Shown here: in pieces, positions 1-64,000 of the stretch
How the letters are laid out: every line of letters starts with the position of its first letter
How positions within the stretch are numbered: position 1 is the stretch's first letter
Assembly (NCBI RefSeq): GCF_015667585.1
Contig: NZ_JADPEG010000015.1
Coordinates: 1 to 64,000 of the forward strand
Length of the DNA: 64,000 nt
Source of the DNA: Clostridium sp. D33t1_170424_F3
GTDB lineage: Bacteria > Bacillota > Clostridia > Oscillospirales > Acutalibacteraceae
Reading direction: 5' to 3'
Program-made: the position numbers and the translations under genes
Notes under the pieces: generated by a model
What the model saw: the letters and a program-made list of their open reading frames with translations, nothing else
What the model was told of the DNA's origin: nothing
The model's database searches: none

Positions 1-3000
1 AAAGCTCAGGAACTGGATGACCTGCAGCAGGTCCTTCCAGGCGCCGTCGATGTCCTTCTGGGAGGCGTCGAGCTGCTCTTCAACTTTCTGTGCGTTCTTC
101 AGAGCGGCGTCAAACTTCTTCTGTACGGAGGGGACCGCCGCGAGGTATTCCTCGCCGCCGTTCAGCGCTTCCGCCGCCGTCAGCACGGTGCGGAGAATCT
201 GCTTGTTGACCACGGTGAAGGCCAGATCGTATTTGGCTGCCGCCGGCAGTCCGTTGATGGTCATGGTGTAGGAATCCGCGGTGAAGTCCTTCTGTGCCTC
301 GCCGTTGACGGAGACGCCCGCGAACGTTCTGCCTTCCACCGCCGGGAGGAAGGTCAGGGTGGTTTTGCTGTCCGGGGTGAGTTCCGCTTTGTAGCTGCCG
401 GTCAGGTTCGCCAGTTTCTGTTCTTCATCGTTTACGAACAGGGACGCCTGCTTGCCGCTGTAGTTGACTTCCAGGGTTTTTGCGTCGGTTGTCTTTTCAA
501 AACGGATCGCTGCGCCGCCGGAAGTTGTCAGATCCTTGCGGCTGTGAGCCGTGATGGTGCTGCCGTCGGCCTGCTTAAAGGTGTATTCCAGGACCGGGGT
601 GTTGAGTCCCGCAAGCTCCAATGTAAGTACATCGTCGCGTGTAACGGTCTTGGTCTCTGCAATCAGGCCATTCAACGGTTCTTCCAAATCCAGTGGATTT
701 TCCGGATTGTCTCTGTAGATATAGGCCGTATAGGTGCCTTCGCCCAGGAAGTCCAGATTAATATCGACCGGTTTGTTCTCTTTGTAAGCGCAGATCACGC
801 CCATATACCAGTCGTCGCCGTTGCGGCGTGCCATCTCGACCAGCTCGCCAACCTCGCCGTAGACCAGCTTGCTCTCGTCCCATTCAACAGGCATGCTGTT
901 CCAGTATTTCTCGTAATTGGGAATGGACTGGTAAACCGACGGTTTATCCGCCAGGCACTGGATGCCGCTTTCGTAGATGATCGGCAGCGCATACATGTGC
1001 GCCAATGTGAACAACGGCGGGTTGTCAAACTCTTGTGGTTTTCCGGTATCCGGGTCGAGGGGACCAAAACGCACGTTATTCAAAGCGCCAAAGGAAGCCA
1101 TCGGGGTGTAATCCAGCGGGCCGACCGCGCCTCTCGTGAAGGGGATCACGCAGTTGTTAGCCGCCGTCAGGTCGCCGCCCCACGGACGGCTGCCGCCGCC
1201 GTAATCGTTGACGTCGCGCCAATCGCTGACTGCATAGCCTTCCGCACCGCCGACCGCTTCTCTTGTCAGGGCATTCGGATAGGTGCGGCGCTCGCCGGCC
1301 GGTTTCACTGTTCCATGCAGGTTAATGATCATATGATTTTCCGCCGTCAATTTCAGCAGATTGTCGTACAGCTGCATCATGGACTGCGTTGCGGAATCGA
1401 AGAAGTCGGGCTTGATTCCCGCGATGCCGAGTTCTGCCCAGTAGGCGATGCGCTCACGCTGTTTTTCTGTTACAATATCGTTTTTATGTACCCACACCAG
1501 AAGTTTGATGCCTTTGCTCTTGGCATATTCGACCACTTCTTCTGTCCAGGAGTAGTAACCCAGGTAGCGCTGGCCAGCCGGTGCGTTCGGATCGTAACCA
1601 GGCACGTTCTCTTTGTCCTGCGTCCGGTTGTACGGAATCATCCAGCCTTCGTCCAGCAGTTGGTACTGCCAGCCCATCTCGGCGGCAAAGTCGATGTATT
1701 CCTTGTAGATGCGCAGGCCTTCGGTTTCAAACTTGTCGGCTGGAATCTGATCGTGGCGGAGGTCGCCATTCAACCAGGACCAGTTGGATACGCCAGGCTC
1801 TACCCAGCTGGCGTCATCAATGACGCTGTCCGGGCTCAGGTTTTCCGGCATGGTGTTGTCCATTATCGCTGCCAAATCGCCCATGACCAGGAAACGCCAT
1901 GGGGAAGTAAACGGTGCGGTGGTGACAACCGGACCTTCGGCAGCTTGTTCCGGCGCGAATTTTACATGAAACATCTTGCCTTTGCCGCCCTGAATGACCG
2001 ATCCGCAATAAGTGCCGGTCATCAGATCCGCTTCAGAGAACAGGCCGTAGCTGCCATCTTTGGTTTGGTACAGCAGCGGAACATTGTATACGGAACCTTC
2101 AATGTTGGATTTGCCGTTCAGATTCCTGTGGGGCCATTCATTTGCTACGCTGGAATTGTCTCCACAGCTCTGTCCCCAGAGCTGCTGATATTCCTGCGGG
2201 AGCTGCAAGCCTGTAAATTCTTCTGTAATCGTCAGGTCGTTTTCTCCGTCAATGGCATAGCGAAGCGCAATTCCATCGTCATATGCGCGGAAAATAATGC
2301 TGTATGCAACACCGTCCTTCGTGAACGGGAATACGACTTCGCGGTAGCTGGTATTCACATGCTTTACCTTGCCGCCGATAAGGTCATAGGAATCATTGGC
2401 AGTTTGTTCTGATACATCGCCCAGGACCAGGCCGGAACGAAAATCGCCCAGGTTGGTGGCAAGGCCGGTCGGAGAGACGCCCGTAAACAGTTCGTCATCT
2501 TTGCATGCGAGATATGACACAGTGCCTGCCGCACGGTCGTAAGCGACCAGGGCGGCAACCTCGCTGTTCGGCGCTTTTATCTCAAAAATGCTTCCTTCAA
2601 TGGGTTCTGTTCCAACGACAATCTGTGCATGCGCTCTCAAAATGGAACCGTCGTCCAGCTCTGCGGTAAACAGAAGAGAAGCGGTGCCGTTGCTCTTTGC
2701 TGCAGCCGTAATCCCAGTGCTTGTTCTGCTGACTTCCAGCACAGAGGGGTTGCTGCTTTCAATTGTATAGTCCGTAACAGTGTTGCCAAAACGATCTGTT
2801 GCGGAAACGGACGCCGTAGTACTTTCGCCTGCCGATAGCAGTGTCTGCGCAACCGCTATTTCTGCGACCGGCTCCTGCGGCTCCGGTTCAGGAGCTGCCG
2901 TTTTGGGGAGTTTCCACAAACTGGTTTTCGCGTTGCCGCCCGCCAGGACAGCCGGTGTGCCGTCCGAGGTGCCGTCGCCGTCCAGGGCAATGTAAAGCGG

Positions 3001-6000
3001 CGTTTCCGCCTTTTTATTCAGAATCCGGAACGTATCGTTGTCTGCCGGGATAATTTTCCACCACTGGGAATCGTCCGTGTTGTTGATGTTGCCAACCGTC
3101 AATTTGACGCCGGCTTCCGCTTTGGAATCGGTCGGCATTAAAACGGTCTCGGTCGTATTCTTCGGTTGGATGCGGTAGTATTCCATGTTTGCGTCAGGGA
3201 TCAGGCGCCAGTACAGCGCATCGCCCTGGTAGTTCCACCACAGATCCACAACGGTTCCCGGGGAGGTGGCGCCGCCGTAAGTCTCAATGCCGGCATCCTT
3301 TAACGAAGATAGAATCTGATAAGTAGCGGAGCTATCCCATTCCGGTGCTTTTTCTGTCTTTACATAATGGATTGCTGCACCGCCGGTTTCCGCGAGCGGG
3401 ATGGAAAGGGAATCGTTTTTAGTGACAGTCTGTGTTTTTGCATCAACGATTTCCATAGGCGCTTCGCCGTCCAGGAGGATATAGGCGGTGTAGGCGCCTT
3501 CTCCCAGGAAGTCAAGGCTGAATTCTGCTGTACGTGCCCCGTCGCAGATAATTCCCTGATACCAGTCATCGCCGCTTCTGCGCGCGATGTTGACATATTC
3601 ACAGGGGATGCCGTCCACCAGCAGGGATTCTTCCCATGCGGAAGGCATGCCTTTAAAATAATTTTCATAGCCGGGGTGCGCACGGTAAACCTCCGGTGTG
3701 TCAGCCATACACTGAACGCCGGCCTCGAAGATCACCGGGAGCGCCGCCATATGGGCCAGCGTGAACTGCCGGTGGTCGCCGCTGACGCCAAAGGAGGCCA
3801 TGGGGGTGTAATCCATGGGGCCAACTGCATTGCGGGTGTAAGGAAGCGTGCAGTTGTGGCGCGCACTGACATTGTCTGGGATAAAGTCGTACTGTTCCGC
3901 GCCGAACACTGCTTCACGCGAGATGACCTGCGGCCAAGTGCGGCGTTCGCCGGTAGGCTTGCCTGCGCCGTGCAGATTCAGAAGCATATGGTTTTCAGCT
4001 GTCTTTTTCATGAGCCGTTCAATCTGAAGTATGGTGTCCTGCGACTGGGAATCGAAGAAATCCGGTTTGATTCCCTTGAAGCCCATTTTGGCCCATTCCG
4101 TAACACGCTCCTGCTTTTCCGGGGTGTCAAGATCCGAGCTGTTGGCCCAAACAATCAGGCCTACGCCTTTTTCATTGGCATACTGAACCAGGTCGTCTGT
4201 CCAATCATAGTAGCCTTCGTAAATGTAATTGCTGCCTCTGGGCGCTTTTTTCTGCCAGCCTTCGTCCAACAATTGGTACTGCCAGCCCATTTCTACCGCA
4301 AAGTCGATATATTTTTTATAGATTTCAAAAGCGTCCGTTTCAAAATTGACGTTCGGATCAGTGTGGCGCAGATCGCCGTTCAACCAGGTCCAATCCACAG
4401 TGCCGGGCTGGATCCAGCTGGTATCTTCTATCTGGCAATCCTCGCTCAGAGTTTCCGCCATGGTGTTTTCCACGATGGTTTTCGGGGTACCGATCACGGC
4501 AAAGCGCCACGGGGAGGTAAACGGCGCCTCTGTAACCACGTCGTCTTCCTGCTCCGGTGTAAAGGTTACACGCAGCAGACCCGTTCCATCGCCTTGCAGT
4601 TGCGCGCCGCAGTAGGTAGCGTTCAAGTCAGCCTCGGAGAGCAGCGCCCATGCGCCGTCTCTGGTTTCATAGAGCAGGGGCATGCAGTAACCGCCGCGCA
4701 GCTTGTGCGCTTCGTGTTCCTGTGCGACCGATTCATTGGCGTATTCGTAATCCATTGCCTGCGCAACAGAACCGCTGGCCAACTGGAATCCGGTGTTTTC
4801 CTCAGAAATGCGGAGTTCCGCACCGTCTTCCGTTTCAATCGCATAGCGGAACGCCATACCGTCGTCGTAAGCGCGAACTACAATGCTGTAGGAAACGCCG
4901 TTTTTGGTAAAATGCAGCGTCATCTGATTGGCCGTTGCGCTGACCTGATCCACCTTGGCGCCGATCAGATTGTACGAATCGGTTACTGTTTCGTCGTCAC
5001 GAGCTGTAAACGTCAGACCGTCGCGGAAATCCCCTTCGCTTGTCACAAGACCGGTGGGGGAGCTGGCGACAACGGTCTTTCCTTTATAGGAAGAGACGAA
5101 TCGCACCGCGCCTTTATCGTTCATGAAGAACAAGGCGGAAACGTTTTCATCCGGAGAGGAAACCGACCAAGTTTGTCCCTCCTGACCGGCTCCGACGATG
5201 ATCTCACAGGAAGCGGTGCAGACAATATCCCCGTCCACTGCTTCGCAGGTGATCGTTGCGATACCGTCGGAAATACCGGTGACTTTACCCGTCTTTTCAT
5301 CGACTGCAGCGACATTCGGATTGCTGCTGCTGAAGGTACATTGGTCTTCGGTCAAATCAATTTTTTCCTTGCCATTGGAATAAGCAGAGAGTACCATTCC
5401 CGCGGTAGCGCCCACCACGACAGAAGGCTCCTCCGGCTGGATCGCAATGGTTTGCAGGCGATCCAGAATAGAACGGTCGCAAACCAGTTTGGCGTCCGCC
5501 CACACGGCGTTCGGGTAGCCACTCGTCGCCATGCGAAGTACGGTTGTTCCCTCCGGGATGGCAACATCCACCGGTGTAATACCTCTGCTGCTGTTCAGGG
5601 ACTTTGCGTAGATTTCTTTGCCGTCTGCCTGCAGAGTGAAGGTGGTGGTACCCCAATCACTCTGAATGGCAATCTGCGCCTGAAAACGCAGGGCGCCGTA
5701 TCCGGTCAGATCATAAACGATTTCTGCGTTTCCGCTGGTTCCCAGACCCTTGTCAAACGGTACGTCCGCACCGTCCGCGTCCTTCAGGACAATCTTTTGA
5801 ACGTTGACGTCCCTGTCCCTGCGAACCAGCCACCAGCCGTCGTGGGCTGATGTCCATTCCATGTCGCTGAGGTAAACGCTGGTAGTGTCTCCGCCAGAAT
5901 CCCTCACTTCTTTTGTGCTCACACTTGCAAATGCCGGCATCCAGGTGGTACACACCAGGGAAAGCACCAGCATCAATGACAATAGCGAGCTCCAAGGTCT

Positions 6001-6009
6001 CTTCCTCAT
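1..6009 (-). CDS. Secreted tandem GH97-type glycoside hydrolase (3' end outside window)
   Basis: Exported multidomain glycosidase; 2003 codons are visible and no stop is reached. The ATG at 6009 follows AAGGAGG at a good distance. Seen in order: signal peptide 1-28 ending MPAFA; NPCBM-like sugar-binding module about 43-180; Ig-like (BIG2) about 185-270; first GH97 unit about 282-885 with LLDEGW and GIKPDFFDS (Asp650); ricin-like module with a QWW motif about 940-1030; second Ig-like about 1040-1130; second GH97 unit about 1143-1815 with the same motifs (Asp1535); then a beta module and the start of a FIVAR-type helical region. In retaining GH97 enzymes the Asp of this barrel motif is the nucleophile, so an alpha-galactosidase-like activity is possible; the substrate is not readable from sequence. 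Two catalytic units in one chain is unusual. Its C-terminal part resembles that of the GH31 protein at 53853-59267. Confidence 0.9.
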   Translation of the reverse strand, partial: MRKRPWSSLLSLMLVLSLVCTTWMPAFASVSTKEVRDSGGDTTSVYLSDMEWTSAHDGWWLVRRDRDVNVQKIVLKDADGADVPFDKGLGTSGNAEIVYDLTGYGALRFQAQIAIQSDWGTTTFTLQADGKEIYAKSLNSSRGITPVDVAIPEGTTVLRMATSGYPNAVWADAKLVCDRSILDRLQTIAIQPEEPSVVVGATAGMVLSAYSNGKEKIDLTEDQCTFSSSNPNVAAVDEKTGKVTGISDGIATITCEAVDGDIVCTASCEIIVGAGQEGQTWSVSSPDENVSALFFMNDKGAVRFVSSYKGKTVVASSPTGLVTSEGDFRDGLTFTARDDETVTDSYNLIGAKVDQVSATANQMTLHFTKNGVSYSIVVRAYDDGMAFRYAIETEDGAELRISEENTGFQLASGSVAQAMDYEYANESVAQEHEAHKLRGGYCMPLLYETRDGAWALLSEADLNATYCGAQLQGDGTGLLRVTFTPEQEDDVVTEAPFTSPWRFAVIGTPKTIVENTMAETLSEDCQIEDTSWIQPGTVDWTWLNGDLRHTDPNVNFETDAFEIYKKYIDFAVEMGWQYQLLDEGWQKKAPRGSNYIYEGYYDWTDDLVQYANEKGVGLIVWANSSDLDTPEKQERVTEWAKMGFKGIKPDFFDSQSQDTILQIERLMKKTAENHMLLNLHGAGKPTGERRTWPQVISREAVFGAEQYDFIPDNVSARHNCTLPYTRNAVGPMDYTPMASFGVSGDHRQFTLAHMAALPVIFEAGVQCMADTPEVYRAHPGYENYFKGMPSAWEESLLVDGIPCEYVNIARRSGDDWYQGIICDGARTAEFSLDFLGEGAYTAYILLDGEAPMEIVDAKTQTVTKNDSLSIPLAETGGAAIHYVKTEKAPEWDSSATYQILSSLKDAGIETYGGATSPGTVVDLWWNYQGDALYWRLIPDANMEYYRIQPKNTTETVLMPTDSKAEAGVKLTVGNINNTDDSQWWKIIPADNDTFRILNKKAETPLYIALDGDGTSDGTPAVLAGGNAKTSLWKLPKTAAPEPEPQEPVAEIAVAQTLLSAGESTTASVSATDRFGNTVTDYTIESSNPSVLEVSRTSTGITAAAKSNGTASLLFTAELDDGSILRAHAQIVVGTEPIEGSIFEIKAPNSEVAALVAYDRAAGTVSYLACKDDELFTGVSPTGLATNLGDFRSGLVLGDVSEQTANDSYDLIGGKVKHVNTSYREVVFPFTKDGVAYSIIFRAYDDGIALRYAIDGENDLTITEEFTGLQLPQEYQQLWGQSCGDNSSVANEWPHRNLNGKSNIEGSVYNVPLLYQTKDGSYGLFSEADLMTGTYCGSVIQGGKGKMFHVKFAPEQAAEGPVVTTAPFTSPWRFLVMGDLAAIMDNTMPENLSPDSVIDDASWVEPGVSNWSWLNGDLRHDQIPADKFETEGLRIYKEYIDFAAEMGWQYQLLDEGWMIPYNRTQDKENVPGYDPNAPAGQRYLGYYSWTEEVVEYAKSKGIKLLVWVHKNDIVTEKQRERIAYWAELGIAGIKPDFFDSATQSMMQLYDNLLKLTAENHMIINLHGTVKPAGERRTYPNALTREAVGGAEGYAVSDWRDVNDYGGGSRPWGGDLTAANNCVIPFTRGAVGPLDYTPMASFGALNNVRFGPLDPDTGKPQEFDNPPLFTLAHMYALPIIYESGIQCLADKPSVYQSIPNYEKYWNSMPVEWDESKLVYGEVGELVEMARRNGDDWYMGVICAYKENKPVDINLDFLGEGTYTAYIYRDNPENPLDLEEPLNGLIAETKTVTRDDVLTLELAGLNTPVLEYTFKQADGSTITAHSRKDLTTSGGAAIRFEKTTDAKTLEVNYSGKQASLFVNDEEQKLANLTGSYKAELTPDSKTTLTFLPAVEGRTFAGVSVNGEAQKDFTADSYTMTINGLPAAAKYDLAFTVVNKQILRTVLTAAEALNGGEEYLAAVPSVQKKFDAALKNAQKVEEQLDASQKDIDGAWKDLLQVIQFLSF

Positions 6010-6463
6010 GCTTTGAATCCTCCTTCATAATTACAGGCGTCTGCGCCTGTTTTTATAAACCTCATTGTAGCAAAAGAAGTGTTCTAAAAGTGTTCCTTAT
6101 TAATTCTGATTTTTAGTGAATTTATGCAAAAACTATATTAAAATTAATTGATTTGAAAGGTTTCCAATTTTTTTATGAAGGGTATTCCTAATGACCCATA
6201 ATCGGCATTTTGTAAAATAGAAGGTCCTGTCGCTTTTGACAGCCTGAAGCGCTTTGAAAGCGGCCGGTTATATATCAAATGCCGCCAGTTGATTTGATGA
6301 GATTTCAGGTTTTGTTAACGGTCGCTTTTTGGCTTTTTTAAGTTTACATAGAATTTCAATTGTACGAACATGATAAAAATACCTGCAAAGGGGCTGTGTG
6401 TGTGAATAGCCTTTACAATGTCATCATTTTTTCATCTATGGCGCTATATGGAAGGGCGGTGTA

Positions 6464-6472
6464 TGTTATAAT
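6464..6472 (+). promoter_or_regulatory. Extended -10 promoter of candidate small RNA
   Basis: TGT followed by a perfect TATAAT (6467-6472) forms an extended -10 element. No good -35 hexamer sits 16-18 bases upstream, which is tolerated by extended -10 promoters. Transcription would start near 6479 and run into the hairpin at 6602-6642. Confidence 0.45.
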
Positions 6473-6478
6473 ACGCAA

Positions 6479-6652
6479 ACAAGAAGTGATGGTTGGGACT
6501 TTTGCAACGAAAGCGTGTGCAAAAGGTTTTCATATTTCATTTTTATCAATGAAGTGCGAAAGCGGCAGGCAATAACGCCCTGTTTACACGACTGAATGGA
6601 GTATACGTCGATTCCTCGAGTGTTCGTTGGAATCGACGTATATTATTTTTTA
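6479..6652 (+). ncRNA. Candidate small RNA of about 170 nt
   Basis: The segment lies between an extended -10 promoter and a strong intrinsic terminator and has no convincing reading frame. Near its 5' end an 8-bp hairpin is visible (6499-6506 with 6518-6525, arms CTTTTGCA and TGCAAAAG). The 3' end is a 14-bp perfect stem (6602-6615 with 6629-6642) followed by a T-rich tract. The size and ends fit a stand-alone regulatory RNA; 6S RNA was considered, but the closing stem and central bubble could not be confirmed by eye. No family is assigned. Confidence 0.35.
6602..6652 (+). terminator. Intrinsic terminator of candidate small RNA
   Basis: Perfect 14-bp inverted repeat with arms 6602-6615 and 6629-6642, a 13-base loop, then a T-rich tract (TTATTTTTTA). 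Confidence 0.6.
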
Positions 6653-7121
6653 GGATGATAAAACTTAAGTTCACGAGCTGTAAAAAGCGAAGCTTTAAAT
6701 AGGCGTCTGTATTTTAAATATGTGTAATAAGGACCTGATTTTAATTAAATTCATATTCTATAACTTATATATAATTTTATGAGATAAGATTTTTTAGAAC
6801 CATGTTCAATCAGGTTACATGGTAATTGTCTGCATGTCGTTTAGGTGCGTAAATTTTTTATAAAATGGCACGGTCTCCCAAATGCGGCAAAAGCATTTGC
6901 ATCTGTCCAACGCGAAGAAAGAGATTTTTTAAACAATATATATGAGGAATGTGACACACTGGGACATAACTGAACATGAAATTGTCAAACGCAGGACAGG
7001 TTTGCTGTTTCAGAAAATGAATTGACAGTGCAATACAAAAGTACGGAGAAATTGCAAAAAATCAGAAATGGCAGATGTTTACAACATCTGCCATTTCGAT
7101 CAATTTGTGTGTTAGGATAAC

Positions 7122-7448
7122 CTATTTGTTTTGCAGCTCAACCAGCTTTCGAATCTGTTCCAAAGCGTAATCCTGGAAATCCGGGCGTAAAGCTTGAAAA
7201 ATCTCCAACGCTTCTTCCAATTTCTTGTTACAGGGAGGGGTGTGATTGAACATTTCACCTTCTCCTGTTTTAAGCCAAACCTCGTTTACGCCATACAGAT
7301 CGCAAATATGGCGAAGTTGAAGCTCCTTTGGCTGTACCCGGCCGTATTCCAAATTGCTGATCACATCTCTGCTGACCCCCAGTTTTTCTCCAAACTCTCT
7401 TTGTGATAAATTTAAAGCCTCTCTCACAGCTTTTATTCTATTAGACAA
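7122..7448 (-). CDS. Xre/HTH_3 family transcriptional repressor
   Basis: 108-residue DNA-binding protein. Residues about 5-58 form a helix-turn-helix of the Cro/CI type (LNLSQREFGEKLGVSRDVISNLEYG), followed by the WLKTGEGEMF segment common in phage and mobile-element repressors of Clostridia, and a helical C-terminus that probably dimerises. It is divergent from the 58-residue gene at 7600, and the shared intergenic region has symmetric promoters whose -35 hexamers lie in an inverted repeat, so auto- and cross-repression is likely. A prophage-type CI/Cro switch is the closest known arrangement. The direct target genes are not known. Confidence 0.85.
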   Translation of the reverse strand: MSNRIKAVREALNLSQREFGEKLGVSRDVISNLEYGRVQPKELQLRHICDLYGVNEVWLKTGEGEMFNHTPPCNKKLEEALEIFQALRPDFQDYALEQIRKLVELQNK

Positions 7449-7480
7449 TTTATTTGCCTCCTGTCTTCAAGGATACGTCT

Positions 7481-7509
7481 ATATTACAACACAAAAAAGC
7501 GCTTGTCAA
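7481..7509 (-). promoter_or_regulatory. Promoter of the Xre gene
   Basis: Read on the minus strand: -35 TTGACA (7504-7509), 17-base spacer, -10 TAATAT (7481-7486). The -35 lies in one arm of the inverted repeat described at 7503-7540. Confidence 0.65.
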
Positions 7510-7540
7510 CACAAAATAGGCAAAGATGAAGTGTTGACAA
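7503..7540. promoter_or_regulatory. Symmetric operator between divergent promoters
   Basis: TTGTCAACAC (7503-7512) and GTGTTGACAA (7531-7540) are perfect reverse complements 18 bases apart, and each contains the -35 hexamer of one divergent promoter. Further GTGTT half-sites occur at 7553-7560 and 7568-7575 (7 of 8 bases symmetric), overlapping and following the plus-strand -10. Repeated half-sites over both promoters are what a CI-type repressor recognises; binding by the neighbouring Xre protein is inferred. Confidence 0.6.
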
Positions 7541-7562
7541 CTCACATAAAACGTGTTATATT
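7534..7562 (+). promoter_or_regulatory. Promoter of the 58-residue gene
   Basis: -35 TTGACA (7534-7539), 17-base spacer, -10 TATATT (7557-7562). The -10 is overlapped by a GTGTT half-site, which fits repression by the divergent Xre protein. Confidence 0.65.
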
Positions 7563-7599
7563 GAGGATACAACACAGACGTGTGAAGGAGAGTGTGGCA

Positions 7600-7776
7600 A
7601 TGACACAGAACGAAGAACAAATTAAAAGGATTGCGGAGTTGAACTCAATTTTTCTTACTTTGGATGACAAAGGCCAAGACAGCGTATTGATGATCTTGCG
7701 GTCATTGGACTTTGCTCAGTCTGTCATGAACTTGTCACAAGAAGGTGAAAAGTTTTCCAAGAACCGTCTAGCTTAA
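7600..7776 (+). CDS. Small hypothetical protein next to Xre repressor
   Basis: 58-residue protein beginning MTQNEEQIKRI, not matched to a named family. ATG at 7600 is placed by an AAGGAG sequence about 10 bases upstream and by the consensus promoter at 7534-7562. Composition is hydrophilic and helical with no membrane segment, signal peptide or recognisable helix-turn-helix. Its position opposite the repressor is where phage-like switches carry Cro, an antirepressor or a small stability protein, but no motif supports any of these. The gene ends before a hairpin at 7889-7919. Confidence 0.6.
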   Translation: MTQNEEQIKRIAELNSIFLTLDDKGQDSVLMILRSLDFAQSVMNLSQEGEKFSKNRLA

Positions 7777-7888
7777 ATATTCGCGATGGTAAACGTTGAT
7801 AAGTGCTTTGAAAAAATACCTTTCTTAAGAAAAACGACGAAATGCATGCGGATTTAAAGCTCTTCAACAAATGAAAAATACCTGCAAA

Positions 7889-7919
7889 AAAACGTCCCGG
7901 TCATATACCGAGACGTTTT
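7889..7919. terminator. Bidirectional terminator hairpin
   Basis: Stem of about 13 bp (arms 7889-7901 and 7906-7918) with one mismatch. The minus-strand side is followed by seven T, so it is the stronger direction; the plus-strand side has only TTTTG. It lies outside the left arm of the inverted repeat at 7999. Confidence 0.5.
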
Positions 7920-7998
7920 GTGTGAATTTTTAGCATCGCCGCGTATTTGAAAAAAATCCGGTAATGCTAAATACATCTCTTTTAACAAGTAATCTTCG

Positions 7999-8018
7999 TA
8001 AAGTAAATAACTTTAAGA
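7999..8018 (+). repeat. Left arm of 20-bp inverted repeat around recombinase gene
   Basis: TAAAGTAAATAACTTTAAGA is the exact reverse complement of 9426-9445. Within it, TAAAG and CTTTA are opposed arms around a 7-base centre (TAAATAA), the shape of a tyrosine-recombinase core site with an asymmetric overlap region. Inverted orientation of the two copies predicts inversion rather than excision of the intervening DNA. Confidence 0.7.
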
Positions 8019-8023
8019 AAAAA

Positions 8024-8063
8024 GGCGCGAAATGCAGGTGTTGTCCTGCATTTCGCGCCTTTT
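8024..8063. terminator. Strong bidirectional terminator inside the inverted repeat
   Basis: Perfect 15-bp G+C-rich stem (8024-8038 with 8045-8059), six-base loop, flanked by A6 on the left and T4 on the right, so it can act on both strands. It ends the recombinase transcript on the minus strand. It sits six bases inside the left repeat arm, so inversion would place it just upstream of the spoVT-like gene. Confidence 0.75.
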
Positions 8064-8084
8064 GACTAAAAAGCTGACGGCAAA

Positions 8085-9212
8085 TCAAGCTGGTTTTAAT
8101 CCGTCCATATAACGCCTTTTTAAGTCCATAGAAGGGTGTACATAGCGGTTCATCGTTGTATTCACATTTGCATGGCCTAAAAGCTCGCTTAAACTTTTTA
8201 CATCAAACTTGTTTTCTACACATCGTGTGGCAAAGGTATGCCGAAGTACATGAAAATTATAACTCTTAAGGCCCGCTGCTTTTAAATATCGCTTAAAGTA
8301 ATTCTGGTACGTACGGGGCTCTAAATACCGTCCTTCTTTTCCTGTTAAAATAAATGCTTGGGGAGAGATCCCTTTTGAGAGATCAAACAAAATGTCTTCC
8401 AAAAAGGCAGGCAGGGGGATATCTCGGATCGAACTCTGGCTTTTCGGCGTATCGAGAATGACAGAAGTCTTTGTCTTTGCATTGGGGTCTTCGTTATGGA
8501 TGCGCTGCAGGGTACCACGTACCATTAATATACCAGACACAAAAGAAATGTTTTCCCATTTTAATGCACAGAGTTCGCCTAAGCGCAATCCTGTATACAA
8601 AGCCAGCAGGATTCCTGCTGTTTGATAATTTAAATTATTTAATAAAAAATTTTCTAGTATTTGTCTTTCCTTAGAGGATAAAACTGTTACTTCTTTCACG
8701 GTTACTTTTGGCTTAATAGATAGATTATAATAAGGACTCAAACATAGGTGCTGTTTTTCTCCATAATCCAGTGCAGATTTTAACAGATAGAGAATATCTG
8801 ATATTGTTTTTGGGGAAAGCCCTCCGGATTTGTCAATTCTTCCACTGGCGATTTTCTGCTCCACAAAACGATCAAGGCGGTCTGCGGTAATCATATCAAG
8901 CCTGATATCGCCAAGCCCAGGTAATATATGTTGGTTTGCTAAAAAGGTATACTGGCTAAAGGTAGAAGCTTTTACCGTAACACGAATTGCGCGAAGCCAT
9001 AGTACAAACAAATCCGACACCGTTAAGCTATGGGTATATTGCGGTTGGTCAACAATAAGAGACGTCTTTTTTAAAGCTGATTTGACTTCCAAATAGGTTT
9101 TTCCATAGATGGAACGATATTTTGCTTTTCCGTTTTCAGCGTATCCGACGAGATAGCGACCTTCCCAACGGCCATCTTTTCGTTTGTAAATATTTTCTCC
9201 TTTTCTGGGCAT
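8085..9212 (-). CDS. Tyrosine recombinase/integrase (phage/Tn916 type)
   Basis: 375-residue site-specific recombinase. The ATG at 9212 is preferred over an in-frame ATG at 9245 because AGAGGTGG precedes it directly. Residues 1-60 carry an AP2-like arm-binding domain (GENIYKRKDGRWEGRY), about 65-170 a SAM-like core-binding domain, and about 180-365 the catalytic domain with the R-H-R-H-Y set: TGLRLGE, HVLRHTFATR, LLGHANVNTT and nucleophile NRYVHP. Relatives catalyse integration, excision or inversion. Here no excisionase, relaxase or other mobile-element gene is present, and a 20-bp inverted repeat flanks the gene. Acting as an invertase on its own surroundings is inferred; a leftover integrative element is the main alternative. 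Confidence 0.9.
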   Translation of the reverse strand: MPRKGENIYKRKDGRWEGRYLVGYAENGKAKYRSIYGKTYLEVKSALKKTSLIVDQPQYTHSLTVSDLFVLWLRAIRVTVKASTFSQYTFLANQHILPGLGDIRLDMITADRLDRFVEQKIASGRIDKSGGLSPKTISDILYLLKSALDYGEKQHLCLSPYYNLSIKPKVTVKEVTVLSSKERQILENFLLNNLNYQTAGILLALYTGLRLGELCALKWENISFVSGILMVRGTLQRIHNEDPNAKTKTSVILDTPKSQSSIRDIPLPAFLEDILFDLSKGISPQAFILTGKEGRYLEPRTYQNYFKRYLKAAGLKSYNFHVLRHTFATRCVENKFDVKSLSELLGHANVNTTMNRYVHPSMDLKRRYMDGLKPA

Positions 9213-9258
9213 TTTTCCACCTCTTATCTCTAATTTTATGACCAAAAAATTGACGGGA

Positions 9259-9286
9259 ATTATATCTGCTACATTTATATTGTTAA
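9259..9286 (-). promoter_or_regulatory. Probable promoter of the recombinase gene
   Basis: On the minus strand: TTAACA (9281-9286), 16-base spacer, TATAAT (9259-9264), about 40 bases upstream of the ATG at 9212. Confidence 0.5.
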
Positions 9287-9367
9287 CAAATCGTAAAGAA
9301 ATTTGTTACCGAAAATTCACTAATATCCCAAAGATGCATAAATTTGCAGAAAAAAGAATTTTGAACC

Positions 9368-9396
9368 TTGCGATATAAGGGGGCAGGGATTATAAT
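9368..9396 (+). promoter_or_regulatory. Outward promoter toward spoVT-like gene
   Basis: TTGCGA (9368-9373), 17-base spacer, perfect TATAAT (9391-9396), pointing right. It lies just inside the right arm of the inverted repeat (9426-9445), and the transcript would cross that arm into the gene at 9595 after a leader of about 190 bases. No hairpin terminator is seen between it and the gene in the present orientation. Confidence 0.55.
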
Positions 9397-9425
9397 ATAC
9401 AGAAGAATTTCGACCGTTTTTTACA

Positions 9426-9445
9426 TCTTAAAGTTATTTACTTTA
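9426..9445 (-). repeat. Right arm of 20-bp inverted repeat around recombinase gene
   Basis: Exact reverse complement of 7999-8018, 1.4 kb away. It separates the outward promoter at 9368-9396 from the spoVT-like gene at 9595. Confidence 0.7.
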
Positions 9446-9594
9446 GGAAAAGAATTTGAAATAGTTCAGGAAAATCTTTTGGTATGTAAAGGAGCGATTT
9501 ATTTACCTATAGCTGAATGAAGACTGTGCGCTAATGTATTTACGCTTTACTAGAATACCACATTTTAACAAAATTTGCTAGGAGGAGAATTAAA

Positions 9595-10131
9595 TTGAAA
9601 GCTACTGGTATTGTCCGAAGAATCGACGACTTAGGAAGAGTCGTCATCCCAAAGGAGATTCGTCGTACTCTGAGGATTTTTGAGGGTGATGCGCTGGAAA
9701 TATTTACCGATGCACAGGGAGGGGTTACTTTTAAAAAGTATTCCCCTGTGGGAGAATTGGCGGCGTTTGCGGAACAGTATGCGGAAGTTCTGAGCAGTGT
9801 AACAGGCAAGCCCTCTGTTATTTGTGATAAAGATCATGTTATTGCTGCTGGAATATCCCGAAAAGAATATATTGGCAGACGTGTTTCTGTAGAATTGGAC
9901 GATTATTTACAGGAGCAAAAATCGTATATTTGCAAAGAAAATGACGAGAAGCTTTATCCGATAGAGGGAATTGATAAAGTGGCTGGCGTTGTATATCCGA
10001 TTGTTGTTTCCAGTGAAATTATGGGTGCAGTGGTTTTACTGCAAGATGATGAGTTTGTGCCGGCAAATGAATCAGAAGAGAAACTGACAAGAGCAGCAGC
10101 AAGCTTTTTAAGTAAACAGATGGAAAAGTAA
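9595..10131 (+). CDS. spoVT: SpoVT-family AbrB-type transcriptional regulator
   Basis: 178 residues, the same length as Bacillus SpoVT. Residues 1-50 are a SpoVT/AbrB swapped-hairpin DNA-binding domain (TGIVRRIDDLGRVVIPKEIR), and about 55-175 a GAF-like sensory domain. Translation starts at TTG 9595 behind GGAGGAG. In Bacillus, SpoVT tunes late forespore genes. Here it lies between the recombinase element and the polysaccharide locus rather than near usual sporulation neighbours, so it may be a SpoVT-like paralogue acting on surface polysaccharide genes; this is inferred from position. Its transcription likely depends on the promoter at 9368-9396, which sits on the potentially invertible side of the repeat. 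Confidence 0.85.
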   Translation: MKATGIVRRIDDLGRVVIPKEIRRTLRIFEGDALEIFTDAQGGVTFKKYSPVGELAAFAEQYAEVLSSVTGKPSVICDKDHVIAAGISRKEYIGRRVSVELDDYLQEQKSYICKENDEKLYPIEGIDKVAGVVYPIVVSSEIMGAVVLLQDDEFVPANESEEKLTRAAASFLSKQMEK

Positions 10132-10288
10132 GCTGTGCAAAAGCGGTTTAGGAATTGTAAAGCTTTGTTCTAAAATTAAGAATTGCATCATTGCTTGATT
10201 TTTAAAAGTCATATATTGTGCAGGGAATATGGATCAGTGAAATGGAATAAAACGCGATTTAGGAGTTTGTAGATTTGGTTGGGTAAAG

Positions 10289-10366
10289 TTATTTTATCCG
10301 AAAAAACGCCATGATTACAAACATGGTGATACCACCGAAGATAAAGCAGGCGATATTTATCCACAT
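10289..10366 (-). CDS. Tiny membrane protein, DUF3789-like
   Basis: 25-residue open frame, MWINIACFIFGGITMFVIMA plus a short basic tail (FFRIK). It is preceded by AAGGTGG eight bases before the ATG at 10366 on the minus strand. A Trp-Ile start, one membrane helix with central GG and a short basic cytoplasmic end match the layout of DUF3789 peptides, which are often attached to mobile or surface loci in Clostridia. The function of that family is not known. It lies in the otherwise empty 310-base gap between the spoVT-like gene and the sugar transferase. Confidence 0.5.
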   Translation of the reverse strand: MWINIACFIFGGITMFVIMAFFRIK

Positions 10367-10441
10367 GGTACTGTCCACCTTTCAATAAAGTTACGTTATG
10401 AGATTTGCGTTTTATGAGGGATCATGCGGAGGGAAACTGAT

Positions 10442-11083
10442 ATGATATTTCGCTTTTGTAAAAGAATGTTTGACGTTATGGCAGCGTTACTTGGGCTTGT
10501 TATACTGCTTCCTGTATGTTGTGTTGTGGGAGTTGTCATTAAATTGGAATCCCCTGGTCCCGTGTTGTTCAGGCAGCCGAGAATGGGATTACATATGAAG
10601 CCGTTTACAATTTATAAATTTCGAACCATGTATGTAGAGGCACCGAAAAACTGCGCTACCAGAAATTTGGAAAACTCAGGTTCTTATATCACGCCTGTCG
10701 GAAAGTTTCTGCGCAATACGAGTATTGACGAAATCCCGCAGCTGATAAACATTCTCAAAGGAGAAATGAGTTTTATTGGTCCCCGGCCTGTTGTCCTTTC
10801 AGAAATAGATTTAATTCAGTCCAGAGAAGAGAAAGGCGTTTACGGTGTAAGGCCCGGATTGTCCGGCTGGGCGCAGATCAATGGGCGCGATTTAGTAAGT
10901 GTAGAAGATAAGACGTCTTACGATACATACTATGTGGATCATTATGGTTTTAAAATAGATATGCTTATATTCTTGAAGACCATTCTTTATGTGTTAAAGA
11001 GAGCCGATATTCAAGAGGGGAAAACAAAGGTCTTTCGTTTTGAAAAACAAATGGAAGATTCTGTTGAAAATAAAGCAAGTTGA
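10442..11083 (+). CDS. Initiating undecaprenyl-phosphate sugar phosphotransferase
   Basis: 213-residue bacterial sugar transferase (polyprenol-phosphate hexose-1-P transferase family). ATG 10442 is chosen because GGAGGG precedes it; an ATG at 10424 would place that site inside the gene. One N-terminal membrane segment (about 10-32) anchors a cytoplasmic catalytic region with KFRTM, the conserved SIDEIPQL region, [10 protein letters not shown] and RPGLSGWAQ motifs. It transfers a sugar-1-phosphate to undecaprenyl phosphate, the first step in repeat-unit assembly. Family members use galactose, glucose or GalNAc-type donors; this one's donor cannot be told. It heads the polysaccharide genes running to 23042. 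Confidence 0.92.
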
Positions 11084-11128
11084 GTGCTTGCATTTTTGTA
11101 TTGATTTTATTTAGAGAGGATTGAAAAC

Positions 11129-11824
11129 ATGGAGGAAACTACCGAGCTCGATTTGCGGGAACTCTTTTATGTCGTTCGTAAACACATGAAAGGGATTTTC
11201 GCCGGGTTAGCGGTTGGTCTGATTTGCGCTGTATTGATTTCGATGTTTGTGCTGCCTAAAAAGTATACTTCGTCGGTTTCGCTATATGTAAATAATGGAC
11301 AGCCAATTATAAATAATGCTTTAAATATGAATGATATTAACGCTTCCCAAAAACTGGTTGGCACTTACATTGTGATTTTGCAGGATGAGCATGTCATGGA
11401 ACAGGTGGCAGAACAATTGAGCAGCCCGCTTTCAGCTGCTCAGCTGGCCGGGATGATTTCCATGGGAGCGGTAAACGATACAGAAGTTCTAGCTATTTTT
11501 GCCAATACAGAGGATCCGCAGCTTTCAGCAGAGATTTGCAATGTCTATGCGGACATTGCACCAAAGGTTCTGCAGCGTGTGGTAAAAGCAGGCTCTGTGG
11601 AAGTGCTGGGAGAGGCAAAGGCGGCAACGTCTCCTTCTTCTCCGAGTGTGGTGAAAAACGGCTTGATTGGAGCTTTGGCTGGTTTGGTCCTTATGCTTGG
11701 ATGGACATTCTACCGGGAAATGGCGGACAATACGGTTAAGAGTGAAGATGATCTAAGGAAACATATCGATGTTCCTGTGTTGGGTGAAATCCCCAAAATC
11801 CATATTGAAAAGGAAAGAAGGTGA
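11129..11824 (+). CDS. Wzz/CpsC-type polysaccharide co-polymerase
   Basis: 231 residues with membrane segments at about 23-42 and 172-191 enclosing an extracytoplasmic Wzz domain, and a cytoplasmic tail ending PVLGEIPKI. In Firmicutes this protein controls chain length and activates the adjacent tyrosine kinase, whose ATPase domain is a separate polypeptide as here. It lies 45 bases after the sugar transferase, with GAGAGGA as ribosome site. The next gene starts five bases after its stop, supporting coupled translation. Confidence 0.9.
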   Translation: MEETTELDLRELFYVVRKHMKGIFAGLAVGLICAVLISMFVLPKKYTSSVSLYVNNGQPIINNALNMNDINASQKLVGTYIVILQDEHVMEQVAEQLSSPLSAAQLAGMISMGAVNDTEVLAIFANTEDPQLSAEICNVYADIAPKVLQRVVKAGSVEVLGEAKAATSPSSPSVVKNGLIGALAGLVLMLGWTFYREMADNTVKSEDDLRKHIDVPVLGEIPKIHIEKERR

Positions 11825-11828
11825 TTGT

Positions 11829-12581
11829 TTGGCAAAGCGTTATTTAAAAGGTATGGAAAAGCTGAACTCGACCTTATGGACCAGCTACAAACTGGATGAT
11901 GCGAAAAAATTCCATGTGACAGAGGCGTATAAACTGATTCGGACCAATTTGCTGTTTACTTTATCAGATGCGGATAAAAAAGTTGTTTTGGTTTCAAGTG
12001 CGGAGCCCGATGCGGGGAAATCCATCAGTTGTGCAAATTTGGCAATTTCGATGGCGCAAACAGGTGCGCGCGTTTTGCTGATCGACGCCGACATGCGCCG
12101 TGCTGTACAACACCGTATTTTTGGTATTCCGAAGGGAAAGGGGATTTCCCAGTTACTGGGCGGATTTTGCGGCCTGGAAGATGCGATTGTGCATGATAAG
12201 TCGTCGTTAGATATTATAACGGCAGGTCAGCAGCCTCCTAATCCAGTGGAACTGCTTGCATCCAAATCAATGAATACAATTCTGGAAAAGTTGTCTGAAC
12301 AATATGATTATATTTTCATTGATACGCCTCCGGTGAACATTCTTTCGGACGCTTTGGTTTTGGCTGATAAGGTCGCAGGTGTTGTTTTGATTGCCAGACA
12401 AAAGCAAACGACTTACGACATCCTGCAAAAGGCGATTGACAGTATTCGCAAGGTGGATGGCGTGGTTCTTGGAACGGTAATCAATGATGTTGAAGAGAAA
12501 AATAAACCGTATAAATCCTACTCTTCCTACTATAGCTCCTATTATGGGAGCTATGAGCCAAAAAAAACAGCGGAAAAATGA
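11829..12581 (+). CDS. BY-kinase (CpsD/CapB-type tyrosine autokinase)
   Basis: 250 residues beginning at TTG 11829 (MAKRYLKGMEK), with AAGGTG seven bases upstream inside the end of the preceding gene. An upstream in-frame ATG at 11769 would overlap that gene by 56 bases and is disfavoured. Walker A AEPDAGKS at about 58-65, Walker A' LLIDADMR at 83-90 and Walker B FIDTPP near 157-162 define the kinase. A tyrosine-rich tail (YSSYYSSYYGSY) supplies the autophosphorylation cluster. It works with the co-polymerase before it and is reset by the PHP phosphatase after it, so polysaccharide output is likely tuned by tyrosine phosphorylation. Confidence 0.93.
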   Translation: MAKRYLKGMEKLNSTLWTSYKLDDAKKFHVTEAYKLIRTNLLFTLSDADKKVVLVSSAEPDAGKSISCANLAISMAQTGARVLLIDADMRRAVQHRIFGIPKGKGISQLLGGFCGLEDAIVHDKSSLDIITAGQQPPNPVELLASKSMNTILEKLSEQYDYIFIDTPPVNILSDALVLADKVAGVVLIARQKQTTYDILQKAIDSIRKVDGVVLGTVINDVEEKNKPYKSYSSYYSSYYGSYEPKKTAEK

Positions 12582-12591
12582 GGGGAATGCC

Positions 12592-13287
12592 ATGTGGACA
12601 GATTTTCACAGCCATGTTCTTCCTGGAATAGACGATGGTGCCAAAGATGTGAAAGAAGCTTCTGTGATGTTGCACACTATGGAAAATCAGCAGGTGAAGA
12701 CAGTATTTGCTACTCCACATTATTATGCTCATTGTGAAAAGATTGAGGATTTTGTGGAGAAAAGGCAAGTTGCCTGCACTCAATTGGAAGAAGCAAAAGG
12801 GGATTCCATGAAAGTCGCCCTGCGAATGGCTGCGGAAGTAGCGCTTGAGCCGGAAATTTGCCGGTTGGATTTAACGCCGCTTTTTTATGAGGATTTATCC
12901 GCTGTTCTGCTTGAATTGCCGGCATCCCACTATAAAAGCTGGATGTCACAGGAAATTGAAGAGGTTGCGTACACCTTTTCAGTTATTCCAATATTAGCGC
13001 ATTTTGAAAGATACCTGTGGTACGAACGGGAAGGTCTGCGGGAGCTTTTGCGGCTTCCTAAAGTGGTTGTTCAAATAAGCGCCAATATGCTGGCCAACCG
13101 GGAAACAATGGATTTAATAAAAGACTTGTATTCCTTAGGAATCCCAGTTTTGTTGGGCAGCGACGCACATAATTGCGGGACACGGCCGGTGTGCTTTGAT
13201 ATTGCGCAAAAGATTTTAAAGAAGAGAAAGTATGGAGAGTTAGAAGCTTGGATTACTGAAAGTACGCAGATGATTCTCAGCAGTTGA
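12592..13287 (+). CDS. CpsB/YwqE-type PHP tyrosine phosphatase
   Basis: 231-residue metal-dependent phosphatase. The ATG at 12592, behind GAGGGGA, gives the standard start MWTDFHSHVLPGIDDG; an upstream in-frame ATG at 12484 lies inside the kinase gene. The metal-binding HSH at residues 6-8, the GIDDG motif, an Ala-Glu-Val segment in the centre and LLGSDAHN near the end fit the PHP fold that binds a three-metal centre. Relatives remove phosphate from the C-terminal tyrosine cluster of the BY-kinase. It lies ten bases after the kinase gene. Confidence 0.92.
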   Translation: MWTDFHSHVLPGIDDGAKDVKEASVMLHTMENQQVKTVFATPHYYAHCEKIEDFVEKRQVACTQLEEAKGDSMKVALRMAAEVALEPEICRLDLTPLFYEDLSAVLLELPASHYKSWMSQEIEEVAYTFSVIPILAHFERYLWYEREGLRELLRLPKVVVQISANMLANRETMDLIKDLYSLGIPVLLGSDAHNCGTRPVCFDIAQKILKKRKYGELEAWITESTQMILSS

Positions 13288-13377
13288 ATTTCCCTGTATA
13301 TGTGGCTGAAATGATTTTGTGTTTGATTGGCGTTCAGGCCTTCTTTTTTTATATTGTTTTAATGAGGTAATTTTACT

Positions 13378-14523
13378 ATGACGGATGTGTTTTTAGTTGG
13401 GAGCAAAGGAATTCCAGCCCGGTATGGCGGATTTGAGACTTTTGTCGAAAATTTGACTGCAGGTAAAACGGACCCCTCCATCCGTTATCATGTTTCCTGT
13501 ATGAATCAAGAGGAAAAGCATTTTGCATATCATGAAGCGGATTGTTTTAATGTAAAAGTACCTGTACCTGGAGCGCCGGGCCGTATTTTACATGTCAGCC
13601 GGGTGCTGCGGCAGGTAGAGCAATGGATAAAAGAAAATAATCCCGAAAATGTGATTGTTTATATTTTAGGATGCCGAGTGGGCCCTTTGTTGTATTTGCA
13701 TGCATCCCGTCTTAGAAAGTACAATGTCAGAATTTTTGTTAATCCGGATGGTTTGGAGTGGAAACGGGCAAAGTGGAATGCTTTAGCAAAAAAAATTCTA
13801 CGGTATTGTGAGGCTTGTCTTGTAAAAAATGCGGATCTTGTTGTCTGCGACTCCCAAAACATTGAAAAATATATACAAGATACCTATCCGGCAAAGGCGC
13901 GGGCCACCACCTTTATTGCTTATGGAGCGGATGTAATACGTTCTACCTGTTTAGAGGAAAAACTTCAGTCGTGGTACGGGAAGTTCGGTTTGCAAAGTGG
14001 CGAGTATTATTTAATTGTAGGACGTTTTGTTCCGGAAAATAACTATGAGACGATGCTGATTGAGTTTATGCGGAGTAATACCAAGAAGGATTTAGTGGTT
14101 ATTACGAATGTGGAGCAGAATAAATTTTATAAAGCCTTGTCCGAAAAAACAGGATTTGAAAAGGACCTGCGAATTAAATTTGTCGGAACCGTTTATGATC
14201 AGGAATTGCTGAAAAAAATTCGTGAAGAAGCATATGGCTATATCCATGGACATGAGGTTGGCGGGACCAATCCAAGTTTATTGGAGGCTTTGGCAAGTAC
14301 CAGGGTAAATTTGTTGCTTAATGTAGGGTTTAACCAGGAGGTAGCAGAGAAAAGTGCATTGTATTGGTCGAAACAGCCGGGAAGTTTAGCCAAACTGGTT
14401 GAAGAGGCTGACCATCTGACGGGAGAAGATAGAACACGTTTAGGTGAGGGAGCGGTTAGCCGCGTGAAAGATTTCTACAATTGGAAATCAATATGCCGGC
14501 AGTATGAAGAATTGTTTAAATAA
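13378..14523 (+). CDS. Glycosyltransferase with DUF1972 N-terminal domain
   Basis: 381 residues. The N-terminal DUF1972 domain shows the diagnostic GSKGIPARYGGFETFVE, and the C-terminal half is a GT4-type Rossmann domain with VGRFVPENNYE, HGHEVGGTNPSLLEA and an acidic residue in the donor-binding segment. Relatives add rhamnose or other sugars to the lipid-linked primer, which suits the rml genes in this locus; the acceptor is unknown. It follows a 90-base gap after the phosphatase and is preceded by a weak TGAGGT site. Coding DNA is A+T-rich like its neighbours to 19.6 kb. Confidence 0.88.
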   Translation: MTDVFLVGSKGIPARYGGFETFVENLTAGKTDPSIRYHVSCMNQEEKHFAYHEADCFNVKVPVPGAPGRILHVSRVLRQVEQWIKENNPENVIVYILGCRVGPLLYLHASRLRKYNVRIFVNPDGLEWKRAKWNALAKKILRYCEACLVKNADLVVCDSQNIEKYIQDTYPAKARATTFIAYGADVIRSTCLEEKLQSWYGKFGLQSGEYYLIVGRFVPENNYETMLIEFMRSNTKKDLVVITNVEQNKFYKALSEKTGFEKDLRIKFVGTVYDQELLKKIREEAYGYIHGHEVGGTNPSLLEALASTRVNLLLNVGFNQEVAEKSALYWSKQPGSLAKLVEEADHLTGEDRTRLGEGAVSRVKDFYNWKSICRQYEELFK

Positions 14524-14600
14524 AACGTACTGCATTTCTAGCAGACAATTTGATATCAATTTAAGGGCTATAAAAATATTGAGGTTATTTCTAAACCCAA

Positions 14601-16031
14601 ATGCTAAATGGCGATTTTACACGCCCGATGGTTAGCATTATAGAAAGGTTTGCTATCGATATGAGATTATTGGAACAGGTATTTGCAATCATTAATGACA
14701 GCGGTCTGAACTACTGCATACAAAATAAATATGAAATGATGCCTGAGGAAATCCCTTCAGATATCGATATGATGTATAAAGATGCGGATGAAAAATTTCT
14801 AGATGCTTTAATTATAAAAATTGCGAAAGAAACGAAGCTTCTTGTTACGCAAAAAATCCTGCAGGGATTTTATGAGTACACATACATCTTAACGCCGGCA
14901 GCCCCAATGGAACGGTTTCAGTTGCAATTGGATTTTTATAGAGCAATTTCCAAAAAGGGCTTTCCAAACGTGATGCCGGCTGAGGATATGCTGGAAAATC
15001 GCCGTTTTTACAAGTGTTTTTATGTGCCGGATTATTTTGACGAATTAAAGTACATGTGGATTCGCCGGACTATTAAGCGTGATATGAATGAAGAGCATTT
15101 GCAGATCGCCCGCGATTTATTTCAGCGTGAGCCAGAAGAGTATTCGGAAAAACTGCGGTTGGTTTTTGGCGAAGAAGCGAGTGCCCTGATTTTGAATATA
15201 CTGCGTTCAGGCAGCGTAAAAGATTTTTATCAAAATTATGAAGTGTTTCAAAGAAGTGTAAAGAAGATTTCTGATCAAAACTACCATTTGAAAACGCGCA
15301 TCAGTAACTGGGCGTTTCAGGTTGGAAAAGTAATACCCAAAAGGGTAATTTACACATCGGGCATTTCCGTTGCGTTTTTGTCTCCAGACGGGGGAGGAAA
15401 AAGTACGATCATATCCAGTGTTTCCAAAACGGTATGCGGCAGCTTTTATGGAATAGAGCAGCTCTATTTTCGCCCCCATTTTTTAAAGAATCCCGGCCAT
15501 TATAACCCCTTGCACCCTTCAGATGAGGCGGGAAGCAATCCGGATCCGCACGGCAAGGATTTGAACAACCCGCTGAAATCTATGTTGCGTTACTTCTATT
15601 ACAATATGGATTATCTTTTGGGGACCTGGTGTAAGGTGCTGCCGATGAAAATAAGAAAAAAATTGGTGATCTTTGACAGGTACTACTATGATTACTATGT
15701 AGATCTGAAGCGGTATCAATACCGGTTACCGAAATGGTTTCCCAAAGCGTTTGCTTGGAGTGTTCCGAAACCCAACTTGGTTTTCATTCTGGATGCGCCG
15801 GCAGAAGTATTGTATGCGAGAAAGCAGGAGCTGCCGTTGGACGAGCTGTCCAGACAACGTGCAGAATATCAAAAAATTGCAAAGCTGCTGCCCAATGCCT
15901 ACCTGATTGACGCGACAAAATCGGTGGAAAAGGTTACGCAGGAGATTACAAAAATTATTTTAAATGATAAGGCCCACCAAACCGCAAAATTACTTCATTG
16001 TAAGGTGGATGAACAAGGATATTTACAATGA
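14601..16031 (+). CDS. Two-domain protein with thymidylate-kinase-like P-loop
   Basis: 476 residues if the first ATG is used; ATG at 14628 or 14661 is also possible because no clear ribosome site marks the start. The N-terminal half contains a nucleotidyltransferase-like PSDIDMM motif and no other clear signature. The C-terminal half, from about residue 250, has a P-loop VAFLSPDGGGKST, a later FDRYYYDYY segment matching the DR(Y) motif of thymidylate kinases, and NLVFILDAP. Proteins of this build occur in surface-polysaccharide loci, where their role is unproven. Phosphorylation of a sugar or lipid intermediate, rather than dTMP, is inferred. The stop overlaps the next ATG by four bases. Confidence 0.75.
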   Translation: MLNGDFTRPMVSIIERFAIDMRLLEQVFAIINDSGLNYCIQNKYEMMPEEIPSDIDMMYKDADEKFLDALIIKIAKETKLLVTQKILQGFYEYTYILTPAAPMERFQLQLDFYRAISKKGFPNVMPAEDMLENRRFYKCFYVPDYFDELKYMWIRRTIKRDMNEEHLQIARDLFQREPEEYSEKLRLVFGEEASALILNILRSGSVKDFYQNYEVFQRSVKKISDQNYHLKTRISNWAFQVGKVIPKRVIYTSGISVAFLSPDGGGKSTIISSVSKTVCGSFYGIEQLYFRPHFLKNPGHYNPLHPSDEAGSNPDPHGKDLNNPLKSMLRYFYYNMDYLLGTWCKVLPMKIRKKLVIFDRYYYDYYVDLKRYQYRLPKWFPKAFAWSVPKPNLVFILDAPAEVLYARKQELPLDELSRQRAEYQKIAKLLPNAYLIDATKSVEKVTQEITKIILNDKAHQTAKLLHCKVDEQGYLQ

Positions 16032-17164
16032 CAACATGGGATCGTTTTAAACAGGAGCTAAAAATACTTGGAATAGAAGAAGCGGAGCATGCTTCTGCTT
16101 ACCTTGTATTACCCAGTCAGGAAAATGCACGTTGGGCCTTTCCTTTGATTAGCAATAAGGCGTTTAAAGTAGGCCTTATGCTTTATTCTCCAAGTACGCA
16201 GAAAGGAAAGCTGTACAAAAAGTATTTGCAGATTGTGCCGATCTGGCTATTAAAAAAGATTGAACGTAAGCATTTGGCTTATTTGCAGTGGAAGGAAAGT
16301 CCGTTCATCGGAAAAGATCAGTGTCCCGCTTTTTTTATGGGGAATGGCGGCCCGCACAGTAAGGTTACCGTGCAGGTACAGAATTCTTCAGGGCCATGTT
16401 CTTATTTAAAATATACGTATTCTCCCGTCATTGCATCTTTGTTTCAAAATGAATCGGCGGCGTTAAAAGAACTGGAAGAAAAGGCGCCCAGTTTGCGTGT
16501 ACCCCATGTGATCAACCAGAGCAAGCGGGGAAATGCTTCGGTATTCCAGACCTCATCCGTAAAATCGCTTTGCGGCGAGACAGTTTTTGATTTTACCGAA
16601 CTGCATGTTCGTTTTTTGGTTCATTTATGTTTTGCTACAAAATCAGCTTCTCTGTCATCAAACGGTCAGTTTTATGTGGGAACGAAGAAGATGTTGAAGC
16701 AATTTCCTGGAGAAGAGAAGGAACGGATAAACGCTCTTTTTGAGCAGTGTATCGCTACGCTTTTGCCCGAGAATCTACCGGTATCCCGAATTCACGGAGA
16801 CTTTACACCATGGAATACAGTGGTAGAAAAAGGGGTTCTGTCCTGTTTTGACTGGGAATACAGCCGACGGGAATGCCTTCCTGTTTTTGACGCCATACAT
16901 TTCTTGCTTCAGCCGGATATGTTGAATTCCCAAAAGCCGTTGAAGCAGATTTGGACAGTGATAAGACAAGATGTACAGTTGCTTTCTTATTTCAAGCAGA
17001 TAGGCTATCCTGCCCGTTTTATCCGGGAATATGTAATGCTTTATTTAATCGATATACTTCTGTTTTATCATTTGAGGACAGAAGAGCATTCGGGTCAGGA
17101 GCAACAATTGATAAACCGATGGAAGGCCTTGCTGCATCTGTTGGAAGAAAGGGAAAAAGCATGA
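16028..17164 (+). CDS. Aminoglycoside-phosphotransferase-like kinase in polysaccharide locus
   Basis: 378 residues. The C-terminal lobe shows the APH/choline-kinase catalytic loop IHGDFTPWN (near residue 258) and the metal-binding CFDWEYS that takes the place of DFG. The N-terminal lobe is weakly conserved. It overlaps the preceding gene by ATGA and the following glycosyltransferase by ATGA, so three proteins are translationally coupled. Family members phosphorylate small hydroxylated molecules such as antibiotics, choline or sugars. Here a sugar or glycan intermediate is the more likely target than an antibiotic; this is inferred from context only. Confidence 0.75.
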   Translation: MTTWDRFKQELKILGIEEAEHASAYLVLPSQENARWAFPLISNKAFKVGLMLYSPSTQKGKLYKKYLQIVPIWLLKKIERKHLAYLQWKESPFIGKDQCPAFFMGNGGPHSKVTVQVQNSSGPCSYLKYTYSPVIASLFQNESAALKELEEKAPSLRVPHVINQSKRGNASVFQTSSVKSLCGETVFDFTELHVRFLVHLCFATKSASLSSNGQFYVGTKKMLKQFPGEEKERINALFEQCIATLLPENLPVSRIHGDFTPWNTVVEKGVLSCFDWEYSRRECLPVFDAIHFLLQPDMLNSQKPLKQIWTVIRQDVQLLSYFKQIGYPARFIREYVMLYLIDILLFYHLRTEEHSGQEQQLINRWKALLHLLEEREKA

Positions 17165-18411
17165 GCACCATACTGATATCCGCATATGGCTGTGAACCGG
17201 ATAAGGGTTCTGAACCTGGCGCAGGCTGGCATTGGGCCAAACAGATTGCGAAAAAGCATACAGTCTTTGTGTTGACCCGCGCCAATAACCGGGAGAGCAT
17301 TGAAAAGGAACTTCAAAAACACCCGGACCCAAATCTGACCTTTCTATATTATGATGTTCCCAAACGTTTCACTTTTTGGAAACGAGGGCAGCGAGGGGTT
17401 CAGCTATACTATATATTGTGGCAAATCGGTGCTTACCGTGTTGCGAAAAAATTTACGGCACAGACAAAGGTGGACATTGCGATAGCGCTTACCTTTGGTA
17501 ACATGTGGCTTCCCACTTTGATGCACAAGCTGCCCTGTCGGTTCATTTGGGGGCCGATCGGCGGGGGTGAAGGGATTCCAAAGGAATTATGGGGTCATAT
17601 TTCAAAAAAACAGTGGCTTTTTGAAGTCATGCGGCGTATCAATCCGCGAGTCTGTATCACCAATCCTTGGTTCCGAAGCGCCTGCAAAAAAGCGGAAACG
17701 CTTATCATGCGGACAGAGGATTCCCGCGTTTGCATTCCTGTGAAATATCAGAACAAGTGCAGAATGATGATAGAAACAGGGGTAGATATTGCGGACTGTA
17801 AGCAAATGTCACAGCAGACACCGTCCTTGATAAACAAACCGTCGTTTGTGGTGGTGGGGCGATTAATTAGCCTTAAATTTGTAGATATTGCTGTTAGGGC
17901 AGTTGCAATCGTACGTCAGATACATCCGGACTGTATGTTAAAAATTGTCGGCGATGGTGAATACAAAAAAAATCTGGAGCATTTAGTCCATGAGCTTCAA
18001 ATTGAAGAGAATGTTTTATTTGAAGGAAATGTCCCCAGAAAAGTATGTCTTCAGCACATTTCTGATTCTTTAGCACTGCTGATGACAAGTGGCAAAGAGG
18101 GGGGCGCATGGGTTCTTTATGAAGCCATGATGTGCCATAAGCCCATTGTATGTATGGATACATCCGGCATGCACATGCTGGTAGATCCTAATGGAGGCAT
18201 TAAAATTCCTGTTGCAGACTATGATACGCTGGTAAAAGCATTTGCCGACGCGATGTGCAAATTGATTGAAAATCCGGATTTGGCCCGTAAAATGGGAGAG
18301 ACCGGATTTAAACGTGTTTCAACAGCGTTGCTGTGGGACGAGAAAGGACGCTTTTTTGAGTCGCTCCTGCAAGAGAAAGAGAGGAAAAATGAAAGTTCTG
18401 ATTGTTCATAA
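17161..18411 (+). CDS. GT4-type glycosyltransferase
   Basis: 416 residues starting at ATG 17161, which overlaps the preceding stop. The start MSTILISAYGCEPDKGSEPG contains the SEPGAGW acceptor-side motif of many GT4 enzymes, and the C-terminal domain has VVVGRLISLK, a donor-site GDGEY and the GKEGGAWVLYEAM motif with its EX6-7E acidic pair. A retaining sugar transferase acting on the lipid-linked repeat unit at the cytoplasmic membrane face is expected; donor and acceptor are not predictable. The frame is open further upstream, but that part overlaps the APH-like gene and is not coding. Confidence 0.9.
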   Translation: MSTILISAYGCEPDKGSEPGAGWHWAKQIAKKHTVFVLTRANNRESIEKELQKHPDPNLTFLYYDVPKRFTFWKRGQRGVQLYYILWQIGAYRVAKKFTAQTKVDIAIALTFGNMWLPTLMHKLPCRFIWGPIGGGEGIPKELWGHISKKQWLFEVMRRINPRVCITNPWFRSACKKAETLIMRTEDSRVCIPVKYQNKCRMMIETGVDIADCKQMSQQTPSLINKPSFVVVGRLISLKFVDIAVRAVAIVRQIHPDCMLKIVGDGEYKKNLEHLVHELQIEENVLFEGNVPRKVCLQHISDSLALLMTSGKEGGAWVLYEAMMCHKPIVCMDTSGMHMLVDPNGGIKIPVADYDTLVKAFADAMCKLIENPDLARKMGETGFKRVSTALLWDEKGRFFESLLQEKERKNESSDCS

Positions 18412-19567
18412 TTTTCATCGCTCCGGTTCCGCCAGCGGGGACGACCAGGTGTTTCGTCATGAAAGCGCGTTGCTGGAGGCAACAGGTGCAACGGTATTAC
18501 GCTATTCTGTCAAAAACGATTCCTTTGATCAACAAGGCGGTTTGGGAAAAATTTTCTCCGCACTGTCTATGTTTTGGTCCTGTCGAACGTACCGGGAGAT
18601 CCAGCGTCTTTGCAGAACAGAAAAACCGGATGTGGTTCATGTCCATACATTTTTTCCGTTGCTATCCCCATCTGTGTTTGTCGCCGCGCACCGCAGCGGC
18701 GCAAAGGTGGTGCAGACGCTTCATGATACGCGCTATGTTTGCCCTAATGCGGCTTCGATGCGCGATACGGAACTGTGCAATGCCTGTGCGGATGGAAAGT
18801 ATTTGCGAATGTGTAAATACAAGTGCTTTAAAGGATCGCGCCTGCAATCGTTTATCGTTGCCTGCATTTTTAAAATACACCGCCTGTTGCGTGTGTTTTA
18901 TAAAAATATTGATACATATGTTTGCCTCAATGACGTGCAGATGGGCTTATTGGAGCAGGCTGGTTTTGACCGAAATAAGATGATCAAAAAATACAACAGT
19001 GTTTCCCAATCGGTGCCGGTGGAAATGCCGCTGCCGGATTTGCCGGAACGATTTGTGGTTTATTACGGCCGGATCGGTGAAGAAAAAGGGATAGACGTCT
19101 TGTTGGAGGTTTGGAAGCGGCTGCCGGACATTCCTCTGGTTGTCATGGGGGACGGCCCTATGGCGGAAGACTTTCAGAACTTTATAAAAAGCAATCGGAT
19201 GACCAATATACAGTATTTGGGCTTTACGCCGCATGACCAATGCATTGCGATTGTACAAAGGGCAGAGTTTGTGGTTCTTCCTTCTATTTGTTACGAAGGG
19301 TGTTCAATGGTTATGATTGAATCCTTCAGTCTGAAGAAGCCGGTAATTGCAACAGATATTGGCTTTATGAAGGAAGCCATTCAAAACGGTTACAATGGCA
19401 TGAAATGCAAACGAAAAAATATTGAAAATTTTTCCGCACAGATTCAGTATTTGTGGGAGCATCCTCAAAAAGCAAGAGAAATGGGAGAAAACGCGTACCG
19501 GGAATTTCAAGAGAAATATACCGAAGAAGCAGACGTCCAAAATTTGCTGAGCATATATGAGAGATAA
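18389..19567 (+). CDS. GT4-type glycosyltransferase
   Basis: 392 residues. ATG 18389 is preceded by AGAGAGG and overlaps the end of the previous glycosyltransferase by 23 bases. N-terminal GT4 acceptor domain (HNFHRSGSASGDD, then VVHVHTFFP), a central Cys-rich patch (CNACADGKYLRMCKYKC) typical of a clostridial GT4 subgroup, and a C-terminal domain with YYGRIGEEKGID, VMGDGP and PSICYEGCSMVMIE carrying the acidic pair. It is the last gene of the A+T-rich part of the locus; 48 bases separate it from rmlA. Confidence 0.9.
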   Translation: MKVLIVHNFHRSGSASGDDQVFRHESALLEATGATVLRYSVKNDSFDQQGGLGKIFSALSMFWSCRTYREIQRLCRTEKPDVVHVHTFFPLLSPSVFVAAHRSGAKVVQTLHDTRYVCPNAASMRDTELCNACADGKYLRMCKYKCFKGSRLQSFIVACIFKIHRLLRVFYKNIDTYVCLNDVQMGLLEQAGFDRNKMIKKYNSVSQSVPVEMPLPDLPERFVVYYGRIGEEKGIDVLLEVWKRLPDIPLVVMGDGPMAEDFQNFIKSNRMTNIQYLGFTPHDQCIAIVQRAEFVVLPSICYEGCSMVMIESFSLKKPVIATDIGFMKEAIQNGYNGMKCKRKNIENFSAQIQYLWEHPQKAREMGENAYREFQEKYTEEADVQNLLSIYER

Positions 19568-19615
19568 GAACTCGTTTACATGTGATAAACCGAGATTTTA
19601 TAGAGAGGAAATGAA

Positions 19616-20527
19616 ATGATAGAACGCTATCATTCAAAGGGAACTATGAAAGGAATTGTATTGGCCGGGGGCAGCGGGACGCGCCTGTACCCGCTGACAA
19701 AGGTTACGAGCAAACAACTTCTCCCCATTTACGATAAGCCGATGATTTATTATCCACTGTCGATCCTGATGAGCGCGGGTATACAGGATATCCTGATTAT
19801 CTCGACGCCGGACGATACGCCGCGCTTTGAATCCCTTTTGGGAGATGGGCGGCAGTTCGGCATCCGCCTGAGCTATCAGGTGCAGGAACGCCCGGAAGGA
19901 CTCGCGCAGGCGTTCATTTTGGGAGAATCGTTTATCGGGGAAGAGAACGTGGCGATGATCCTAGGAGACAATATTTTTCACGGTCACGGGTTGGACAAGC
20001 ATCTCCGGCAGGCGGCGAACCGTGCGCGTGGGGCGACGGTGTTCGGCTATTATGTGGACGACCCGGAGCGATTCGGCGTGGTGGAATTTGATTCTGAGGG
20101 CCGGGCGGTTTCTCTGGAGGAAAAACCGGAGGCGCCAAAGTCCAATTATGCGGTGACAGGCCTGTATTTCTATGACAACCGTGTGGTGGAATACGCCAAA
20201 AATCTGAAGCCCAGTAAACGCGGTGAGCTGGAAATCACTGACTTGAACCGCATATATCTGGAAAACGGCGAGCTGGAGGTCACGTTGCTGGGGCAAGGCT
20301 TCACTTGGCTGGACACGGGAACCCATGAATCCCTGGTAGACGCCACCAATTTTGTCAAGACCATTGAGACGCACCAAAACCGTAAAATTGCCTGTCTGGA
20401 GGAAATTGCCTATAACAATCACTGGATCACCCGAGACGATATGCTCCGCACCTATGAGGAGCTGAAAAAGAACCAGTATGGCAAATATCTGATAGATGTG
20501 CTCAATGGCAAGTTTATCGACCTGTGA
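19616..20527 (+). CDS. rmlA: Glucose-1-phosphate thymidylyltransferase
   Basis: 303 residues from ATG 19616, which has AGAGG about eight bases upstream; the internal ATG at 19646 ([11 protein letters not shown]) gives the usual family N-terminus, and both starts are possible. Nucleotide-binding [18 protein letters not shown] with the metal-binding Asp, [20 protein letters not shown] and [13 protein letters not shown] are all present. It makes dTDP-glucose from dTTP and glucose-1-phosphate, the first step to dTDP-L-rhamnose, and opens the rmlA-D-B-C block. Base composition is clearly more G+C-rich than the upstream glycosyltransferase genes. Confidence 0.97.
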
Positions 20528-20541
20528 AGGAGGAATAATAA

Positions 20542-21432
20542 ATGAAATTGATCATCACAGGCGGCAATGGCCAGCTGGGCAAAGAACTGCAGTCTATTCT
20601 GCGGAAGGGCTTTTCCGAGATCGGTCCAATCGCAGAGGAATACCGAAATTGTACGGTTTTGGCCGTAGATATTGAAAATCTGGATATTACGGACAGCCGT
20701 CAAACGGCGGCGTTTATGGAACGGGAAAAGCCCGACGTAGTCGTTAACTGTGCGGCGATGACAAATGTGGATATGTGCGAAGTGGAACGCGATACCGCAT
20801 ACCGGGCCAACGCACTGGGCCCGGCCAATCTGGCGAAAGCCTGCGAGCACATAGGTGCGAAGCTCTGCCACATTTCCACAGATTATGTATTCAGCGGCGA
20901 GGGGAATGTCCCATTCAGTGAATACGATCTCTGTAATCCAAAAAGCATTTACGGCAGTACCAAATACATGGGCGAGGTTTATGTTCGCGAATTCTGCTCC
21001 CGGTATTTTATCCTGCGGACCGCGTGGCTCTATGGATATGAGGGCGGAAATTTTGTCAAAACCATCCGCAGATTGGCGACGGAAAACAAGACAATCAAAG
21101 TAGTCCGGGACCAGGTTGGCAATCCGACGAACGCCAACGATCTTGCGCATCATATTCTAAAGGTAATTCGGACGGAAGAATACGGCATCTATCATTGTAC
21201 AGGAAATGGGATCTGTTCCTGGTTCGATTTTGCCAAGGAGATTGTTGCACTTTCCGGTCTGGACTGTACCGTACAGCCCTGTACCACGGAAGAGTTTCCA
21301 CGCCCGGCACGCCGGCCGGCGTATAGTGCGCTGGAACACCGCATGCTGCGCTGTACGGTGGGGGATGAAATGCGGCCCTGGGAGGATGCGTTGCGGCAAT
21401 ATATTTACACGCTGGACAAAGGGGGGATATGA
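20542..21432 (+). CDS. rmlD: dTDP-4-dehydrorhamnose reductase
   Basis: 296 residues; AAGGAGGA precedes ATG 20542. NAD(P)-binding GGNGQLGKEL at the N-terminus, the catalytic Tyr-Lys pair in YGSTKYMGE, and STDYVFSG mark the extended SDR reductase that makes dTDP-L-rhamnose in the last step. It lies 14 bases after rmlA, and its stop overlaps the start of rmlB. Confidence 0.96.
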   Translation: MKLIITGGNGQLGKELQSILRKGFSEIGPIAEEYRNCTVLAVDIENLDITDSRQTAAFMEREKPDVVVNCAAMTNVDMCEVERDTAYRANALGPANLAKACEHIGAKLCHISTDYVFSGEGNVPFSEYDLCNPKSIYGSTKYMGEVYVREFCSRYFILRTAWLYGYEGGNFVKTIRRLATENKTIKVVRDQVGNPTNANDLAHHILKVIRTEEYGIYHCTGNGICSWFDFAKEIVALSGLDCTVQPCTTEEFPRPARRPAYSALEHRMLRCTVGDEMRPWEDALRQYIYTLDKGGI

Positions 21433-22475
21433 TGAAAACATATCTTGTGACCGGCGGAGCCGGTTTTATTGGAACCAATTTTGTTTATTACCTGTTGAAG
21501 AAATATCAGGATATTCGGATTGTCAATGTGGATGCATTGACCTATGCGGGCAATCTGGAAAATCTGCGTGCGTTGAAGGACGATCCACGCCATCTGTTTG
21601 TCCGCGCGGACATCTGTGACACGGAGGCGATGGAGGCGCTGTTTCAGAAGTACGATGTTCAATATGTCGTAAATTTTGCGGCGGAGAGCCATGTGGACCG
21701 CAGCATCGCTGATCCTTCCATTTTTGTAAAGACGAATGTGGAGGGTACGGTCAACCTGCTGAATCTGGCAAAGAAGTATTGGACCATCGGGGAGGATATC
21801 TATCGCGAAGGCGTCAAATACCTGCAGGTCTCCACAGACGAGGTATACGGTTCCCTGGGGGAGACCGGATATTTTACAGAGGAGACGCCGCTGTGCCCGC
21901 ACAGTCCGTATTCCGCCAGTAAAACAGCGGCGGACTGCTTTGTAAAAGCCTACGGAGACACCTACCGTTTTCCGGTCAATATCACCCGCTGCTCCAACAA
22001 CTATGGTCCGTATCAGTTTCCGGAAAAGCTGATCCCGCTGATGATTACCCATGCGCTGCAGCACAAGAAGCTGCCGGTCTATGGGGACGGCATGAATGTG
22101 CGCGACTGGCTCTATGTAGAAGATCACTGCAAGGCGATCGATATGGTGCTGGAAAACGGCCGCCTGGGAGAAATCTACAATGTGGGCGGCCACAACGAGC
22201 GTCCGAACCTCTTTATTGTAAAGGAAATCCTGCAATATCTGCATGCGCATGCGGACACACAGATCGGAGAAGATCTGATCGAGTATGTGGCGGACCGAAA
22301 AGGGCACGACCGCCGCTATGGAATCGATCCTGCCAAAATCAAAGAGGAGCTGGGCTGGTATCCGGAGACAAAGTTTGAGGACGGCATCCGCCGTACCATG
22401 CAGTGGTATCTGGATCATCCGGACTGGACGGAGCGCATCGCGGACGGTTCCTACCGGAACGTTACGGTGCTGTAA
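21429..22475 (+). CDS. rmlB: dTDP-glucose 4,6-dehydratase
   Basis: 348 residues. Two adjacent ATG codons (21429, 21432) overlap the rmlD stop. GGAGFIGTNFVYYL binds NAD, the STDEVYGSLGE loop carries the dehydratase Asp/Glu pair, and YSASKTAAD gives the Tyr-Lys pair. RCSNNYGPYQFPEKLIP is a further family signature. It converts dTDP-glucose to the 4-keto-6-deoxy sugar for RmlC. Confidence 0.97.
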   Translation: MMKTYLVTGGAGFIGTNFVYYLLKKYQDIRIVNVDALTYAGNLENLRALKDDPRHLFVRADICDTEAMEALFQKYDVQYVVNFAAESHVDRSIADPSIFVKTNVEGTVNLLNLAKKYWTIGEDIYREGVKYLQVSTDEVYGSLGETGYFTEETPLCPHSPYSASKTAADCFVKAYGDTYRFPVNITRCSNNYGPYQFPEKLIPLMITHALQHKKLPVYGDGMNVRDWLYVEDHCKAIDMVLENGRLGEIYNVGGHNERPNLFIVKEILQYLHAHADTQIGEDLIEYVADRKGHDRRYGIDPAKIKEELGWYPETKFEDGIRRTMQWYLDHPDWTERIADGSYRNVTVL

Positions 22476-22496
22476 CAGAGAAAGCGGTGATAAAAA

Positions 22497-23042
22497 GTGG
22501 GTAATTTTACATTTACAGAGACGAAACTGCAAGGCGTTACCATCATAGAACCGACCGTATTTGGGGACGATCGAGGCTATTTCATGGAGACATATCAATA
22601 CGAAGCATTTCGTGCCGCGGGCCTTTCTGCCGTGTTTGTACAGGACAACCAGTCCAAATCCAGCAAAGGCGTTTTACGCGGCCTGCATTTTCAAACCAGA
22701 CGTCCGCAGGGGAAACTGGTGCGCGTAACAAAGGGAACCGTCTACGATGTGGCAGTGGATATCGACCGCAAAAGTTCTACCTATGGGCAATATGTGGGCG
22801 TGATCCTTTCCGAGGAAAACAAAAAGCAGTTTTATATCCCGGCGGGAATGGCGCACGGTTTTCTGGTGCTCTCCGATGAAGCGGAGTTTTGCTATAAGTG
22901 CACGGATTACTACGATCCCAGCGGGGAAGGCGGGATCCTCTGGAACGATCCCGATATTGCGATCGATTGGCCGTTGGAAGGGCTCAAGGTCAAGCTGTCG
23001 GAAAAGGATCAGAAGCATTCTTTACTGCGGGATCTTTTATAG
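22497..23042 (+). CDS. rmlC: dTDP-4-dehydrorhamnose 3,5-epimerase
   Basis: 181 residues starting at GTG 22497 (MGNFTFTETK). The cupin signature GVLRGLHFQ contains the catalytic His, and GMAHGFLVLSDEAEF completes the active site region. It epimerises the RmlB product before RmlD reduction. It is the last gene of the rhamnose block, and 67 bases separate it from an exported protein gene. Confidence 0.97.
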   Translation: MGNFTFTETKLQGVTIIEPTVFGDDRGYFMETYQYEAFRAAGLSAVFVQDNQSKSSKGVLRGLHFQTRRPQGKLVRVTKGTVYDVAVDIDRKSSTYGQYVGVILSEENKKQFYIPAGMAHGFLVLSDEAEFCYKCTDYYDPSGEGGILWNDPDIAIDWPLEGLKVKLSEKDQKHSLLRDLL

Positions 23043-23109
23043 AGGGCGGAACGATGGATGCATCATCCGTTGTACAAATATTAAAGGAAATTTTTAAGGA
23101 GTGAGTTAC

Positions 23110-24342
23110 ATGAAAACGAGAAACAGATTTCTATCTTTGGTGTTGACACTTGCGCTGGTCTTTACTTGTTTTGCCGCTTTGCCGGCGTATGCGGCGGACA
23201 GTTCGTACGACATCCGCGTCATCGGCGGAAGAAGCATGGAGGCGGCGGGTTACTCCGGGACGGCGTTTGCAATGAAGGAAAGCGCCGCGGCGCAAAAACT
23301 TACCTTCCAGGCGCAGATTTTTGATGCGGCAGGCAAACCGGTGACCTTTACGAATATTCTGGCGGCGCAGGCAGCCGTTTCCGTTCAGCAGTACAACGGC
23401 CAGCTTCCGATCTCCGGCGTAACGCAGACAAAGTTTTTGTCCGGGCTCGCCATTACGGATCTGCAGTCGAACGGCGTATTTACGGTAACGGCTAACGTTG
23501 CGGCCAACACGGCGTCCGGCTCCGTTGATGCGCTTACCCTCACTTACCAGGGGGCAACGGCAAATGTAGGCGTTTCTGTTGGTACTGCATTCAGAATATA
23601 CGATGCGAAGGGTAAAAATATCACCATTAAAGCGGTTGGCAACGAGACGCGTATTTATGAAGGCTCTGTGCCCGCGATACTCAACGGCAGTATGGATTTC
23701 ACCAACGCGACGATTTCCGGAGGAGAAGCGTCTGGTTCGGCCACTATTACAATGGAGAGCGGTACCGTTGCCTACATATCGGGGTACACTGTGAAAAACG
23801 GAACAAGCACCATTAATGTAACCGGCGGAACCGTGACGGGCAATATTTTGGGCGCGGCCGGAAACGGCGTATCCAATGTCAACGTCAGCAATGTAAAGGT
23901 TGGAATGGACGGTTTGGCCAACGGCGCAATCTACGGTATTAGCGGTAACTTCACGGGAACGACAAACGTTACGGTGAAAAACAGCACGGTTATGTCCGCG
24001 GTATACGGGGGTGGCAATCGTGACGACCACTATGGAACGGCGAATATCCGTGTTGAAAGCTCTGTCGTTGGCGACGAAACATACGGCAATACGCCGCTGA
24101 TCAGCGACATGTTCGGCATTGCCGGCGGCGGAAAGTACGGCAGCGGAGGCGCGAGCGTCTATATTACGCTGTCCGGCTCCACCAAGATCAATGGAAAAAT
24201 AAAAGGTTCTTCCATGAGTCCGTCTTTTGGAACACAGTCGTTGGCATCGTCTAAGTTGACCTTGAATGGCGTAACCGTACAGAAGGCAGCTCTTGTCGAT
24301 ATCAAAGAGGTTGTTTCCCAAAACGGAGGAAAAACCGCGTAA
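23110..24342 (+). CDS. Exported Gly/Ser/Thr-rich repetitive surface protein
   Basis: 410 residues; ATG 23110 is chosen for AAGGAGTGA upstream over a GTG at 23101. Signal peptide 1-27 ending PAYA; residues about 30-160 look like an Ig-like beta fold (FQAQIFDAAGKPVTF, VFTVTANV). The remainder is rich in short beta-strand repeats of the V-x-V-x-[NG] kind with GG turns, suggesting a beta-helix or beta-roll. No sortase signal or membrane anchor is seen at the C-terminus. It directly precedes a second exported protein and a sortase, so a role at the cell surface is likely; the family was not recognised. Confidence 0.75.
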   Translation: MKTRNRFLSLVLTLALVFTCFAALPAYAADSSYDIRVIGGRSMEAAGYSGTAFAMKESAAAQKLTFQAQIFDAAGKPVTFTNILAAQAAVSVQQYNGQLPISGVTQTKFLSGLAITDLQSNGVFTVTANVAANTASGSVDALTLTYQGATANVGVSVGTAFRIYDAKGKNITIKAVGNETRIYEGSVPAILNGSMDFTNATISGGEASGSATITMESGTVAYISGYTVKNGTSTINVTGGTVTGNILGAAGNGVSNVNVSNVKVGMDGLANGAIYGISGNFTGTTNVTVKNSTVMSAVYGGGNRDDHYGTANIRVESSVVGDETYGNTPLISDMFGIAGGGKYGSGGASVYITLSGSTKINGKIKGSSMSPSFGTQSLASSKLTLNGVTVQKAALVDIKEVVSQNGGKTA

Positions 24343-24359
24343 GTTCTGGAGGATTTTAG

Positions 24360-24932
24360 ATGAAAAGATTACTATGCACATTGTGGATTTCTGTATTGGT
24401 CGTGCTGTTTTCAGCCAATGCTTTTGCGGCCGGTTTCAATACGTATGAGCAGAGTGTACTTTCCGCACTGCGCAGCGGCGTATCCGTCAACGGGACGACG
24501 ATTCAACTGCCGGCTCAGTATTTAAACCAGGCGGAAAACTATCTGAATACGGTAGACCTCACGGCGGAGCAGGCAGATGAAATCATCGGCTACATCGGTC
24601 ATGCAAAATCCCTTGTGAGGGAGGAGGCGCAGAAAACCGGCGCGACCTCTATTGCAGAACTGAAAAAGTCCGGGAAAACGCTGCTGAATCAAGTTGTCAG
24701 CGACGTTCAGAAGGCGGCGGCTGTGGCGGATTTGAAAGTCGGCTACGATAAAAATACACTGGTCGGCACGGATGCGTCGGGCAAAACAGTTTTCAGTGCG
24801 GCAAAACCGATCAAGAAGACCGGCGGTGACTGGCAGCCCTTTGGCCTAATTGTTTCTGCTGGCACACTGGTCGTTCTGGCAGGCGGCGCGCTGTGGGCGG
24901 CACGCAGATTCCGGTTGTATGAAGAGGCATAA
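24360..24932 (+). CDS. Exported protein with C-terminal sorting-like tail
   Basis: 190 residues. Signal peptide 1-23 ending ANAFA, a helical region, then a C-terminal trio: PIKKTGGDW, hydrophobic segment FGLIVSAGTLVVLAGGALWA and a basic end RRFRLYEE. This is the layout of a sortase substrate, with IKKTGG in the place of LPXTG. The sortase gene overlaps its end by 14 bases, which suggests a dedicated enzyme-substrate pair; the noncanonical motif is inferred. Its molecular role is unknown. Confidence 0.75.
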   Translation: MKRLLCTLWISVLVVLFSANAFAAGFNTYEQSVLSALRSGVSVNGTTIQLPAQYLNQAENYLNTVDLTAEQADEIIGYIGHAKSLVREEAQKTGATSIAELKKSGKTLLNQVVSDVQKAAAVADLKVGYDKNTLVGTDASGKTVFSAAKPIKKTGGDWQPFGLIVSAGTLVVLAGGALWAARRFRLYEEA

Positions 24933-25602
24933 TTGGGTGCAGCGCAGGCTTTTGCCTGCGCTGTCGTTTATCGGACTCCCAGTCCTGTTCTGTGCAATTG
25001 GATATCTCATTCTGTATTTGTCTGTAGGTTCTCTGCTGGGGACGGCTATGTCCTTTATAGACTTGGCGTTTTTGCAGGAACGCCCGCAGCACCACGCAGA
25101 ATACCAGAATATCTTTGAAGAACAGGCGGAAAGCCGGCCGGATACCGGAAAGCTCAAGGCTTCGGAGATCACGGTCCCCGGCTTTGGCGATCAGTTCGGC
25201 AGGCTTTCCATTGAAGGGACGCAGGTTGATGCCAAACTGTTTTTTGGGGACAGCAACCAGGAGTTTAAGAACGGCGTTGGTGTGTACAACGGCAGCGGTC
25301 TTCCCGGTTATGGAAAAACGGTTCTAGTCGGAGGCCACAACAATACCTTCTTTCATGATCTGGGAGGCGCCCAGGAGGGCGCGGTCATAACCGTTGAAAC
25401 CAATTATGGAACGTATCGCTATGAGGTAACGGAAAGCAGGGTGCTGCAGGCAACCGATCAATCGGCCTATGACCTGGAAGCCACAGAAGAAAATATTGTC
25501 CTGTATACCTGCTATCCGTTTGACGCCTTGGGGCTGACACAGGAGCGGTATTTTGTCTATGGAAGCTACTTGTCGGGGCCGCAGATCGACCTGTATGAAT
25601 AG
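24919..25602 (+). CDS. Sortase (class D-like)
   Basis: 227 residues. ATG 24919 overlaps the preceding gene by 14 bases and has no strong ribosome site, so coupled translation is likely. One membrane segment (about 14-36), then the sortase barrel with catalytic His in VGGHNNTFF, Cys in VLYTCYPFD and Arg in QERYFVYG. The YTCYPF cysteine context is that of class D enzymes. It would attach the neighbouring 24360 product, or others, to the cell wall. A pilus-type class C role is less likely because no pilin genes are present. Confidence 0.9.
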   Translation: MKRHNWVQRRLLPALSFIGLPVLFCAIGYLILYLSVGSLLGTAMSFIDLAFLQERPQHHAEYQNIFEEQAESRPDTGKLKASEITVPGFGDQFGRLSIEGTQVDAKLFFGDSNQEFKNGVGVYNGSGLPGYGKTVLVGGHNNTFFHDLGGAQEGAVITVETNYGTYRYEVTESRVLQATDQSAYDLEATEENIVLYTCYPFDALGLTQERYFVYGSYLSGPQIDLYE

Positions 25603-25612
25603 GAGAGAGCAT

Positions 25613-26500
25613 ATGAATTACGAAAATAAACGCCGTGCCGCATGGGCGGTCAATGGAATCTTTTCGTTCCTGCTCTCGTTCTTTCTGTATCTGGCGGTTC
25701 TTTGCCTGGTGTTCAGTCAGACACTCTTGCAGGAAGGGTTTGCAAGGCAAATCCTGGCGGACAGCCAGTATGTTTCTTTGCTTTCTGAAGAAATACGGGA
25801 TGAATTTATTGCATACGGAGGAGTCGGAGGCTTTGAGGAATCCTTCTGGCAGGAAAAATTTTCACAGATTGTATCGGATGAAATACTGGAAGCGGATGCG
25901 GCCCGCCAACTGCACAGCTTGTACACAGGGACACCCTTGGAGACCAATGAGGAATTGGTTCACTCCAGCTTGTATACGGCTTTTTTAGAAGAAGCAGTCA
26001 GGCGGGGAACCGCTGTTGATGCGGACAAGGAGAATGACCTGCGAAGTTTGGCGGAAACCTGCGCGGAGGTATATGGGGAGGCGGTCCGGATTCCCTATGC
26101 GGACCGGATTGGCGGACTGCTTGTCAAAGCAAAGACGCCGCTGTATACGGGGCTTGCCGTACTTGTATGTCTGTCCGTGTTGTGCGCCGGAATAATCGTA
26201 TGGCTGAATCGAAAAAGCGGCCGGTGTTTTTATTGGCTGTATGGCGGACTGGCCGGTGCGGCGCTTTTATCTGCTGTGCTGCCTTTGGGTATATTGTTTT
26301 CCGGCAAAATTGGCAAAATCGGTATTTTCAGCCAGGCGATGTATGCGTTCAGTACGCAGTTACTGACGAGGACGCTGTATGCATTCCTGCTGGCTGCGGG
26401 AATCCTGTTGCTGCTGGCGATGGTTTTGCTGGTTGTTCAGGGAATATGCCGGGCGGGGAAAAGACCGTCGTTAGAGGCAGAAAATGTATCCGAAAGATAA
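25613..26500 (+). CDS. Four-helix membrane protein of sortase cluster
   Basis: 295 residues; GGAGAGAG precedes ATG 25613, ten bases after the sortase stop. One membrane segment near residues 15-40, an outside domain of about 140 residues rich in Glu/Asp, then three segments near 180-205, 212-238 and 250-275. No family was recognised. Because it closes the exported-protein/sortase group and precedes a terminator, a role in assembly or regulation of that system is inferred only. Confidence 0.7.
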   Translation: MNYENKRRAAWAVNGIFSFLLSFFLYLAVLCLVFSQTLLQEGFARQILADSQYVSLLSEEIRDEFIAYGGVGGFEESFWQEKFSQIVSDEILEADAARQLHSLYTGTPLETNEELVHSSLYTAFLEEAVRRGTAVDADKENDLRSLAETCAEVYGEAVRIPYADRIGGLLVKAKTPLYTGLAVLVCLSVLCAGIIVWLNRKSGRCFYWLYGGLAGAALLSAVLPLGILFSGKIGKIGIFSQAMYAFSTQLLTRTLYAFLLAAGILLLLAMVLLVVQGICRAGKRPSLEAENVSER

Positions 26501-26508
26501 ACAACAAA

Positions 26509-26558
26509 AGAGGGCCTTCCATCGTAGGACAGAAGTACGATGAAAGGCCCTCTTTTTT
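26509..26558 (+). terminator. Intrinsic terminator after sortase cluster
   Basis: Stem AGAGGGCCTT (26509-26518) with AAGGCCCTCT (26544-26553), extended by ATCGTA/TACGAT, followed by a T6 tract. It separates the cluster from the opposing DeoR gene and may act in both directions. Confidence 0.75.
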
Positions 26559-26589
26559 GTTAACGGGTGCGGTTTCGGAAAGCACCCTT

Positions 26590-27348
26590 TTAATCGGCAG
26601 TCAGAATGGAAATCTGATGATCCTCTAAAAATTGAAGGATATCCACCGGTGGGCGGGCATCCGTAACCAGCACATGAATCTGTTCCAGACCACAGTAAGT
26701 GATCAGGGAAGCGGTGTTGTACTTTGTATGATCCGCCAGCAGGAAGACCTGGCGGCTGCGCTGTACAGCCGTGCGCTTGATTTCCGATTCTACCGGGGAG
26801 GAATTGGTGACGCCGCTGGAGATAGAGAAACCAGAGGTTGACAGAAAAGCCTTGCTAATGTTATAGCTTTTCAGTTCCTGTGCCGAGCCTGTATCTGTAA
26901 AGGATAAAGTCTTTCGGTTCAATTGGCCGGAAAGGGCAATTACATTAATATTTGGGTAGGGGATCGCCCGGTATATGATCTCCAAATGGTTGGTCAAAAT
27001 AGTCAGATTGTCCCGTTTGGAGAGCGCTTCAATCATATGTAAGGTCGTCGTGCCGGAGTCAATAAATATAATATCCCCGTCACGCACCTGCTCTGCCGCC
27101 AAAGCGGCGATACGCTTCTTTTCTTCCAGCTGGGCAATATTGCGTTCATCAAAAGAGGTTTGGGCCTTTTGCATCTGAACGGTGATCCCACCGTAAATCT
27201 TTTTGTAGCGGCTGTCTGCCAGAATCTCATCCAGATCCCGCCGGATGGTGCTCTTTGAGACCTGGAAAGATTCGCAGATCTGGTCCAGCGTAACTGTTTT
27301 ATGTTCGTTTATGTATGCTTCAATTTGCTGGATCCTCTGTGAACGCAT
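26590..27348 (-). CDS. DeoR-family transcriptional regulator
   Basis: 252 residues; AAGGGGGG precedes ATG 27348. N-terminal winged helix (VTLDQICESFQVSKSTIRRDL) and a C-terminal DeoRC sensor domain with FIDSGTTTLHM and FLSTSGFSISSGVT. Such proteins sense phosphorylated sugars. The usual adjacent sugar kinase or transporter genes are absent, so the target is not visible. A typical family length argues for an intact gene. Confidence 0.92.
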   Translation of the reverse strand: MRSQRIQQIEAYINEHKTVTLDQICESFQVSKSTIRRDLDEILADSRYKKIYGGITVQMQKAQTSFDERNIAQLEEKKRIAALAAEQVRDGDIIFIDSGTTTLHMIEALSKRDNLTILTNHLEIIYRAIPYPNINVIALSGQLNRKTLSFTDTGSAQELKSYNISKAFLSTSGFSISSGVTNSSPVESEIKRTAVQRSRQVFLLADHTKYNTASLITYCGLEQIHVLVTDARPPVDILQFLEDHQISILTAD

Positions 27349-27491
27349 AGTTGAGCCCCCCTTATCTGCAAGACTCTATTTTTAATCTTTAGTATTATTA
27401 TAATGAAACATATCGAAAAAATCAATTAGAATAATTAAATTTTAGAAAATGAGATAAGTAACCGAATGAAAATATGTTTGTTAATTAAAAA

Positions 27492-27536
27492 AACAAGTGG
27501 AAAGCTCTGTGTAAAAAGAGCTTTCCACTTGTTTTT
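27492..27536. terminator. Terminator of thymidine kinase gene
   Basis: Perfect 17-bp stem (27492-27508 with 27517-27533) with T-tracts on both sides, just past the tdk stop on the minus strand. Confidence 0.75.
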
Positions 27537-27538
27537 CA

Positions 27539-28114
27539 TCAGGGTTTCTTCGCTGTAAGATTTTCGTCCCGCCAGCATCTGTAGCACATACCAAGGTAAC
27601 TTTCATTGCCGCCAATCAGAATTTGCTCACCATCCCGCACGATTTTACCATTCCGGATTCTGGCGTTTACCTCCGCTTTCCGGCCGCAGCGGCAGACAGA
27701 TTTAATCTCGGAGAGGGAGTCGGCCAATTCAAATAAGCGTTTGCTTGCAGGGAACAGATGGGTCTGAAAGTCGGTTTTTAAGCCGAAACAGAGAATGGGA
27801 ATTTGGTCTACCGCCAGGTCTTTCAGCTGTTCTACCTGCTCCGGTGTGAGAAACTGCGCCTCGTCTATAATCCATACCTGGTATTCCGGATGTTGACGGA
27901 ACCAATCCAGTAAATTGATCTTGCCGTCAATGACATAACAGCGTTCTTCTAAACCAATGCGGGATTTGACAAGGCCTGCGCCGTCGTGGTTGTCAATGCT
28001 GGGTTTCAGCAGTGCGACCCGATATCCCTGTTCTTCGTAGTTGAATTTGACCATCAGCGCGTTTGCTGATTTGGAGCTGTTCATCGCGCCGTATTTAAAA
28101 TAGAGTTTTGGCAT
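27539..28114 (-). CDS. tdk: Thymidine kinase
   Basis: 191 residues. ATG 28114 (MPKLYFKYGAM) is used; an upstream ATG at 28141 lacks the family N-terminus. P-loop region KYGAMNSSKSA (GK replaced by SK), Walker B VWIIDEAQFL, and a C-terminal zinc site with CRCG and CYRCW surrounding the lasso GGNESYLG. It phosphorylates thymidine for dTMP salvage. It stands alone, without the prfA gene that often neighbours it in Firmicutes. Confidence 0.93.
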   Translation of the reverse strand: MPKLYFKYGAMNSSKSANALMVKFNYEEQGYRVALLKPSIDNHDGAGLVKSRIGLEERCYVIDGKINLLDWFRQHPEYQVWIIDEAQFLTPEQVEQLKDLAVDQIPILCFGLKTDFQTHLFPASKRLFELADSLSEIKSVCRCGRKAEVNARIRNGKIVRDGEQILIGGNESYLGMCYRCWRDENLTAKKP

Positions 28115-28283
28115 AACAACCTCTTCCCGTTCTTTTCGCATTTTTCCTTATTATATCCGCATTTTCCGAACAATGCAAAAGGAAGGCGCAAGAATGGAAT
28201 CGATTTGTCACAATCCTGTCCACATTGGCATAGTTTATAAGGCGGGGACAACCCCGAGAAAAATAATAATGGAGGGATCGTTG

Positions 28284-28574
28284 ATGTGTTGCAACAACAA
28301 TTGGTGTGGATGCGGAAACAGAGGATGCTATGGAGGAAACGGCGGGGTCGCTGTTCTGCAGGATTATGTACCTGCGGCAGGGGGCTGTGGTATGGCTGTG
28401 GATGCGGTAGGCAGCGGGTGTGGGTGCGCTGCCGCCGTTGCGGAAAACGCTGTTGCCAACGCTAGCGGCTGTGGCTGCGGTTCCAACTGGGGCTGTGGCT
28501 GCGGTGCAAATGCAGGCTGCGGCTGTGGTTCCAGATCGGGCTGCGGTTGTGGCTGTGGCAACTCCTGGTATTAA
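28284..28574 (+). CDS. Cys/Gly-rich small protein of unknown function
   Basis: 96 residues with 17 cysteines, many in GCGCG steps separated by short spacers (SNW, ANA, SRS), opening MCCNNNWCGCG and closing GNSWY. ATG 28284 follows GGAGGG at a proper distance, and a strong terminator follows, so the gene is probably expressed. There is no signal peptide or membrane segment. The spacing suggests metal binding, a cross-linked spore-coat component or a peptide substrate, but none of these is supported by a known family. Antisense frames are also open, a by-product of the repeat structure. Confidence 0.65.
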   Translation: MCCNNNWCGCGNRGCYGGNGGVAVLQDYVPAAGGCGMAVDAVGSGCGCAAAVAENAVANASGCGCGSNWGCGCGANAGCGCGSRSGCGCGCGNSWY

Positions 28575-28604
28575 GCGCAATCGAATCATGCTGCATGATT
28601 GAGA

Positions 28605-28654
28605 GCGGCGCCGCATAAGATGTATTGCAGAAACGGCGCCGCCGCGGCTTTTTT
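28605..28654 (+). terminator. Terminator of the Cys/Gly-rich gene
   Basis: GCGGCGCCG (28605-28613) pairs with CGGCGCCGC (28634-28642), followed by CGCGGC and T6. Confidence 0.65.
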
Positions 28655-28674
28655 GAAAAACTTCCGGATAGCAC

Positions 28675-28703
28675 TTGACTTAATAGGAATTTTTTCCTAT
28701 ACT
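28675..28703 (+). promoter_or_regulatory. Promoter of glycine cleavage operon
   Basis: TTGACT (28675-28680), 17-base spacer, TATACT (28698-28703); transcription would begin near 28710, just before the riboswitch. Confidence 0.7.
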
Positions 28704-28729
28704 TGAAGCAAATAGAATATCTGGGTGAA

Positions 28730-28885
28730 GATACCGGGAGAGACCGTTGACGCGGCGCCGAAGGGGCTATGCAAAAAACTCTCAGGCAAAAGGACCGGTA
28801 TCGGACAAAACTCCGAAAAGCCGCATCGCGGCACCGAAGAAGCAATCCCAATCCGGGAGAATCTTTCAGGTTATATGACGGGGCG
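28730..28885 (+). promoter_or_regulatory. Tandem glycine riboswitch
   Basis: First aptamer 28730-28802: closing stem GATACCGG/CCGGTATC, then GGGAGAGACC, GCGCCGAAGGGGC and ACTCTCAGGCAAAAGGACC, which match the conserved glycine aptamer. Second aptamer about 28806-28885: GGCACCGAAGAAGC and ATCTTTCAGG, with a shorter and weaker P2. The terminator directly behind it (28879-28912) is the expression platform. Known glycine riboswitches of this form turn on gcv genes when glycine is abundant, which fits gcvT downstream. Confidence 0.9.
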
Positions 28886-28912
28886 CACAGTTTTTGTGCG
28901 CCCCGTTTTTTT
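28879..28912 (+). terminator. Riboswitch-controlled terminator
   Basis: 10-bp stem CGGGGCGCAC/GTGCGCCCCG (28879-28888, 28896-28905) and T7. Its left arm touches the closing region of the second aptamer, so ligand-controlled read-through is likely. Confidence 0.8.
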
Positions 28913-28946
28913 GTCCGATTTTGCCCGGAAAAGAAGGAGGTCCATT

Positions 28947-30020
28947 ATGGAGAAGAAAACGCCCCTTTATGAACGGCACGTGGAGTTGGGGGGACGGGTG
29001 GTTCCCTTTGCAGGATTCCTGCTGCCGGTCCAGTACAAAACCGGCGTCATCGCAGAACATATGGCGGTGCGGGAGCATGCCGGGCTATTTGATGTATCCC
29101 ACATGGGGGAGGCCGTTCTGGAAGGCCCTGACGCGGAAAAGAACCTCAATACCATCCTTTCCAATGATTTCTCAGGGATGCCTATCGGCGGCGCGCGCTA
29201 TACCCTGATGCTGAACGAGCGGGGCGGTGTGGTTGACGACCTGATCGTATACCGATGTGGAGAAGAGCGTTTTTTCCTGGTGCTTAACGCGTCCAATACG
29301 GAAAAGGACGTAAGCTGGCTGCGCGGCCATCTGCATGGAGAGGCAGCTTTAGAGGACATTTCCGACCGGACGGCGCAGATTGCCCTGCAGGGACCGGATG
29401 CCAAGGCGATTATTACCAAATTTGTGCCGGAGGAAGCGCTGCCGAAAAAGTATTACTCCTTTGTAGAGCATGTTTCCGTCGCAGGGGTCGACTGCATGAT
29501 CTCCCGCACTGGCTATACAGGCGAATTCGGATACGAGCTGTATATGGACCCGTCCGGTGCGGTCGCCGTTTGGGATGCCCTGTACCGGGAAGGCGCGGTC
29601 CCGTGCGGCCTGGGTGCACGCGACACGTTGCGTTTGGAAGCGGCAATGCCGCTGTACGGCCATGAGCTGGACGACGAGACGGACCCGATTTCCGCCGGCT
29701 TGGGCTTTGCCGTCAAACTGGAAAAGCCGGACTTTATCGGGAAAAGTGCGCTGGCCGCGCGGGGAGAGTCGGCACGCGTCCGTGTGGGGCTGAAGGTTAC
29801 GGGCCGCGGGATTATCCGCGAGCATGAATCCGTTTATATCGGGGAAACAGAAGTCGGAAAGACGACGTCCGGTACGCACTGTCCCTATCTGGGCGCCGGT
29901 TATGCCATGGCGTATCTTGACAGGGCAAATGCGGCGGTTGGAACACAGGTGGAGGTATCTGTGCGGGGCCGCCGGATTGCGGCGGAGGTCGTGCCTCTGC
30001 CGTTTTACAAAAGAGCATAA
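28947..30020 (+). CDS. gcvT: Glycine cleavage system T protein (aminomethyltransferase)
   Basis: 357 residues; AGAAGGAGG precedes ATG 28947. Family signatures include VPFAGFLLPVQY, DVSHMGE, ALQGPDA, SRTGYTGEFGYELY and GARDTLRLEAAMPLYGHEL. It transfers the aminomethyl carbon from the lipoyl arm of GcvH to tetrahydrofolate, releasing ammonia. First gene of a six-gene operon under the glycine riboswitch. Confidence 0.97.
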   Translation: MEKKTPLYERHVELGGRVVPFAGFLLPVQYKTGVIAEHMAVREHAGLFDVSHMGEAVLEGPDAEKNLNTILSNDFSGMPIGGARYTLMLNERGGVVDDLIVYRCGEERFFLVLNASNTEKDVSWLRGHLHGEAALEDISDRTAQIALQGPDAKAIITKFVPEEALPKKYYSFVEHVSVAGVDCMISRTGYTGEFGYELYMDPSGAVAVWDALYREGAVPCGLGARDTLRLEAAMPLYGHELDDETDPISAGLGFAVKLEKPDFIGKSALAARGESARVRVGLKVTGRGIIREHESVYIGETEVGKTTSGTHCPYLGAGYAMAYLDRANAAVGTQVEVSVRGRRIAAEVVPLPFYKRA

Positions 30021-30057
30021 CAAATAGAATAAAATGATTGAACTGGAGGACTTTCAT

Positions 30058-30438
30058 ATGAATATTCCTGAAAATCTGCTGTATCTGGATTCCCACGAAT
30101 GGGTGGAAAAAACAGGCGATACAACTGCCCGAATCGGCCTGACGGACTTTGCGCAAGATCAATTGGGCGATTTGGTGTTTGTCAACCTGCCGGAAGAAGG
30201 CGATTCGGTTGCCGTTGGGGAAAGCTTTGCCGATGTGGAGAGCGTAAAGGCGGTTTCCGACATTTACAGCCCGGTGACGGGAACAGTCGCCGCGATCAAT
30301 GCGGACCTGCTGGACGCGCCGGAAGCGATCAACCAGGACCCGTACGGCGCGTGGTTCATTGAAGTGGCCGATATTACGGAGTATGGCGAGCTGATGGACG
30401 CCGAGGCGTACCAGGCTTTCTGTGAGGAACAGGACTGA
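30058..30438 (+). CDS. gcvH: Glycine cleavage system H protein
   Basis: 126 residues. ATG 30058, behind GGAGGA, gives the normal start MNIPENLLYLDSHEW; an ATG at 30034 lies before the ribosome site. The lipoylated Lys is in ADVESVKAVSD. It shuttles the aminomethyl and reduced lipoyl groups between P, T and L proteins. Confidence 0.97.
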   Translation: MNIPENLLYLDSHEWVEKTGDTTARIGLTDFAQDQLGDLVFVNLPEEGDSVAVGESFADVESVKAVSDIYSPVTGTVAAINADLLDAPEAINQDPYGAWFIEVADITEYGELMDAEAYQAFCEEQD

Positions 30439-30476
30439 TTCTGTCGTTCCAGTACATAAAGAAAGGAATGTGTATC

Positions 30477-31793
30477 ATGGGAAGCTATATTCCATCCACC
30501 GCAGCGCAGCGGCAGGAAATGTTGCGGACAGTCGGCGTTTCCTCTCTGGAGGATCTTTACGCGGATGTCCCGGCGTCCATCCGCCTGCCGGATTTACAGC
30601 TGGAAAAGGGACGGTCAGAGCTGGAAGTTTCCGCCGCCATCCAAAAACTGGCGGAAAAAAATCATGTCTTCGGTTCTGTTTTTCGCGGCGCGGGCGCGTA
30701 TGATCACTATATCCCGGCGATTGTCCGCCGTGTGACCTCCAAAGAGGAGTTTTTGACGGCCTATACGCCGTACCAGGCGGAGATCAGCCAAGGCATCCTC
30801 CAGTCCATTTTTGAATACCAGACGATGATCTGCGAGCTGACCGGCATGGACGCCTCCAATGCTTCGGTATATGACGGCGCGTGCGCCGCCGCGGAGGCCG
30901 CTGCGATGTGCCGCGACCGCAAGCGCAGCCGCGTGTTGATTTCTGCTTCCGCGCATCCGATGGTCGTTCAGACCATCCTGACCTACTGTAAAGGAGCGGA
31001 CGCGGAGGCGGTTCTGGTTCCCGCAAAGGACGGTGCGACGGATCTGGAGGCGCTGCGAGAACTCCTCCGCAATACGGACGCCTGTTTCTACATGCAGCAG
31101 CCCAATTTCAACGGTTTAATTGAGGATGCGGAAGCGCTGGGAGAACTGGTGCATGCTGCCGGTGCAAAGTTCATCATGGGCGTCAATCCGATTGCCGCCG
31201 CGGTCTTGAGAACCCCGCGCGAATGCGGCGCGGATATTGCTGTGGGAGAAGGCCAGCCGCTGGGCATGCCGCTTTCGTTCGGCGGACCGTACCTGGGCTT
31301 TATGGCCTGCACCAAAGAGTTGTTCCGCAAGCTGCCGGGCCGCATTGTGGGCGAGACGGCGGATGCGGCGGGCCGGCGCTGCTATGTGCTGACGTTGCAG
31401 GCGCGCGAGCAGCATATCCGCCGGGAGAAGGCGTCCTCCAATATCTGTTCTAACGAGGCGCTTTGCGCCATGACGGCTTCTGTTTATATGGCGGCGATGG
31501 GCCCCGCGGGGGTGCAGAAGGCGGCAGCGCTTTGCTATTCCAAGGCGCATTACCTGGCAGAGCAGATTTGCGCGATTTCCGGCTTCTCGCTGGCGTACGA
31601 CGCGGAATTTTTCCATGAGTTTATCACAAAGACCTCGATTCCGGCGGAGCAGTTGCTCGCAGTGCTGGAGAAAAATGATATTCTGGGCGGCCTGCCGGTG
31701 GAAAATGACATCCTCTGGTGTGCAACCGAAAAGAATACGAAGGAACAGATGGACCGGCTGGTCGCATTGCTGAAGGAGGCGGCGAGCGTATGA
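30477..31793 (+). CDS. gcvPA: Glycine dehydrogenase (decarboxylating) subunit 1
   Basis: 438 residues from ATG 30477 (MGSYIPST), with AAAGGA upstream; an ATG at 30468 is less well placed. GAGAYDHYIPAIVR and the EYQTMICELTGMDASNASVYDG segment are signatures of the N-terminal half of split P protein. It forms the PLP enzyme with GcvPB, whose gene overlaps it by four bases (ATGA). Confidence 0.97.
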   Translation: MGSYIPSTAAQRQEMLRTVGVSSLEDLYADVPASIRLPDLQLEKGRSELEVSAAIQKLAEKNHVFGSVFRGAGAYDHYIPAIVRRVTSKEEFLTAYTPYQAEISQGILQSIFEYQTMICELTGMDASNASVYDGACAAAEAAAMCRDRKRSRVLISASAHPMVVQTILTYCKGADAEAVLVPAKDGATDLEALRELLRNTDACFYMQQPNFNGLIEDAEALGELVHAAGAKFIMGVNPIAAAVLRTPRECGADIAVGEGQPLGMPLSFGGPYLGFMACTKELFRKLPGRIVGETADAAGRRCYVLTLQAREQHIRREKASSNICSNEALCAMTASVYMAAMGPAGVQKAAALCYSKAHYLAEQICAISGFSLAYDAEFFHEFITKTSIPAEQLLAVLEKNDILGGLPVENDILWCATEKNTKEQMDRLVALLKEAASV

Positions 31794-33226
31794 AACTGAT
31801 TTTTGAAAAGAGCGTTCCGGGAAGGGCCTGTACGCTTCTGCCGGACTGCGACGTCCCCATGGCGGCGCTTCCGGAAGCGTTTGCGCGGAAAGCGCTGCTG
31901 CACCTGCCGGAGCTTTCCGAAACGGATATCAGCCGCCACTATACAGAACTGGCAAAATGTGTGCACGGCGTGAACGACGGATTTTACCCCCTCGGCTCCT
32001 GCACAATGAAATACAATCCCGCGCTGAATGAGGAGATGGCCGGGCTGGCGGGTTTTACCGGCGTGCATCCGCTCCAGCCGGAGCATACGGTTCAGGGAAG
32101 TCTGGAGGTGCTGGCGAAGGCGGAGGAAATCCTCTGCAAGGTGACGGGCATGGATACCATGACGTTTCAGCCGGCGGCGGGCGCACACGGCGAACTGACA
32201 GGACTTCTGCTGATTAAGGCGTATCACCGTGCGCGCGGCGACGCCCGGCGCACGAAGATCATTGTGCCGGATTCGGCGCACGGCACCAATCCCGCATCCG
32301 CATCAATGACGGGCTTTACCGTGGTGAACATTCCCTCCGGCGCGGATGGCTGCGTGGATTTGGAAAAACTCCGCGCGGCGGTGGGGCCGGATACCGCGGG
32401 ACTGATGCTGACCAATCCCAATACCTTGGGGCTCTTTGATAAAAATATTCTGGAGATCACCCAAATTGTACACGAGGCGGGCGGTCTGAATTACTACGAC
32501 GGGGCGAATTTAAACGCGGTCATGGGTGTGGCGCGCCCGGGCGATATGGGGTTCGACGTGGTGCATTTGAATCTGCATAAGACCTTTTCCACCCCGCACG
32601 GCGGCGGCGGACCGGGCTCCGGTGCGGTGGGCGCCAAAAGCTTGCTCGCGCCGTTCCTGCCGAACCGCCATGTGGTGCGTCAGGGTGAATCCTACGCCTT
32701 TGAGGATGCGGCGCAGACCATTGGCAGTGTCAAGGCGTTTTACGGCAATTTCCTGGTGGTGGTGCGGGCTCTGTGCTACATGCTGGTGCTGGGGGAGGAT
32801 GGGATGCGCGATGCGTCCCAGATGGCCGTCCTGAACGCAAACTATTTGAAGAAGCTGCTGGAACCGCATTGCGAGGTGGCGAACGAAGGCGTCTGCATGC
32901 ATGAGTTTGTCCTTACATTGGAAAAGCTGAAAAAGGAAACCGGCGTATCCGCTATGGACGTAGCGAAGTCCATGCTGGATTACGGAATGCATCCGCCCAC
33001 CATGTATTTTCCGCTGATTGTCCATGAGGCGCTGATGCTGGAACCGACGGAGACGGAATCCAAGGAGACGCTGGACTGGGCTGCGGGCGTCATCGCGGAA
33101 ATCCTGGAAAAGGCGCATAGCGATCCGGAGGCGCTGCATAACGCGCCGGTTACCACGCCGGTCGGCCGGCCGGACGAGGTGGCGGCGGCGCGCAACCCGA
33201 AGCTGCGGGCTGTTTTCAATGATTAA
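31790..33226 (+). CDS. gcvPB: Glycine dehydrogenase (decarboxylating) subunit 2
   Basis: 478 residues; start overlaps gcvPA. The PLP-binding Lys lies in HLNLHKTFSTPHGGGGPG, and FYPLGSCTMKYNP and PDSAHGTNPASA are family motifs. It decarboxylates glycine and passes the aminomethyl group to GcvH. The split-P form is usual for Firmicutes. The end overlaps lplA by eight bases. Confidence 0.97.
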   Translation: MKLIFEKSVPGRACTLLPDCDVPMAALPEAFARKALLHLPELSETDISRHYTELAKCVHGVNDGFYPLGSCTMKYNPALNEEMAGLAGFTGVHPLQPEHTVQGSLEVLAKAEEILCKVTGMDTMTFQPAAGAHGELTGLLLIKAYHRARGDARRTKIIVPDSAHGTNPASASMTGFTVVNIPSGADGCVDLEKLRAAVGPDTAGLMLTNPNTLGLFDKNILEITQIVHEAGGLNYYDGANLNAVMGVARPGDMGFDVVHLNLHKTFSTPHGGGGPGSGAVGAKSLLAPFLPNRHVVRQGESYAFEDAAQTIGSVKAFYGNFLVVVRALCYMLVLGEDGMRDASQMAVLNANYLKKLLEPHCEVANEGVCMHEFVLTLEKLKKETGVSAMDVAKSMLDYGMHPPTMYFPLIVHEALMLEPTETESKETLDWAAGVIAEILEKAHSDPEALHNAPVTTPVGRPDEVAAARNPKLRAVFND

Positions 33227-34214
33227 TCGGCTGCAATACGTGGAAACTGCCGGGACGAATCCTTATGAGAACCTGGCGTTGGAAGAATACCTGCTCAACA
33301 CGGTGAAGCCCGGCTCCTGCATGCTGTATCTGTGGCAGAACCGCCGGACGGTGGTGATCGGCCGCAACCAAAACTGCCGCAGGGAGTGCCGTGTGGAAAA
33401 GCTGGAGGAGGACGGCGGGCATCTGGCCCGCCGCCTGTCCGGCGGCGGCGCGGTCTTTCATGATTTAGGAAACCTGAATTTTACATTTTTGGCCCACCGG
33501 CAGGAGTATCATGTGGACCGCCAGCTGGAGGTAATCCTGCGCGCGGTGCAAATGCTGGGGATCCATGCGGAAAAGACGGGGCGCAACGATTTGACTGTGG
33601 ATGGAAAAAAGTTCTCCGGTAACGCATTTTACCGCTCTGGCACACGGTGTTACCACCACGGCACGATCCTGATCGACGTGGACACAGAACAGATGTCGCA
33701 GTATCTCTCGGTCCCGGAAGAAAAGTTGCAGGCCAAGGGGGTGCAGTCGGTCAAAGGGCGTGTGGTCAATCTAAAGGAATTGTGTCCGGAACTCACGATA
33801 GAAAAGATGAAAACCGCGCTCCGCTCCGCCTTTGAAACGGTTTACGGACATACGCCGGAATGCCTGCCCCTGTCAGGGGTAGACCGTGTGGAATGGGCGC
33901 GCCTGACGGAGAAATTTGCTTCCTGGGAGTGGCGCATTGGCAAGGAGCCGGATTTTTCCTGCGAGCTGAAACGCCGGTTCCCCTGGGGCGGTATGGAGTG
34001 GAAGCTGCTGGTCTCCGGTGGAATTGTAAAGGATGCCGCCGTCTATACGGACGCAATGGACGTCTTTTTTGCACAGTCCCTGCGCAATGCACTGCTTGAA
34101 ACGGTTTTTTCAAAAAAGGACTTGGAGCAGGCAATCCGGGGACTGCCGGTGGACAACGCGGAACAGGAGCAGATGCGGCGCGACTGCGGCGCGCTGCTGG
34201 AGGAGTTGACGTAA
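33219..34214 (+). CDS. lplA: Lipoate-protein ligase A
   Basis: 331 residues. RRLSGGGAVFHDLGNLNFTF is the lipoate-binding signature, with NDLTVDGKKFSGNAFY and HHGTILIDVD following; the C-terminal accessory domain is present. It attaches free lipoate to the Lys of GcvH via lipoyl-AMP. Its place within the operon, overlapping gcvPB and touching lpd, makes the cleavage system self-sufficient for cofactor loading provided lipoate is taken up. Confidence 0.95.
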   Translation: MINRLQYVETAGTNPYENLALEEYLLNTVKPGSCMLYLWQNRRTVVIGRNQNCRRECRVEKLEEDGGHLARRLSGGGAVFHDLGNLNFTFLAHRQEYHVDRQLEVILRAVQMLGIHAEKTGRNDLTVDGKKFSGNAFYRSGTRCYHHGTILIDVDTEQMSQYLSVPEEKLQAKGVQSVKGRVVNLKELCPELTIEKMKTALRSAFETVYGHTPECLPLSGVDRVEWARLTEKFASWEWRIGKEPDFSCELKRRFPWGGMEWKLLVSGGIVKDAAVYTDAMDVFFAQSLRNALLETVFSKKDLEQAIRGLPVDNAEQEQMRRDCGALLEELT

Positions 34215-35554
34215 TGAACCAATTTGATTTGATCGTGATTGGCGCCGGGCCCGGCGGCTATGTGGCGGCATTGGAAGCCGCCAGCCTGGGAAAACGGGTC
34301 GCAATTGCAGAGAAACGCGAAGTAGGCGGTACCTGCCTGAACCGGGGGTGTATCCCGACAAAGGCTCTGTTGCGGGCGGCGCGGGTGTACCGGGAAGCGA
34401 AGGACAGTGAAGCGCTGGGAATCTCCGTTTCCGGCGTCAGTTATAATATGGAAGAGATGCACCGTCACGTACAGGAAGTGACAGCGCAGCTTCGCGGCGG
34501 AATTGAATTGTTATTGAAAAAGGCAAAAGTGACCGTGCTGCACGGAACGGCTGTGATAGAATCACCGAATACGGTGCGTGTGGGAGAAGAGTATTTCGAG
34601 GCGGGGCGCATCCTGGTCGCGGTGGGTTCCAAACCGGCCCGCCCGCCGATTCCCGGTCTGGAATTGCCCGGCGTTGTCACCAGCGATGAAATGCTGGAGG
34701 GCGGCGTGGACTGCAAGCGGCTGGCAGTCATCGGCGGCGGCGTCATTGGTGTGGAATTCGCGCAGATATACCGCTCCCTGGGCTGTGAGGTAACGATTCT
34801 GGAGGCAATGCCCAGAATCCTGCCGGCGATGGACCGGGAAATTGCACAGAATCTTGCAATGATCTTTAAGAAACGCGGCGTGCAGGTGCATGCCAATGCA
34901 TTTGTACAGGAGATTGTCTCTGAGTCCTCTGGCCTGCTCTGCCGCTATACGGAAAAAGAACAGGCGCAGGAAGTACGGGCGGACTGCGTACTTATCTGTA
35001 CCGGGCGGGCGCCGAACACGCAGGAACTCTGTGCGGACGGGCTGGCGCTCTGTGGAGAGCGGGGATACATCCCTGTAACTGAGCGATATGAGACGCGGGT
35101 TCCGGGTATTTACGCCATCGGCGACGTTGTGCAGGGCGGCATTCAGCTGGCGCACGCCGCGGAGGCGCAGGCGAAAAACGTGGTCCGTACTATGTTTGCG
35201 GAAAAAGAGGGAAAGGACCTGCGCGCCATCCCGTCCTGCATTTTTACAGAACCGGAGATCGCCGCGGTGGGGATCACAGCGGACGAAGCGAAAGCCGCGG
35301 GGCGCGCGGTATCCGTCAAAAAATCTTTAACCTCTGCAAACGGAAAAGCAGTCATTGACGGAGCTGACAGGGGATTTGTAAAGCTGGTGTTTGACACGGA
35401 AAGCCGCGTGCTGCTTGGCGCGCAGCTCATGTGTCCCCATGCGTCGGAAATGATCGGAGGCCTCACGACGGCGGTGTCGGCGGGGCTAACGGAGGAAGCG
35501 ATGATGCGGTCGGTGTACCCGCATCCGACTGTCAGCGAAACGATATTGGCATAA
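34214..35554 (+). CDS. lpdA: Dihydrolipoyl dehydrogenase (L protein)
   Basis: 446 residues, slightly short for the family. FAD-binding GAGPGGYVAALEAASLG, redox pair GGTCLNRGCIPTKA, NAD-binding IGGGVIGVEFA, second FAD segment YAIGDVVQGG and C-terminal HPTVSE (catalytic base region) are all present. It reoxidises the lipoyl arm of GcvH with NAD. It starts one base inside the lplA stop and closes the operon before a 20-bp terminator stem. Confidence 0.96.
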   Translation: MNQFDLIVIGAGPGGYVAALEAASLGKRVAIAEKREVGGTCLNRGCIPTKALLRAARVYREAKDSEALGISVSGVSYNMEEMHRHVQEVTAQLRGGIELLLKKAKVTVLHGTAVIESPNTVRVGEEYFEAGRILVAVGSKPARPPIPGLELPGVVTSDEMLEGGVDCKRLAVIGGGVIGVEFAQIYRSLGCEVTILEAMPRILPAMDREIAQNLAMIFKKRGVQVHANAFVQEIVSESSGLLCRYTEKEQAQEVRADCVLICTGRAPNTQELCADGLALCGERGYIPVTERYETRVPGIYAIGDVVQGGIQLAHAAEAQAKNVVRTMFAEKEGKDLRAIPSCIFTEPEIAAVGITADEAKAAGRAVSVKKSLTSANGKAVIDGADRGFVKLVFDTESRVLLGAQLMCPHASEMIGGLTTAVSAGLTEEAMMRSVYPHPTVSETILA

Positions 35555-35600
35555 ATGAAAAGACGCCGGACCACATTGGGTCCGGCGTCTTTTCATTTAT
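35551..35600. terminator. Bidirectional terminator, end of gcv operon
   Basis: Perfect 20-bp inverted repeat (35551-35570 with 35581-35600), ten-base loop, T/A tracts on both strands. It serves both the gcv operon and the opposing gene at 35597. Confidence 0.85.
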
Positions 35601-36835
35601 GTGGGTTCTTTGTTCAGTTGAATGGGAGGATCGGCGGGTTCTTCATCCGATTCCGGCTTATCCGGTGTGTTCTGCATCACCTGGTCCCGCGTCAAATGCT
35701 TGGCGCGGAGGCGGCGGCGCGTCGAATCGCGCAGCAGCGTGTACAGGATGGAAAAGACCGGGATACCCAGCAGGATGCCGAGGATGCCGAACAGGTTGCC
35801 GCATAGGATAATGGATAGCAAAACCCAGATGGGCGGCAGGCCGATGGACGTACCCACTACGCGCGGGTAAATCAGGTTGCCCTCGATTTGCTGCAGGATC
35901 AGGAAAAATACAATGTAATACAGCGTGTACCAGGGATTGACCAGAAGGAGGATAAATCCGGCTGTGAACATGGAAATGTAGGGTCCGATAATCGGAATCA
36001 GACTGCACAGTGCGACGATGCAGCTGATCAGAATCGTATACGGAAGATGAAGGAGATTCATACCGATATACACCAGGAAAAACCAGATGCAGGATTCTGT
36101 CAGCTGTCCGCGGACAAAATTGGAAAAGATACGGTTGGAAAGCGCGGAAACCTCGATGGTGCGCTTGGCAACCCGATTCGGCAGAAACGCGTAAAGCAGG
36201 CGTTTGAGATTGGCGATCAGCTTTTCTTTGCCGAAGAGCATATACATGCAGAAAATAAAGCTCATCGCCATGGTGAACACACCGTTGGCCACGCTTGCCG
36301 TGATGCTGAAGATGGACCCCATGAAGTCGGTCGTGACCTGCGTGACCTTGGAGAGCACGGAAGGCCAGTCGATTTTGATGGAATTGATCTGCTCCTGCGT
36401 GATGTTATGCTTTTGCAGGAATTTGATGATCTCGTTGGACAGGCGGTTGATATAAGTCGGTGCGCTGTTGACTAAAACCTGCAGGGAGGAAGCCAGTTCC
36501 GGAATGACAAACAGGATGATCGCGCCCAATATCAGAATCAACGTCAGAAAAGACAGCACCACACAGACGGCGCGCCTGCATTTATTCCAAATTTTGCTGT
36601 TCCGCCTGTTTAAAAAAGCAAAGACCTTTTCTTCATAAAACTTTAAAAATACATTGACAACAAAGGCAATGGCGATGCCGATAAAGAACGGCGTCGCCAT
36701 AGAAAATACGAAGAGAAGCGTGCCCAGCAGCTTGTCCAGATTGAACAGGGCAAAGATTAACAGAACCGTGTAAGTGATGAGCAGGATCGCCCGCTTCATG
36801 GAGGTTTGCCCGCGGATCAATTCTTTTATTTTCAT
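35597..36835 (-). CDS. AI-2E/PerM-family membrane transporter
   Basis: 412 residues; GAGGGAG precedes ATG 36835. About eight hydrophobic segments are spread over the length, with the AI-2E signature region (CSLIPIIGPYISM, then EGNLIYPRVVGTSIGLPP) near residues 300-360, and a charged C-terminal tail. Family members include autoinducer-2 exporters and sodium/proton antiporters, so the substrate is open. It appears monocistronic and convergent with the gcv operon. Confidence 0.88.
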   Translation of the reverse strand: MKIKELIRGQTSMKRAILLITYTVLLIFALFNLDKLLGTLLFVFSMATPFFIGIAIAFVVNVFLKFYEEKVFAFLNRRNSKIWNKCRRAVCVVLSFLTLILILGAIILFVIPELASSLQVLVNSAPTYINRLSNEIIKFLQKHNITQEQINSIKIDWPSVLSKVTQVTTDFMGSIFSITASVANGVFTMAMSFIFCMYMLFGKEKLIANLKRLLYAFLPNRVAKRTIEVSALSNRIFSNFVRGQLTESCIWFFLVYIGMNLLHLPYTILISCIVALCSLIPIIGPYISMFTAGFILLLVNPWYTLYYIVFFLILQQIEGNLIYPRVVGTSIGLPPIWVLLSIILCGNLFGILGILLGIPVFSILYTLLRDSTRRRLRAKHLTRDQVMQNTPDKPESDEEPADPPIQLNKEPT

Positions 36836-37261
36836 ATCATACTCCCTCAGGCCGTTTCAAAAACACGGCCGTTTTCAATCGCATTACTGCTATTATATAA
36901 CCCGCCGCGGGGGAAGTAAAGGAAGAATGTACCGCAGGATACAAAATTATCCTGACGATATGAGAAAGAACACAGCAGGTTGATAGGAAGTGCATGTGTT
37001 TTATGACGGCGTTTAAATGCAAAAACCTGCCAATAGCCTGTGCTGTTTCAAAAAGTTTATGCAGCTTTGGCAAAGAAGACGGTCACAGTTCCTTTGTTTT
37101 ACGCACCGTGTTCCTGTGCTTCTCGACAATCTGTTCTGCGTCTGCTTCCATGCAGACGGCGCAAAAAGACAGCACCCAAAAATCGATTGAGTGCTGTCTT
37201 TTAAATGCAATTTGGTTATGGTTTGGAATGCCGTAAAGCAATCGCTATGGATTTTGTGTAC
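36836..37261. other. Intergenic region with one terminator
   Basis: About 425 bases between two minus-strand genes. Short frames on both strands have no ribosome site or recognisable product. The only clear element is the terminator at 37164-37202. Confidence 0.5.
37164..37202. terminator. Terminator of MMPL/exported protein operon
   Basis: AAAAGACAGCAC (37164-37175) pairs with GTGCTGTCTTTT (37191-37202). On the minus strand it ends in T5 about 60 bases past the stop of the gene at 37262. Confidence 0.7.
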
Positions 37262-39397
37262 TTATTGAAACAGGGATGTAATTGAATTCCAAATACTTTT
37301 AAAGAGATTGACGATTCGGTCCCAGACGCCGACTTCTTCCGCAGGTTGTTCCAGGTCGGTTTCCGGCACGGCTTCGTCGTCCACCTGGATTTCCTCTGTG
37401 CGCAGGATAATCTGGATGCTGGAGGGCGTTGGATTCTTGCCGGAGGTAAAGGAAACCATCTCCTGTTCGGCATCCAAATCCAGCAGTTTGGTTTCGTCTT
37501 CGTATTTGTCGACTTGCTCATCAATGGTGTCTTTAATAGTGGTGTTCGCATCCTGAAGGTCCGAGGTGTTGTCGGAGCTGTCCAATGCTTTGGATAGAAC
37601 GTCGATCAATCCATCCAGAGTTTGTTTGGTCCCGTCGTTCAGGCTGTCCCCGCTGTTTTGCAGTGTGCTTTCCAGGTCCTTCAGGAACGAGGCGGTGCTT
37701 TCCAGAGTGGAGGAGAGCTGCTGAGTCAGTACGGCGCTGTCGGAGAGAAGGCTGACTGTTCCATCTTTATACTTGTTTAGCGTGGCGTTCAAATCATCCA
37801 ATGTGGTAATGAGGGAGGAGCAGGTATCGATACTGCTTTTCAGGGGGATGCTGGCCCGGTTCAGCTCTGCCGCCAGATCAGCCGCGGAATCCAGATCGGA
37901 AAGCCCCTTCAGGCTTTCCAGCAGCTTGTTTGCGGAAGACCCAAGGTCGTCCAGCGCGCCGATCGCGCTGCTGGTATTGCCTAAAATATCGGATAGCTTC
38001 TTGCCGGCCTGTTCCAGTGCGGCAATCGTTTCATCCAGTCTGTCCCGGTATTTTTTCAGCGGCGCAAGGACGGTGTCGGACGCGCCCTGTTGGGTCAGTT
38101 CTTCAATGGTCTGGTTCAGCTGTGTACGCGCGTCCTGCAAGGTCGTCAGCAGTGCGCTCAGTGGGTCCGTCTGATTTTTGATTGCATCCTTAAAAGCCTT
38201 GATATCGTTCTGTAAGGGGGAAAGGGCGTCGCTCAGGCCGTCGATAGCATCCTGCGCGGAGGACAACTGTTTGTTGCTGATGGAAGAATCGTTGATCGCG
38301 TGTTCCAGGTCTTCCAGGCTGCTTTGCAGCCGTGTAAGGGATTTTTTCAGCTCCGCCAGATCGGGTTGCAGCGCATCTACCTCTTTGACCATTGCATTGA
38401 CGTTGTCAGAAACTTCGCCGACCATGGTTTCTCCATTTTTAAAATGGGGAACAAGTGTGGTAATGGACTGGGCAAGCCTGTTCAGGTCCTCCAAAGAACC
38501 GTCCGCGCTGCCGTATAACCCATCCTTGGCCGAGTGAATGGAGTTGCGGGCCTGCTGCAAGTCTTTCAGCCCCTGTTGGGTCAGCTTCAGACTGCCGGAC
38601 ATGTCATCCAATACGCCCAGAATGCTGTCCAGATTGTCATAAATAGCATCCGCGGAGTCGCCGATCACATCTTTGGCTTCCTTCAGCTTTTTAATATTTT
38701 TCATCTGTTCCAGCGTGCCGGGGATCATCATCAAGATGATTCCGGAGCTTTCAAAATTTTCCGTACCGATGCGGATCGTAAATGTGGTGTGCTCACCGGG
38801 CAGCGCCGCGAAAATAATCGCTTTATAGGTGCCGATGGACTGCGTCTGTGATCCGGGCGCTTCGATGCTGAGAACGTCCTCCACATTGACCATGGTTGCG
38901 GCTTGCAGCAGCATGTTGTTGCGGTAGTAGGCGCCGGCTTTTTCGTTGGGGATGCATTCAATCTGCATTTCCACCATACCGGACGCACCGGCAAGGCTTT
39001 CCGCTTTTGCCGGAACGCCGTTCAGTTTGTAAGTGACATTAAAATTCCACGGTAGGACGATGCTGTTTTCCTCCGGCGTGCATTCGTAGAAGAAATGGTC
39101 GCTGACGTTGTCGGACAGCTTCCATTTGACGCCTTCTTTGGTGAGCTCCGGCTGGTCGTAGCCGGACATGTTGTTTACCTTTTGATAGGCGCCGTAGTCG
39201 AAGAATTCCCTGTTGCCGTTCAGGCTGCAGCCTTTGACGATACTGGTGTCCGTGATCGCGCCGTAATAATCCAGATTGACGTAAACTGCTTCATCCGTGG
39301 TGACGGGGATTTCCGCCGCGCTGGCAGCGGGCACGGCCAGCGGCAGCAGCAGGGAGAAAGCCAGCAAAAGGGAAAGAAAGCGTTTGTTTTTATTCAT
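37262..39397 (-). CDS. Exported coiled-coil protein paired with MMPL transporter
   Basis: 711 residues; AGGAGGA precedes ATG 39397. Signal peptide 1-27 (ending PAASA), a folded N-terminal domain to about residue 230, then about 400 residues of heptad-rich helix with many Leu/Ser/Asp positions, resembling the outside part of YhgE/Pip-type proteins, and a short amphipathic C-terminus (WDRIVNLFKSIWNSI). It overlaps the upstream MMPL gene by eight bases, so the two are made together. A periplasm-like extension or substrate-guiding partner of the transporter is inferred; no enzymatic motif was found. Confidence 0.8.
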   Translation of the reverse strand: MNKNKRFLSLLLAFSLLLPLAVPAASAAEIPVTTDEAVYVNLDYYGAITDTSIVKGCSLNGNREFFDYGAYQKVNNMSGYDQPELTKEGVKWKLSDNVSDHFFYECTPEENSIVLPWNFNVTYKLNGVPAKAESLAGASGMVEMQIECIPNEKAGAYYRNNMLLQAATMVNVEDVLSIEAPGSQTQSIGTYKAIIFAALPGEHTTFTIRIGTENFESSGIILMMIPGTLEQMKNIKKLKEAKDVIGDSADAIYDNLDSILGVLDDMSGSLKLTQQGLKDLQQARNSIHSAKDGLYGSADGSLEDLNRLAQSITTLVPHFKNGETMVGEVSDNVNAMVKEVDALQPDLAELKKSLTRLQSSLEDLEHAINDSSISNKQLSSAQDAIDGLSDALSPLQNDIKAFKDAIKNQTDPLSALLTTLQDARTQLNQTIEELTQQGASDTVLAPLKKYRDRLDETIAALEQAGKKLSDILGNTSSAIGALDDLGSSANKLLESLKGLSDLDSAADLAAELNRASIPLKSSIDTCSSLITTLDDLNATLNKYKDGTVSLLSDSAVLTQQLSSTLESTASFLKDLESTLQNSGDSLNDGTKQTLDGLIDVLSKALDSSDNTSDLQDANTTIKDTIDEQVDKYEDETKLLDLDAEQEMVSFTSGKNPTPSSIQIILRTEEIQVDDEAVPETDLEQPAEEVGVWDRIVNLFKSIWNSITSLFQ

Positions 39398-41693
39398 GGT
39401 CTGTGTCCTCCTTCTCCTCCTCCGGCGTTCCGGCCAGAGTGTTGATATCTATTTTTTCTTCCTCGATCTTTTCATGTTTCTTTTTCCGTTGTTCCATCCA
39501 GGCCTTCCGTTTGCGGTAACGCAGGGCCTTGCGCAGCTTCCGGCGGCGCAGTTTCCGCTTTTGCCGCATGGAGAGCTGGACCTGCTTCAGCTTTGCCTGA
39601 CGGAGCTTTTCCGCGTGTTTCCGCCGGCGTATCTGGTTAAAGATGATCTTATCGCTCATAACGAGCAGCACGGGGAGCAGGAACAGAACCAGCAGCAGGC
39701 TGAGCAGCGCGCCGCGGCCAACCAGATGCCCCATGTCCGCGATGGCGGAAACGGTAGAGATAAAGTACAGGCCGTATCCGACGATGGTCAGAATGGAGCC
39801 CGAGGTCAGGATGGACAGTGCGCTCTGTGAAATCGCCTGGATAGCGGCTTCTTTTTTGTTCATGTCTGTGCGGGCGTCCAGATAATTGTTACTCATCAGG
39901 ATTGAGTAGTCCACAGTAGCGCCCAGCTGCAGGCAGCTCACAATGATATATCCCATGTAAATCATGGTATCACCGGTAAAGTACGGCAGCGCCATATTAA
40001 AGAAGATCGCAACTTCAATGGGGATCATCACCACGATGGGGATGATTGCGGAGTGGAAGGTGAACAGAATGACGATGGCGACGCCCAGCAGGGACAGAAT
40101 GTTGACATAACTGTAATCCGTTGTAATGATGGACTTGATATCCTGCGTGGAAGGGGTCATGCCCACGATGTACGAATCCTCCGGATAGTACGACTGCACG
40201 ATGGAGCGGATTTCATCGGCGCATTGGAAGGAGAGATCACTCTCATCCTTGGTGCGGATGTAAATTAACATGCGGCTGTAGTCGTCCGTGTGAAGCTGGC
40301 CCGTCAGGGATTCCGGAAGAAAGCTTTCTGGAATGCCCTCCGGCAGTGTGCCGGAGAGGGAAGTCACCGATTTGGTATAGTTCAGGTCCTCCAAGGTGTG
40401 AGTCAGTTCCCGCTCGGTCACATTATTGGTGTTGGGAATCAACGCCAGAATCAGGTTGCTGCGCCCAAAGCGTGCGTTGATTGCCTGCTCATCCTCATAC
40501 ACCTTGGTGCCGGGACTGGACCCCAGCGCGCTGTTGCCATAACTGAAGGCGTTCATGTTTTGCGCGGTAAAAGCGGGAATGACAAGGATGGCGGTGACAG
40601 CTAACACGCCATACCGGATTTTAAAAACAAACTTTCCCAATCCATGGAAGGATGGCATAAAGGAACGGTGTTCCGTCTTCTCAATTTTATCGCCCCAGCG
40701 GAGCAGCAGCGCCGGCATCAGAAGCAGGACAGTCAGCAGGCTGATGACAATGCCCTTTGCCAGAACAAAGCCGAGGTCAAACCCAATTTTAAACTGCATC
40801 AGCATCAGAACCAGGAACCCCACGATGGTGGTCGCACCGCTGGACAGGATGGATGTAACGGAACTGCGCAGCGCGTTTGCCACCGCCTGCACCGGCTCCA
40901 GTCCGGATTCCCGCTCGCGGGTAAAGGAATGCAGCAGGAAAACGGAGTAGTCCATGGCAATGGCCAGCTGTAGAATGGAGGCCACGCTGAAGGTCATGAA
41001 CGAAACTTCTCCAAGAATCAGGTTGGTGCCCATGTTAATAATGATTGCCACGCCCATGATAAACAGGAACAAAAACGGTTCAAACCAGGAGGTGGTTGTT
41101 AAACACAGGATGACGGCAATCATGACGACGCCCATTGCCATAGCGATGGCGATTTCACGGGTCAGGGTCTCATCCAGCGATTTGTCCTGTACCGCTGCGC
41201 CCATCAGGTAGCCCTTGTCTCCGGTGACTTTTTCAATCTCGTTGATCGCCTGGCGGGTGGAGGGATCGGAGTCCCCATCGTCGAAGATGATGTCCATAAC
41301 GGCATAGCCGTCCTTATAGTAATCTTCAATGTTGTCGTAGTCGATAAACAGATGGGATTGGTAAACGTCTGTGGCGGTATCCGCCCAGGTTACCATGTTT
41401 ACGCCGTCAATGTTACTGATGCGGTCCTTGTACATCTTCGCTTCATATAAGGAGACCTCGCCGACCATGACGCGCGCGGTGCCAGGATAACCGAACTCCT
41501 CTTCCATGATGTTCAGGCCCTGTTTCGACGGGGCAGTATCGGGCAGGTATTTGCTCAAATCGTAGTTGACGCTGACAAAGCAGGTGGCGATAATGCTGCA
41601 AATGACCGCGACGGCGAAAACCTTTTCTATGATGTTGCGGCTGTTGATGATCAGGTCAATGAGGTTGTGGGATGTATGTTTCTTCTTATCCAA
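39390..41693 (-). CDS. MMPL/RND-superfamily membrane transporter
   Basis: 767 residues starting at TTG 41693 behind GGAGG. Twelve membrane segments in two sets of six, each set following a large outside loop, give the RND layout. AIAMDYSVFLLHS and LGATVDYSILMSN are the paired motifs with the proton-relay Asp. The C-terminal cytoplasmic tail (about 690-767) is very rich in Arg/Lys, then Glu/Asp. In Gram-positive bacteria such proteins move lipids or hydrophobic compounds. The AraC-type regulator upstream may control it; this is inferred from order and strand. Confidence 0.9.
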   Translation of the reverse strand: MDKKKHTSHNLIDLIINSRNIIEKVFAVAVICSIIATCFVSVNYDLSKYLPDTAPSKQGLNIMEEEFGYPGTARVMVGEVSLYEAKMYKDRISNIDGVNMVTWADTATDVYQSHLFIDYDNIEDYYKDGYAVMDIIFDDGDSDPSTRQAINEIEKVTGDKGYLMGAAVQDKSLDETLTREIAIAMAMGVVMIAVILCLTTTSWFEPFLFLFIMGVAIIINMGTNLILGEVSFMTFSVASILQLAIAMDYSVFLLHSFTRERESGLEPVQAVANALRSSVTSILSSGATTIVGFLVLMLMQFKIGFDLGFVLAKGIVISLLTVLLLMPALLLRWGDKIEKTEHRSFMPSFHGLGKFVFKIRYGVLAVTAILVIPAFTAQNMNAFSYGNSALGSSPGTKVYEDEQAINARFGRSNLILALIPNTNNVTERELTHTLEDLNYTKSVTSLSGTLPEGIPESFLPESLTGQLHTDDYSRMLIYIRTKDESDLSFQCADEIRSIVQSYYPEDSYIVGMTPSTQDIKSIITTDYSYVNILSLLGVAIVILFTFHSAIIPIVVMIPIEVAIFFNMALPYFTGDTMIYMGYIIVSCLQLGATVDYSILMSNNYLDARTDMNKKEAAIQAISQSALSILTSGSILTIVGYGLYFISTVSAIADMGHLVGRGALLSLLLVLFLLPVLLVMSDKIIFNQIRRRKHAEKLRQAKLKQVQLSMRQKRKLRRRKLRKALRYRKRKAWMEQRKKKHEKIEEEKIDINTLAGTPEEEKEDTDHE

Positions 41694-41810
41694 AGCGGTT
41701 CGCCTCCAAAGAAATCTCGTTACTTATTTAACAACAAAGCCAATCATACGGGATGACAAACGGAAACGTATATAATAAAAATACATAAAATATCGTTTAT
41801 TCCACCAAAA

Positions 41811-43058
41811 TCAAGAACTGTTCCGAGTGCAGGCTGATTTGCGGCGGTTGCTTCTCCGAAATTGCTGCGGCGTCATACCGGTATAGCGCTTGAAAATCTG
41901 GATGAAATAGCTTTGGGAGACAAAGCAGAGAAAATTGCTGATCTCTGAAAGGCTTTTTTCGGAGAACAGCAGCAGGTTCTGCGCCTCGCGGATGCGCTCC
42001 TGTTGGATGTACGCGGTCAGGTTGACGCCGGTTTCCTGTTTGAACAGACGGGAAAGGTAGCGCGTACTGAGCTGCAGCTCGTCAGCGAGCGTCTGCAGGG
42101 AAAGCTCCTGGTGCAGGTGATTGTCGATATACTGGATGCATTGCGAAATCGGGAATGAATAAGCTTTCTGCGTCTGTGCCTGAGCGACCCGCTCTGTCAG
42201 ATCAAACACCATCTTGGCGCAAAGGGTATAGACGTCTTTTAACTCCGAGCAGTTTTCCATGTGCTGTACATAGACGTCGCTTAACCGAAAGGCGTTTTCT
42301 GCACGGAGGCCGCCGGCAATTGCGGCGCGGGAAATCAGCGCCGCGATGGTGATGCAGGAGTCCTTCGCCTGCCGCAGAGGCGAGGAGGAGAATGTTCCTG
42401 CAATGCCGGATATGTAGGTGTCCAACAGTTTTTTCAGCTCCACGGTATCGCCGTTTTTTACACATTCCGTAAACATCTGCTCGTATTCAAAGGAAACGGG
42501 CATGCTGGTCAGTTCCTGCCGCTCAAAATAGTTGGCTTGCAGGTCGCGGTCGATGCTGTCCTGGGAGAGAAGCTCCTGATTGGCGATCAAAAATTCGGAC
42601 AGATGGATCTTTTCCTGAAAGATGGTCAGGTACAGCATCTGCGCAAACCGAAGAAACTGCGCCGTGCTGTAAACCGGTATTTGTTTTGAAGCTGCATATA
42701 AGCGGTGTGTATCGATGCAAGTGAACAGCGGCGCGATGCTCTTTATGGCGGATAGACTGGGATCGCACAGCAAAGCCGGACCGAGAACCAAAAAATATTC
42801 CTGTCCGTCCGCTGGAAACGGCAGGAAGGAATAGAGAAGAGTGGAGTGAAAGGTATGCAGGGTTGGCTGGGAAGCGCTGTTCTTGCGCAGTTCTGCTAAC
42901 ACGGTGCTTTTCAGTTGAATATCCTGAAATTCCGATTGCCGCGGACAGGAAAAACATGCGGTTCCCGCGGCGTCAGAAATTTGAATCGGAACGCGGGAAA
43001 TTTCGTAAAGGAGCCGGCAAAATTCAAAGATGCGCTCTAAATTGGTTTGAAATAGCAT
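41811..43058 (-). CDS. AraC-family transcriptional regulator
   Basis: 415 residues; AAGGTGA precedes ATG 43058. The C-terminal 100 residues carry two helix-turn-helix motifs (LQTLADELQLSTRYLSRLFKQETG, SLSEISNFLCFVSQSYFIQIFKRYTG) of the AraC/XylS type. The N-terminal 300 residues resemble a PocR-like or other ligand-sensing domain with Cys residues, not assigned. It lies 117 bases before the MMPL gene on the same strand and is divergent from marR. Confidence 0.88.
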   Translation of the reverse strand: MLFQTNLERIFEFCRLLYEISRVPIQISDAAGTACFSCPRQSEFQDIQLKSTVLAELRKNSASQPTLHTFHSTLLYSFLPFPADGQEYFLVLGPALLCDPSLSAIKSIAPLFTCIDTHRLYAASKQIPVYSTAQFLRFAQMLYLTIFQEKIHLSEFLIANQELLSQDSIDRDLQANYFERQELTSMPVSFEYEQMFTECVKNGDTVELKKLLDTYISGIAGTFSSSPLRQAKDSCITIAALISRAAIAGGLRAENAFRLSDVYVQHMENCSELKDVYTLCAKMVFDLTERVAQAQTQKAYSFPISQCIQYIDNHLHQELSLQTLADELQLSTRYLSRLFKQETGVNLTAYIQQERIREAQNLLLFSEKSLSEISNFLCFVSQSYFIQIFKRYTGMTPQQFRRSNRRKSACTRNSS

Positions 43059-43228
43059 TTGATCACCTTATATCATGATGTGCTACCAAAGGACTTCCAA
43101 TCGATAGCTTTACAGATTCCTTGCTCTTGGTTCCGATTGCTATCGTAATAAGCTGGAGGTGCTCTGGCAGCCAAAGAAAACTTTTCCATGCCAAAAGGAA
43201 AAAATTAAAAAATTCGTAACAAACTTGT

Positions 43229-43271
43229 TTAAAGTATAGCTTATATTAAATATATTATATATACTTTAAAA
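43229..43271. promoter_or_regulatory. Palindromic operator candidate upstream of MarR gene
   Basis: TTTAAAGTATA (43229-43239) and TATACTTTAAA (43261-43271) are perfect reverse complements 21 bases apart in a very A+T-rich stretch between the divergent araC-type and marR-type genes. It overlaps the likely promoter of the MarR gene at 43304, so autorepression is plausible. Confidence 0.45.
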
Positions 43272-43303
43272 CTATTTGAACAAATTAAGAACGGAGGGAA
43301 AAA

Positions 43304-43789
43304 ATGGACATATTAACGTTTAAAAATAAAATATGGGATCTGACACGGCAGATTATGGATGGAATGGATGCCGTTTTTCGCCCCATCAGCGAACGGAATG
43401 GGCTAACCCGGGCACAGCTGCAAATATTGCTTAAAATCCGTATTGCGGAACAGCCGGAAACCGTGGGAAGCCTTGGCAAGCATATGGGAATATCCGCTGG
43501 AAATATGTCCTCCATGTGTAAAAAGCTGGAACAGGACGGCTTTTTGCTGAGATGCCGGGATACACAGGATGAGCGGATTGTCCGGTTGGCGCTAACAGAT
43601 AAAGGAATGCGCGCGATCGCGCAGATCAATGAGATGATTGAACAGCAATTCCGGGACTGTTTGTACAATATGGGAGAGAAGAAGATAGAGGCCATTGTGG
43701 ACAGTATGCAAGAGCTCAGCCGAATTTTGGCGGAGATATCCGCCGGTTTGGAAAGCGGCGGCGCATGCGTAAACGGAACAGAGAAATGA
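43304..43789 (+). CDS. MarR-family transcriptional regulator
   Basis: 161 residues; GGAGGG precedes ATG 43304. The winged helix spans about 35-110 (TVGSLGKHMGISAGNMSSMCKKLEQDGFL, then the RDTQDERIVRLALTDKG wing), with dimerisation helices at both ends. MarR proteins commonly repress transporter genes in answer to small phenolic or lipid-like ligands; the MMPL operon across the intergenic region is a possible target, which is inferred. Confidence 0.9.
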   Translation: MDILTFKNKIWDLTRQIMDGMDAVFRPISERNGLTRAQLQILLKIRIAEQPETVGSLGKHMGISAGNMSSMCKKLEQDGFLLRCRDTQDERIVRLALTDKGMRAIAQINEMIEQQFRDCLYNMGEKKIEAIVDSMQELSRILAEISAGLESGGACVNGTEK

Positions 43790-43816
43790 TTTGTAATGAA
43801 AAAGCACTTTCTGTAG

Positions 43817-43853
43817 AACAGCGGCGCATCGGGAAGGATCGCCGCTGTTTTGC
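43817..43853 (+). terminator. Terminator after MarR gene
   Basis: AACAGCGGCG (43817-43826) pairs with CGCCGCTGTT (43840-43849), then TTTTG. Confidence 0.55.
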
Positions 43854-43864
43854 CTGCATTGGGG

Positions 43865-43893
43865 TTGACACTTTTTTGTGAGTGGGATAAAAT
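43865..43893 (+). promoter_or_regulatory. Promoter of ptsI
   Basis: TTGACA (43865-43870), 17-base spacer, TAAAAT (43888-43893), about 55 bases before the start codon. Confidence 0.7.
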
Positions 43894-43950
43894 CAGGCAA
43901 AGTACTTTTATAATGGAAAAACCTGCAGCGGGTTTTTGGGAGGTGACGGC

Positions 43951-45636
43951 TTGAAGACGATCCACGGCGTCAGCGCTTCAAAGGGAATTGCAATAGGAAA
44001 ACTCAGTCTCAATAAGCAGACGCTGGAAAAGGTCCTGCGGCATCCGGTGACGGATAGTAACGCGGAGGTGAACCGTCTGATTGCCGCGCGCACCGCAACG
44101 GAGCGTACCCTGCGCGGCCTGCATCAGAAGGCCCTTCGGGAGCTTGGTGAGGAGGATTCCCTGATCTTCCAGATTCATCTTATGCTGCTGGAGGACCACG
44201 ACTATTTTGACAGTATTAAGGATTCCATTATACAAAATAAAGTGAACGCCGAGTATGCCGTCTGGATGGTTTCCAACCGGTTTTATCTGTTGTTCTCCCA
44301 GATGGAAAACGAATATATGCGCGCGCGTGGGGACGATATTTTGGACATCTCTCAGCATTTGCTCCGCTACCTCAATCCCGCGTTTGCCATCCGGCTGGAA
44401 CGGCTGAGCAGCCGGGGAATTGTCGCAGCAGTGGACCTGCTGCCGAGCGAGGCGGTGCGGGTTGACCGAAAAAGGACATTGGCGTTTGTCACGCGGGACG
44501 GTTCCCAGTATTCCCACGCAGCCATCCTGCTGCGTACCATGGGAATTCCCTATGTTGTGGGCCTGGGGGAAGCCTTTGATGAGCTGATCCATGCGGAATG
44601 CGTGATTGTGGACGGCTCCCGGGGCGATGTGATCCTGGACCCCGATCCGGCGGCGCTGCACGAGTATGAGGAACGCGAACGGAAATACCAGGAGCACCAG
44701 AAGGCGCTGCGCGAGCTCAAGGGCTGTCCCGCCATTACAAAGGACGGCTATCGCATCGACGTGCATGCCAATATCGGCCATGCGGAGGACGTTGACCTGG
44801 CGCTGGAAAACGATGCGGACGGTATCGGCCTGTTCCGCACGGAATTTTTATACTTGGGCAGCAATGCAAACCCCACGGAGGACGGGCAGTTTGAGACGTA
44901 CCGCAAGGTGCTGCAGCAGATGAAGGGAAAGCGTGTGATCATCCGCACGCTTGATGTAGGAGAAGAGCCCGGCACCAGCCAGTGGCGGTACCGCGACTAT
45001 GAAAATCCGATTTTGGGCATCCGGGCGATCCGTTCCAGCCTGCAGAGCCGGGGCGTATTCATGACGCAGCTCCGGGCGATCCTGCGGGCGTCCATCTACG
45101 GCAATGTGGCAATCATGTTTCCGGTAATTACCTCGGAGCAGGAGATTCTCGATGCCAAACGGATGGTCCGGCAGGCGCGGGAAGAGCTGGGGGCGGAGGG
45201 CGTTCCCGTGGCGGAACGCATCGAGTTGGGCGCCATGATAGAAACGCCCGCTTCGGTGATTATCAGCGACCTGCTGGCGCGGCACGTCGACTTTTTCAGC
45301 ATCGGCACCAACGATCTGACGCAGTATACCCTGGCGATGGACCGGAATAATCCCGCAATCGCGCCGTATTACAACCTGCACCACCCCGCGGTGATGCGCA
45401 TGATTCGCATCGCGGTGGAAAACGCCAAAAAGAACGGCATCTGGACAAGCATCTGCGGCGAATCGGCCTCCGATCCGCAGTTGACGCAGTTCTACCTGTC
45501 CATCGGTGTAGATGAGCTTTCCGTAGCGCCTTCCGCTGTGCTGGAAATCCGCAGGGCGGTGCGGAAGACCACGCTGGCCGCCGTACAGGAGGAGATGCTC
45601 CGCAAATTTTGCGGGGAAGACGGAAAGAACCTGTAA
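43951..45636 (+). CDS. ptsI: PTS enzyme I (PEP-protein phosphotransferase)
   Basis: 561 residues from TTG 43951 (MKTIHGVSASKGIAIGK), behind GGGAGGTGA. The phosphorylated His lies in DGSQYSHAAILLRTMGIP, the PEP-binding barrel has GIGLFRTEFLY, and the catalytic Cys is in ICGESASDP. It passes phosphate from PEP to HPr for sugar uptake. The HPr gene is not adjacent, and no sugar-specific EII gene is in the window. Confidence 0.94.
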   Translation: MKTIHGVSASKGIAIGKLSLNKQTLEKVLRHPVTDSNAEVNRLIAARTATERTLRGLHQKALRELGEEDSLIFQIHLMLLEDHDYFDSIKDSIIQNKVNAEYAVWMVSNRFYLLFSQMENEYMRARGDDILDISQHLLRYLNPAFAIRLERLSSRGIVAAVDLLPSEAVRVDRKRTLAFVTRDGSQYSHAAILLRTMGIPYVVGLGEAFDELIHAECVIVDGSRGDVILDPDPAALHEYEERERKYQEHQKALRELKGCPAITKDGYRIDVHANIGHAEDVDLALENDADGIGLFRTEFLYLGSNANPTEDGQFETYRKVLQQMKGKRVIIRTLDVGEEPGTSQWRYRDYENPILGIRAIRSSLQSRGVFMTQLRAILRASIYGNVAIMFPVITSEQEILDAKRMVRQAREELGAEGVPVAERIELGAMIETPASVIISDLLARHVDFFSIGTNDLTQYTLAMDRNNPAIAPYYNLHHPAVMRMIRIAVENAKKNGIWTSICGESASDPQLTQFYLSIGVDELSVAPSAVLEIRRAVRKTTLAAVQEEMLRKFCGEDGKNL

Positions 45637-45701
45637 AATCCGGCAAAAGCCAGCAAAAACCGCTTTTAACCGCGAAATTTTGCATTTATCCCCCAGAATC
45701 C

Positions 45702-45730
45702 TTGACATAGGGGGGCAATGTGCGTATAAT
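45702..45730 (+). promoter_or_regulatory. Consensus promoter of pot/amidohydrolase operon
   Basis: Perfect TTGACA (45702-45707), 17-base spacer, perfect TATAAT (45725-45730). A full-consensus promoter followed by a terminator fits control by attenuation rather than by an activator. Confidence 0.8.
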
Positions 45731-45736
45731 ACAGGA

Positions 45737-45919
45737 TAAATAAGGAAAACAGCGTACATGGAGAGGTTGACAGACGGCAATCCATGATTATCCGGGGTGG
45801 AAAGTGTTCTTTAATGGCTGCACTTATCTATTTCCTGCGTCGTGGCACAGGCGGATGGTTGAATCCTGCATGACCGCATATAGGAGAAGGCAGTGACGTT
45901 TTCGTTGCTGCCTTTTTTT
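45737..45919 (+). promoter_or_regulatory. Candidate structured leader upstream of ABC importer
   Basis: About 180 transcribed bases end in an intrinsic terminator 60 bases before the first gene. Visible local hairpins include CCTG/CAGG near 45834-45850 and GGAT/ATCC near 45853-45866, and ATGGA/TCCAT encloses 45759-45786. The conserved elements of T-box, TPP, cobalamin, lysine, purine, glycine, ZTP and guanidine-I classes were looked for and not found. The layout is that of a riboswitch or other attenuator of unknown ligand. Confidence 0.45.
45887..45919 (+). terminator. Leader terminator before potA-like gene
   Basis: AAGGCAGTGAC (45887-45897) pairs with GTTGCTGCCTT (45904-45914) with two G-T wobbles, then T7. 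Confidence 0.65.
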
Positions 45920-45982
45920 GTTGAGCAAAGGGAGAAGCCGATGGCTGTCGATCTATGTATTTGTAGTTAGGAGGGCGTTGCG

Positions 45983-47053
45983 GTGAGTGAAAATATATTG
46001 GAGCTTAGCCACATCAGCAAACAGTTCAGCGGGACAGAGGTTTTAAAGGACATCAGCCTGGAGATCCGCAAAGGGGAGTTCATCACGTTTTTGGGCTCGT
46101 CCGGCTGCGGCAAAACCACAACCCTGCGCATCATTGCGGGGCTGGAAACGCCGGATACCGGGAAGGTTCTTTTAAACGGGAAGGACGTCACAGACGAAGA
46201 ACCGAATAAGCGTGACGTCAATACGATTTTTCAAAACTATGCGCTGTTTCCGCATATGAATGTCTTCAACAATGTAGCATACAGCTTGAAGCTACGGCGC
46301 GTACCGAAACCGGAGATCAAAAAGCGCGTGCTGGAGCTGTTGGATCTGGTGCAGCTGGCCGGTTTTGAAAAGCGTATGCCGAACGAGCTTTCCGGCGGGC
46401 AGAAGCAGCGCGTGGCGATTGCGCGCGCGGTGATCAACAACCCCAGCGTGCTGCTGCTGGACGAACCTTTGGGCGCGCTGGATTTGCAGCTGCGCCGCCA
46501 GATGCAGCAGGAGCTGAAGAAGCTGCAAAAACAGCTGGGTATTACGTTCCTTTACATCACGCACGACCAGGAGGAAGCCATTAATATGTCGGATCGGATC
46601 GTGGTGATGAACGATGGGCAGTTCGAGCAGGTCGGAACTCCGGCGGAGGTGTACGACCATCCGAAGACCAGCTTTGTGGCAAAATTTGTCGGCACCGCAA
46701 ACCTTTTTGAAGGGACTGTAAAAGAGTTGGACGGCGAACAGGCTGTGATCGATCTGGGAGGAGAAACAGCGGTCGCCCATACGAGCGGACATGCCTTCCA
46801 GCCTGGACAGAAGGCGGTGTTCTGCGTCAAGAGCGAGAATATGACAGTGCGGGAAGAACCGTCCGAACATTTCAACCTGAAGGCCACCGTTTTGGAAAAC
46901 AGTTATGTCGGCGGGATGATCCGCATCGTTTTCCAGCGTCCCAACGGGGAACAGGTGATTTCCACCAAGCACGGAATACACGCAAATGTGGACGCCGGGC
47001 AGGCCGTTTACCTCTGCTGGAAGCCGGAGGCCGCGGTCTTTGTGGATTTGTAA
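45983..47053 (+). CDS. potA: PotA-type ABC importer ATP-binding protein
   Basis: 356 residues from GTG 45983, behind AGGAGGG. Walker A GSSGCGKTT, Q-loop FQNYALFPHMNVF, signature LSGGQKQRVAIARA, Walker B VLLLDEPLGALD, and a C-terminal TOBE domain from about 270. It is the ATPase for the two permeases that follow. The PotA type is clear; whether the substrate is a polyamine is less so, because the binding protein of this operon is atypical. Confidence 0.92.
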   Translation: MSENILELSHISKQFSGTEVLKDISLEIRKGEFITFLGSSGCGKTTTLRIIAGLETPDTGKVLLNGKDVTDEEPNKRDVNTIFQNYALFPHMNVFNNVAYSLKLRRVPKPEIKKRVLELLDLVQLAGFEKRMPNELSGGQKQRVAIARAVINNPSVLLLDEPLGALDLQLRRQMQQELKKLQKQLGITFLYITHDQEEAINMSDRIVVMNDGQFEQVGTPAEVYDHPKTSFVAKFVGTANLFEGTVKELDGEQAVIDLGGETAVAHTSGHAFQPGQKAVFCVKSENMTVREEPSEHFNLKATVLENSYVGGMIRIVFQRPNGEQVISTKHGIHANVDAGQAVYLCWKPEAAVFVDL

Positions 47054-47067
47054 GGAGGGATACGGAT

Positions 47068-47934
47068 TTGAAAAAAGCTGCGCGCAGGAAAAAGGACAGG
47101 GCGTGGACCATGGCGGTTCCGCTGTACCTGTTCACGATCGTTTTCGTAGTGATCCCGCTGATTTATATTGTGGTTTTAAGCTTCTTGCAGAAGGACGTTC
47201 TGTGGGGCGTGACCAATCAGTTTACATTGAACAACTATGCCAAAATGTTTGACCCGGTGTATGGCAAGACCTTTTTGGATTCGCTGAAGCTGGCGTTTGC
47301 GACGACGCTGATCACGACGCTGATGGGGTACCCCTTTGGCTATTTTATGGCGAAGCTCGCGCCCAACCGGCGCAATTTTGTGATGCTGCTTGTTGTGGTG
47401 CCGTTCTGGACAAACGCGCTGGTGCGCATCTACGGATGGATGATCCTGCTGCGGACCAAGGGCGTGCTGAATCAGGCGCTGCTGGCGCTGGGGATTGTCG
47501 ACGAGCCGATTAAAATTTTATATACATACGGCGCGGTATTGATCGGTATGGTGTATTCGCTGCTGCCGTTTATGATCCTGCCGGTCTATTCCAGTGTGGA
47601 AAAGATGGATTGGTCGCTGGTGGAAGCGGCGCGGGATCTGGGGGCAGGGCGGATCAAGGCGTTTTTCACCGTTACGTTGAAGCTGACGCTGCCGGGGGTG
47701 CTCTCCGGCTTTGTACTGGTGTTCGTCCCGTCCATCGGCCTGTTCTTTTTGGCGGACCTGCTGGGCGGCGGCAAAATCATGCTGGTGGGCAACCTGATCA
47801 AAAACCAGCTGCTGCAGGCGCGCGACTGGCCGTTTGGCGCGGCGCTGTCCGTGGTCCTGATGCTGATGACGTTTTTGATTATCTTCCTGTACCGGAAGCT
47901 GACCCATTCCAAGGATTTGGAGGGATTCTTTTAA
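47068..47934 (+). CDS. potB: PotB-type ABC importer permease
   Basis: 288 residues starting at TTG 47068, behind AAGGAGGG. Six membrane segments and the EAA loop (VEAARDLGAGRIKAFFTVTLKLTLPG) that contacts the ATPase. It is the first of the permease pair and lies 14 bases after the ATPase gene, and its stop meets the potC-type start. Confidence 0.92.
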   Translation: MKKAARRKKDRAWTMAVPLYLFTIVFVVIPLIYIVVLSFLQKDVLWGVTNQFTLNNYAKMFDPVYGKTFLDSLKLAFATTLITTLMGYPFGYFMAKLAPNRRNFVMLLVVVPFWTNALVRIYGWMILLRTKGVLNQALLALGIVDEPIKILYTYGAVLIGMVYSLLPFMILPVYSSVEKMDWSLVEAARDLGAGRIKAFFTVTLKLTLPGVLSGFVLVFVPSIGLFFLADLLGGGKIMLVGNLIKNQLLQARDWPFGAALSVVLMLMTFLIIFLYRKLTHSKDLEGFF

Positions 47935-48744
47935 ATGAAACAGAAAAAAATGCATCTCTCCAGCCTGTACTTGGCATTTGTTTTGGTCTTGATGTACCTG
48001 CCGGTGCTGATGGTTGTGATCTATTCGTTCAACGATTCCAAAAGCGACGTTTCCTGGGCGGGCTTCACGCTGGACTGGTATGGCAAAATGCTGCGCAACA
48101 GCAGCCTGATGGAAGCGCTGCGCAACAGCATCGTGCTGGCGGTTTCCAGCTGTGCGATTTCCGCGGTCATCGGCACCATCGGCGCGGTGGGGCTGGTGCG
48201 CTGCAATTTTAAGACAAAGGGCCTTTTGGAAAACGCGGCGATGCTGCCGATTATGATCCCGGAAATCATCCTGGGCATGGTGTTTCTGGCGTTCTTTTCG
48301 TTTTTAAACCTGCCGTTTGGCATGATGACGTTGATTCTCGCGCACACCACCTTTTGTATTCCCTATATTTTTATTGTGGTCAAGGGGCGGCTCGTAGGGA
48401 TTGACAAATCCATCGGGGAGGCCGCGCGCGATTTGGGCGCGTCGGAATTCCGTATGTTTTTTGACATCACCTTGCCGCTGGTAGCCCCGGCGGTAGCATC
48501 CGGCACGCTGCTGGCGTTTGCCATGTCGCTGGACGACGTGGTCATCAGTTTCTTTGTTACAGGCGCGCAGACGAATACTCTGCCGATCAAAATATACTCG
48601 CAGATCAAATTGGGCGTCAGCCCGGAAATCAACGCGCTGTGCACTGTAATGCTGGTATTTACCTTTATCCTGATCCTGATTTCCGGTAGAGTAGGGAAGA
48701 CCAGGAAGAATCGAACCATTTCAAAGGAGGAACAAAGAAGATGA
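47935..48744 (+). CDS. potC: PotC-type ABC importer permease
   Basis: 269 residues. Six membrane segments and EAA loop (GEAARDLGASEFRMFFDITLPLVAPA), followed by the SLDDVVISFF stretch typical of PotC. It starts directly after the preceding stop and overlaps the binding-protein gene by four bases. Confidence 0.92.
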   Translation: MKQKKMHLSSLYLAFVLVLMYLPVLMVVIYSFNDSKSDVSWAGFTLDWYGKMLRNSSLMEALRNSIVLAVSSCAISAVIGTIGAVGLVRCNFKTKGLLENAAMLPIMIPEIILGMVFLAFFSFLNLPFGMMTLILAHTTFCIPYIFIVVKGRLVGIDKSIGEAARDLGASEFRMFFDITLPLVAPAVASGTLLAFAMSLDDVVISFFVTGAQTNTLPIKIYSQIKLGVSPEINALCTVMLVFTFILILISGRVGKTRKNRTISKEEQRR

Positions 48745-49814
48745 AAAAAGTATTTGCACTGTTATTGGCGGCGGTCCTGGCAATCGGCACGCTGGCAGGC
48801 TGCGGCGGCCAGCCGGCGGGCTCCGCGGGACAGGGGGACAGCCAGACCAAGGACCTCAACATTTTTACATGGGATGGATACATCCCGCAGGATGTGCTGG
48901 ACGGCTATACCGAGCAGACCGGCGTGAAAATCAATATCTCCAATTTTGAGTCCAATGAGGAGATGCTGACCAAGCTGGAAGCTACAGGCGGCGGCGACTA
49001 CGACATCGTGATTGCGTCCGATTATATCATCGATATTGCGCGCAAAAAGGGCGGTATCATGCATGAGCTGGACGCCTCTAAAATTGCAAATTACAACAAC
49101 ATCGACGCGGCGTTCCAGGGCCAGTTCTATGATCCGGACAACCAGTATACCATCCCGTACGCAGCCGGCACGCCGGTCATCGTGTACGATCCGAGCCTGG
49201 TCGATATTGACATCCAGGGCTACGAGGACCTGTGGAATCCCGCCCTTGCGGACAGCATTGTCGCAATGGACGACGGTCGCAACCTGATCGGCATGACCCT
49301 CAAATCCATGGGGAAATCCTTTAACGAGACGGACGAGGCTGTGCTGGAGCAGGCCAAGAACAAGCTGATGGAACTGAAACCCAACATCCGCACGCTGGCG
49401 GTCAACCAGCTGCAGGACGTCATCCTCAACGGCGAGGCAAGCGTGGGGTATATGTTTGCGTCCCAGGCGGCGATGGCCGTGGAAGCGAATCCCGACCTGA
49501 AGGTGGTCTATCCCAAGGAGGGCATGGGCTTCGGCATCGACAATATCATTGTTCCGGCAAAGGCGCCGAACCTGGAGAACGCCTACAGCTTTATCAACTA
49601 TATCCTGGATCCGGAGGTAGGCGCAAAAATTTCCAGCCAGATTTATTACCTCTGCCCCAATAAGGCTTCCGCGGAGTTTCTGCCGGAAAGCTTTACCAGC
49701 AACGCGGCGCTGTTCATTCCTTCCGAGGTGCTGAAAAACACCGAATTCATTCAGGATGTAGGCGAGACAACAGCGGCCTATGATAAAATTTGGACCGAAT
49801 TTAAACAGCAATAA
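48741..49814 (+). CDS. PotD-type substrate-binding lipoprotein (atypical pocket)
   Basis: 357 residues. Lipobox LAGC at about residues 18-21 anchors it to the membrane. FTWDGYIP, TIPYAAGTPVIVYD and the C-terminal IQDVGETTAAYDKIW follow the PotD layout. Compared with the E. coli protein as I recall it, the two clamp tryptophans (in MIWNG and FWMDS) are replaced here (YMFAS and FGIDN), and the DDAREVF glutamate by Asn (DDGRNLI), while one acidic contact (the Asp of FGIDN) remains. A polyamine-like cation is possible but another substrate is likely. AAAGGAGG precedes ATG 48741. Confidence 0.85.
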   Translation: MKKVFALLLAAVLAIGTLAGCGGQPAGSAGQGDSQTKDLNIFTWDGYIPQDVLDGYTEQTGVKINISNFESNEEMLTKLEATGGGDYDIVIASDYIIDIARKKGGIMHELDASKIANYNNIDAAFQGQFYDPDNQYTIPYAAGTPVIVYDPSLVDIDIQGYEDLWNPALADSIVAMDDGRNLIGMTLKSMGKSFNETDEAVLEQAKNKLMELKPNIRTLAVNQLQDVILNGEASVGYMFASQAAMAVEANPDLKVVYPKEGMGFGIDNIIVPAKAPNLENAYSFINYILDPEVGAKISSQIYYLCPNKASAEFLPESFTSNAALFIPSEVLKNTEFIQDVGETTAAYDKIWTEFKQQ

Positions 49815-49822
49815 GGCGCCCT

Positions 49823-51142
49823 ATGGATGCGGTAGAAAGACGGATCTTACAGGTAATCGATCAAAGGGCCGAGGACATCCTCTTTTTCGCAGAGGAAACG
49901 TTTCACACGGCGGAGGCCGGATTTTGTGAAGAACGCACAGCGGCGCGTGTGGCGGCGTTTATGCGGTCTCTGGGTCTGCAAACCGAGGAGCGTCTGGCGC
50001 TGACAGGCGTCCGCGCACGGATCGGCAAGGCCGAAGGCCCCGTCGCCTGTGTCATCGGGGAGCTGGACGGCATATACTGCAAGGATCACCCGTTTGCGGA
50101 CAGGCAGACCGGGATGTCCCACGCGTGCGGCCATCACATGCAGCTCGCTGTATTAATCGGCGCGGCCTGCGCGCTGAGCGATCCGCAGGTGCTTGCGTCG
50201 CTGGACGGTGCGGTGGATTTACTGGCTGTCCCGGCGGAAGAGCATGTGGGGACGGAGCGCCGTAACCGCCTGCTGGCGGCGAGCAAAATCCACGCATGCT
50301 GCGGAAAAAGCGAGCTGCTCTGCAACGGGGCGTTGGACAATGTGGACCTGGCGCTCACCACGCATGCGCATATGGTTCCGTGCGGCAGGGAATTCCTGCT
50401 GGGGAACCCCTCCTCCAACGGCTATATTTCCAAAACGATCCGGCTGCTGGGGAAAGCTTCTCACGCGGCGATTGCACCGCACGAGGGCGTGAACGCGCTG
50501 GACGCCGCGTCGTTGGGCTTTTCCGCTCTGGGGATGCTGCGCAGTACCTTCCGGGAACAGGACTATGTGCGCGCGCATTTTATCATGACAAAGGGCGGGA
50601 CCGCCACCAATGTGGTGCCCGACGAGGTCGTGATTGAAGGGCAGGTCCGGGCAAAGACGATGGAGGCCATGCGCGGGGCCAGCGAAAAAGTAAACCGTGC
50701 GTTCCAGGCGGGGGCATATGCGTTCGGCGCGCGGGCGGAGGTCATCGACGAACAGGGGTATCTTCCTGTGCGGTATCTGGCGGCGGTTCCTGCGCAGATA
50801 GAAGCGGCGAAGCTGCTGGAGCCGGAAACAGACTTTGAAACGGTCACGCCTTTTATGCACAATGCGGCCTGTACGGATGTGGGAGACCTGACGCATGTGC
50901 TACCGGTGGTTAACTTCTCCATGGGCGGCTTTACAGGGGCCCTGCACAGCGCGGACTTTACCGTGACGGACGTCGATCAGGCGTATATCCTGCCGGCAAA
51001 GCTGATGGCCCTGACCGTGTACCGGCTGCTGAAAGACGGCGCAAAGCAGGCCCGGGAAGTGATGGCGAACTTCCAGCCTGTGTTTACCCGGACAGAATAC
51101 CGGGAATATGTAGAAGCATTTTACCGCACGCAGGAGCCATAA
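49823..51142 (+). CDS. M20-family amidohydrolase (AbgB/amidohydrolase type)
   Basis: 439 residues. Metal-site motif SHACGHHMQLAVL (the usual Asp after GH is His), PAEEHVGTERR with the general-base Glu pair, and a dimerisation domain in the middle (GKASHAAIAPHEGVNALDAA). Relatives cleave amide bonds of N-acyl amino acids, aminobenzoyl-glutamate or amidated compounds. It starts nine bases after the binding-protein stop, so imported material is its probable substrate. The precise bond is unknown. Confidence 0.9.
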   Translation: MDAVERRILQVIDQRAEDILFFAEETFHTAEAGFCEERTAARVAAFMRSLGLQTEERLALTGVRARIGKAEGPVACVIGELDGIYCKDHPFADRQTGMSHACGHHMQLAVLIGAACALSDPQVLASLDGAVDLLAVPAEEHVGTERRNRLLAASKIHACCGKSELLCNGALDNVDLALTTHAHMVPCGREFLLGNPSSNGYISKTIRLLGKASHAAIAPHEGVNALDAASLGFSALGMLRSTFREQDYVRAHFIMTKGGTATNVVPDEVVIEGQVRAKTMEAMRGASEKVNRAFQAGAYAFGARAEVIDEQGYLPVRYLAAVPAQIEAAKLLEPETDFETVTPFMHNAACTDVGDLTHVLPVVNFSMGGFTGALHSADFTVTDVDQAYILPAKLMALTVYRLLKDGAKQAREVMANFQPVFTRTEYREYVEAFYRTQEP

Positions 51143-51181
51143 GCTCCCGTGTATGCGGACGATAGAAAGGAAGCGGGGCAA

Positions 51182-52057
51182 ATGGGAAAGCGGGCGGAGC
51201 GAATCTGTTTTCTTGGGAAAAATGGGATCGGGAAATCCGTGATCGTATCCAATTTAAGCGAGGCGCTGTGCAGACAGGGGTATCGCGTGCTGCAAATTGG
51301 GAACGATCTCAGCCTGAGTTCTACCCTGCTGCTGCTTCAGAATGCGGATATCCCGCCGGTGCTGAAAGCGCTGCGGGAGCAGTATGCGGTGGATCTCCGC
51401 CAGTTTATCGCGCAAAGCGACTGCGGCGTCTATTGCATGGAGCTGGGCGGCGTAACGCCGGGCGCAGGGTGTATGGCGCGCGGGATCGGCATGGTGGATG
51501 AGCTGCTGGAAAGCCAGGGCGTGCTGGAAGAACTGGGGATTGACTATGTCTTATACGATATTTCCGGGGAAATTCCCTGTACCGGCTACATGCTGCCCAT
51601 CCGCGACGATATTATGGATCAGTGCATCATCATGACGACGGGGAGCTATTCCTCCCTGTTTACCGCGAACAACCTGATGACCGGCATTCTGTACGCGAGG
51701 CGGAACCGTGCAATCCCCATCCGTCTGCTGGTCAACTACGCGGACCGTTATCCGGCCCGCCCGTTGCTGGAGAACTATGGCAGACAGGTCGGCGTGGAGG
51801 TCATTGGCTATCTGGATTTTGACCAGGAGGTGGAAAACGCCGTACTGGCGGGCACCACCCTCTTCGCGCGGTGCCCCTGTAAGAAAATTGCAGAACAGTT
51901 TGAGGAGATTTCCCGCAGGGTGATCCAGAAAGGCCCGACAGAAACGCCGGTCCCCCTGGATGGGGAAGAAATGCGGAGCTGGGCGCGCGGGTGGAAAAAC
52001 CTGGAGCTTGCCCGGCAGGGCGGAAGCCGAAACCGGGAATATTCCGGCAATACCTGA
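51182..52057 (+). CDS. NifH/FrxC-like Fe-protein homologue, stand-alone
   Basis: 291 residues. ATG 51182 behind GGAAGCGGGG gives MGKRAERICFLGKNGIGKS; an ATG at 51149 is less well placed. The deviant P-loop GKNGIGKS keeps the signature Lys. Cys97 (TPGAGCMARG) and Cys133 (SGEIPCTGYMLPIR) stand where NifH holds its bridging 4Fe-4S cluster, and Arg100 is also kept. In the nucleotide switch NifH DPKADST reads NDLSLSST, so Lys41 and Asp43 equivalents are lost. Known relatives (NifH, BchL, CfbC) pass electrons to a paired complex. No NifD/K-type partner lies in this window; the neighbours are amidohydrolases and an importer. Its electron acceptor is unknown. Confidence 0.85.
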   Translation: MGKRAERICFLGKNGIGKSVIVSNLSEALCRQGYRVLQIGNDLSLSSTLLLLQNADIPPVLKALREQYAVDLRQFIAQSDCGVYCMELGGVTPGAGCMARGIGMVDELLESQGVLEELGIDYVLYDISGEIPCTGYMLPIRDDIMDQCIIMTTGSYSSLFTANNLMTGILYARRNRAIPIRLLVNYADRYPARPLLENYGRQVGVEVIGYLDFDQEVENAVLAGTTLFARCPCKKIAEQFEEISRRVIQKGPTETPVPLDGEEMRSWARGWKNLELARQGGSRNREYSGNT

Positions 52058-52075
52058 ATGGGAGGGGGTGGGTCC

Positions 52076-53512
52076 ATGCTGGACCTTGTCATCCGCGGCG
52101 GATTGGTGGCGGATACTGAGCGCCGCACGTTTTTGCCGTTGCAGATTGGCATTCAAGACGGCATCATCGCCGCGCTTTCTGAAGAACCTTTGCGTGGGAA
52201 ACGGGAGATTTGCGCGGAGGGCCTGCTCATCTCCCCAGGCTTCATCGACGTGCACGGCCATGTGGACGGCGACGACTATGCAGGGGAGCTCTCCGTCTGC
52301 CAGGGGATCACGACTACGGTAGGCGGCAACTGCGGTCTCAGCCCGGTGGATATGAAAAGTTTTTTTGCAGAACAGGAGCAAAAAGGCTTTGCAGTCAACC
52401 AGGCGGAGCTGGTGGGCCATTCGTTTTCCCTGCGAAAGGCGGTCGGTCTGGAGGACGTGTATGAAAAGGCGAGCGACGCGCAGATCGCGCAGATGAAACG
52501 TATGGCGGATCAGGCTCTGCAGGATGGCGCCTGCGGGGTTTCTTTTGGTCTGGATTATTCGCCCGGCGCGTCGCTGAAGGAAATTGAAGCGCTGGCGGAA
52601 GTCAGTACTTCGTTCGGGCGCATTGTCCCGGTGCACACCCGCCTTTTCACGCTGTATGATCTGTCTTCCCTGTATGAGATGTTGTATGTTGCGCGTAAAA
52701 CCGGCGCACGGCTGCTGTTTTCCCATTTTGTGTATCAGTATGGGGAGGGCATTATGCGGGAGGCGCTGGACATTGTGGATCGCGCCCGGCAGGATGGCCT
52801 TTGGGTCCGCGTCGACAGCGGCCTGTATACGGAATGGGCCACCTACGCGGGTACGGCGACCTTTGACGAGCAGACCATCCGGGACAACGAGCTGCGTTTC
52901 GGCGACATGCTGGTGGCGACCGGTCCCCACATGGGGCAATGGCTGGACGAGTCGCTGTACCGAAAGGTGCGGGAACAGGAGCCGGATGAGTCGATCATCT
53001 GCTTTACCGGGCAAAAAGAGGAGATCTATGAAGCGCTCCGGAAGGAGTATGCCATGCCTTCTACCGACATCGGTGCATACCGGAAGGGGGAGGGGCACCC
53101 GCAGATCGCGGGTTCCTTTCCAAAATTTATCCGGGAGATGGTGCGGGAACGGAGAGAGCTCACCATGGGAGACGCAATTTACAAGGCGACTCTGCTGCCT
53201 GCGCGGACGTTTTCACTGCCTAATAAAGGGAGAATCGCTGTGGGCGCGGACGCCGATCTGGTCATCTTTGATCCGCAGACAATCGCGGATACCGCGGTAT
53301 TTCCGGATCGCGGACAGCCGGACGCAAAGCCGGTCGGCATTGAGCATGTCCTGGTCAACGGAGTATTTGCCGTAGAATCCGGCGTGTTCTGCGAGACTCG
53401 GAGCGGGAAAATCCTGCGGGCCAGTGGGAAGAGCCGGTCCGGCGGTCGGAGGGCTGCCGGCGCAAAGACAGGGCTTATTAAGGCCGCGTCCTTTCGGAAA
53501 ACGGAATTGTAA
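52076..53512 (+). CDS. D-aminoacylase/amidohydrolase-superfamily protein
   Basis: 478 residues; GGAGGGGGTG precedes ATG 52076 (an ATG at 52058 would include that site). Metal-binding HGH in DVHGHVDGDDY, Cys ligand region GGNCGLSP, later His in PVHTR and FSHF, and Asp in PSTDIGAYRKGE follow the N-acyl-D-amino-acid deacylase pattern. It lies 18 bases after the NifH-like gene and is the last gene of the operon. The final 30 residues are a basic extension not usual for the family. Hydrolysis of an acylated product of the same pathway is inferred. Confidence 0.88.
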   Translation: MLDLVIRGGLVADTERRTFLPLQIGIQDGIIAALSEEPLRGKREICAEGLLISPGFIDVHGHVDGDDYAGELSVCQGITTTVGGNCGLSPVDMKSFFAEQEQKGFAVNQAELVGHSFSLRKAVGLEDVYEKASDAQIAQMKRMADQALQDGACGVSFGLDYSPGASLKEIEALAEVSTSFGRIVPVHTRLFTLYDLSSLYEMLYVARKTGARLLFSHFVYQYGEGIMREALDIVDRARQDGLWVRVDSGLYTEWATYAGTATFDEQTIRDNELRFGDMLVATGPHMGQWLDESLYRKVREQEPDESIICFTGQKEEIYEALRKEYAMPSTDIGAYRKGEGHPQIAGSFPKFIREMVRERRELTMGDAIYKATLLPARTFSLPNKGRIAVGADADLVIFDPQTIADTAVFPDRGQPDAKPVGIEHVLVNGVFAVESGVFCETRSGKILRASGKSRSGGRRAAGAKTGLIKAASFRKTEL

Positions 53513-53586
53513 TACGGCAGGCAAAATACTCTGGTTTGACAATCCCGCGGCAGCTGACAAGGAACGGTCATTTCACAGACATGGAT

Positions 53587-53628
53587 AAAAGGCGAACACC
53601 CGCACGGATGTCAGGGTGTTCGCCTTTT
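53587..53628 (+). terminator. Terminator of pot/amidohydrolase operon
   Basis: Perfect 15-bp stem (53587-53601 with 53614-53628) ending in T4, about 75 bases after the last stop codon. Confidence 0.75.
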
Positions 53629-53758
53629 ACTTTTAAACAGGAGCGGTACAGGATGGTGCATTTTACGAAAAAGTTATTGTGCAGCCCTTTGCCACAGGTG
53701 CATACCAAAAAACAGCTTCATCTAAAAATTCCTTGTTGATCATGCGTTTCAATAACAG

Positions 53759-53801
53759 GAAACCGCCGGGCGCATCCAAAGCGGATGCACCCGGCGGTTT
53801 C
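53759..53801 (-). terminator. Probable terminator of GH31 gene
   Basis: Long G+C-rich stem GAAACCGCCGGG/CCCGGCGGTTTC continued by GCATCC/GGATGC with one mismatch, 50 bases past the minus-strand stop. The T-tract is poor. Confidence 0.5.
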
Positions 53802-53852
53802 TTATGTTTGCAAATTCTTCAGTTGCTTTTTCCAACAGGAAAGGGAAACGTA

Positions 53853-56800
53853 TTACGCAACCTTCACGGTGCAGTGCATCTGTGCGGCCTGGCCGTTCAG
53901 TGTGGTGTAAACGCCCGTGCTCTCGCCCGGTGTGCCAACCGCATAGACCTTGTAGTAGAAGTCGTTGCCGATGCGGGACACAAACTGCGTCTTAATCACA
54001 TTGCCGTTTCCTACGGTAAAGCTCGGGATCAAACCGCTGCCGTTGGCAACAGTCATCTTAAAGGTGTATACGCTGCCTCTGTTCAGCGTAATAACGCCGT
54101 TCGTATCGCTGCGTACGCTTGCAGCCGCGCTCTGGCTGGCGGAGACAATACCCGCGGTGCCATAGGCGTTGCTGGTGTTTCTGGTGGAGTTGCTGCTCTT
54201 CTTGGTATCCGGCTTCGGAGTCGGGGCCGGCTTATTGTCCTTCGCGTCCTCAACAGCCTTCAGGGCAGCCTGCATCGCGTTGACTGCTGCTTCCACCTGG
54301 GCTTCAGTTGCGTTCTCATCCGCCAGAACCGCTTTTGCCTGGTTCATCGCCTGTGCAAGCTGATTTGCAACAGCTGCCGGAACGTTTGTTGTGCTGGTGT
54401 TTTCACCTTGTGCGATCAGATCCTTGAGCGCATCCTTATTCGGGATGACGCGCAGGTTCATCATTGCCGCAATCAGCTCGTCAACCTTCTCGTTTACAGC
54501 TGTCTGGGTTGCGTTGGCATCCTCCAGCAGAACCTTCGCCTCAGCGAGAACCTTCCGGAAGGTTTCCATTGCATCGTCGTCAAAGTACTTGCTCTGATCG
54601 AGCGCTTCGCCGTTTGCAACTACTCCCTCCAGCTGAGTCGTATTCGCACGCTCTACCAGATTGTTCAATGCATCGTAAAGTGCATCGACCGCTGCCTTAA
54701 TGTCTGCTTCCAATACGTCTGCGTCGTCCATCAGGTCCGCCGCGTCCGCATAGGCTTTGTCCAGAACAGCCAGGCTGTTCGGTGTGAACATGTTGCGATC
54801 GATCAGTTCTGCCAGCTGCATCGGAGCTTTCAGCATCGTCTTATCGCCCGCAACAAAGCTCAGATAATGCAGCGCGTCAATCAGTTCGCTCCAGGCTTCG
54901 TTGATCTCTGCCTGTGTTGCAGCCTTGTTTGCCTCTGCCGCCTTTGCCGCCTTCAGAGCTGCCTCGTACTTCTTCTGTACGGACTCGACCGCAAGAGCGG
55001 CTTCATCCGCGCAATCTTCCGCAATTGCGATCGTGCTGCGCAGCACCTGCTTGTTTACCACGGTAAAGTCGAGGTTGATCTCTGTGTTCTCGTTCGGCAT
55101 CACAGTGTTGAGAATGTACTCGCTGACATTGAAGTCTTCACCAATTTCAACAGCTTTGCCGTTCACGGTAACGCCTGCAATCTCTCTGCCCTCAATTGCC
55201 GGAGCAAAGCTGAAGGCCATTGCGGTGTCTGCCATCACGACGTTCTTGTAGGAGCCGATCAGGTTCGCGAGCTTCTGCTCTTCACCGTCGATGGACATCT
55301 TCACGTTCTTCGGGAAGTTTACCGTCAGCATATGCTCGGCAGGCTCCACCGCAGGCTGATTCAGTGTTGCGGCTACAAAGGAAACGTTGCCGCCGTTCCG
55401 CTCGATCAGCTCATAACGTACATACAGGGTGCTTTCTTCTTTTGCCTTCAGGTTGATGGTTACTGTGGTATAGAAGTTGGTATCCATGTTGCCAAATTCA
55501 TAGCTCTGGTTTTCGGTCAAACCGGATGCGTCGTAGACAGTCAGTCTGCCTCTGCCCTTCCAGCCGCCGAGATAGAGAGTCAGAATCTTCTCTTCCGGGC
55601 CCGCCTTTGCCTTGATAGTAAAGTCGCTGCCCAGCTGGCTCTGCTGCAAGCCGGTGATCAGGTCAGTTGCTTCCTTGTCCGGCGTGCCGTCCGACCAGCT
55701 GAACGCAGTCCGGTGGTCGTCGAAACCGACGAGGGCAGAGGAAGTGGTCAGGACAAGCTGTTCTTCCTCAACGTCCTTGCGGTTGATGTCGGCGGTCGCC
55801 GCTCTGCCGAGGTGGATCCAGTCAAGATTGCCCTCTTCTGTCAGGTTGCGCTTAGCCGGATACTGATCTGTCACGTTGACCGTGCGTTCCACAGCCTTGT
55901 TGACGTCGTCTCCCGGATCCGCATTCGGATCGCGGAGCGCTGCCGCCGCGAAGGTGATGTTGCTGCCGTTGGTCTTTGTGTAACGGACCACCAGCTCGGT
56001 GCCGGTCTCAGAAGTCATATCGATCGTGACCTTGCGGTAATAGGACTTATTCATATCGCCGAAGGTATAGGTATCGATCACGGTATCCGCCGATTTGTCG
56101 AAGATTTCCAGCTTGGCGTCGCTCTTCCAGCCGCCGATGAACAGGACCAGCTGTTTTTCCTCTTCCGTTGCCTTCACATTGAATTCAAAGCTGGCGTCGG
56201 TATCAAAAATGACAGAACCGTTGCGGGTTTCATTTACAGTTTGAATCGGCATACCGTCCGAATAGCTGAAGCTTGTGCAGTAGTCGACAAAGCCGCCCAA
56301 ACTGCGTGCATTCTGCTTCAGGAAGGTGATCTGCGGGACTGCGGTGTCTTTTCTGATAATCTGTCTGGCATCGCTCACATTGGAGTGTACCCAGTCGAGG
56401 TTGCCAAGGGAGGACAGGTCCACCACGTACGGCATTTCACTGCTGACGTCGATGGTGCGCTCCACCGGCAGTTTGTAGCTGTCATAGACAACGCCTTCGT
56501 CATAATCCAGGTCCGGGATTTCCGGATCGACCGCATTGTCAAATGCAGCGATCAGCTGCATGGCTTCGTAAACATTGCCGGATACTTCCACTTCATAAAC
56601 GGTGCCGTCGTTGGCGCCGCCTTCGATTTCAAACGGCATTGCGCTGGTATCCTGCGCAACCGCTGTGAAATTGAGGGACTCTCCATTCGCGGTGGTCACG
56701 CTCTGCAGCTCGCCCCAGCCTTCCGGCTGATGGATGCGAACGGTCCAATCGCGATTGTCAAAGCAGCGTTCGCCGTCAAAGGTTCCCTTTGCCGCGCCGA

Positions 56801-59267
56801 TGTCAATGACAGTCTTGCCGCCTTCAGATTTGGTAGACAGCTCGGTGGTACGGAATTTGCCTTCCGTGTAATCGTTGGAGATGGTATCGTCCTCATACAG
56901 GGTTGTGGTGTCACTGTTGCGGGTGGACGGGTAAACGTCCAGCGTCATGTGGCTCCAATCCTTCTCCTTCGTGGTCATCATTTCGTCGGCCAGAGGAATA
57001 ATGGCGCCCTTCTTGATGTACATGGGGGTTTCGCTGACCGGCGCTTCCACTTCGATGCTGCGCGGGCCATAAACAGTCTCGCCGCTGAACAGGTCGATCC
57101 ATTCGCCTTCCGGAATCCAAACAGATCTGGTGCAAAGGGTCTCTTCCTGCTCGCCTTCTGCGATATACTGCATTTTGCAGATTGCTTTGTCCGTCTTTTC
57201 GTAGTACTCATAGCGCACGTTGTAGGTTTCGCCAGCCTTCAGGACACCCTCGGAAGTTTTGATGGTGGTGGACTGATCTTTCCAGGAATCGACGAACAGC
57301 TCGTCGTTGATGTAGATGCGGGCGCCGTCGTCGCTGCAGGTCTGCAGTTTCACGTCTTTGTCGCCAATGGTGATGGTGCCTGTGTAACGGATGCTGAAGT
57401 TATCCGAATTGACGCCGTTTGCCGGGCTTCCGGTTCCCCAGTCATAATCGATGTTGGGAACCGTCTGGGTAAGAACCGGATCGCCGTTCAGGCTGTAGTT
57501 GTTAAAGTACTCCGCCTTCAAGCCCTTTTTGCCGTCGGGAGTCTTCAGCCATTCGGAGGGAACCGCCGGATCGCCGTTGTTGGAATCGGTGATGGTCGGC
57601 GCGATCAGAATATCGTCGCCGAGCAGGTACTGGTCGTTCCTTGCGGCGCTTGCATATTCCGGATAATAGAAGTCCAGTCTTCTGACCAGCGGCATACCGG
57701 TCTCATAAGTTTCATGAGAGAGGTTGTAGAAGGTCGGAAGCAGGCGGTAACGCATATTGACATAATCGCGGATGATATTCAAAGCGTCTTCGCCCTTCAC
57801 CCACGGCATACGGCCTTCTTCCACATCGCCTACCCAAGAGCAGTGCGGGCGGTAGATCGGGGAGAGCGTGCCGTACTGCATCCATTTGACATATTCGTCC
57901 GCGCTCATCGCGTTGGAGGAGGTCTGATGGGTGCCGACGTCTACGCTGACATACGGGAGGCCGCCGAGCGCGCCGTATTTCACGGCGAATTCCAATTCGT
58001 TATACAATGTTTCCTGATGGCCGCCGGTATCGCCGGTCCAGGTCACTGCATAACGATGCTGCCCAACGTTCGGAGCGCAGATTTCAGCGCCGTTGGAGGT
58101 GCCGTCGATGTTACTCATCATAAAGAGACGGCGATCCGGATAAATGGCCTTCTGTGCATCCGCATAAAGCGCCGCACCAATGGTCTCATGCGTAAAGCCA
58201 TCCGGCGCCACGATGGTTGTGGACCAGTTGCGGTCGTACCACCAGGCGTCCAGACCCATGTCCAGCAGTCTGGTCAGGTTATCGTAACGATACTGGATTT
58301 CCTGCGGGATAATGGCACTGTTTTGTTTGCCGTTATTCTTCGTCGGTTCCGGATGGTCGTTGAAGATGATATCGACATTCTTTTCATGCGCGCTCTTCAG
58401 GAAGGCTTTCATATCCGGGAAGAGGTCCGTGTTAATATCGTAACCGATACCGCCGGTTCCGGCGCTTCTCCAGTCCGTATCGATGACGAGATTGTCCAGC
58501 GGGACCTGATAGGTTTCGTGGTAGTCCGCAATCTGCTGCATGGCTTCCGCGTCATCGTACTGATAGTAGCGGCTGTCCCACGCGCCAAAGGTGGACAGAG
58601 GGAGCATCTCGGTCTGGCCGGTCAGCTTCACAAAGTCTTTGCGCACCTGCGTGCTGCTGCCCTGCGGCAGGAAGACATACATATCCGGCGCATTGTTGCT
58701 CTGGTCAAAGCCGTTTGTATCGCGGTTTTCAGTGTTTTCCTCCGGTTGCGGGGTGAAGCCCCATTCCGGAACGGTCATTCTGGGGTTGTCACCCAGTTCC
58801 CAGGACATCACGTTTTCACCCGGGTCAGGCAGATAAACTTTGCTTCCCGGCAGGCCTTTGTATTTCCAGATCAGACGGCCTTCTTTGTCGTTGATGGTGA
58901 TGCCGGAAAGGTCTTCCGCGTCTGCGGGTACAATGATGTCAAAGACGCTTGTGCTTAAGATAACATTGCCATCCGCGTCCGTACGGGTGACTGCGGTTCC
59001 TTCCCATTGATCGCGGCTTGGAATATGGAAGGTGGTACGGTCTTCAAAGCCCTTCGGGCCTTTTTCCTCCAAACGCACAACTGTGGGGGACAGGACCTGC
59101 ACGCGCACGTTGCTGATGATTTCGGACGCGTATCCTTGCGCGTTCATCTCAACGGCAACCGTGCGGCTCTCTTCCCTTGCGGATGCGAGGGTCATCGGCA
59201 TGGAGCTGGACATAATGACCGTTGCACAGAGCACCAGGCTTAAAATCCGGTTCTTATTCCTTTTCAT
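53853..59267 (-). CDS. Secreted multidomain GH31 glycosidase
   Basis: 1804 residues from ATG 59267 behind GGGAGAG. Signal peptide 1-29; GH31 N-terminal sandwich and TIM barrel to about 575, with Asp345 in AWWYDRNW as probable nucleophile and Asp413 in TWTGDTGG as probable acid/base. A PA14 domain (about 580-705) is inserted before the GH31 C-terminal sheet (VWIPEGEWIDLFSGE). Two homologous carbohydrate-binding-like repeats follow (about 938-1115 and 1126-1301, both with F-S-x-S-D-G-x-P), then a beta module, four FIVAR-type helical repeats (about 1425-1670), a Pro/Lys linker and a C-terminal domain without sortase motif. The YDRNW nucleophile context differs from the usual DMNE and recalls the alpha-N-acetylgalactosaminidase subgroup of GH31; substrate is inferred only. 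Confidence 0.92.
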   Translation of the reverse strand: MKRNKNRILSLVLCATVIMSSSMPMTLASAREESRTVAVEMNAQGYASEIISNVRVQVLSPTVVRLEEKGPKGFEDRTTFHIPSRDQWEGTAVTRTDADGNVILSTSVFDIIVPADAEDLSGITINDKEGRLIWKYKGLPGSKVYLPDPGENVMSWELGDNPRMTVPEWGFTPQPEENTENRDTNGFDQSNNAPDMYVFLPQGSSTQVRKDFVKLTGQTEMLPLSTFGAWDSRYYQYDDAEAMQQIADYHETYQVPLDNLVIDTDWRSAGTGGIGYDINTDLFPDMKAFLKSAHEKNVDIIFNDHPEPTKNNGKQNSAIIPQEIQYRYDNLTRLLDMGLDAWWYDRNWSTTIVAPDGFTHETIGAALYADAQKAIYPDRRLFMMSNIDGTSNGAEICAPNVGQHRYAVTWTGDTGGHQETLYNELEFAVKYGALGGLPYVSVDVGTHQTSSNAMSADEYVKWMQYGTLSPIYRPHCSWVGDVEEGRMPWVKGEDALNIIRDYVNMRYRLLPTFYNLSHETYETGMPLVRRLDFYYPEYASAARNDQYLLGDDILIAPTITDSNNGDPAVPSEWLKTPDGKKGLKAEYFNNYSLNGDPVLTQTVPNIDYDWGTGSPANGVNSDNFSIRYTGTITIGDKDVKLQTCSDDGARIYINDELFVDSWKDQSTTIKTSEGVLKAGETYNVRYEYYEKTDKAICKMQYIAEGEQEETLCTRSVWIPEGEWIDLFSGETVYGPRSIEVEAPVSETPMYIKKGAIIPLADEMMTTKEKDWSHMTLDVYPSTRNSDTTTLYEDDTISNDYTEGKFRTTELSTKSEGGKTVIDIGAAKGTFDGERCFDNRDWTVRIHQPEGWGELQSVTTANGESLNFTAVAQDTSAMPFEIEGGANDGTVYEVEVSGNVYEAMQLIAAFDNAVDPEIPDLDYDEGVVYDSYKLPVERTIDVSSEMPYVVDLSSLGNLDWVHSNVSDARQIIRKDTAVPQITFLKQNARSLGGFVDYCTSFSYSDGMPIQTVNETRNGSVIFDTDASFEFNVKATEEEKQLVLFIGGWKSDAKLEIFDKSADTVIDTYTFGDMNKSYYRKVTIDMTSETGTELVVRYTKTNGSNITFAAAALRDPNADPGDDVNKAVERTVNVTDQYPAKRNLTEEGNLDWIHLGRAATADINRKDVEEEQLVLTTSSALVGFDDHRTAFSWSDGTPDKEATDLITGLQQSQLGSDFTIKAKAGPEEKILTLYLGGWKGRGRLTVYDASGLTENQSYEFGNMDTNFYTTVTINLKAKEESTLYVRYELIERNGGNVSFVAATLNQPAVEPAEHMLTVNFPKNVKMSIDGEEQKLANLIGSYKNVVMADTAMAFSFAPAIEGREIAGVTVNGKAVEIGEDFNVSEYILNTVMPNENTEINLDFTVVNKQVLRSTIAIAEDCADEAALAVESVQKKYEAALKAAKAAEANKAATQAEINEAWSELIDALHYLSFVAGDKTMLKAPMQLAELIDRNMFTPNSLAVLDKAYADAADLMDDADVLEADIKAAVDALYDALNNLVERANTTQLEGVVANGEALDQSKYFDDDAMETFRKVLAEAKVLLEDANATQTAVNEKVDELIAAMMNLRVIPNKDALKDLIAQGENTSTTNVPAAVANQLAQAMNQAKAVLADENATEAQVEAAVNAMQAALKAVEDAKDNKPAPTPKPDTKKSSNSTRNTSNAYGTAGIVSASQSAAASVRSDTNGVITLNRGSVYTFKMTVANGSGLIPSFTVGNGNVIKTQFVSRIGNDFYYKVYAVGTPGESTGVYTTLNGQAAQMHCTVKVA

Positions 59268-59879
59268 TTTTTTCTCTCCCTTTTTTAACACTCGGTGGAA
59301 TACAGAAACGTTTTTGCATCGGCGCAAAAGGAACCGCCTTTTACACCAATTTTCCAGATGCGGAGACAGCTGCACCTGCTTCGGCACGATACGGTACGCA
59401 TTTCCCCATCGCCGGCAACCGGAACAAACTGTTCATATAAAACTGCATATCCTCTCCTTTCTGGTCTGTTTTAGAACTTGGAATATTTTTATATCCAATC
59501 GAAAACCATTTTTAAATACTTTTTTGATACCAGGATTGAATATAAACAATATCTCCAAATTTAGTTAAACCATATATAAAATATAACCAAAATAGCCAAT
59601 GTATGTCAATGGAATAAATTGTGATCGTCTAAATTATTTTGCTGTTTTATTTTAATGAAGCGCATTTGCGGCAATTTTTTCCCATTCGGACCATCTTTTA
59701 TCAGATTTGGCTCTGTTTGCTTTTTTGTATGGCGGTACTTTTTCCTTTATAAAAATGATCTGCGAACAATCCATTCATTTTATTAGTGCTTATTGTAATT
59801 TTTATCGTCTAAAAACGTCCCGCTGCGCGTCATTCTGTGCTATACTATACAAAAATACGCATAAAGCGAGGACTTTTAC
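59268..59879. other. Divergent A+T-rich intergenic region
   Basis: About 610 bases between the divergent GH31 and topoisomerase III genes. No protein or RNA gene was recognised. It should contain both promoters; only that of topB (59838-59846) could be placed. Confidence 0.5.
59838..59846 (+). promoter_or_regulatory. Extended -10 promoter of topB
   Basis: TGC next to TATACT (59841-59846), about 34 bases before the start codon; no clear -35. Confidence 0.4.
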
Positions 59880-62048
59880 ATGGCGAAAACATTGGTGCTG
59901 GCGGAAAAGCCATCCGTCGGCAGGGAATTGGCGCGGGTGCTGGGCTGCCGGCAGTCTTCCGGCGGGTATCTCTCCGGCCCGCAATATATCGTTACATGGG
60001 CATTGGGGCATCTGGTGGAGTTGGCGGAACCGGAGGCTTACGGGGACCAATACAAAACCTGGAGCATGGAAACACTGCCCATGCTGCCGGAGAAAATGGA
60101 ATTGAAAGTCATTCCGGAGACGACCAAACAGTACGGCGTGGTGAAAAAGCTGCTGCACAGTCCGGAGGTCAGTTCTTTGATTATTGCGACGGACGCGGGA
60201 CGGGAAGGCGAACTGGTAGCGCGTTGGATTCTGGAAAAGGCCGGGTTCCACAAGCCGATCAAGCGCCTCTGGATTTCTTCCCAGACGGATAAGGCCATCC
60301 GGGAAGGGTTTGCCAGGCTGCGGGACGGCAGGGAATATTATAATTTATATATGTCCGCGCAGTCGCGCGCGGAGGCGGACTGGCTGGTCGGTCTGAACGT
60401 CACGCGCGCGCTCACCTGCAAGTTTAACGCGCAGCTTTCGGCAGGTCGCGTACAGACGCCGACTTTGGCGCTGATTGTACACCGGGAGGAAGAAATCCGT
60501 AAATTCGTACCAAAGGATTATTACACCGTCAAGGCGGATTTGGGTAAGTTCTTCGCAGCCTGGCACGATCCCAAAAATCAGACGGGCATTTTTGACAAGG
60601 AAAAAGCGGAAGCCATTGCGCAGAAGGTCAAGGGTAAAACGTTTAAGATTACAGAGATCAAAAAGACCTTTGGGTCCACGCCGCCGCCGATGCTCTACGA
60701 CTTGACGGAGCTGCAGCGCGACGCAAACAAATTGTACCAGTATTCTCCCAAGCAGACGCTGAACATCATGCAGCGGCTCTATGAAATGCACAAGGCGCTG
60801 ACCTACCCGCGCACGGATTCCCGGTATCTGACGGCGGACATTGTGCCAACGCTGCAGGAGCGACTGCGCGCGGTGAACCACGGCGAGTTTTCCCCGATCG
60901 TCGGGGAGATTTTCCGCACCCGGAAGAGTATTTCACATAACTGCGTCAACAATGCCAAGGTGACGGATCATCACGCGATCATTCCGACGGAAGAACAGGT
61001 CAACCTGATGAGCCTGAATCTGGAGGAAAAACGTATTTATACGCTGGTGGTAAAGCGGTTCCTGACCTGCTTTTATCCCAGCTACGACTATAAAAAAATC
61101 CGTATTGAGCTGACGGCGGAAGGAGAGCGCTTCTCTGCCTCCGGACGCGAAATTCTTGAGCTGGGCTGGAAAAAGGTCACGACCGCACAGGAGGAGGACG
61201 AAGAGGAAGCGGCGGAACAGGTGCTGCCAAGCCTGAAACAGGGCGACGTCTTCCCGTGCAGAAACATACAGCTGAAAACCCTGAAGACCGCGCCGCCCGC
61301 CCGCTATACGGAGGCGACGCTGCTTTCCGCGATGGAAAATCCCTCCCGTTTTATCGAAGACAGGACAATGAAAGAATACATAGGGGGCGGCTTGGGAACG
61401 CCCGCCACCCGCGCGGATATTATTGAAAAGCTTTTCACTTCCTTTTATGTGGAGAAGAAAGGCAATTCGCTGGTGCCGACGTCAAAGGGTATGCAGCTGA
61501 TTAATTTGGTCCCGCCGGATTTAAAGGAACCCCTGCTGACAGCCAAATGGGAAAAGCGGCTGGAAGGTATCAGTAAGGGTGCGGAAAACAAAAACGTCTT
61601 TATTAAGGAAATAAAGGGATATGCATCCTCTCTGGTGAAGACCGTTTCATCCAGCGAAGCGAAATATGTGCATGAAAACCTGACGCAGGAGGTCTGCCCT
61701 GAGTGCGGCAAACGATTGCTGATGGTCAACAGCAAAAAAGGGAAAATGCTGGTCTGCCAGGACCGAACCTGCGGATACCGGCGCAATGTGGTGGTGGAAA
61801 CACGCGTGCGATGCCCTAACTGCCACAAGTTTATGGAGCTCTTTGGCGAAGGAGAAAAGAAAACCTTTGTCTGCCGCTGCGGCTTCCGTTCCAAAGCGGA
61901 TAAATTGTTTGCCAATAAGGATAAGGACGCGAAAGCCAGCAAGCGGGATGTTCAGCAATATCTGGACAGCCAGAATAAGGAAGAAGGCGTCAGCGCGTTT
62001 GCCGCCGCGTGGGCGAAAAGCCTGGAAGAAGCAAAGAAGAAAAAATAA
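59880..62048 (+). CDS. topB: DNA topoisomerase III
   Basis: 722 residues; GCGAGGA precedes ATG 59880. TOPRIM domain with LAEKPSVGREL and IIATDAGREGELVAR, catalytic Tyr in LTYPRTDSRYL, and a C-terminal zinc-ribbon pair (CPECGKRLL...CGYRR, CPNCHKF...CRCGF). It is a type IA enzyme that relaxes or decatenates single-stranded DNA. The length fits chromosomal Firmicute TopB. No conjugation genes surround it, so it is probably housekeeping. Confidence 0.95.
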   Translation: MAKTLVLAEKPSVGRELARVLGCRQSSGGYLSGPQYIVTWALGHLVELAEPEAYGDQYKTWSMETLPMLPEKMELKVIPETTKQYGVVKKLLHSPEVSSLIIATDAGREGELVARWILEKAGFHKPIKRLWISSQTDKAIREGFARLRDGREYYNLYMSAQSRAEADWLVGLNVTRALTCKFNAQLSAGRVQTPTLALIVHREEEIRKFVPKDYYTVKADLGKFFAAWHDPKNQTGIFDKEKAEAIAQKVKGKTFKITEIKKTFGSTPPPMLYDLTELQRDANKLYQYSPKQTLNIMQRLYEMHKALTYPRTDSRYLTADIVPTLQERLRAVNHGEFSPIVGEIFRTRKSISHNCVNNAKVTDHHAIIPTEEQVNLMSLNLEEKRIYTLVVKRFLTCFYPSYDYKKIRIELTAEGERFSASGREILELGWKKVTTAQEEDEEEAAEQVLPSLKQGDVFPCRNIQLKTLKTAPPARYTEATLLSAMENPSRFIEDRTMKEYIGGGLGTPATRADIIEKLFTSFYVEKKGNSLVPTSKGMQLINLVPPDLKEPLLTAKWEKRLEGISKGAENKNVFIKEIKGYASSLVKTVSSSEAKYVHENLTQEVCPECGKRLLMVNSKKGKMLVCQDRTCGYRRNVVVETRVRCPNCHKFMELFGEGEKKTFVCRCGFRSKADKLFANKDKDAKASKRDVQQYLDSQNKEEGVSAFAAAWAKSLEEAKKKK

Positions 62049-62164
62049 CCTCCGGTTGGATTAAACAAATAATAATCCGGGCGATCCTTGCTATTTTCTA
62101 TGCGATATTCTATAATAATAGCGGAGCGGGAAGTGATAGAATCGCTCTGAAGTGAGGAGGTATT

Positions 62165-62791
62165 ATGATGAAACAATATGTGATTACAGTGGCGCGCGGA
62201 TACGGCAGCGGCGGTAAAACCATCGGCAAAATGCTGGCGGAGGATTTGGGCGTCCATTATTACGATATGGAGCTGCTGCGGCTGGCCTCCGATGAAAGCG
62301 GCATCAACGAGCAGCTTTTTGCGAAGGCGGACGAGAAGCTGAAAACGCCGCTGTTGTTCAAAAACCGTAAGAGCATTTATACCGGCGAAATCATCCCGCC
62401 GGACAGCGAGGATTTCGTTTCTGATCAGAACCTGTTTAACTATCAGGCGAAAGTGATTCAAGATCTGGCGGATAAAGAGTCCTGTGTGATCATCGGACGC
62501 TGCGCGGACTATATCCTGCGGGATCGTGCCAATGTCGTTCGCGTATATGTGCACGCCCCGTTTGATTATTGTGTGGAAAAGACAATGGAGGTCCATCAGA
62601 ATATGGACGAAGAGGAAGCGAAAAAATACATTCGCAAGATGGATAAGCGCCGCGGAGATTATTACCGGTATTTTACCGGACGCGATTGGCGCAACGCCGA
62701 CAATTACGATCTGTGCCTTAACAGCAGCGATTTGGGCTGGGATAAATGTGTGGCGCTGGTAAAAGCGTATATGGAAATTAAATTGGCATAA
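62165..62791 (+). CDS. Cytidylate-kinase-like protein
   Basis: 208 residues, start ATG 62165 or 62168 behind GAGGAGG. P-loop ARGYGSGGKTIGKMLAE, VHYYDMELL and VVRVYVHAP are features of the cytidylate kinase-like family (AAA_26/Cmk2) common in Clostridia. GRCADYILRDRANV gives the lid-side motif. The true substrate is not proven for this family. Confidence 0.88.
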   Translation: MMKQYVITVARGYGSGGKTIGKMLAEDLGVHYYDMELLRLASDESGINEQLFAKADEKLKTPLLFKNRKSIYTGEIIPPDSEDFVSDQNLFNYQAKVIQDLADKESCVIIGRCADYILRDRANVVRVYVHAPFDYCVEKTMEVHQNMDEEEAKKYIRKMDKRRGDYYRYFTGRDWRNADNYDLCLNSSDLGWDKCVALVKAYMEIKLA

Positions 62792-62792
62792 T

Positions 62793-62824
62793 AAAAAGGC
62801 GGAACCATACGGTTCCGCCTTTTT
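62793..62824. terminator. Bidirectional terminator between convergent genes
   Basis: 14-bp stem AAAAAGGCGGAACC/GGTTCCGCCTTTTT with a four-base loop and T/A tracts on both strands. Confidence 0.8.
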
Positions 62825-62830
62825 CCAGCT

Positions 62831-63400
62831 TTATATTTTCAGGCCCAGTTCATCCATCTTTTCACGCAGTTTGATGAAATCGTCAAACGCGTCCGGTTTG
62901 TTGTGCGGGTTGCGCAGCAGTGCCGCCGGGTGGAGCGTGGCCATCATCCAAACGCCGTTTTTCTCTGTAAAGACGCCGTGTTCTTTGGTGATTTTAAAAT
63001 CCGGCCGAATGAGCTTCATGGCGGCAATGCGTCCCAGACAGACAATGATCTTCGGTTTGATCAGGTAAACCTGGTTGCGCAGCCATTCAATACAGGTTTC
63101 CTGTTCCTCCGGCAGCGGGTCGCGGTTGTGCGGCGGCCTGCATTTGACAATATTGGCAATGTAAATGTTTTTATGGCGGTCCAGATCGACGGCGGCAAGC
63201 ATCTTATCCAGCAATTGACCGCTGCGTCCCACAAACGGCTCGCCCTTCAGGTCCTCCTGTTCGCCGGGACCTTCTCCGATAAACAGAACCTTGGAGTTTT
63301 TATTTCCCACGCCGAATACCAGATTGGTTCGTCCCTCACAGAGGCCGCATTTCCGGCAGCTCATGCAAACGGGTTCCAGTTCCTCCCATGTCTGATACAT
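62831..63400 (-). CDS. Uracil-DNA glycosylase, family 4 (Fe-S type)
   Basis: 189 residues from ATG 63400, behind AAAGGAGATGAGG. Motif A GEGPGEQEDLKGEPFVGRSG, motif B HPAALLRNP, and Cys residues (CRKCGLC, ETCIEWL, IIVCLG) that can hold a 4Fe-4S cluster. It removes uracil from DNA. An upstream in-frame ATG at 63562 is excluded because the ribosome site and promoter lie in between. Confidence 0.93.
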   Translation of the reverse strand: MYQTWEELEPVCMSCRKCGLCEGRTNLVFGVGNKNSKVLFIGEGPGEQEDLKGEPFVGRSGQLLDKMLAAVDLDRHKNIYIANIVKCRPPHNRDPLPEEQETCIEWLRNQVYLIKPKIIVCLGRIAAMKLIRPDFKITKEHGVFTEKNGVWMMATLHPAALLRNPHNKPDAFDDFIKLREKMDELGLKI

Positions 63401-63430
63401 TTCCTCATCTCCTTTTGATGCAATGTGTAC

Positions 63431-63436
63431 AGTATA
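63431..63436 (-). promoter_or_regulatory. -10 element of the uracil-DNA glycosylase gene
   Basis: On the minus strand TGC precedes TATACT (63431-63436), an extended -10, about 30 bases before the ATG at 63400. Confidence 0.4.
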
Positions 63437-63472
63437 GCATAAAATGTTCTGCCGGAAAAGACAGGAATTCCG

Positions 63473-63501
63473 TTGAAATTTCCTACATTCTGCGGTACAA
63501 T
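63473..63501 (+). promoter_or_regulatory. Promoter of the pduL-like gene
   Basis: TTGAAA (63473-63478), 17-base spacer, TACAAT (63496-63501). Confidence 0.55.
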
Positions 63502-63566
63502 AACGATAGTACACCGCCTGTTTGTACAATGGGAGGCAAAATTTAAAGAAGTAGGGAGACAATACT

Positions 63567-64000
63567 ATGAAAATTATGGTTGAAACATCCGCGCGCCATG
63601 TGCATTTGACGCAGGAAGATTTGGATACATTGTTTGGAAAGGGTTATGAGCTGACGCCGAAAAAAGCGCTTTCTCAGCCGGGCCAGTTTGCCTGTGAAGA
63701 GAAGGTCGAGGTTGTCGGTCCCAGAGGCTCTTTAAAAATGTCCATCTTGGGTCCGATCCGTCCGGAGACACAGGTTGAAGTGGCGAAAACAGACGCCCGT
63801 GCGCTGGGAATTGACGCGCCGCTGCGCATGTCCGCCGATTTGGAGGGCACGCCTGGCTGCAAGATCATCGGACCGAAGGCGGAAATCACCATCGATCAGG
63901 GTGTAATTGTTGCAAAGCGCCATGCGCATTTCCCGCCTGACGACGCGGTGGCGTTTGGTGTAACGGACGGCGAGGCGATTCAGATCAAGCTGGGGTATAA
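63567..64000 (+). CDS. PduL-type phosphate propanoyl/acetyltransferase (partial)
   Basis: First 144 residues of a protein cut by the window end. The start MKIMVETSARHVHLT contains the HVH zinc-binding motif, and KRHAHFPPDDA gives the second metal-site motif. The two-domain beta-barrel layout of PduL is visible (GPRGSLKMSILGP, then DLEGTPGCKIIGPK). It converts acyl-CoA and phosphate to acyl-phosphate. A role in acetate or propionate formation is more likely than in a microcompartment, as no shell genes or leader peptide are seen. AGGGAGA precedes the ATG. Confidence 0.88.
   Translation, partial: MKIMVETSARHVHLTQEDLDTLFGKGYELTPKKALSQPGQFACEEKVEVVGPRGSLKMSILGPIRPETQVEVAKTDARALGIDAPLRMSADLEGTPGCKIIGPKAEITIDQGVIVAKRHAHFPPDDAVAFGVTDGEAIQIKLGY

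Follow-up and report, generated by a model that had tools for sequence, protein, structure and literature searches.

Positions 7999-9445 of the analysed DNA (the window, a stretch of 64,000 nucleotides from Clostridium sp. D33t1_170424_F3) very likely form a self-contained invertible promoter cassette; its inversion in this strain is inferred. Within about 1.4 kb, two inverted arms enclosed a complete tyrosine recombinase gene, an outward promoter and a terminator. The arms, the identity of their spacers, the promoter, the terminator, the catalytic residues, their conservation and the occurrence of both orientations among relatives were shown by sequence and comparison. The reach of the arrangement across a whole family of loci is the main interest of the finding.

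Layout of the cassette and its closest relative

The left arm (TAAAGTAAATAACTTTAAGA) and the right arm (TCTTAAAGTTATTTACTTTA) matched over 20 of 20 bp as a perfect inverted repeat, with an imperfect extension to 33 nt. A perfect 20-bp pair is expected by chance about 1e-5 times per 4.5 kb (our own estimate); the match is far beyond chance for the region. Each arm was a core site of 9+5+9 bp, TCNTAAAGT-AAATA-ACTTTAAGA, and its asymmetric 5-bp spacer was the same in both arms. The 9-bp half-sites, TCCTAAAGT or TCGTAAAGT on the outside and TCTTAAAGT on the inside, had the form typical of a tyrosine-recombinase core site. Both arms were near-palindromic and adjoined promoters or the terminator. 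All features are listed in Table 1.

Table 1. Positions in the window of the cassette parts and of the genes presumed to be under its control
Feature	Position	Strand	Basis or remark
Left arm (arm_down), recombination core site	7999..8018	+	Spacer AAATA read from flank inwards; perfect inverted repeat of 9426-9445
Two-way hairpin terminator, just inside left arm	8020..8063	.	19 perfect pairs, fold z = -8
Arm-type site candidate, left copy	8064..8080	-	CCGTCAGCTTTTTAGTC on minus strand
Tyrosine recombinase, 376 aa	~8085..9215 (gene also given as 8088-9215)	-	Pfam; invariant catalytic residues; Tn1549 Int the nearest solved relative
Arm-type site candidate, right copy	9240..9256	-	CCGTCAATTTTTTGGTC on minus strand, ~41 nt before ATG
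Probable recombinase promoter, TTAACA-16-TATAAT	9259..9286	-	11/12 consensus positions
Outward (switch) promoter, TTGCGA-17-TATAAT	9368..9396	+	29 bp before right arm, facing the spoVT-like gene as assembled
Right arm (arm_up), recombination core site	9426..9445	-	Unchanged in Anaeromassilibacillus senegalensis mt9 (L015)
Presumed target: SpoVT-like AbrB-type regulator, 178 aa, TTG start	9595..10131	+	SpoVT_C 7e-34; Shine-Dalgarno ~9581-9588
Possible extended target: start of polysaccharide locus	10424..13287	+	ORFs; Bac_transf
Sugar transferase	10424-11083	+	Bac_transf; the only polysaccharide gene checked against family libraries
Wzz-like	11129-11824	+	ORF
CpsD-like kinase	11769-12581	+	ORF
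PHP-like phosphatase	12484-13287	+	ORF

Promoters at this locus were called by consensus recognition in the sequence only, without transcription data. The outward promoter was the sole plus-strand sigma-70-like site found within 8807-9595, and with its TTGCGA it was weaker than in most relatives. The hairpin inside the left arm carried its T-tract on the recombinase side. An initial annotation had described a perfect 20-bp inverted repeat around a tyrosine recombinase gene, an outward promoter at 9368-9396 near the right arm and a strong two-way terminator at 8024-8063 near the left arm; all three held. It mentioned neither the 9+5+9 structure of the core sites with identical spacers nor the 17-bp arm-type motif, which occurs twice in direct orientation. 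Neither an excisionase nor a cargo gene was found between the arms, which held only the recombinase. To the left of the cassette lay a divergent pair, an XRE regulator (7122-7448, minus) and a 58-aa protein (7600-7773, plus), with a near-consensus promoter at 7534-7562; the gene for the 58-aa protein was directed at the left arm.

The recombinase ORF spanned 8085-9245 on the minus strand, with a likely ATG start at 9215. The Pfam domains Phage_int_SAM_3 and Phage_integrase identified the product as a tyrosine, not a serine, recombinase, and the catalytic residues R211, H322, R325, H348 and Y358 were invariant in the 16 family members compared. The protein consisted of an N-terminal beta-beta-beta-alpha unit, a SAM-like core-binding domain and a catalytic domain; the N-terminal fold came from a model only (mean pLDDT 83.5). 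Beta-beta-beta-alpha is the fold of integrase arm-binding domains. The nearest solved proteins, both by profile and by fold, were Tn1549 integrase structures, and PHROG and NCBIfam assigned the recombinase only to broad integrase/Xer groups. No convincing trans core site was found in the same genome with up to two mismatches allowed, and no third copy of the core site was found near the cassette of any relative; each recombinase is therefore likely to be dedicated to its own cassette. Near matches at C8 and C33 were rejected as trans sites, the one being a palindrome beside another promoter and the other a diverged 81% repeat. A sequence of about 870 bp formed an inverted repeat elsewhere in the genome with about 81% identity (L005/L006, G000:C33, 11 kb apart).

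The closest relative, Anaeromassilibacillus senegalensis mt9 (L015), had the same cassette, arms, promoter, terminator, neighbours and orientation, and its recombinase was 96% identical in amino acids. Divergence between the two was 1.9% in 9216-9425, 8.8% in the recombinase and 13-15% in the intergenic DNA outside. In the terminator stem, four pairs had changed on both sides and none on one side only, a compensatory pattern; the loop was exactly inverted between the species (TGTTGT versus ACAACA). The initial annotation had held that loss or divergence of the arms in relatives keeping the recombinase would refute a switch. This was not the case, as A. senegalensis kept both, with a single substitution in the left arm outside the spacer. 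The high conservation of the promoter/leader region 9216-9425 (98.1%, versus 91.2% for the recombinase gene) recurred in one other pair (L221/L222); it was rejected as a general feature of the family, being absent in other species pairs. No flipped orientation was found within the genus, where only one of three other members had the recombinase, in the same orientation. The spoVT/EPS neighbourhood was conserved only in A. senegalensis, and its conservation in distant relatives was rejected.

Sites, motifs and orientation across the family

A scan of one GTDB genome per species returned 80 relatives; 75 loci were testable (74 relatives plus the D33t1_170424_F3 locus). Paired inverted core sites occurred at the same two positions in 62 of the 75, at nearly fixed distances of about 200 bp before the recombinase ATG and about 85 bp after its stop codon, and the consensus of their half-sites resembled TCGTAAAGT or TCGCAAAT. 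A second set of 30 loci, few of them shared with the first, gave a similar picture, 25 of 29 testable loci passing the paired-inverted-site test. Recognisable sites were missing in 13/75 loci, which were dispersed across the recombinase tree, and a search for short invertons beside recombinases without flanking sites gave nothing convincing. The crossover spacer was identical between the two arms in 73 of 74 scored loci. By contrast, 61 different spacers occurred, and spacers matched between loci in only 17 of 1457 comparisons. There is no other evident reason for the spacers of a pair to agree, and their identity is thus likely to be a trace of recombination between the arms. No spacer among the scored loci was palindromic and the core sites were inverted, not direct, in every one, so the reaction dictated by them is inversion.

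A close relative of the recombinase was encoded in 48 of 295 sampled genomes of the order (about 1 in 6). Family recombinases with paired inverted sites were also seen on IMG/VR contigs classed as viral (L096, L100, L102, L104, L107, L108). Distant relatives with about 35% identity occurred on E. raffinosus megaplasmids (L174, L175, L177, L178, L179), where inverted perfect repeats of 25-26 bp surrounded the recombinase; a signal-peptidase gene lay nearby in L175.

An outward near-consensus sigma-70 promoter (TTGACA-17-TATAAT-like) was present in about 55 of 57 loci, at a median of 33 bp from the upstream arm and with a mean strength of z 4.1 over shuffles (57 loci); it was not found in L093 and L094. 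The inward promoters of the recombinase were weak in most relatives. Terminator-like hairpins inside the other arm were found in 20/78 loci against 4.5 expected; as the hairpin was recognisable in so few, the terminator is not constant across the family. The motif CCGTC[AG]-N-GTC was found on the recombinase strand about 16 bp after the stop codon in 48/57 loci and on the same strand about 40 bp before the start in 49/57. Shuffle controls gave, over all loci together, about 0.1 after the stop and 0.04 before the start. The 17-bp motif with its two halves was present at both ends in about 85% of loci. It is likely the best candidate for an arm-type site bound by the N-terminal domain of the recombinase, binding being inferred.

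Sixty servable neighbouring genes were recorded, with HTH (8) and LytTR/response regulator (6) as the commonest domains; others were cation ATPases, an EAL protein, an S-layer protein, a polysaccharide deacetylase and an ErmB-type rRNA adenine dimethylase. Since regulators and surface structures are frequent among the adjacent genes, a single flip could reset a whole programme. The ermB-linked cassette and its flanks were essentially identical in at least six genera (Butyricicoccus, Blautia, Agathobaculum, Negativibacillus, Eisenbergiella and Brotaphodocola). In these nearly identical copies (L045, L047-L051 and L214, matching ~5001-6113 of L045), the cassette preceded an XRE-like gene and the gene for an rRNA methylase of ErmB type, always with its terminator facing them. 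Large neighbours were rejected as defence systems, only one giving a weak Avs2 match.

Both orientations were present among relatives, and the only close relative of the D33t1_170424_F3 locus matched its orientation. The recombinases of L056 and L064 were sisters (100/78 support), and their 1413-bp cassettes were colinear and 88.5% identical. The flank at the downstream arm in L056 and L053 joined the upstream arm in L064, with homology beginning at distance 0 from the arm; the gene on this shared flank was part of a LytTR response-regulator/histidine-kinase-like pair. The cassette is thus likely to be reversed in L064 relative to L056, the breakpoint coinciding exactly with the arm. Only one of their two flanks was shared at length, and replacement of the other is not excluded. 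Homologous operons of a SipW-type signal peptidase and a TasA-like protein (names given from the sequence, not from a library search) adjoined the promoter end of the cassette in L221-L223, which represent three species of a single genus. In L218 the operon was at the terminator end, and L229 differed from L231 in a comparable way. Because these pairs are distant, they show use in both orientations and not a single inversion.

Among the loci with a single servable neighbour, this gene was located beyond the terminator end in 30 and beyond the promoter end in 6. Most locus pairs with shared flanks had the same orientation and all seven ermB-linked copies had one orientation; flipping may therefore be rare or biased in orientation, which is no more than a possibility. 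A flipped copy of the ermB-linked block was not found in 391 class genomes, three E. raffinosus plasmids had the same orientation with no flipped form, and scans of phage contigs found no near-identical contigs in opposite orientation. Inversion, which the initial annotation had only inferred, is now strongly supported at the level of the family by paired sites, spacer identity, the promoter and both orientations; in the strain it is still inferred.

Predicted switch, its targets and rival explanations

In the proposed mechanism, the core-binding and catalytic domains of the recombinase would bind the two core sites, with the N-terminal domain probably on the two CCGTCA-type sites, and strand exchange within the identical 5-bp spacers would invert the segment that encodes the recombinase. 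In the ON state, the outward promoter would drive transcription across the right arm and into the spoVT-like gene, possibly as far as the polysaccharide operon. In the inverted, OFF state, the terminator of the recombinase would face the spoVT-like gene and the promoter would point left, to the convergent small gene. In the orientation seen, the terminator would end the recombinase transcript. The simplest reading is that the spoVT-like gene is ON as assembled, which, like any change in expression, is inferred. The earlier claim that the promoter faces the spoVT-like gene and the polysaccharide locus held as to direction, and control of the latter remains an inference. The parts for a promoter/terminator swap acting as an on/off control of the spoVT-like gene were likewise present, the control itself still being inferred.

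The spoVT-like gene scored 198 bits against TIGR02851, below the cut-off; a better SpoVT match (229 bits) lay elsewhere in the genome, and the gene is therefore likely a paralogue. It was separated from the sugar transferase by 290 bp. On the minus strand of this gap, at about 10296-10370, an ORF of 25 codons (MWINIACFIFGGITMFVIMAFFRIK, read by eye) ran antisense to any read-through. No plus-strand promoter-like site was found in 9623-10478, and no plus-strand terminator in between. This absence permits read-through from spoVT into the polysaccharide genes, which remains possible and is not shown by it. Control of the polysaccharide genes, by read-through or by the SpoVT-like regulator, is inferred and rests only on the absence of other recognisable promoters.

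Three other explanations were weighed. The locus could belong to a degenerate or minimal Tn916/Tn1549-like mobile element, as its integrase end, with the repeats as attachment ends used for excision and integration and not for inversion. The recombinase is nearest to Tn1549 Int in sequence and fold, and related cassettes occur on apparent mobile elements, including the ermB-linked one in at least six genera and some viral contigs. However, inverted core sites with non-palindromic spacers in every scored locus point to inversion rather than excision, excisionase and cargo genes are absent between the arms, and the fixed distance from promoter to arm and the unrelated, often regulatory neighbours fit a switch; we consider this explanation very unlikely. 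The arms could also serve merely for binding, letting the recombinase or another protein regulate the divergent promoters, recombination having ceased at the locus. Their near-palindromic form beside promoters or the terminator would agree with this, as would the lack of a known flipped form of the locus. A regulator, however, would have no need for a further site past the stop codon or for identical spacers (73/74 pairs, although spacers differ from locus to locus). The recombinase has also kept its catalytic residues and shares 96% identity with that of the relative, leaving this explanation very improbable as well.

The remaining alternative accepts that the cassette inverts and restricts its promoter to the spoVT paralogue, so that the polysaccharide genes would be affected directly only slightly, if at all. 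It is favoured by the 290-bp gap with its small antisense ORF, by the probable status of the spoVT-like gene as a paralogue and by the recognition of promoters by consensus only. Against it, the search of the plus strand gave no other promoter, either ahead of spoVT or in the gap to the sugar transferase, and related cassettes often neighbour regulators and surface genes; we lean against this restriction. An invertible promoter cassette remains the preferred reading of 7999-9445.

Comparison with known systems

A large family of self-flipping switches in gut Clostridia appears to be undescribed; none was found in the literature searched, the coverage of which was incomplete. A survey of invertible resistance promoters reported none outside Bacteroidales and discarded regions overlapping coding sequence (PMC8748976). 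The ermB-linked block in at least six genera suggests a resistance gene under a reversible switch outside that order. Read-based surveys may have missed such cassettes because the segment contains a gene, and the discarding of coding overlap possibly explains why they went unreported. On a bolder reading, which could as easily fail as hold, the cassettes are a coherent and widespread class of plug-in promoter switch across Bacillota, largely missed by read-based surveys. In about 1.4 kb, each would combine a Tn916/Tn1549-type recombinase, arm-type sites, an outward promoter and often a terminator, placed before unrelated targets: regulators, surface fibres, polysaccharide operons and the ermB resistance gene. 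Candidate phase-variable genes in gut Clostridia can be sought by a sequence rule: a recombinase of this family between inverted TTCGTAAAGT-type sites, the upstream one at about 200 bp and the downstream one at about 85 bp.

In a defined gut community, inverton group 139/invertase group 35 comprised 33 read-supported invertons, 32 of them from Clostridia, and group 139 was significantly linked to tyrosine-type recombinase/integrase genes near or intersecting the invertons (PMC11892184). The cassette family may overlap with these groups; the inverted-repeat motif and the sequences were not compared. RecV of C. difficile acts on switches at cwpV, flg and others, with several sites around the genome (PMC5903667). 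It resembles the present case as a tyrosine recombinase that inverts short regulatory segments in a clostridial host. The comparison with RecV made in the initial annotation is loose only, since RecV is unlinked and multi-site, whereas the recombinase here lies inside its own segment and the search of its genome yielded no additional site. In Providencia stuartii, a putative fimbrial invertible segment of 844 bp encloses a recombinase ORF (PMC5903667). There too the ORF lies within short inverted repeats, and the segment was detected by read inversion signatures; unlike the present family, it is a single case at a fimbrial locus of a gammaproteobacterium.

The integrases of Tn916/Tn1549 are the best solved relatives and share the catalytic R-H-R-H-Y and an arm-binding N-terminal domain (modelled here). 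They move conjugative transposons between direct sites with an excisionase. In contrast, the cassette sites are inverted and not direct attL/attR sites, and only the recombinase lies between them, without excisionase or transfer genes. The Salmonella Hin/H-segment, named as an example of an invertase inside its own segment (PMC5903667), likewise has about 1 kb between inverted sites with the invertase gene inside the segment that it inverts. A promoter at one end of the H-segment reads out to the target, and Hin, a serine recombinase, works with an enhancer bound by Fis. Inverted sites around the segment, an invertase inside and an outward promoter near one site were all present here, the promoter as judged from sequence only. 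However, the cassette has a tyrosine recombinase and candidate arm-type sites, and its family lies beside many unrelated targets. The layout is thus known from the H-segment, and what is new is likely its basis in a tyrosine recombinase of the Tn916/Tn1549 type.
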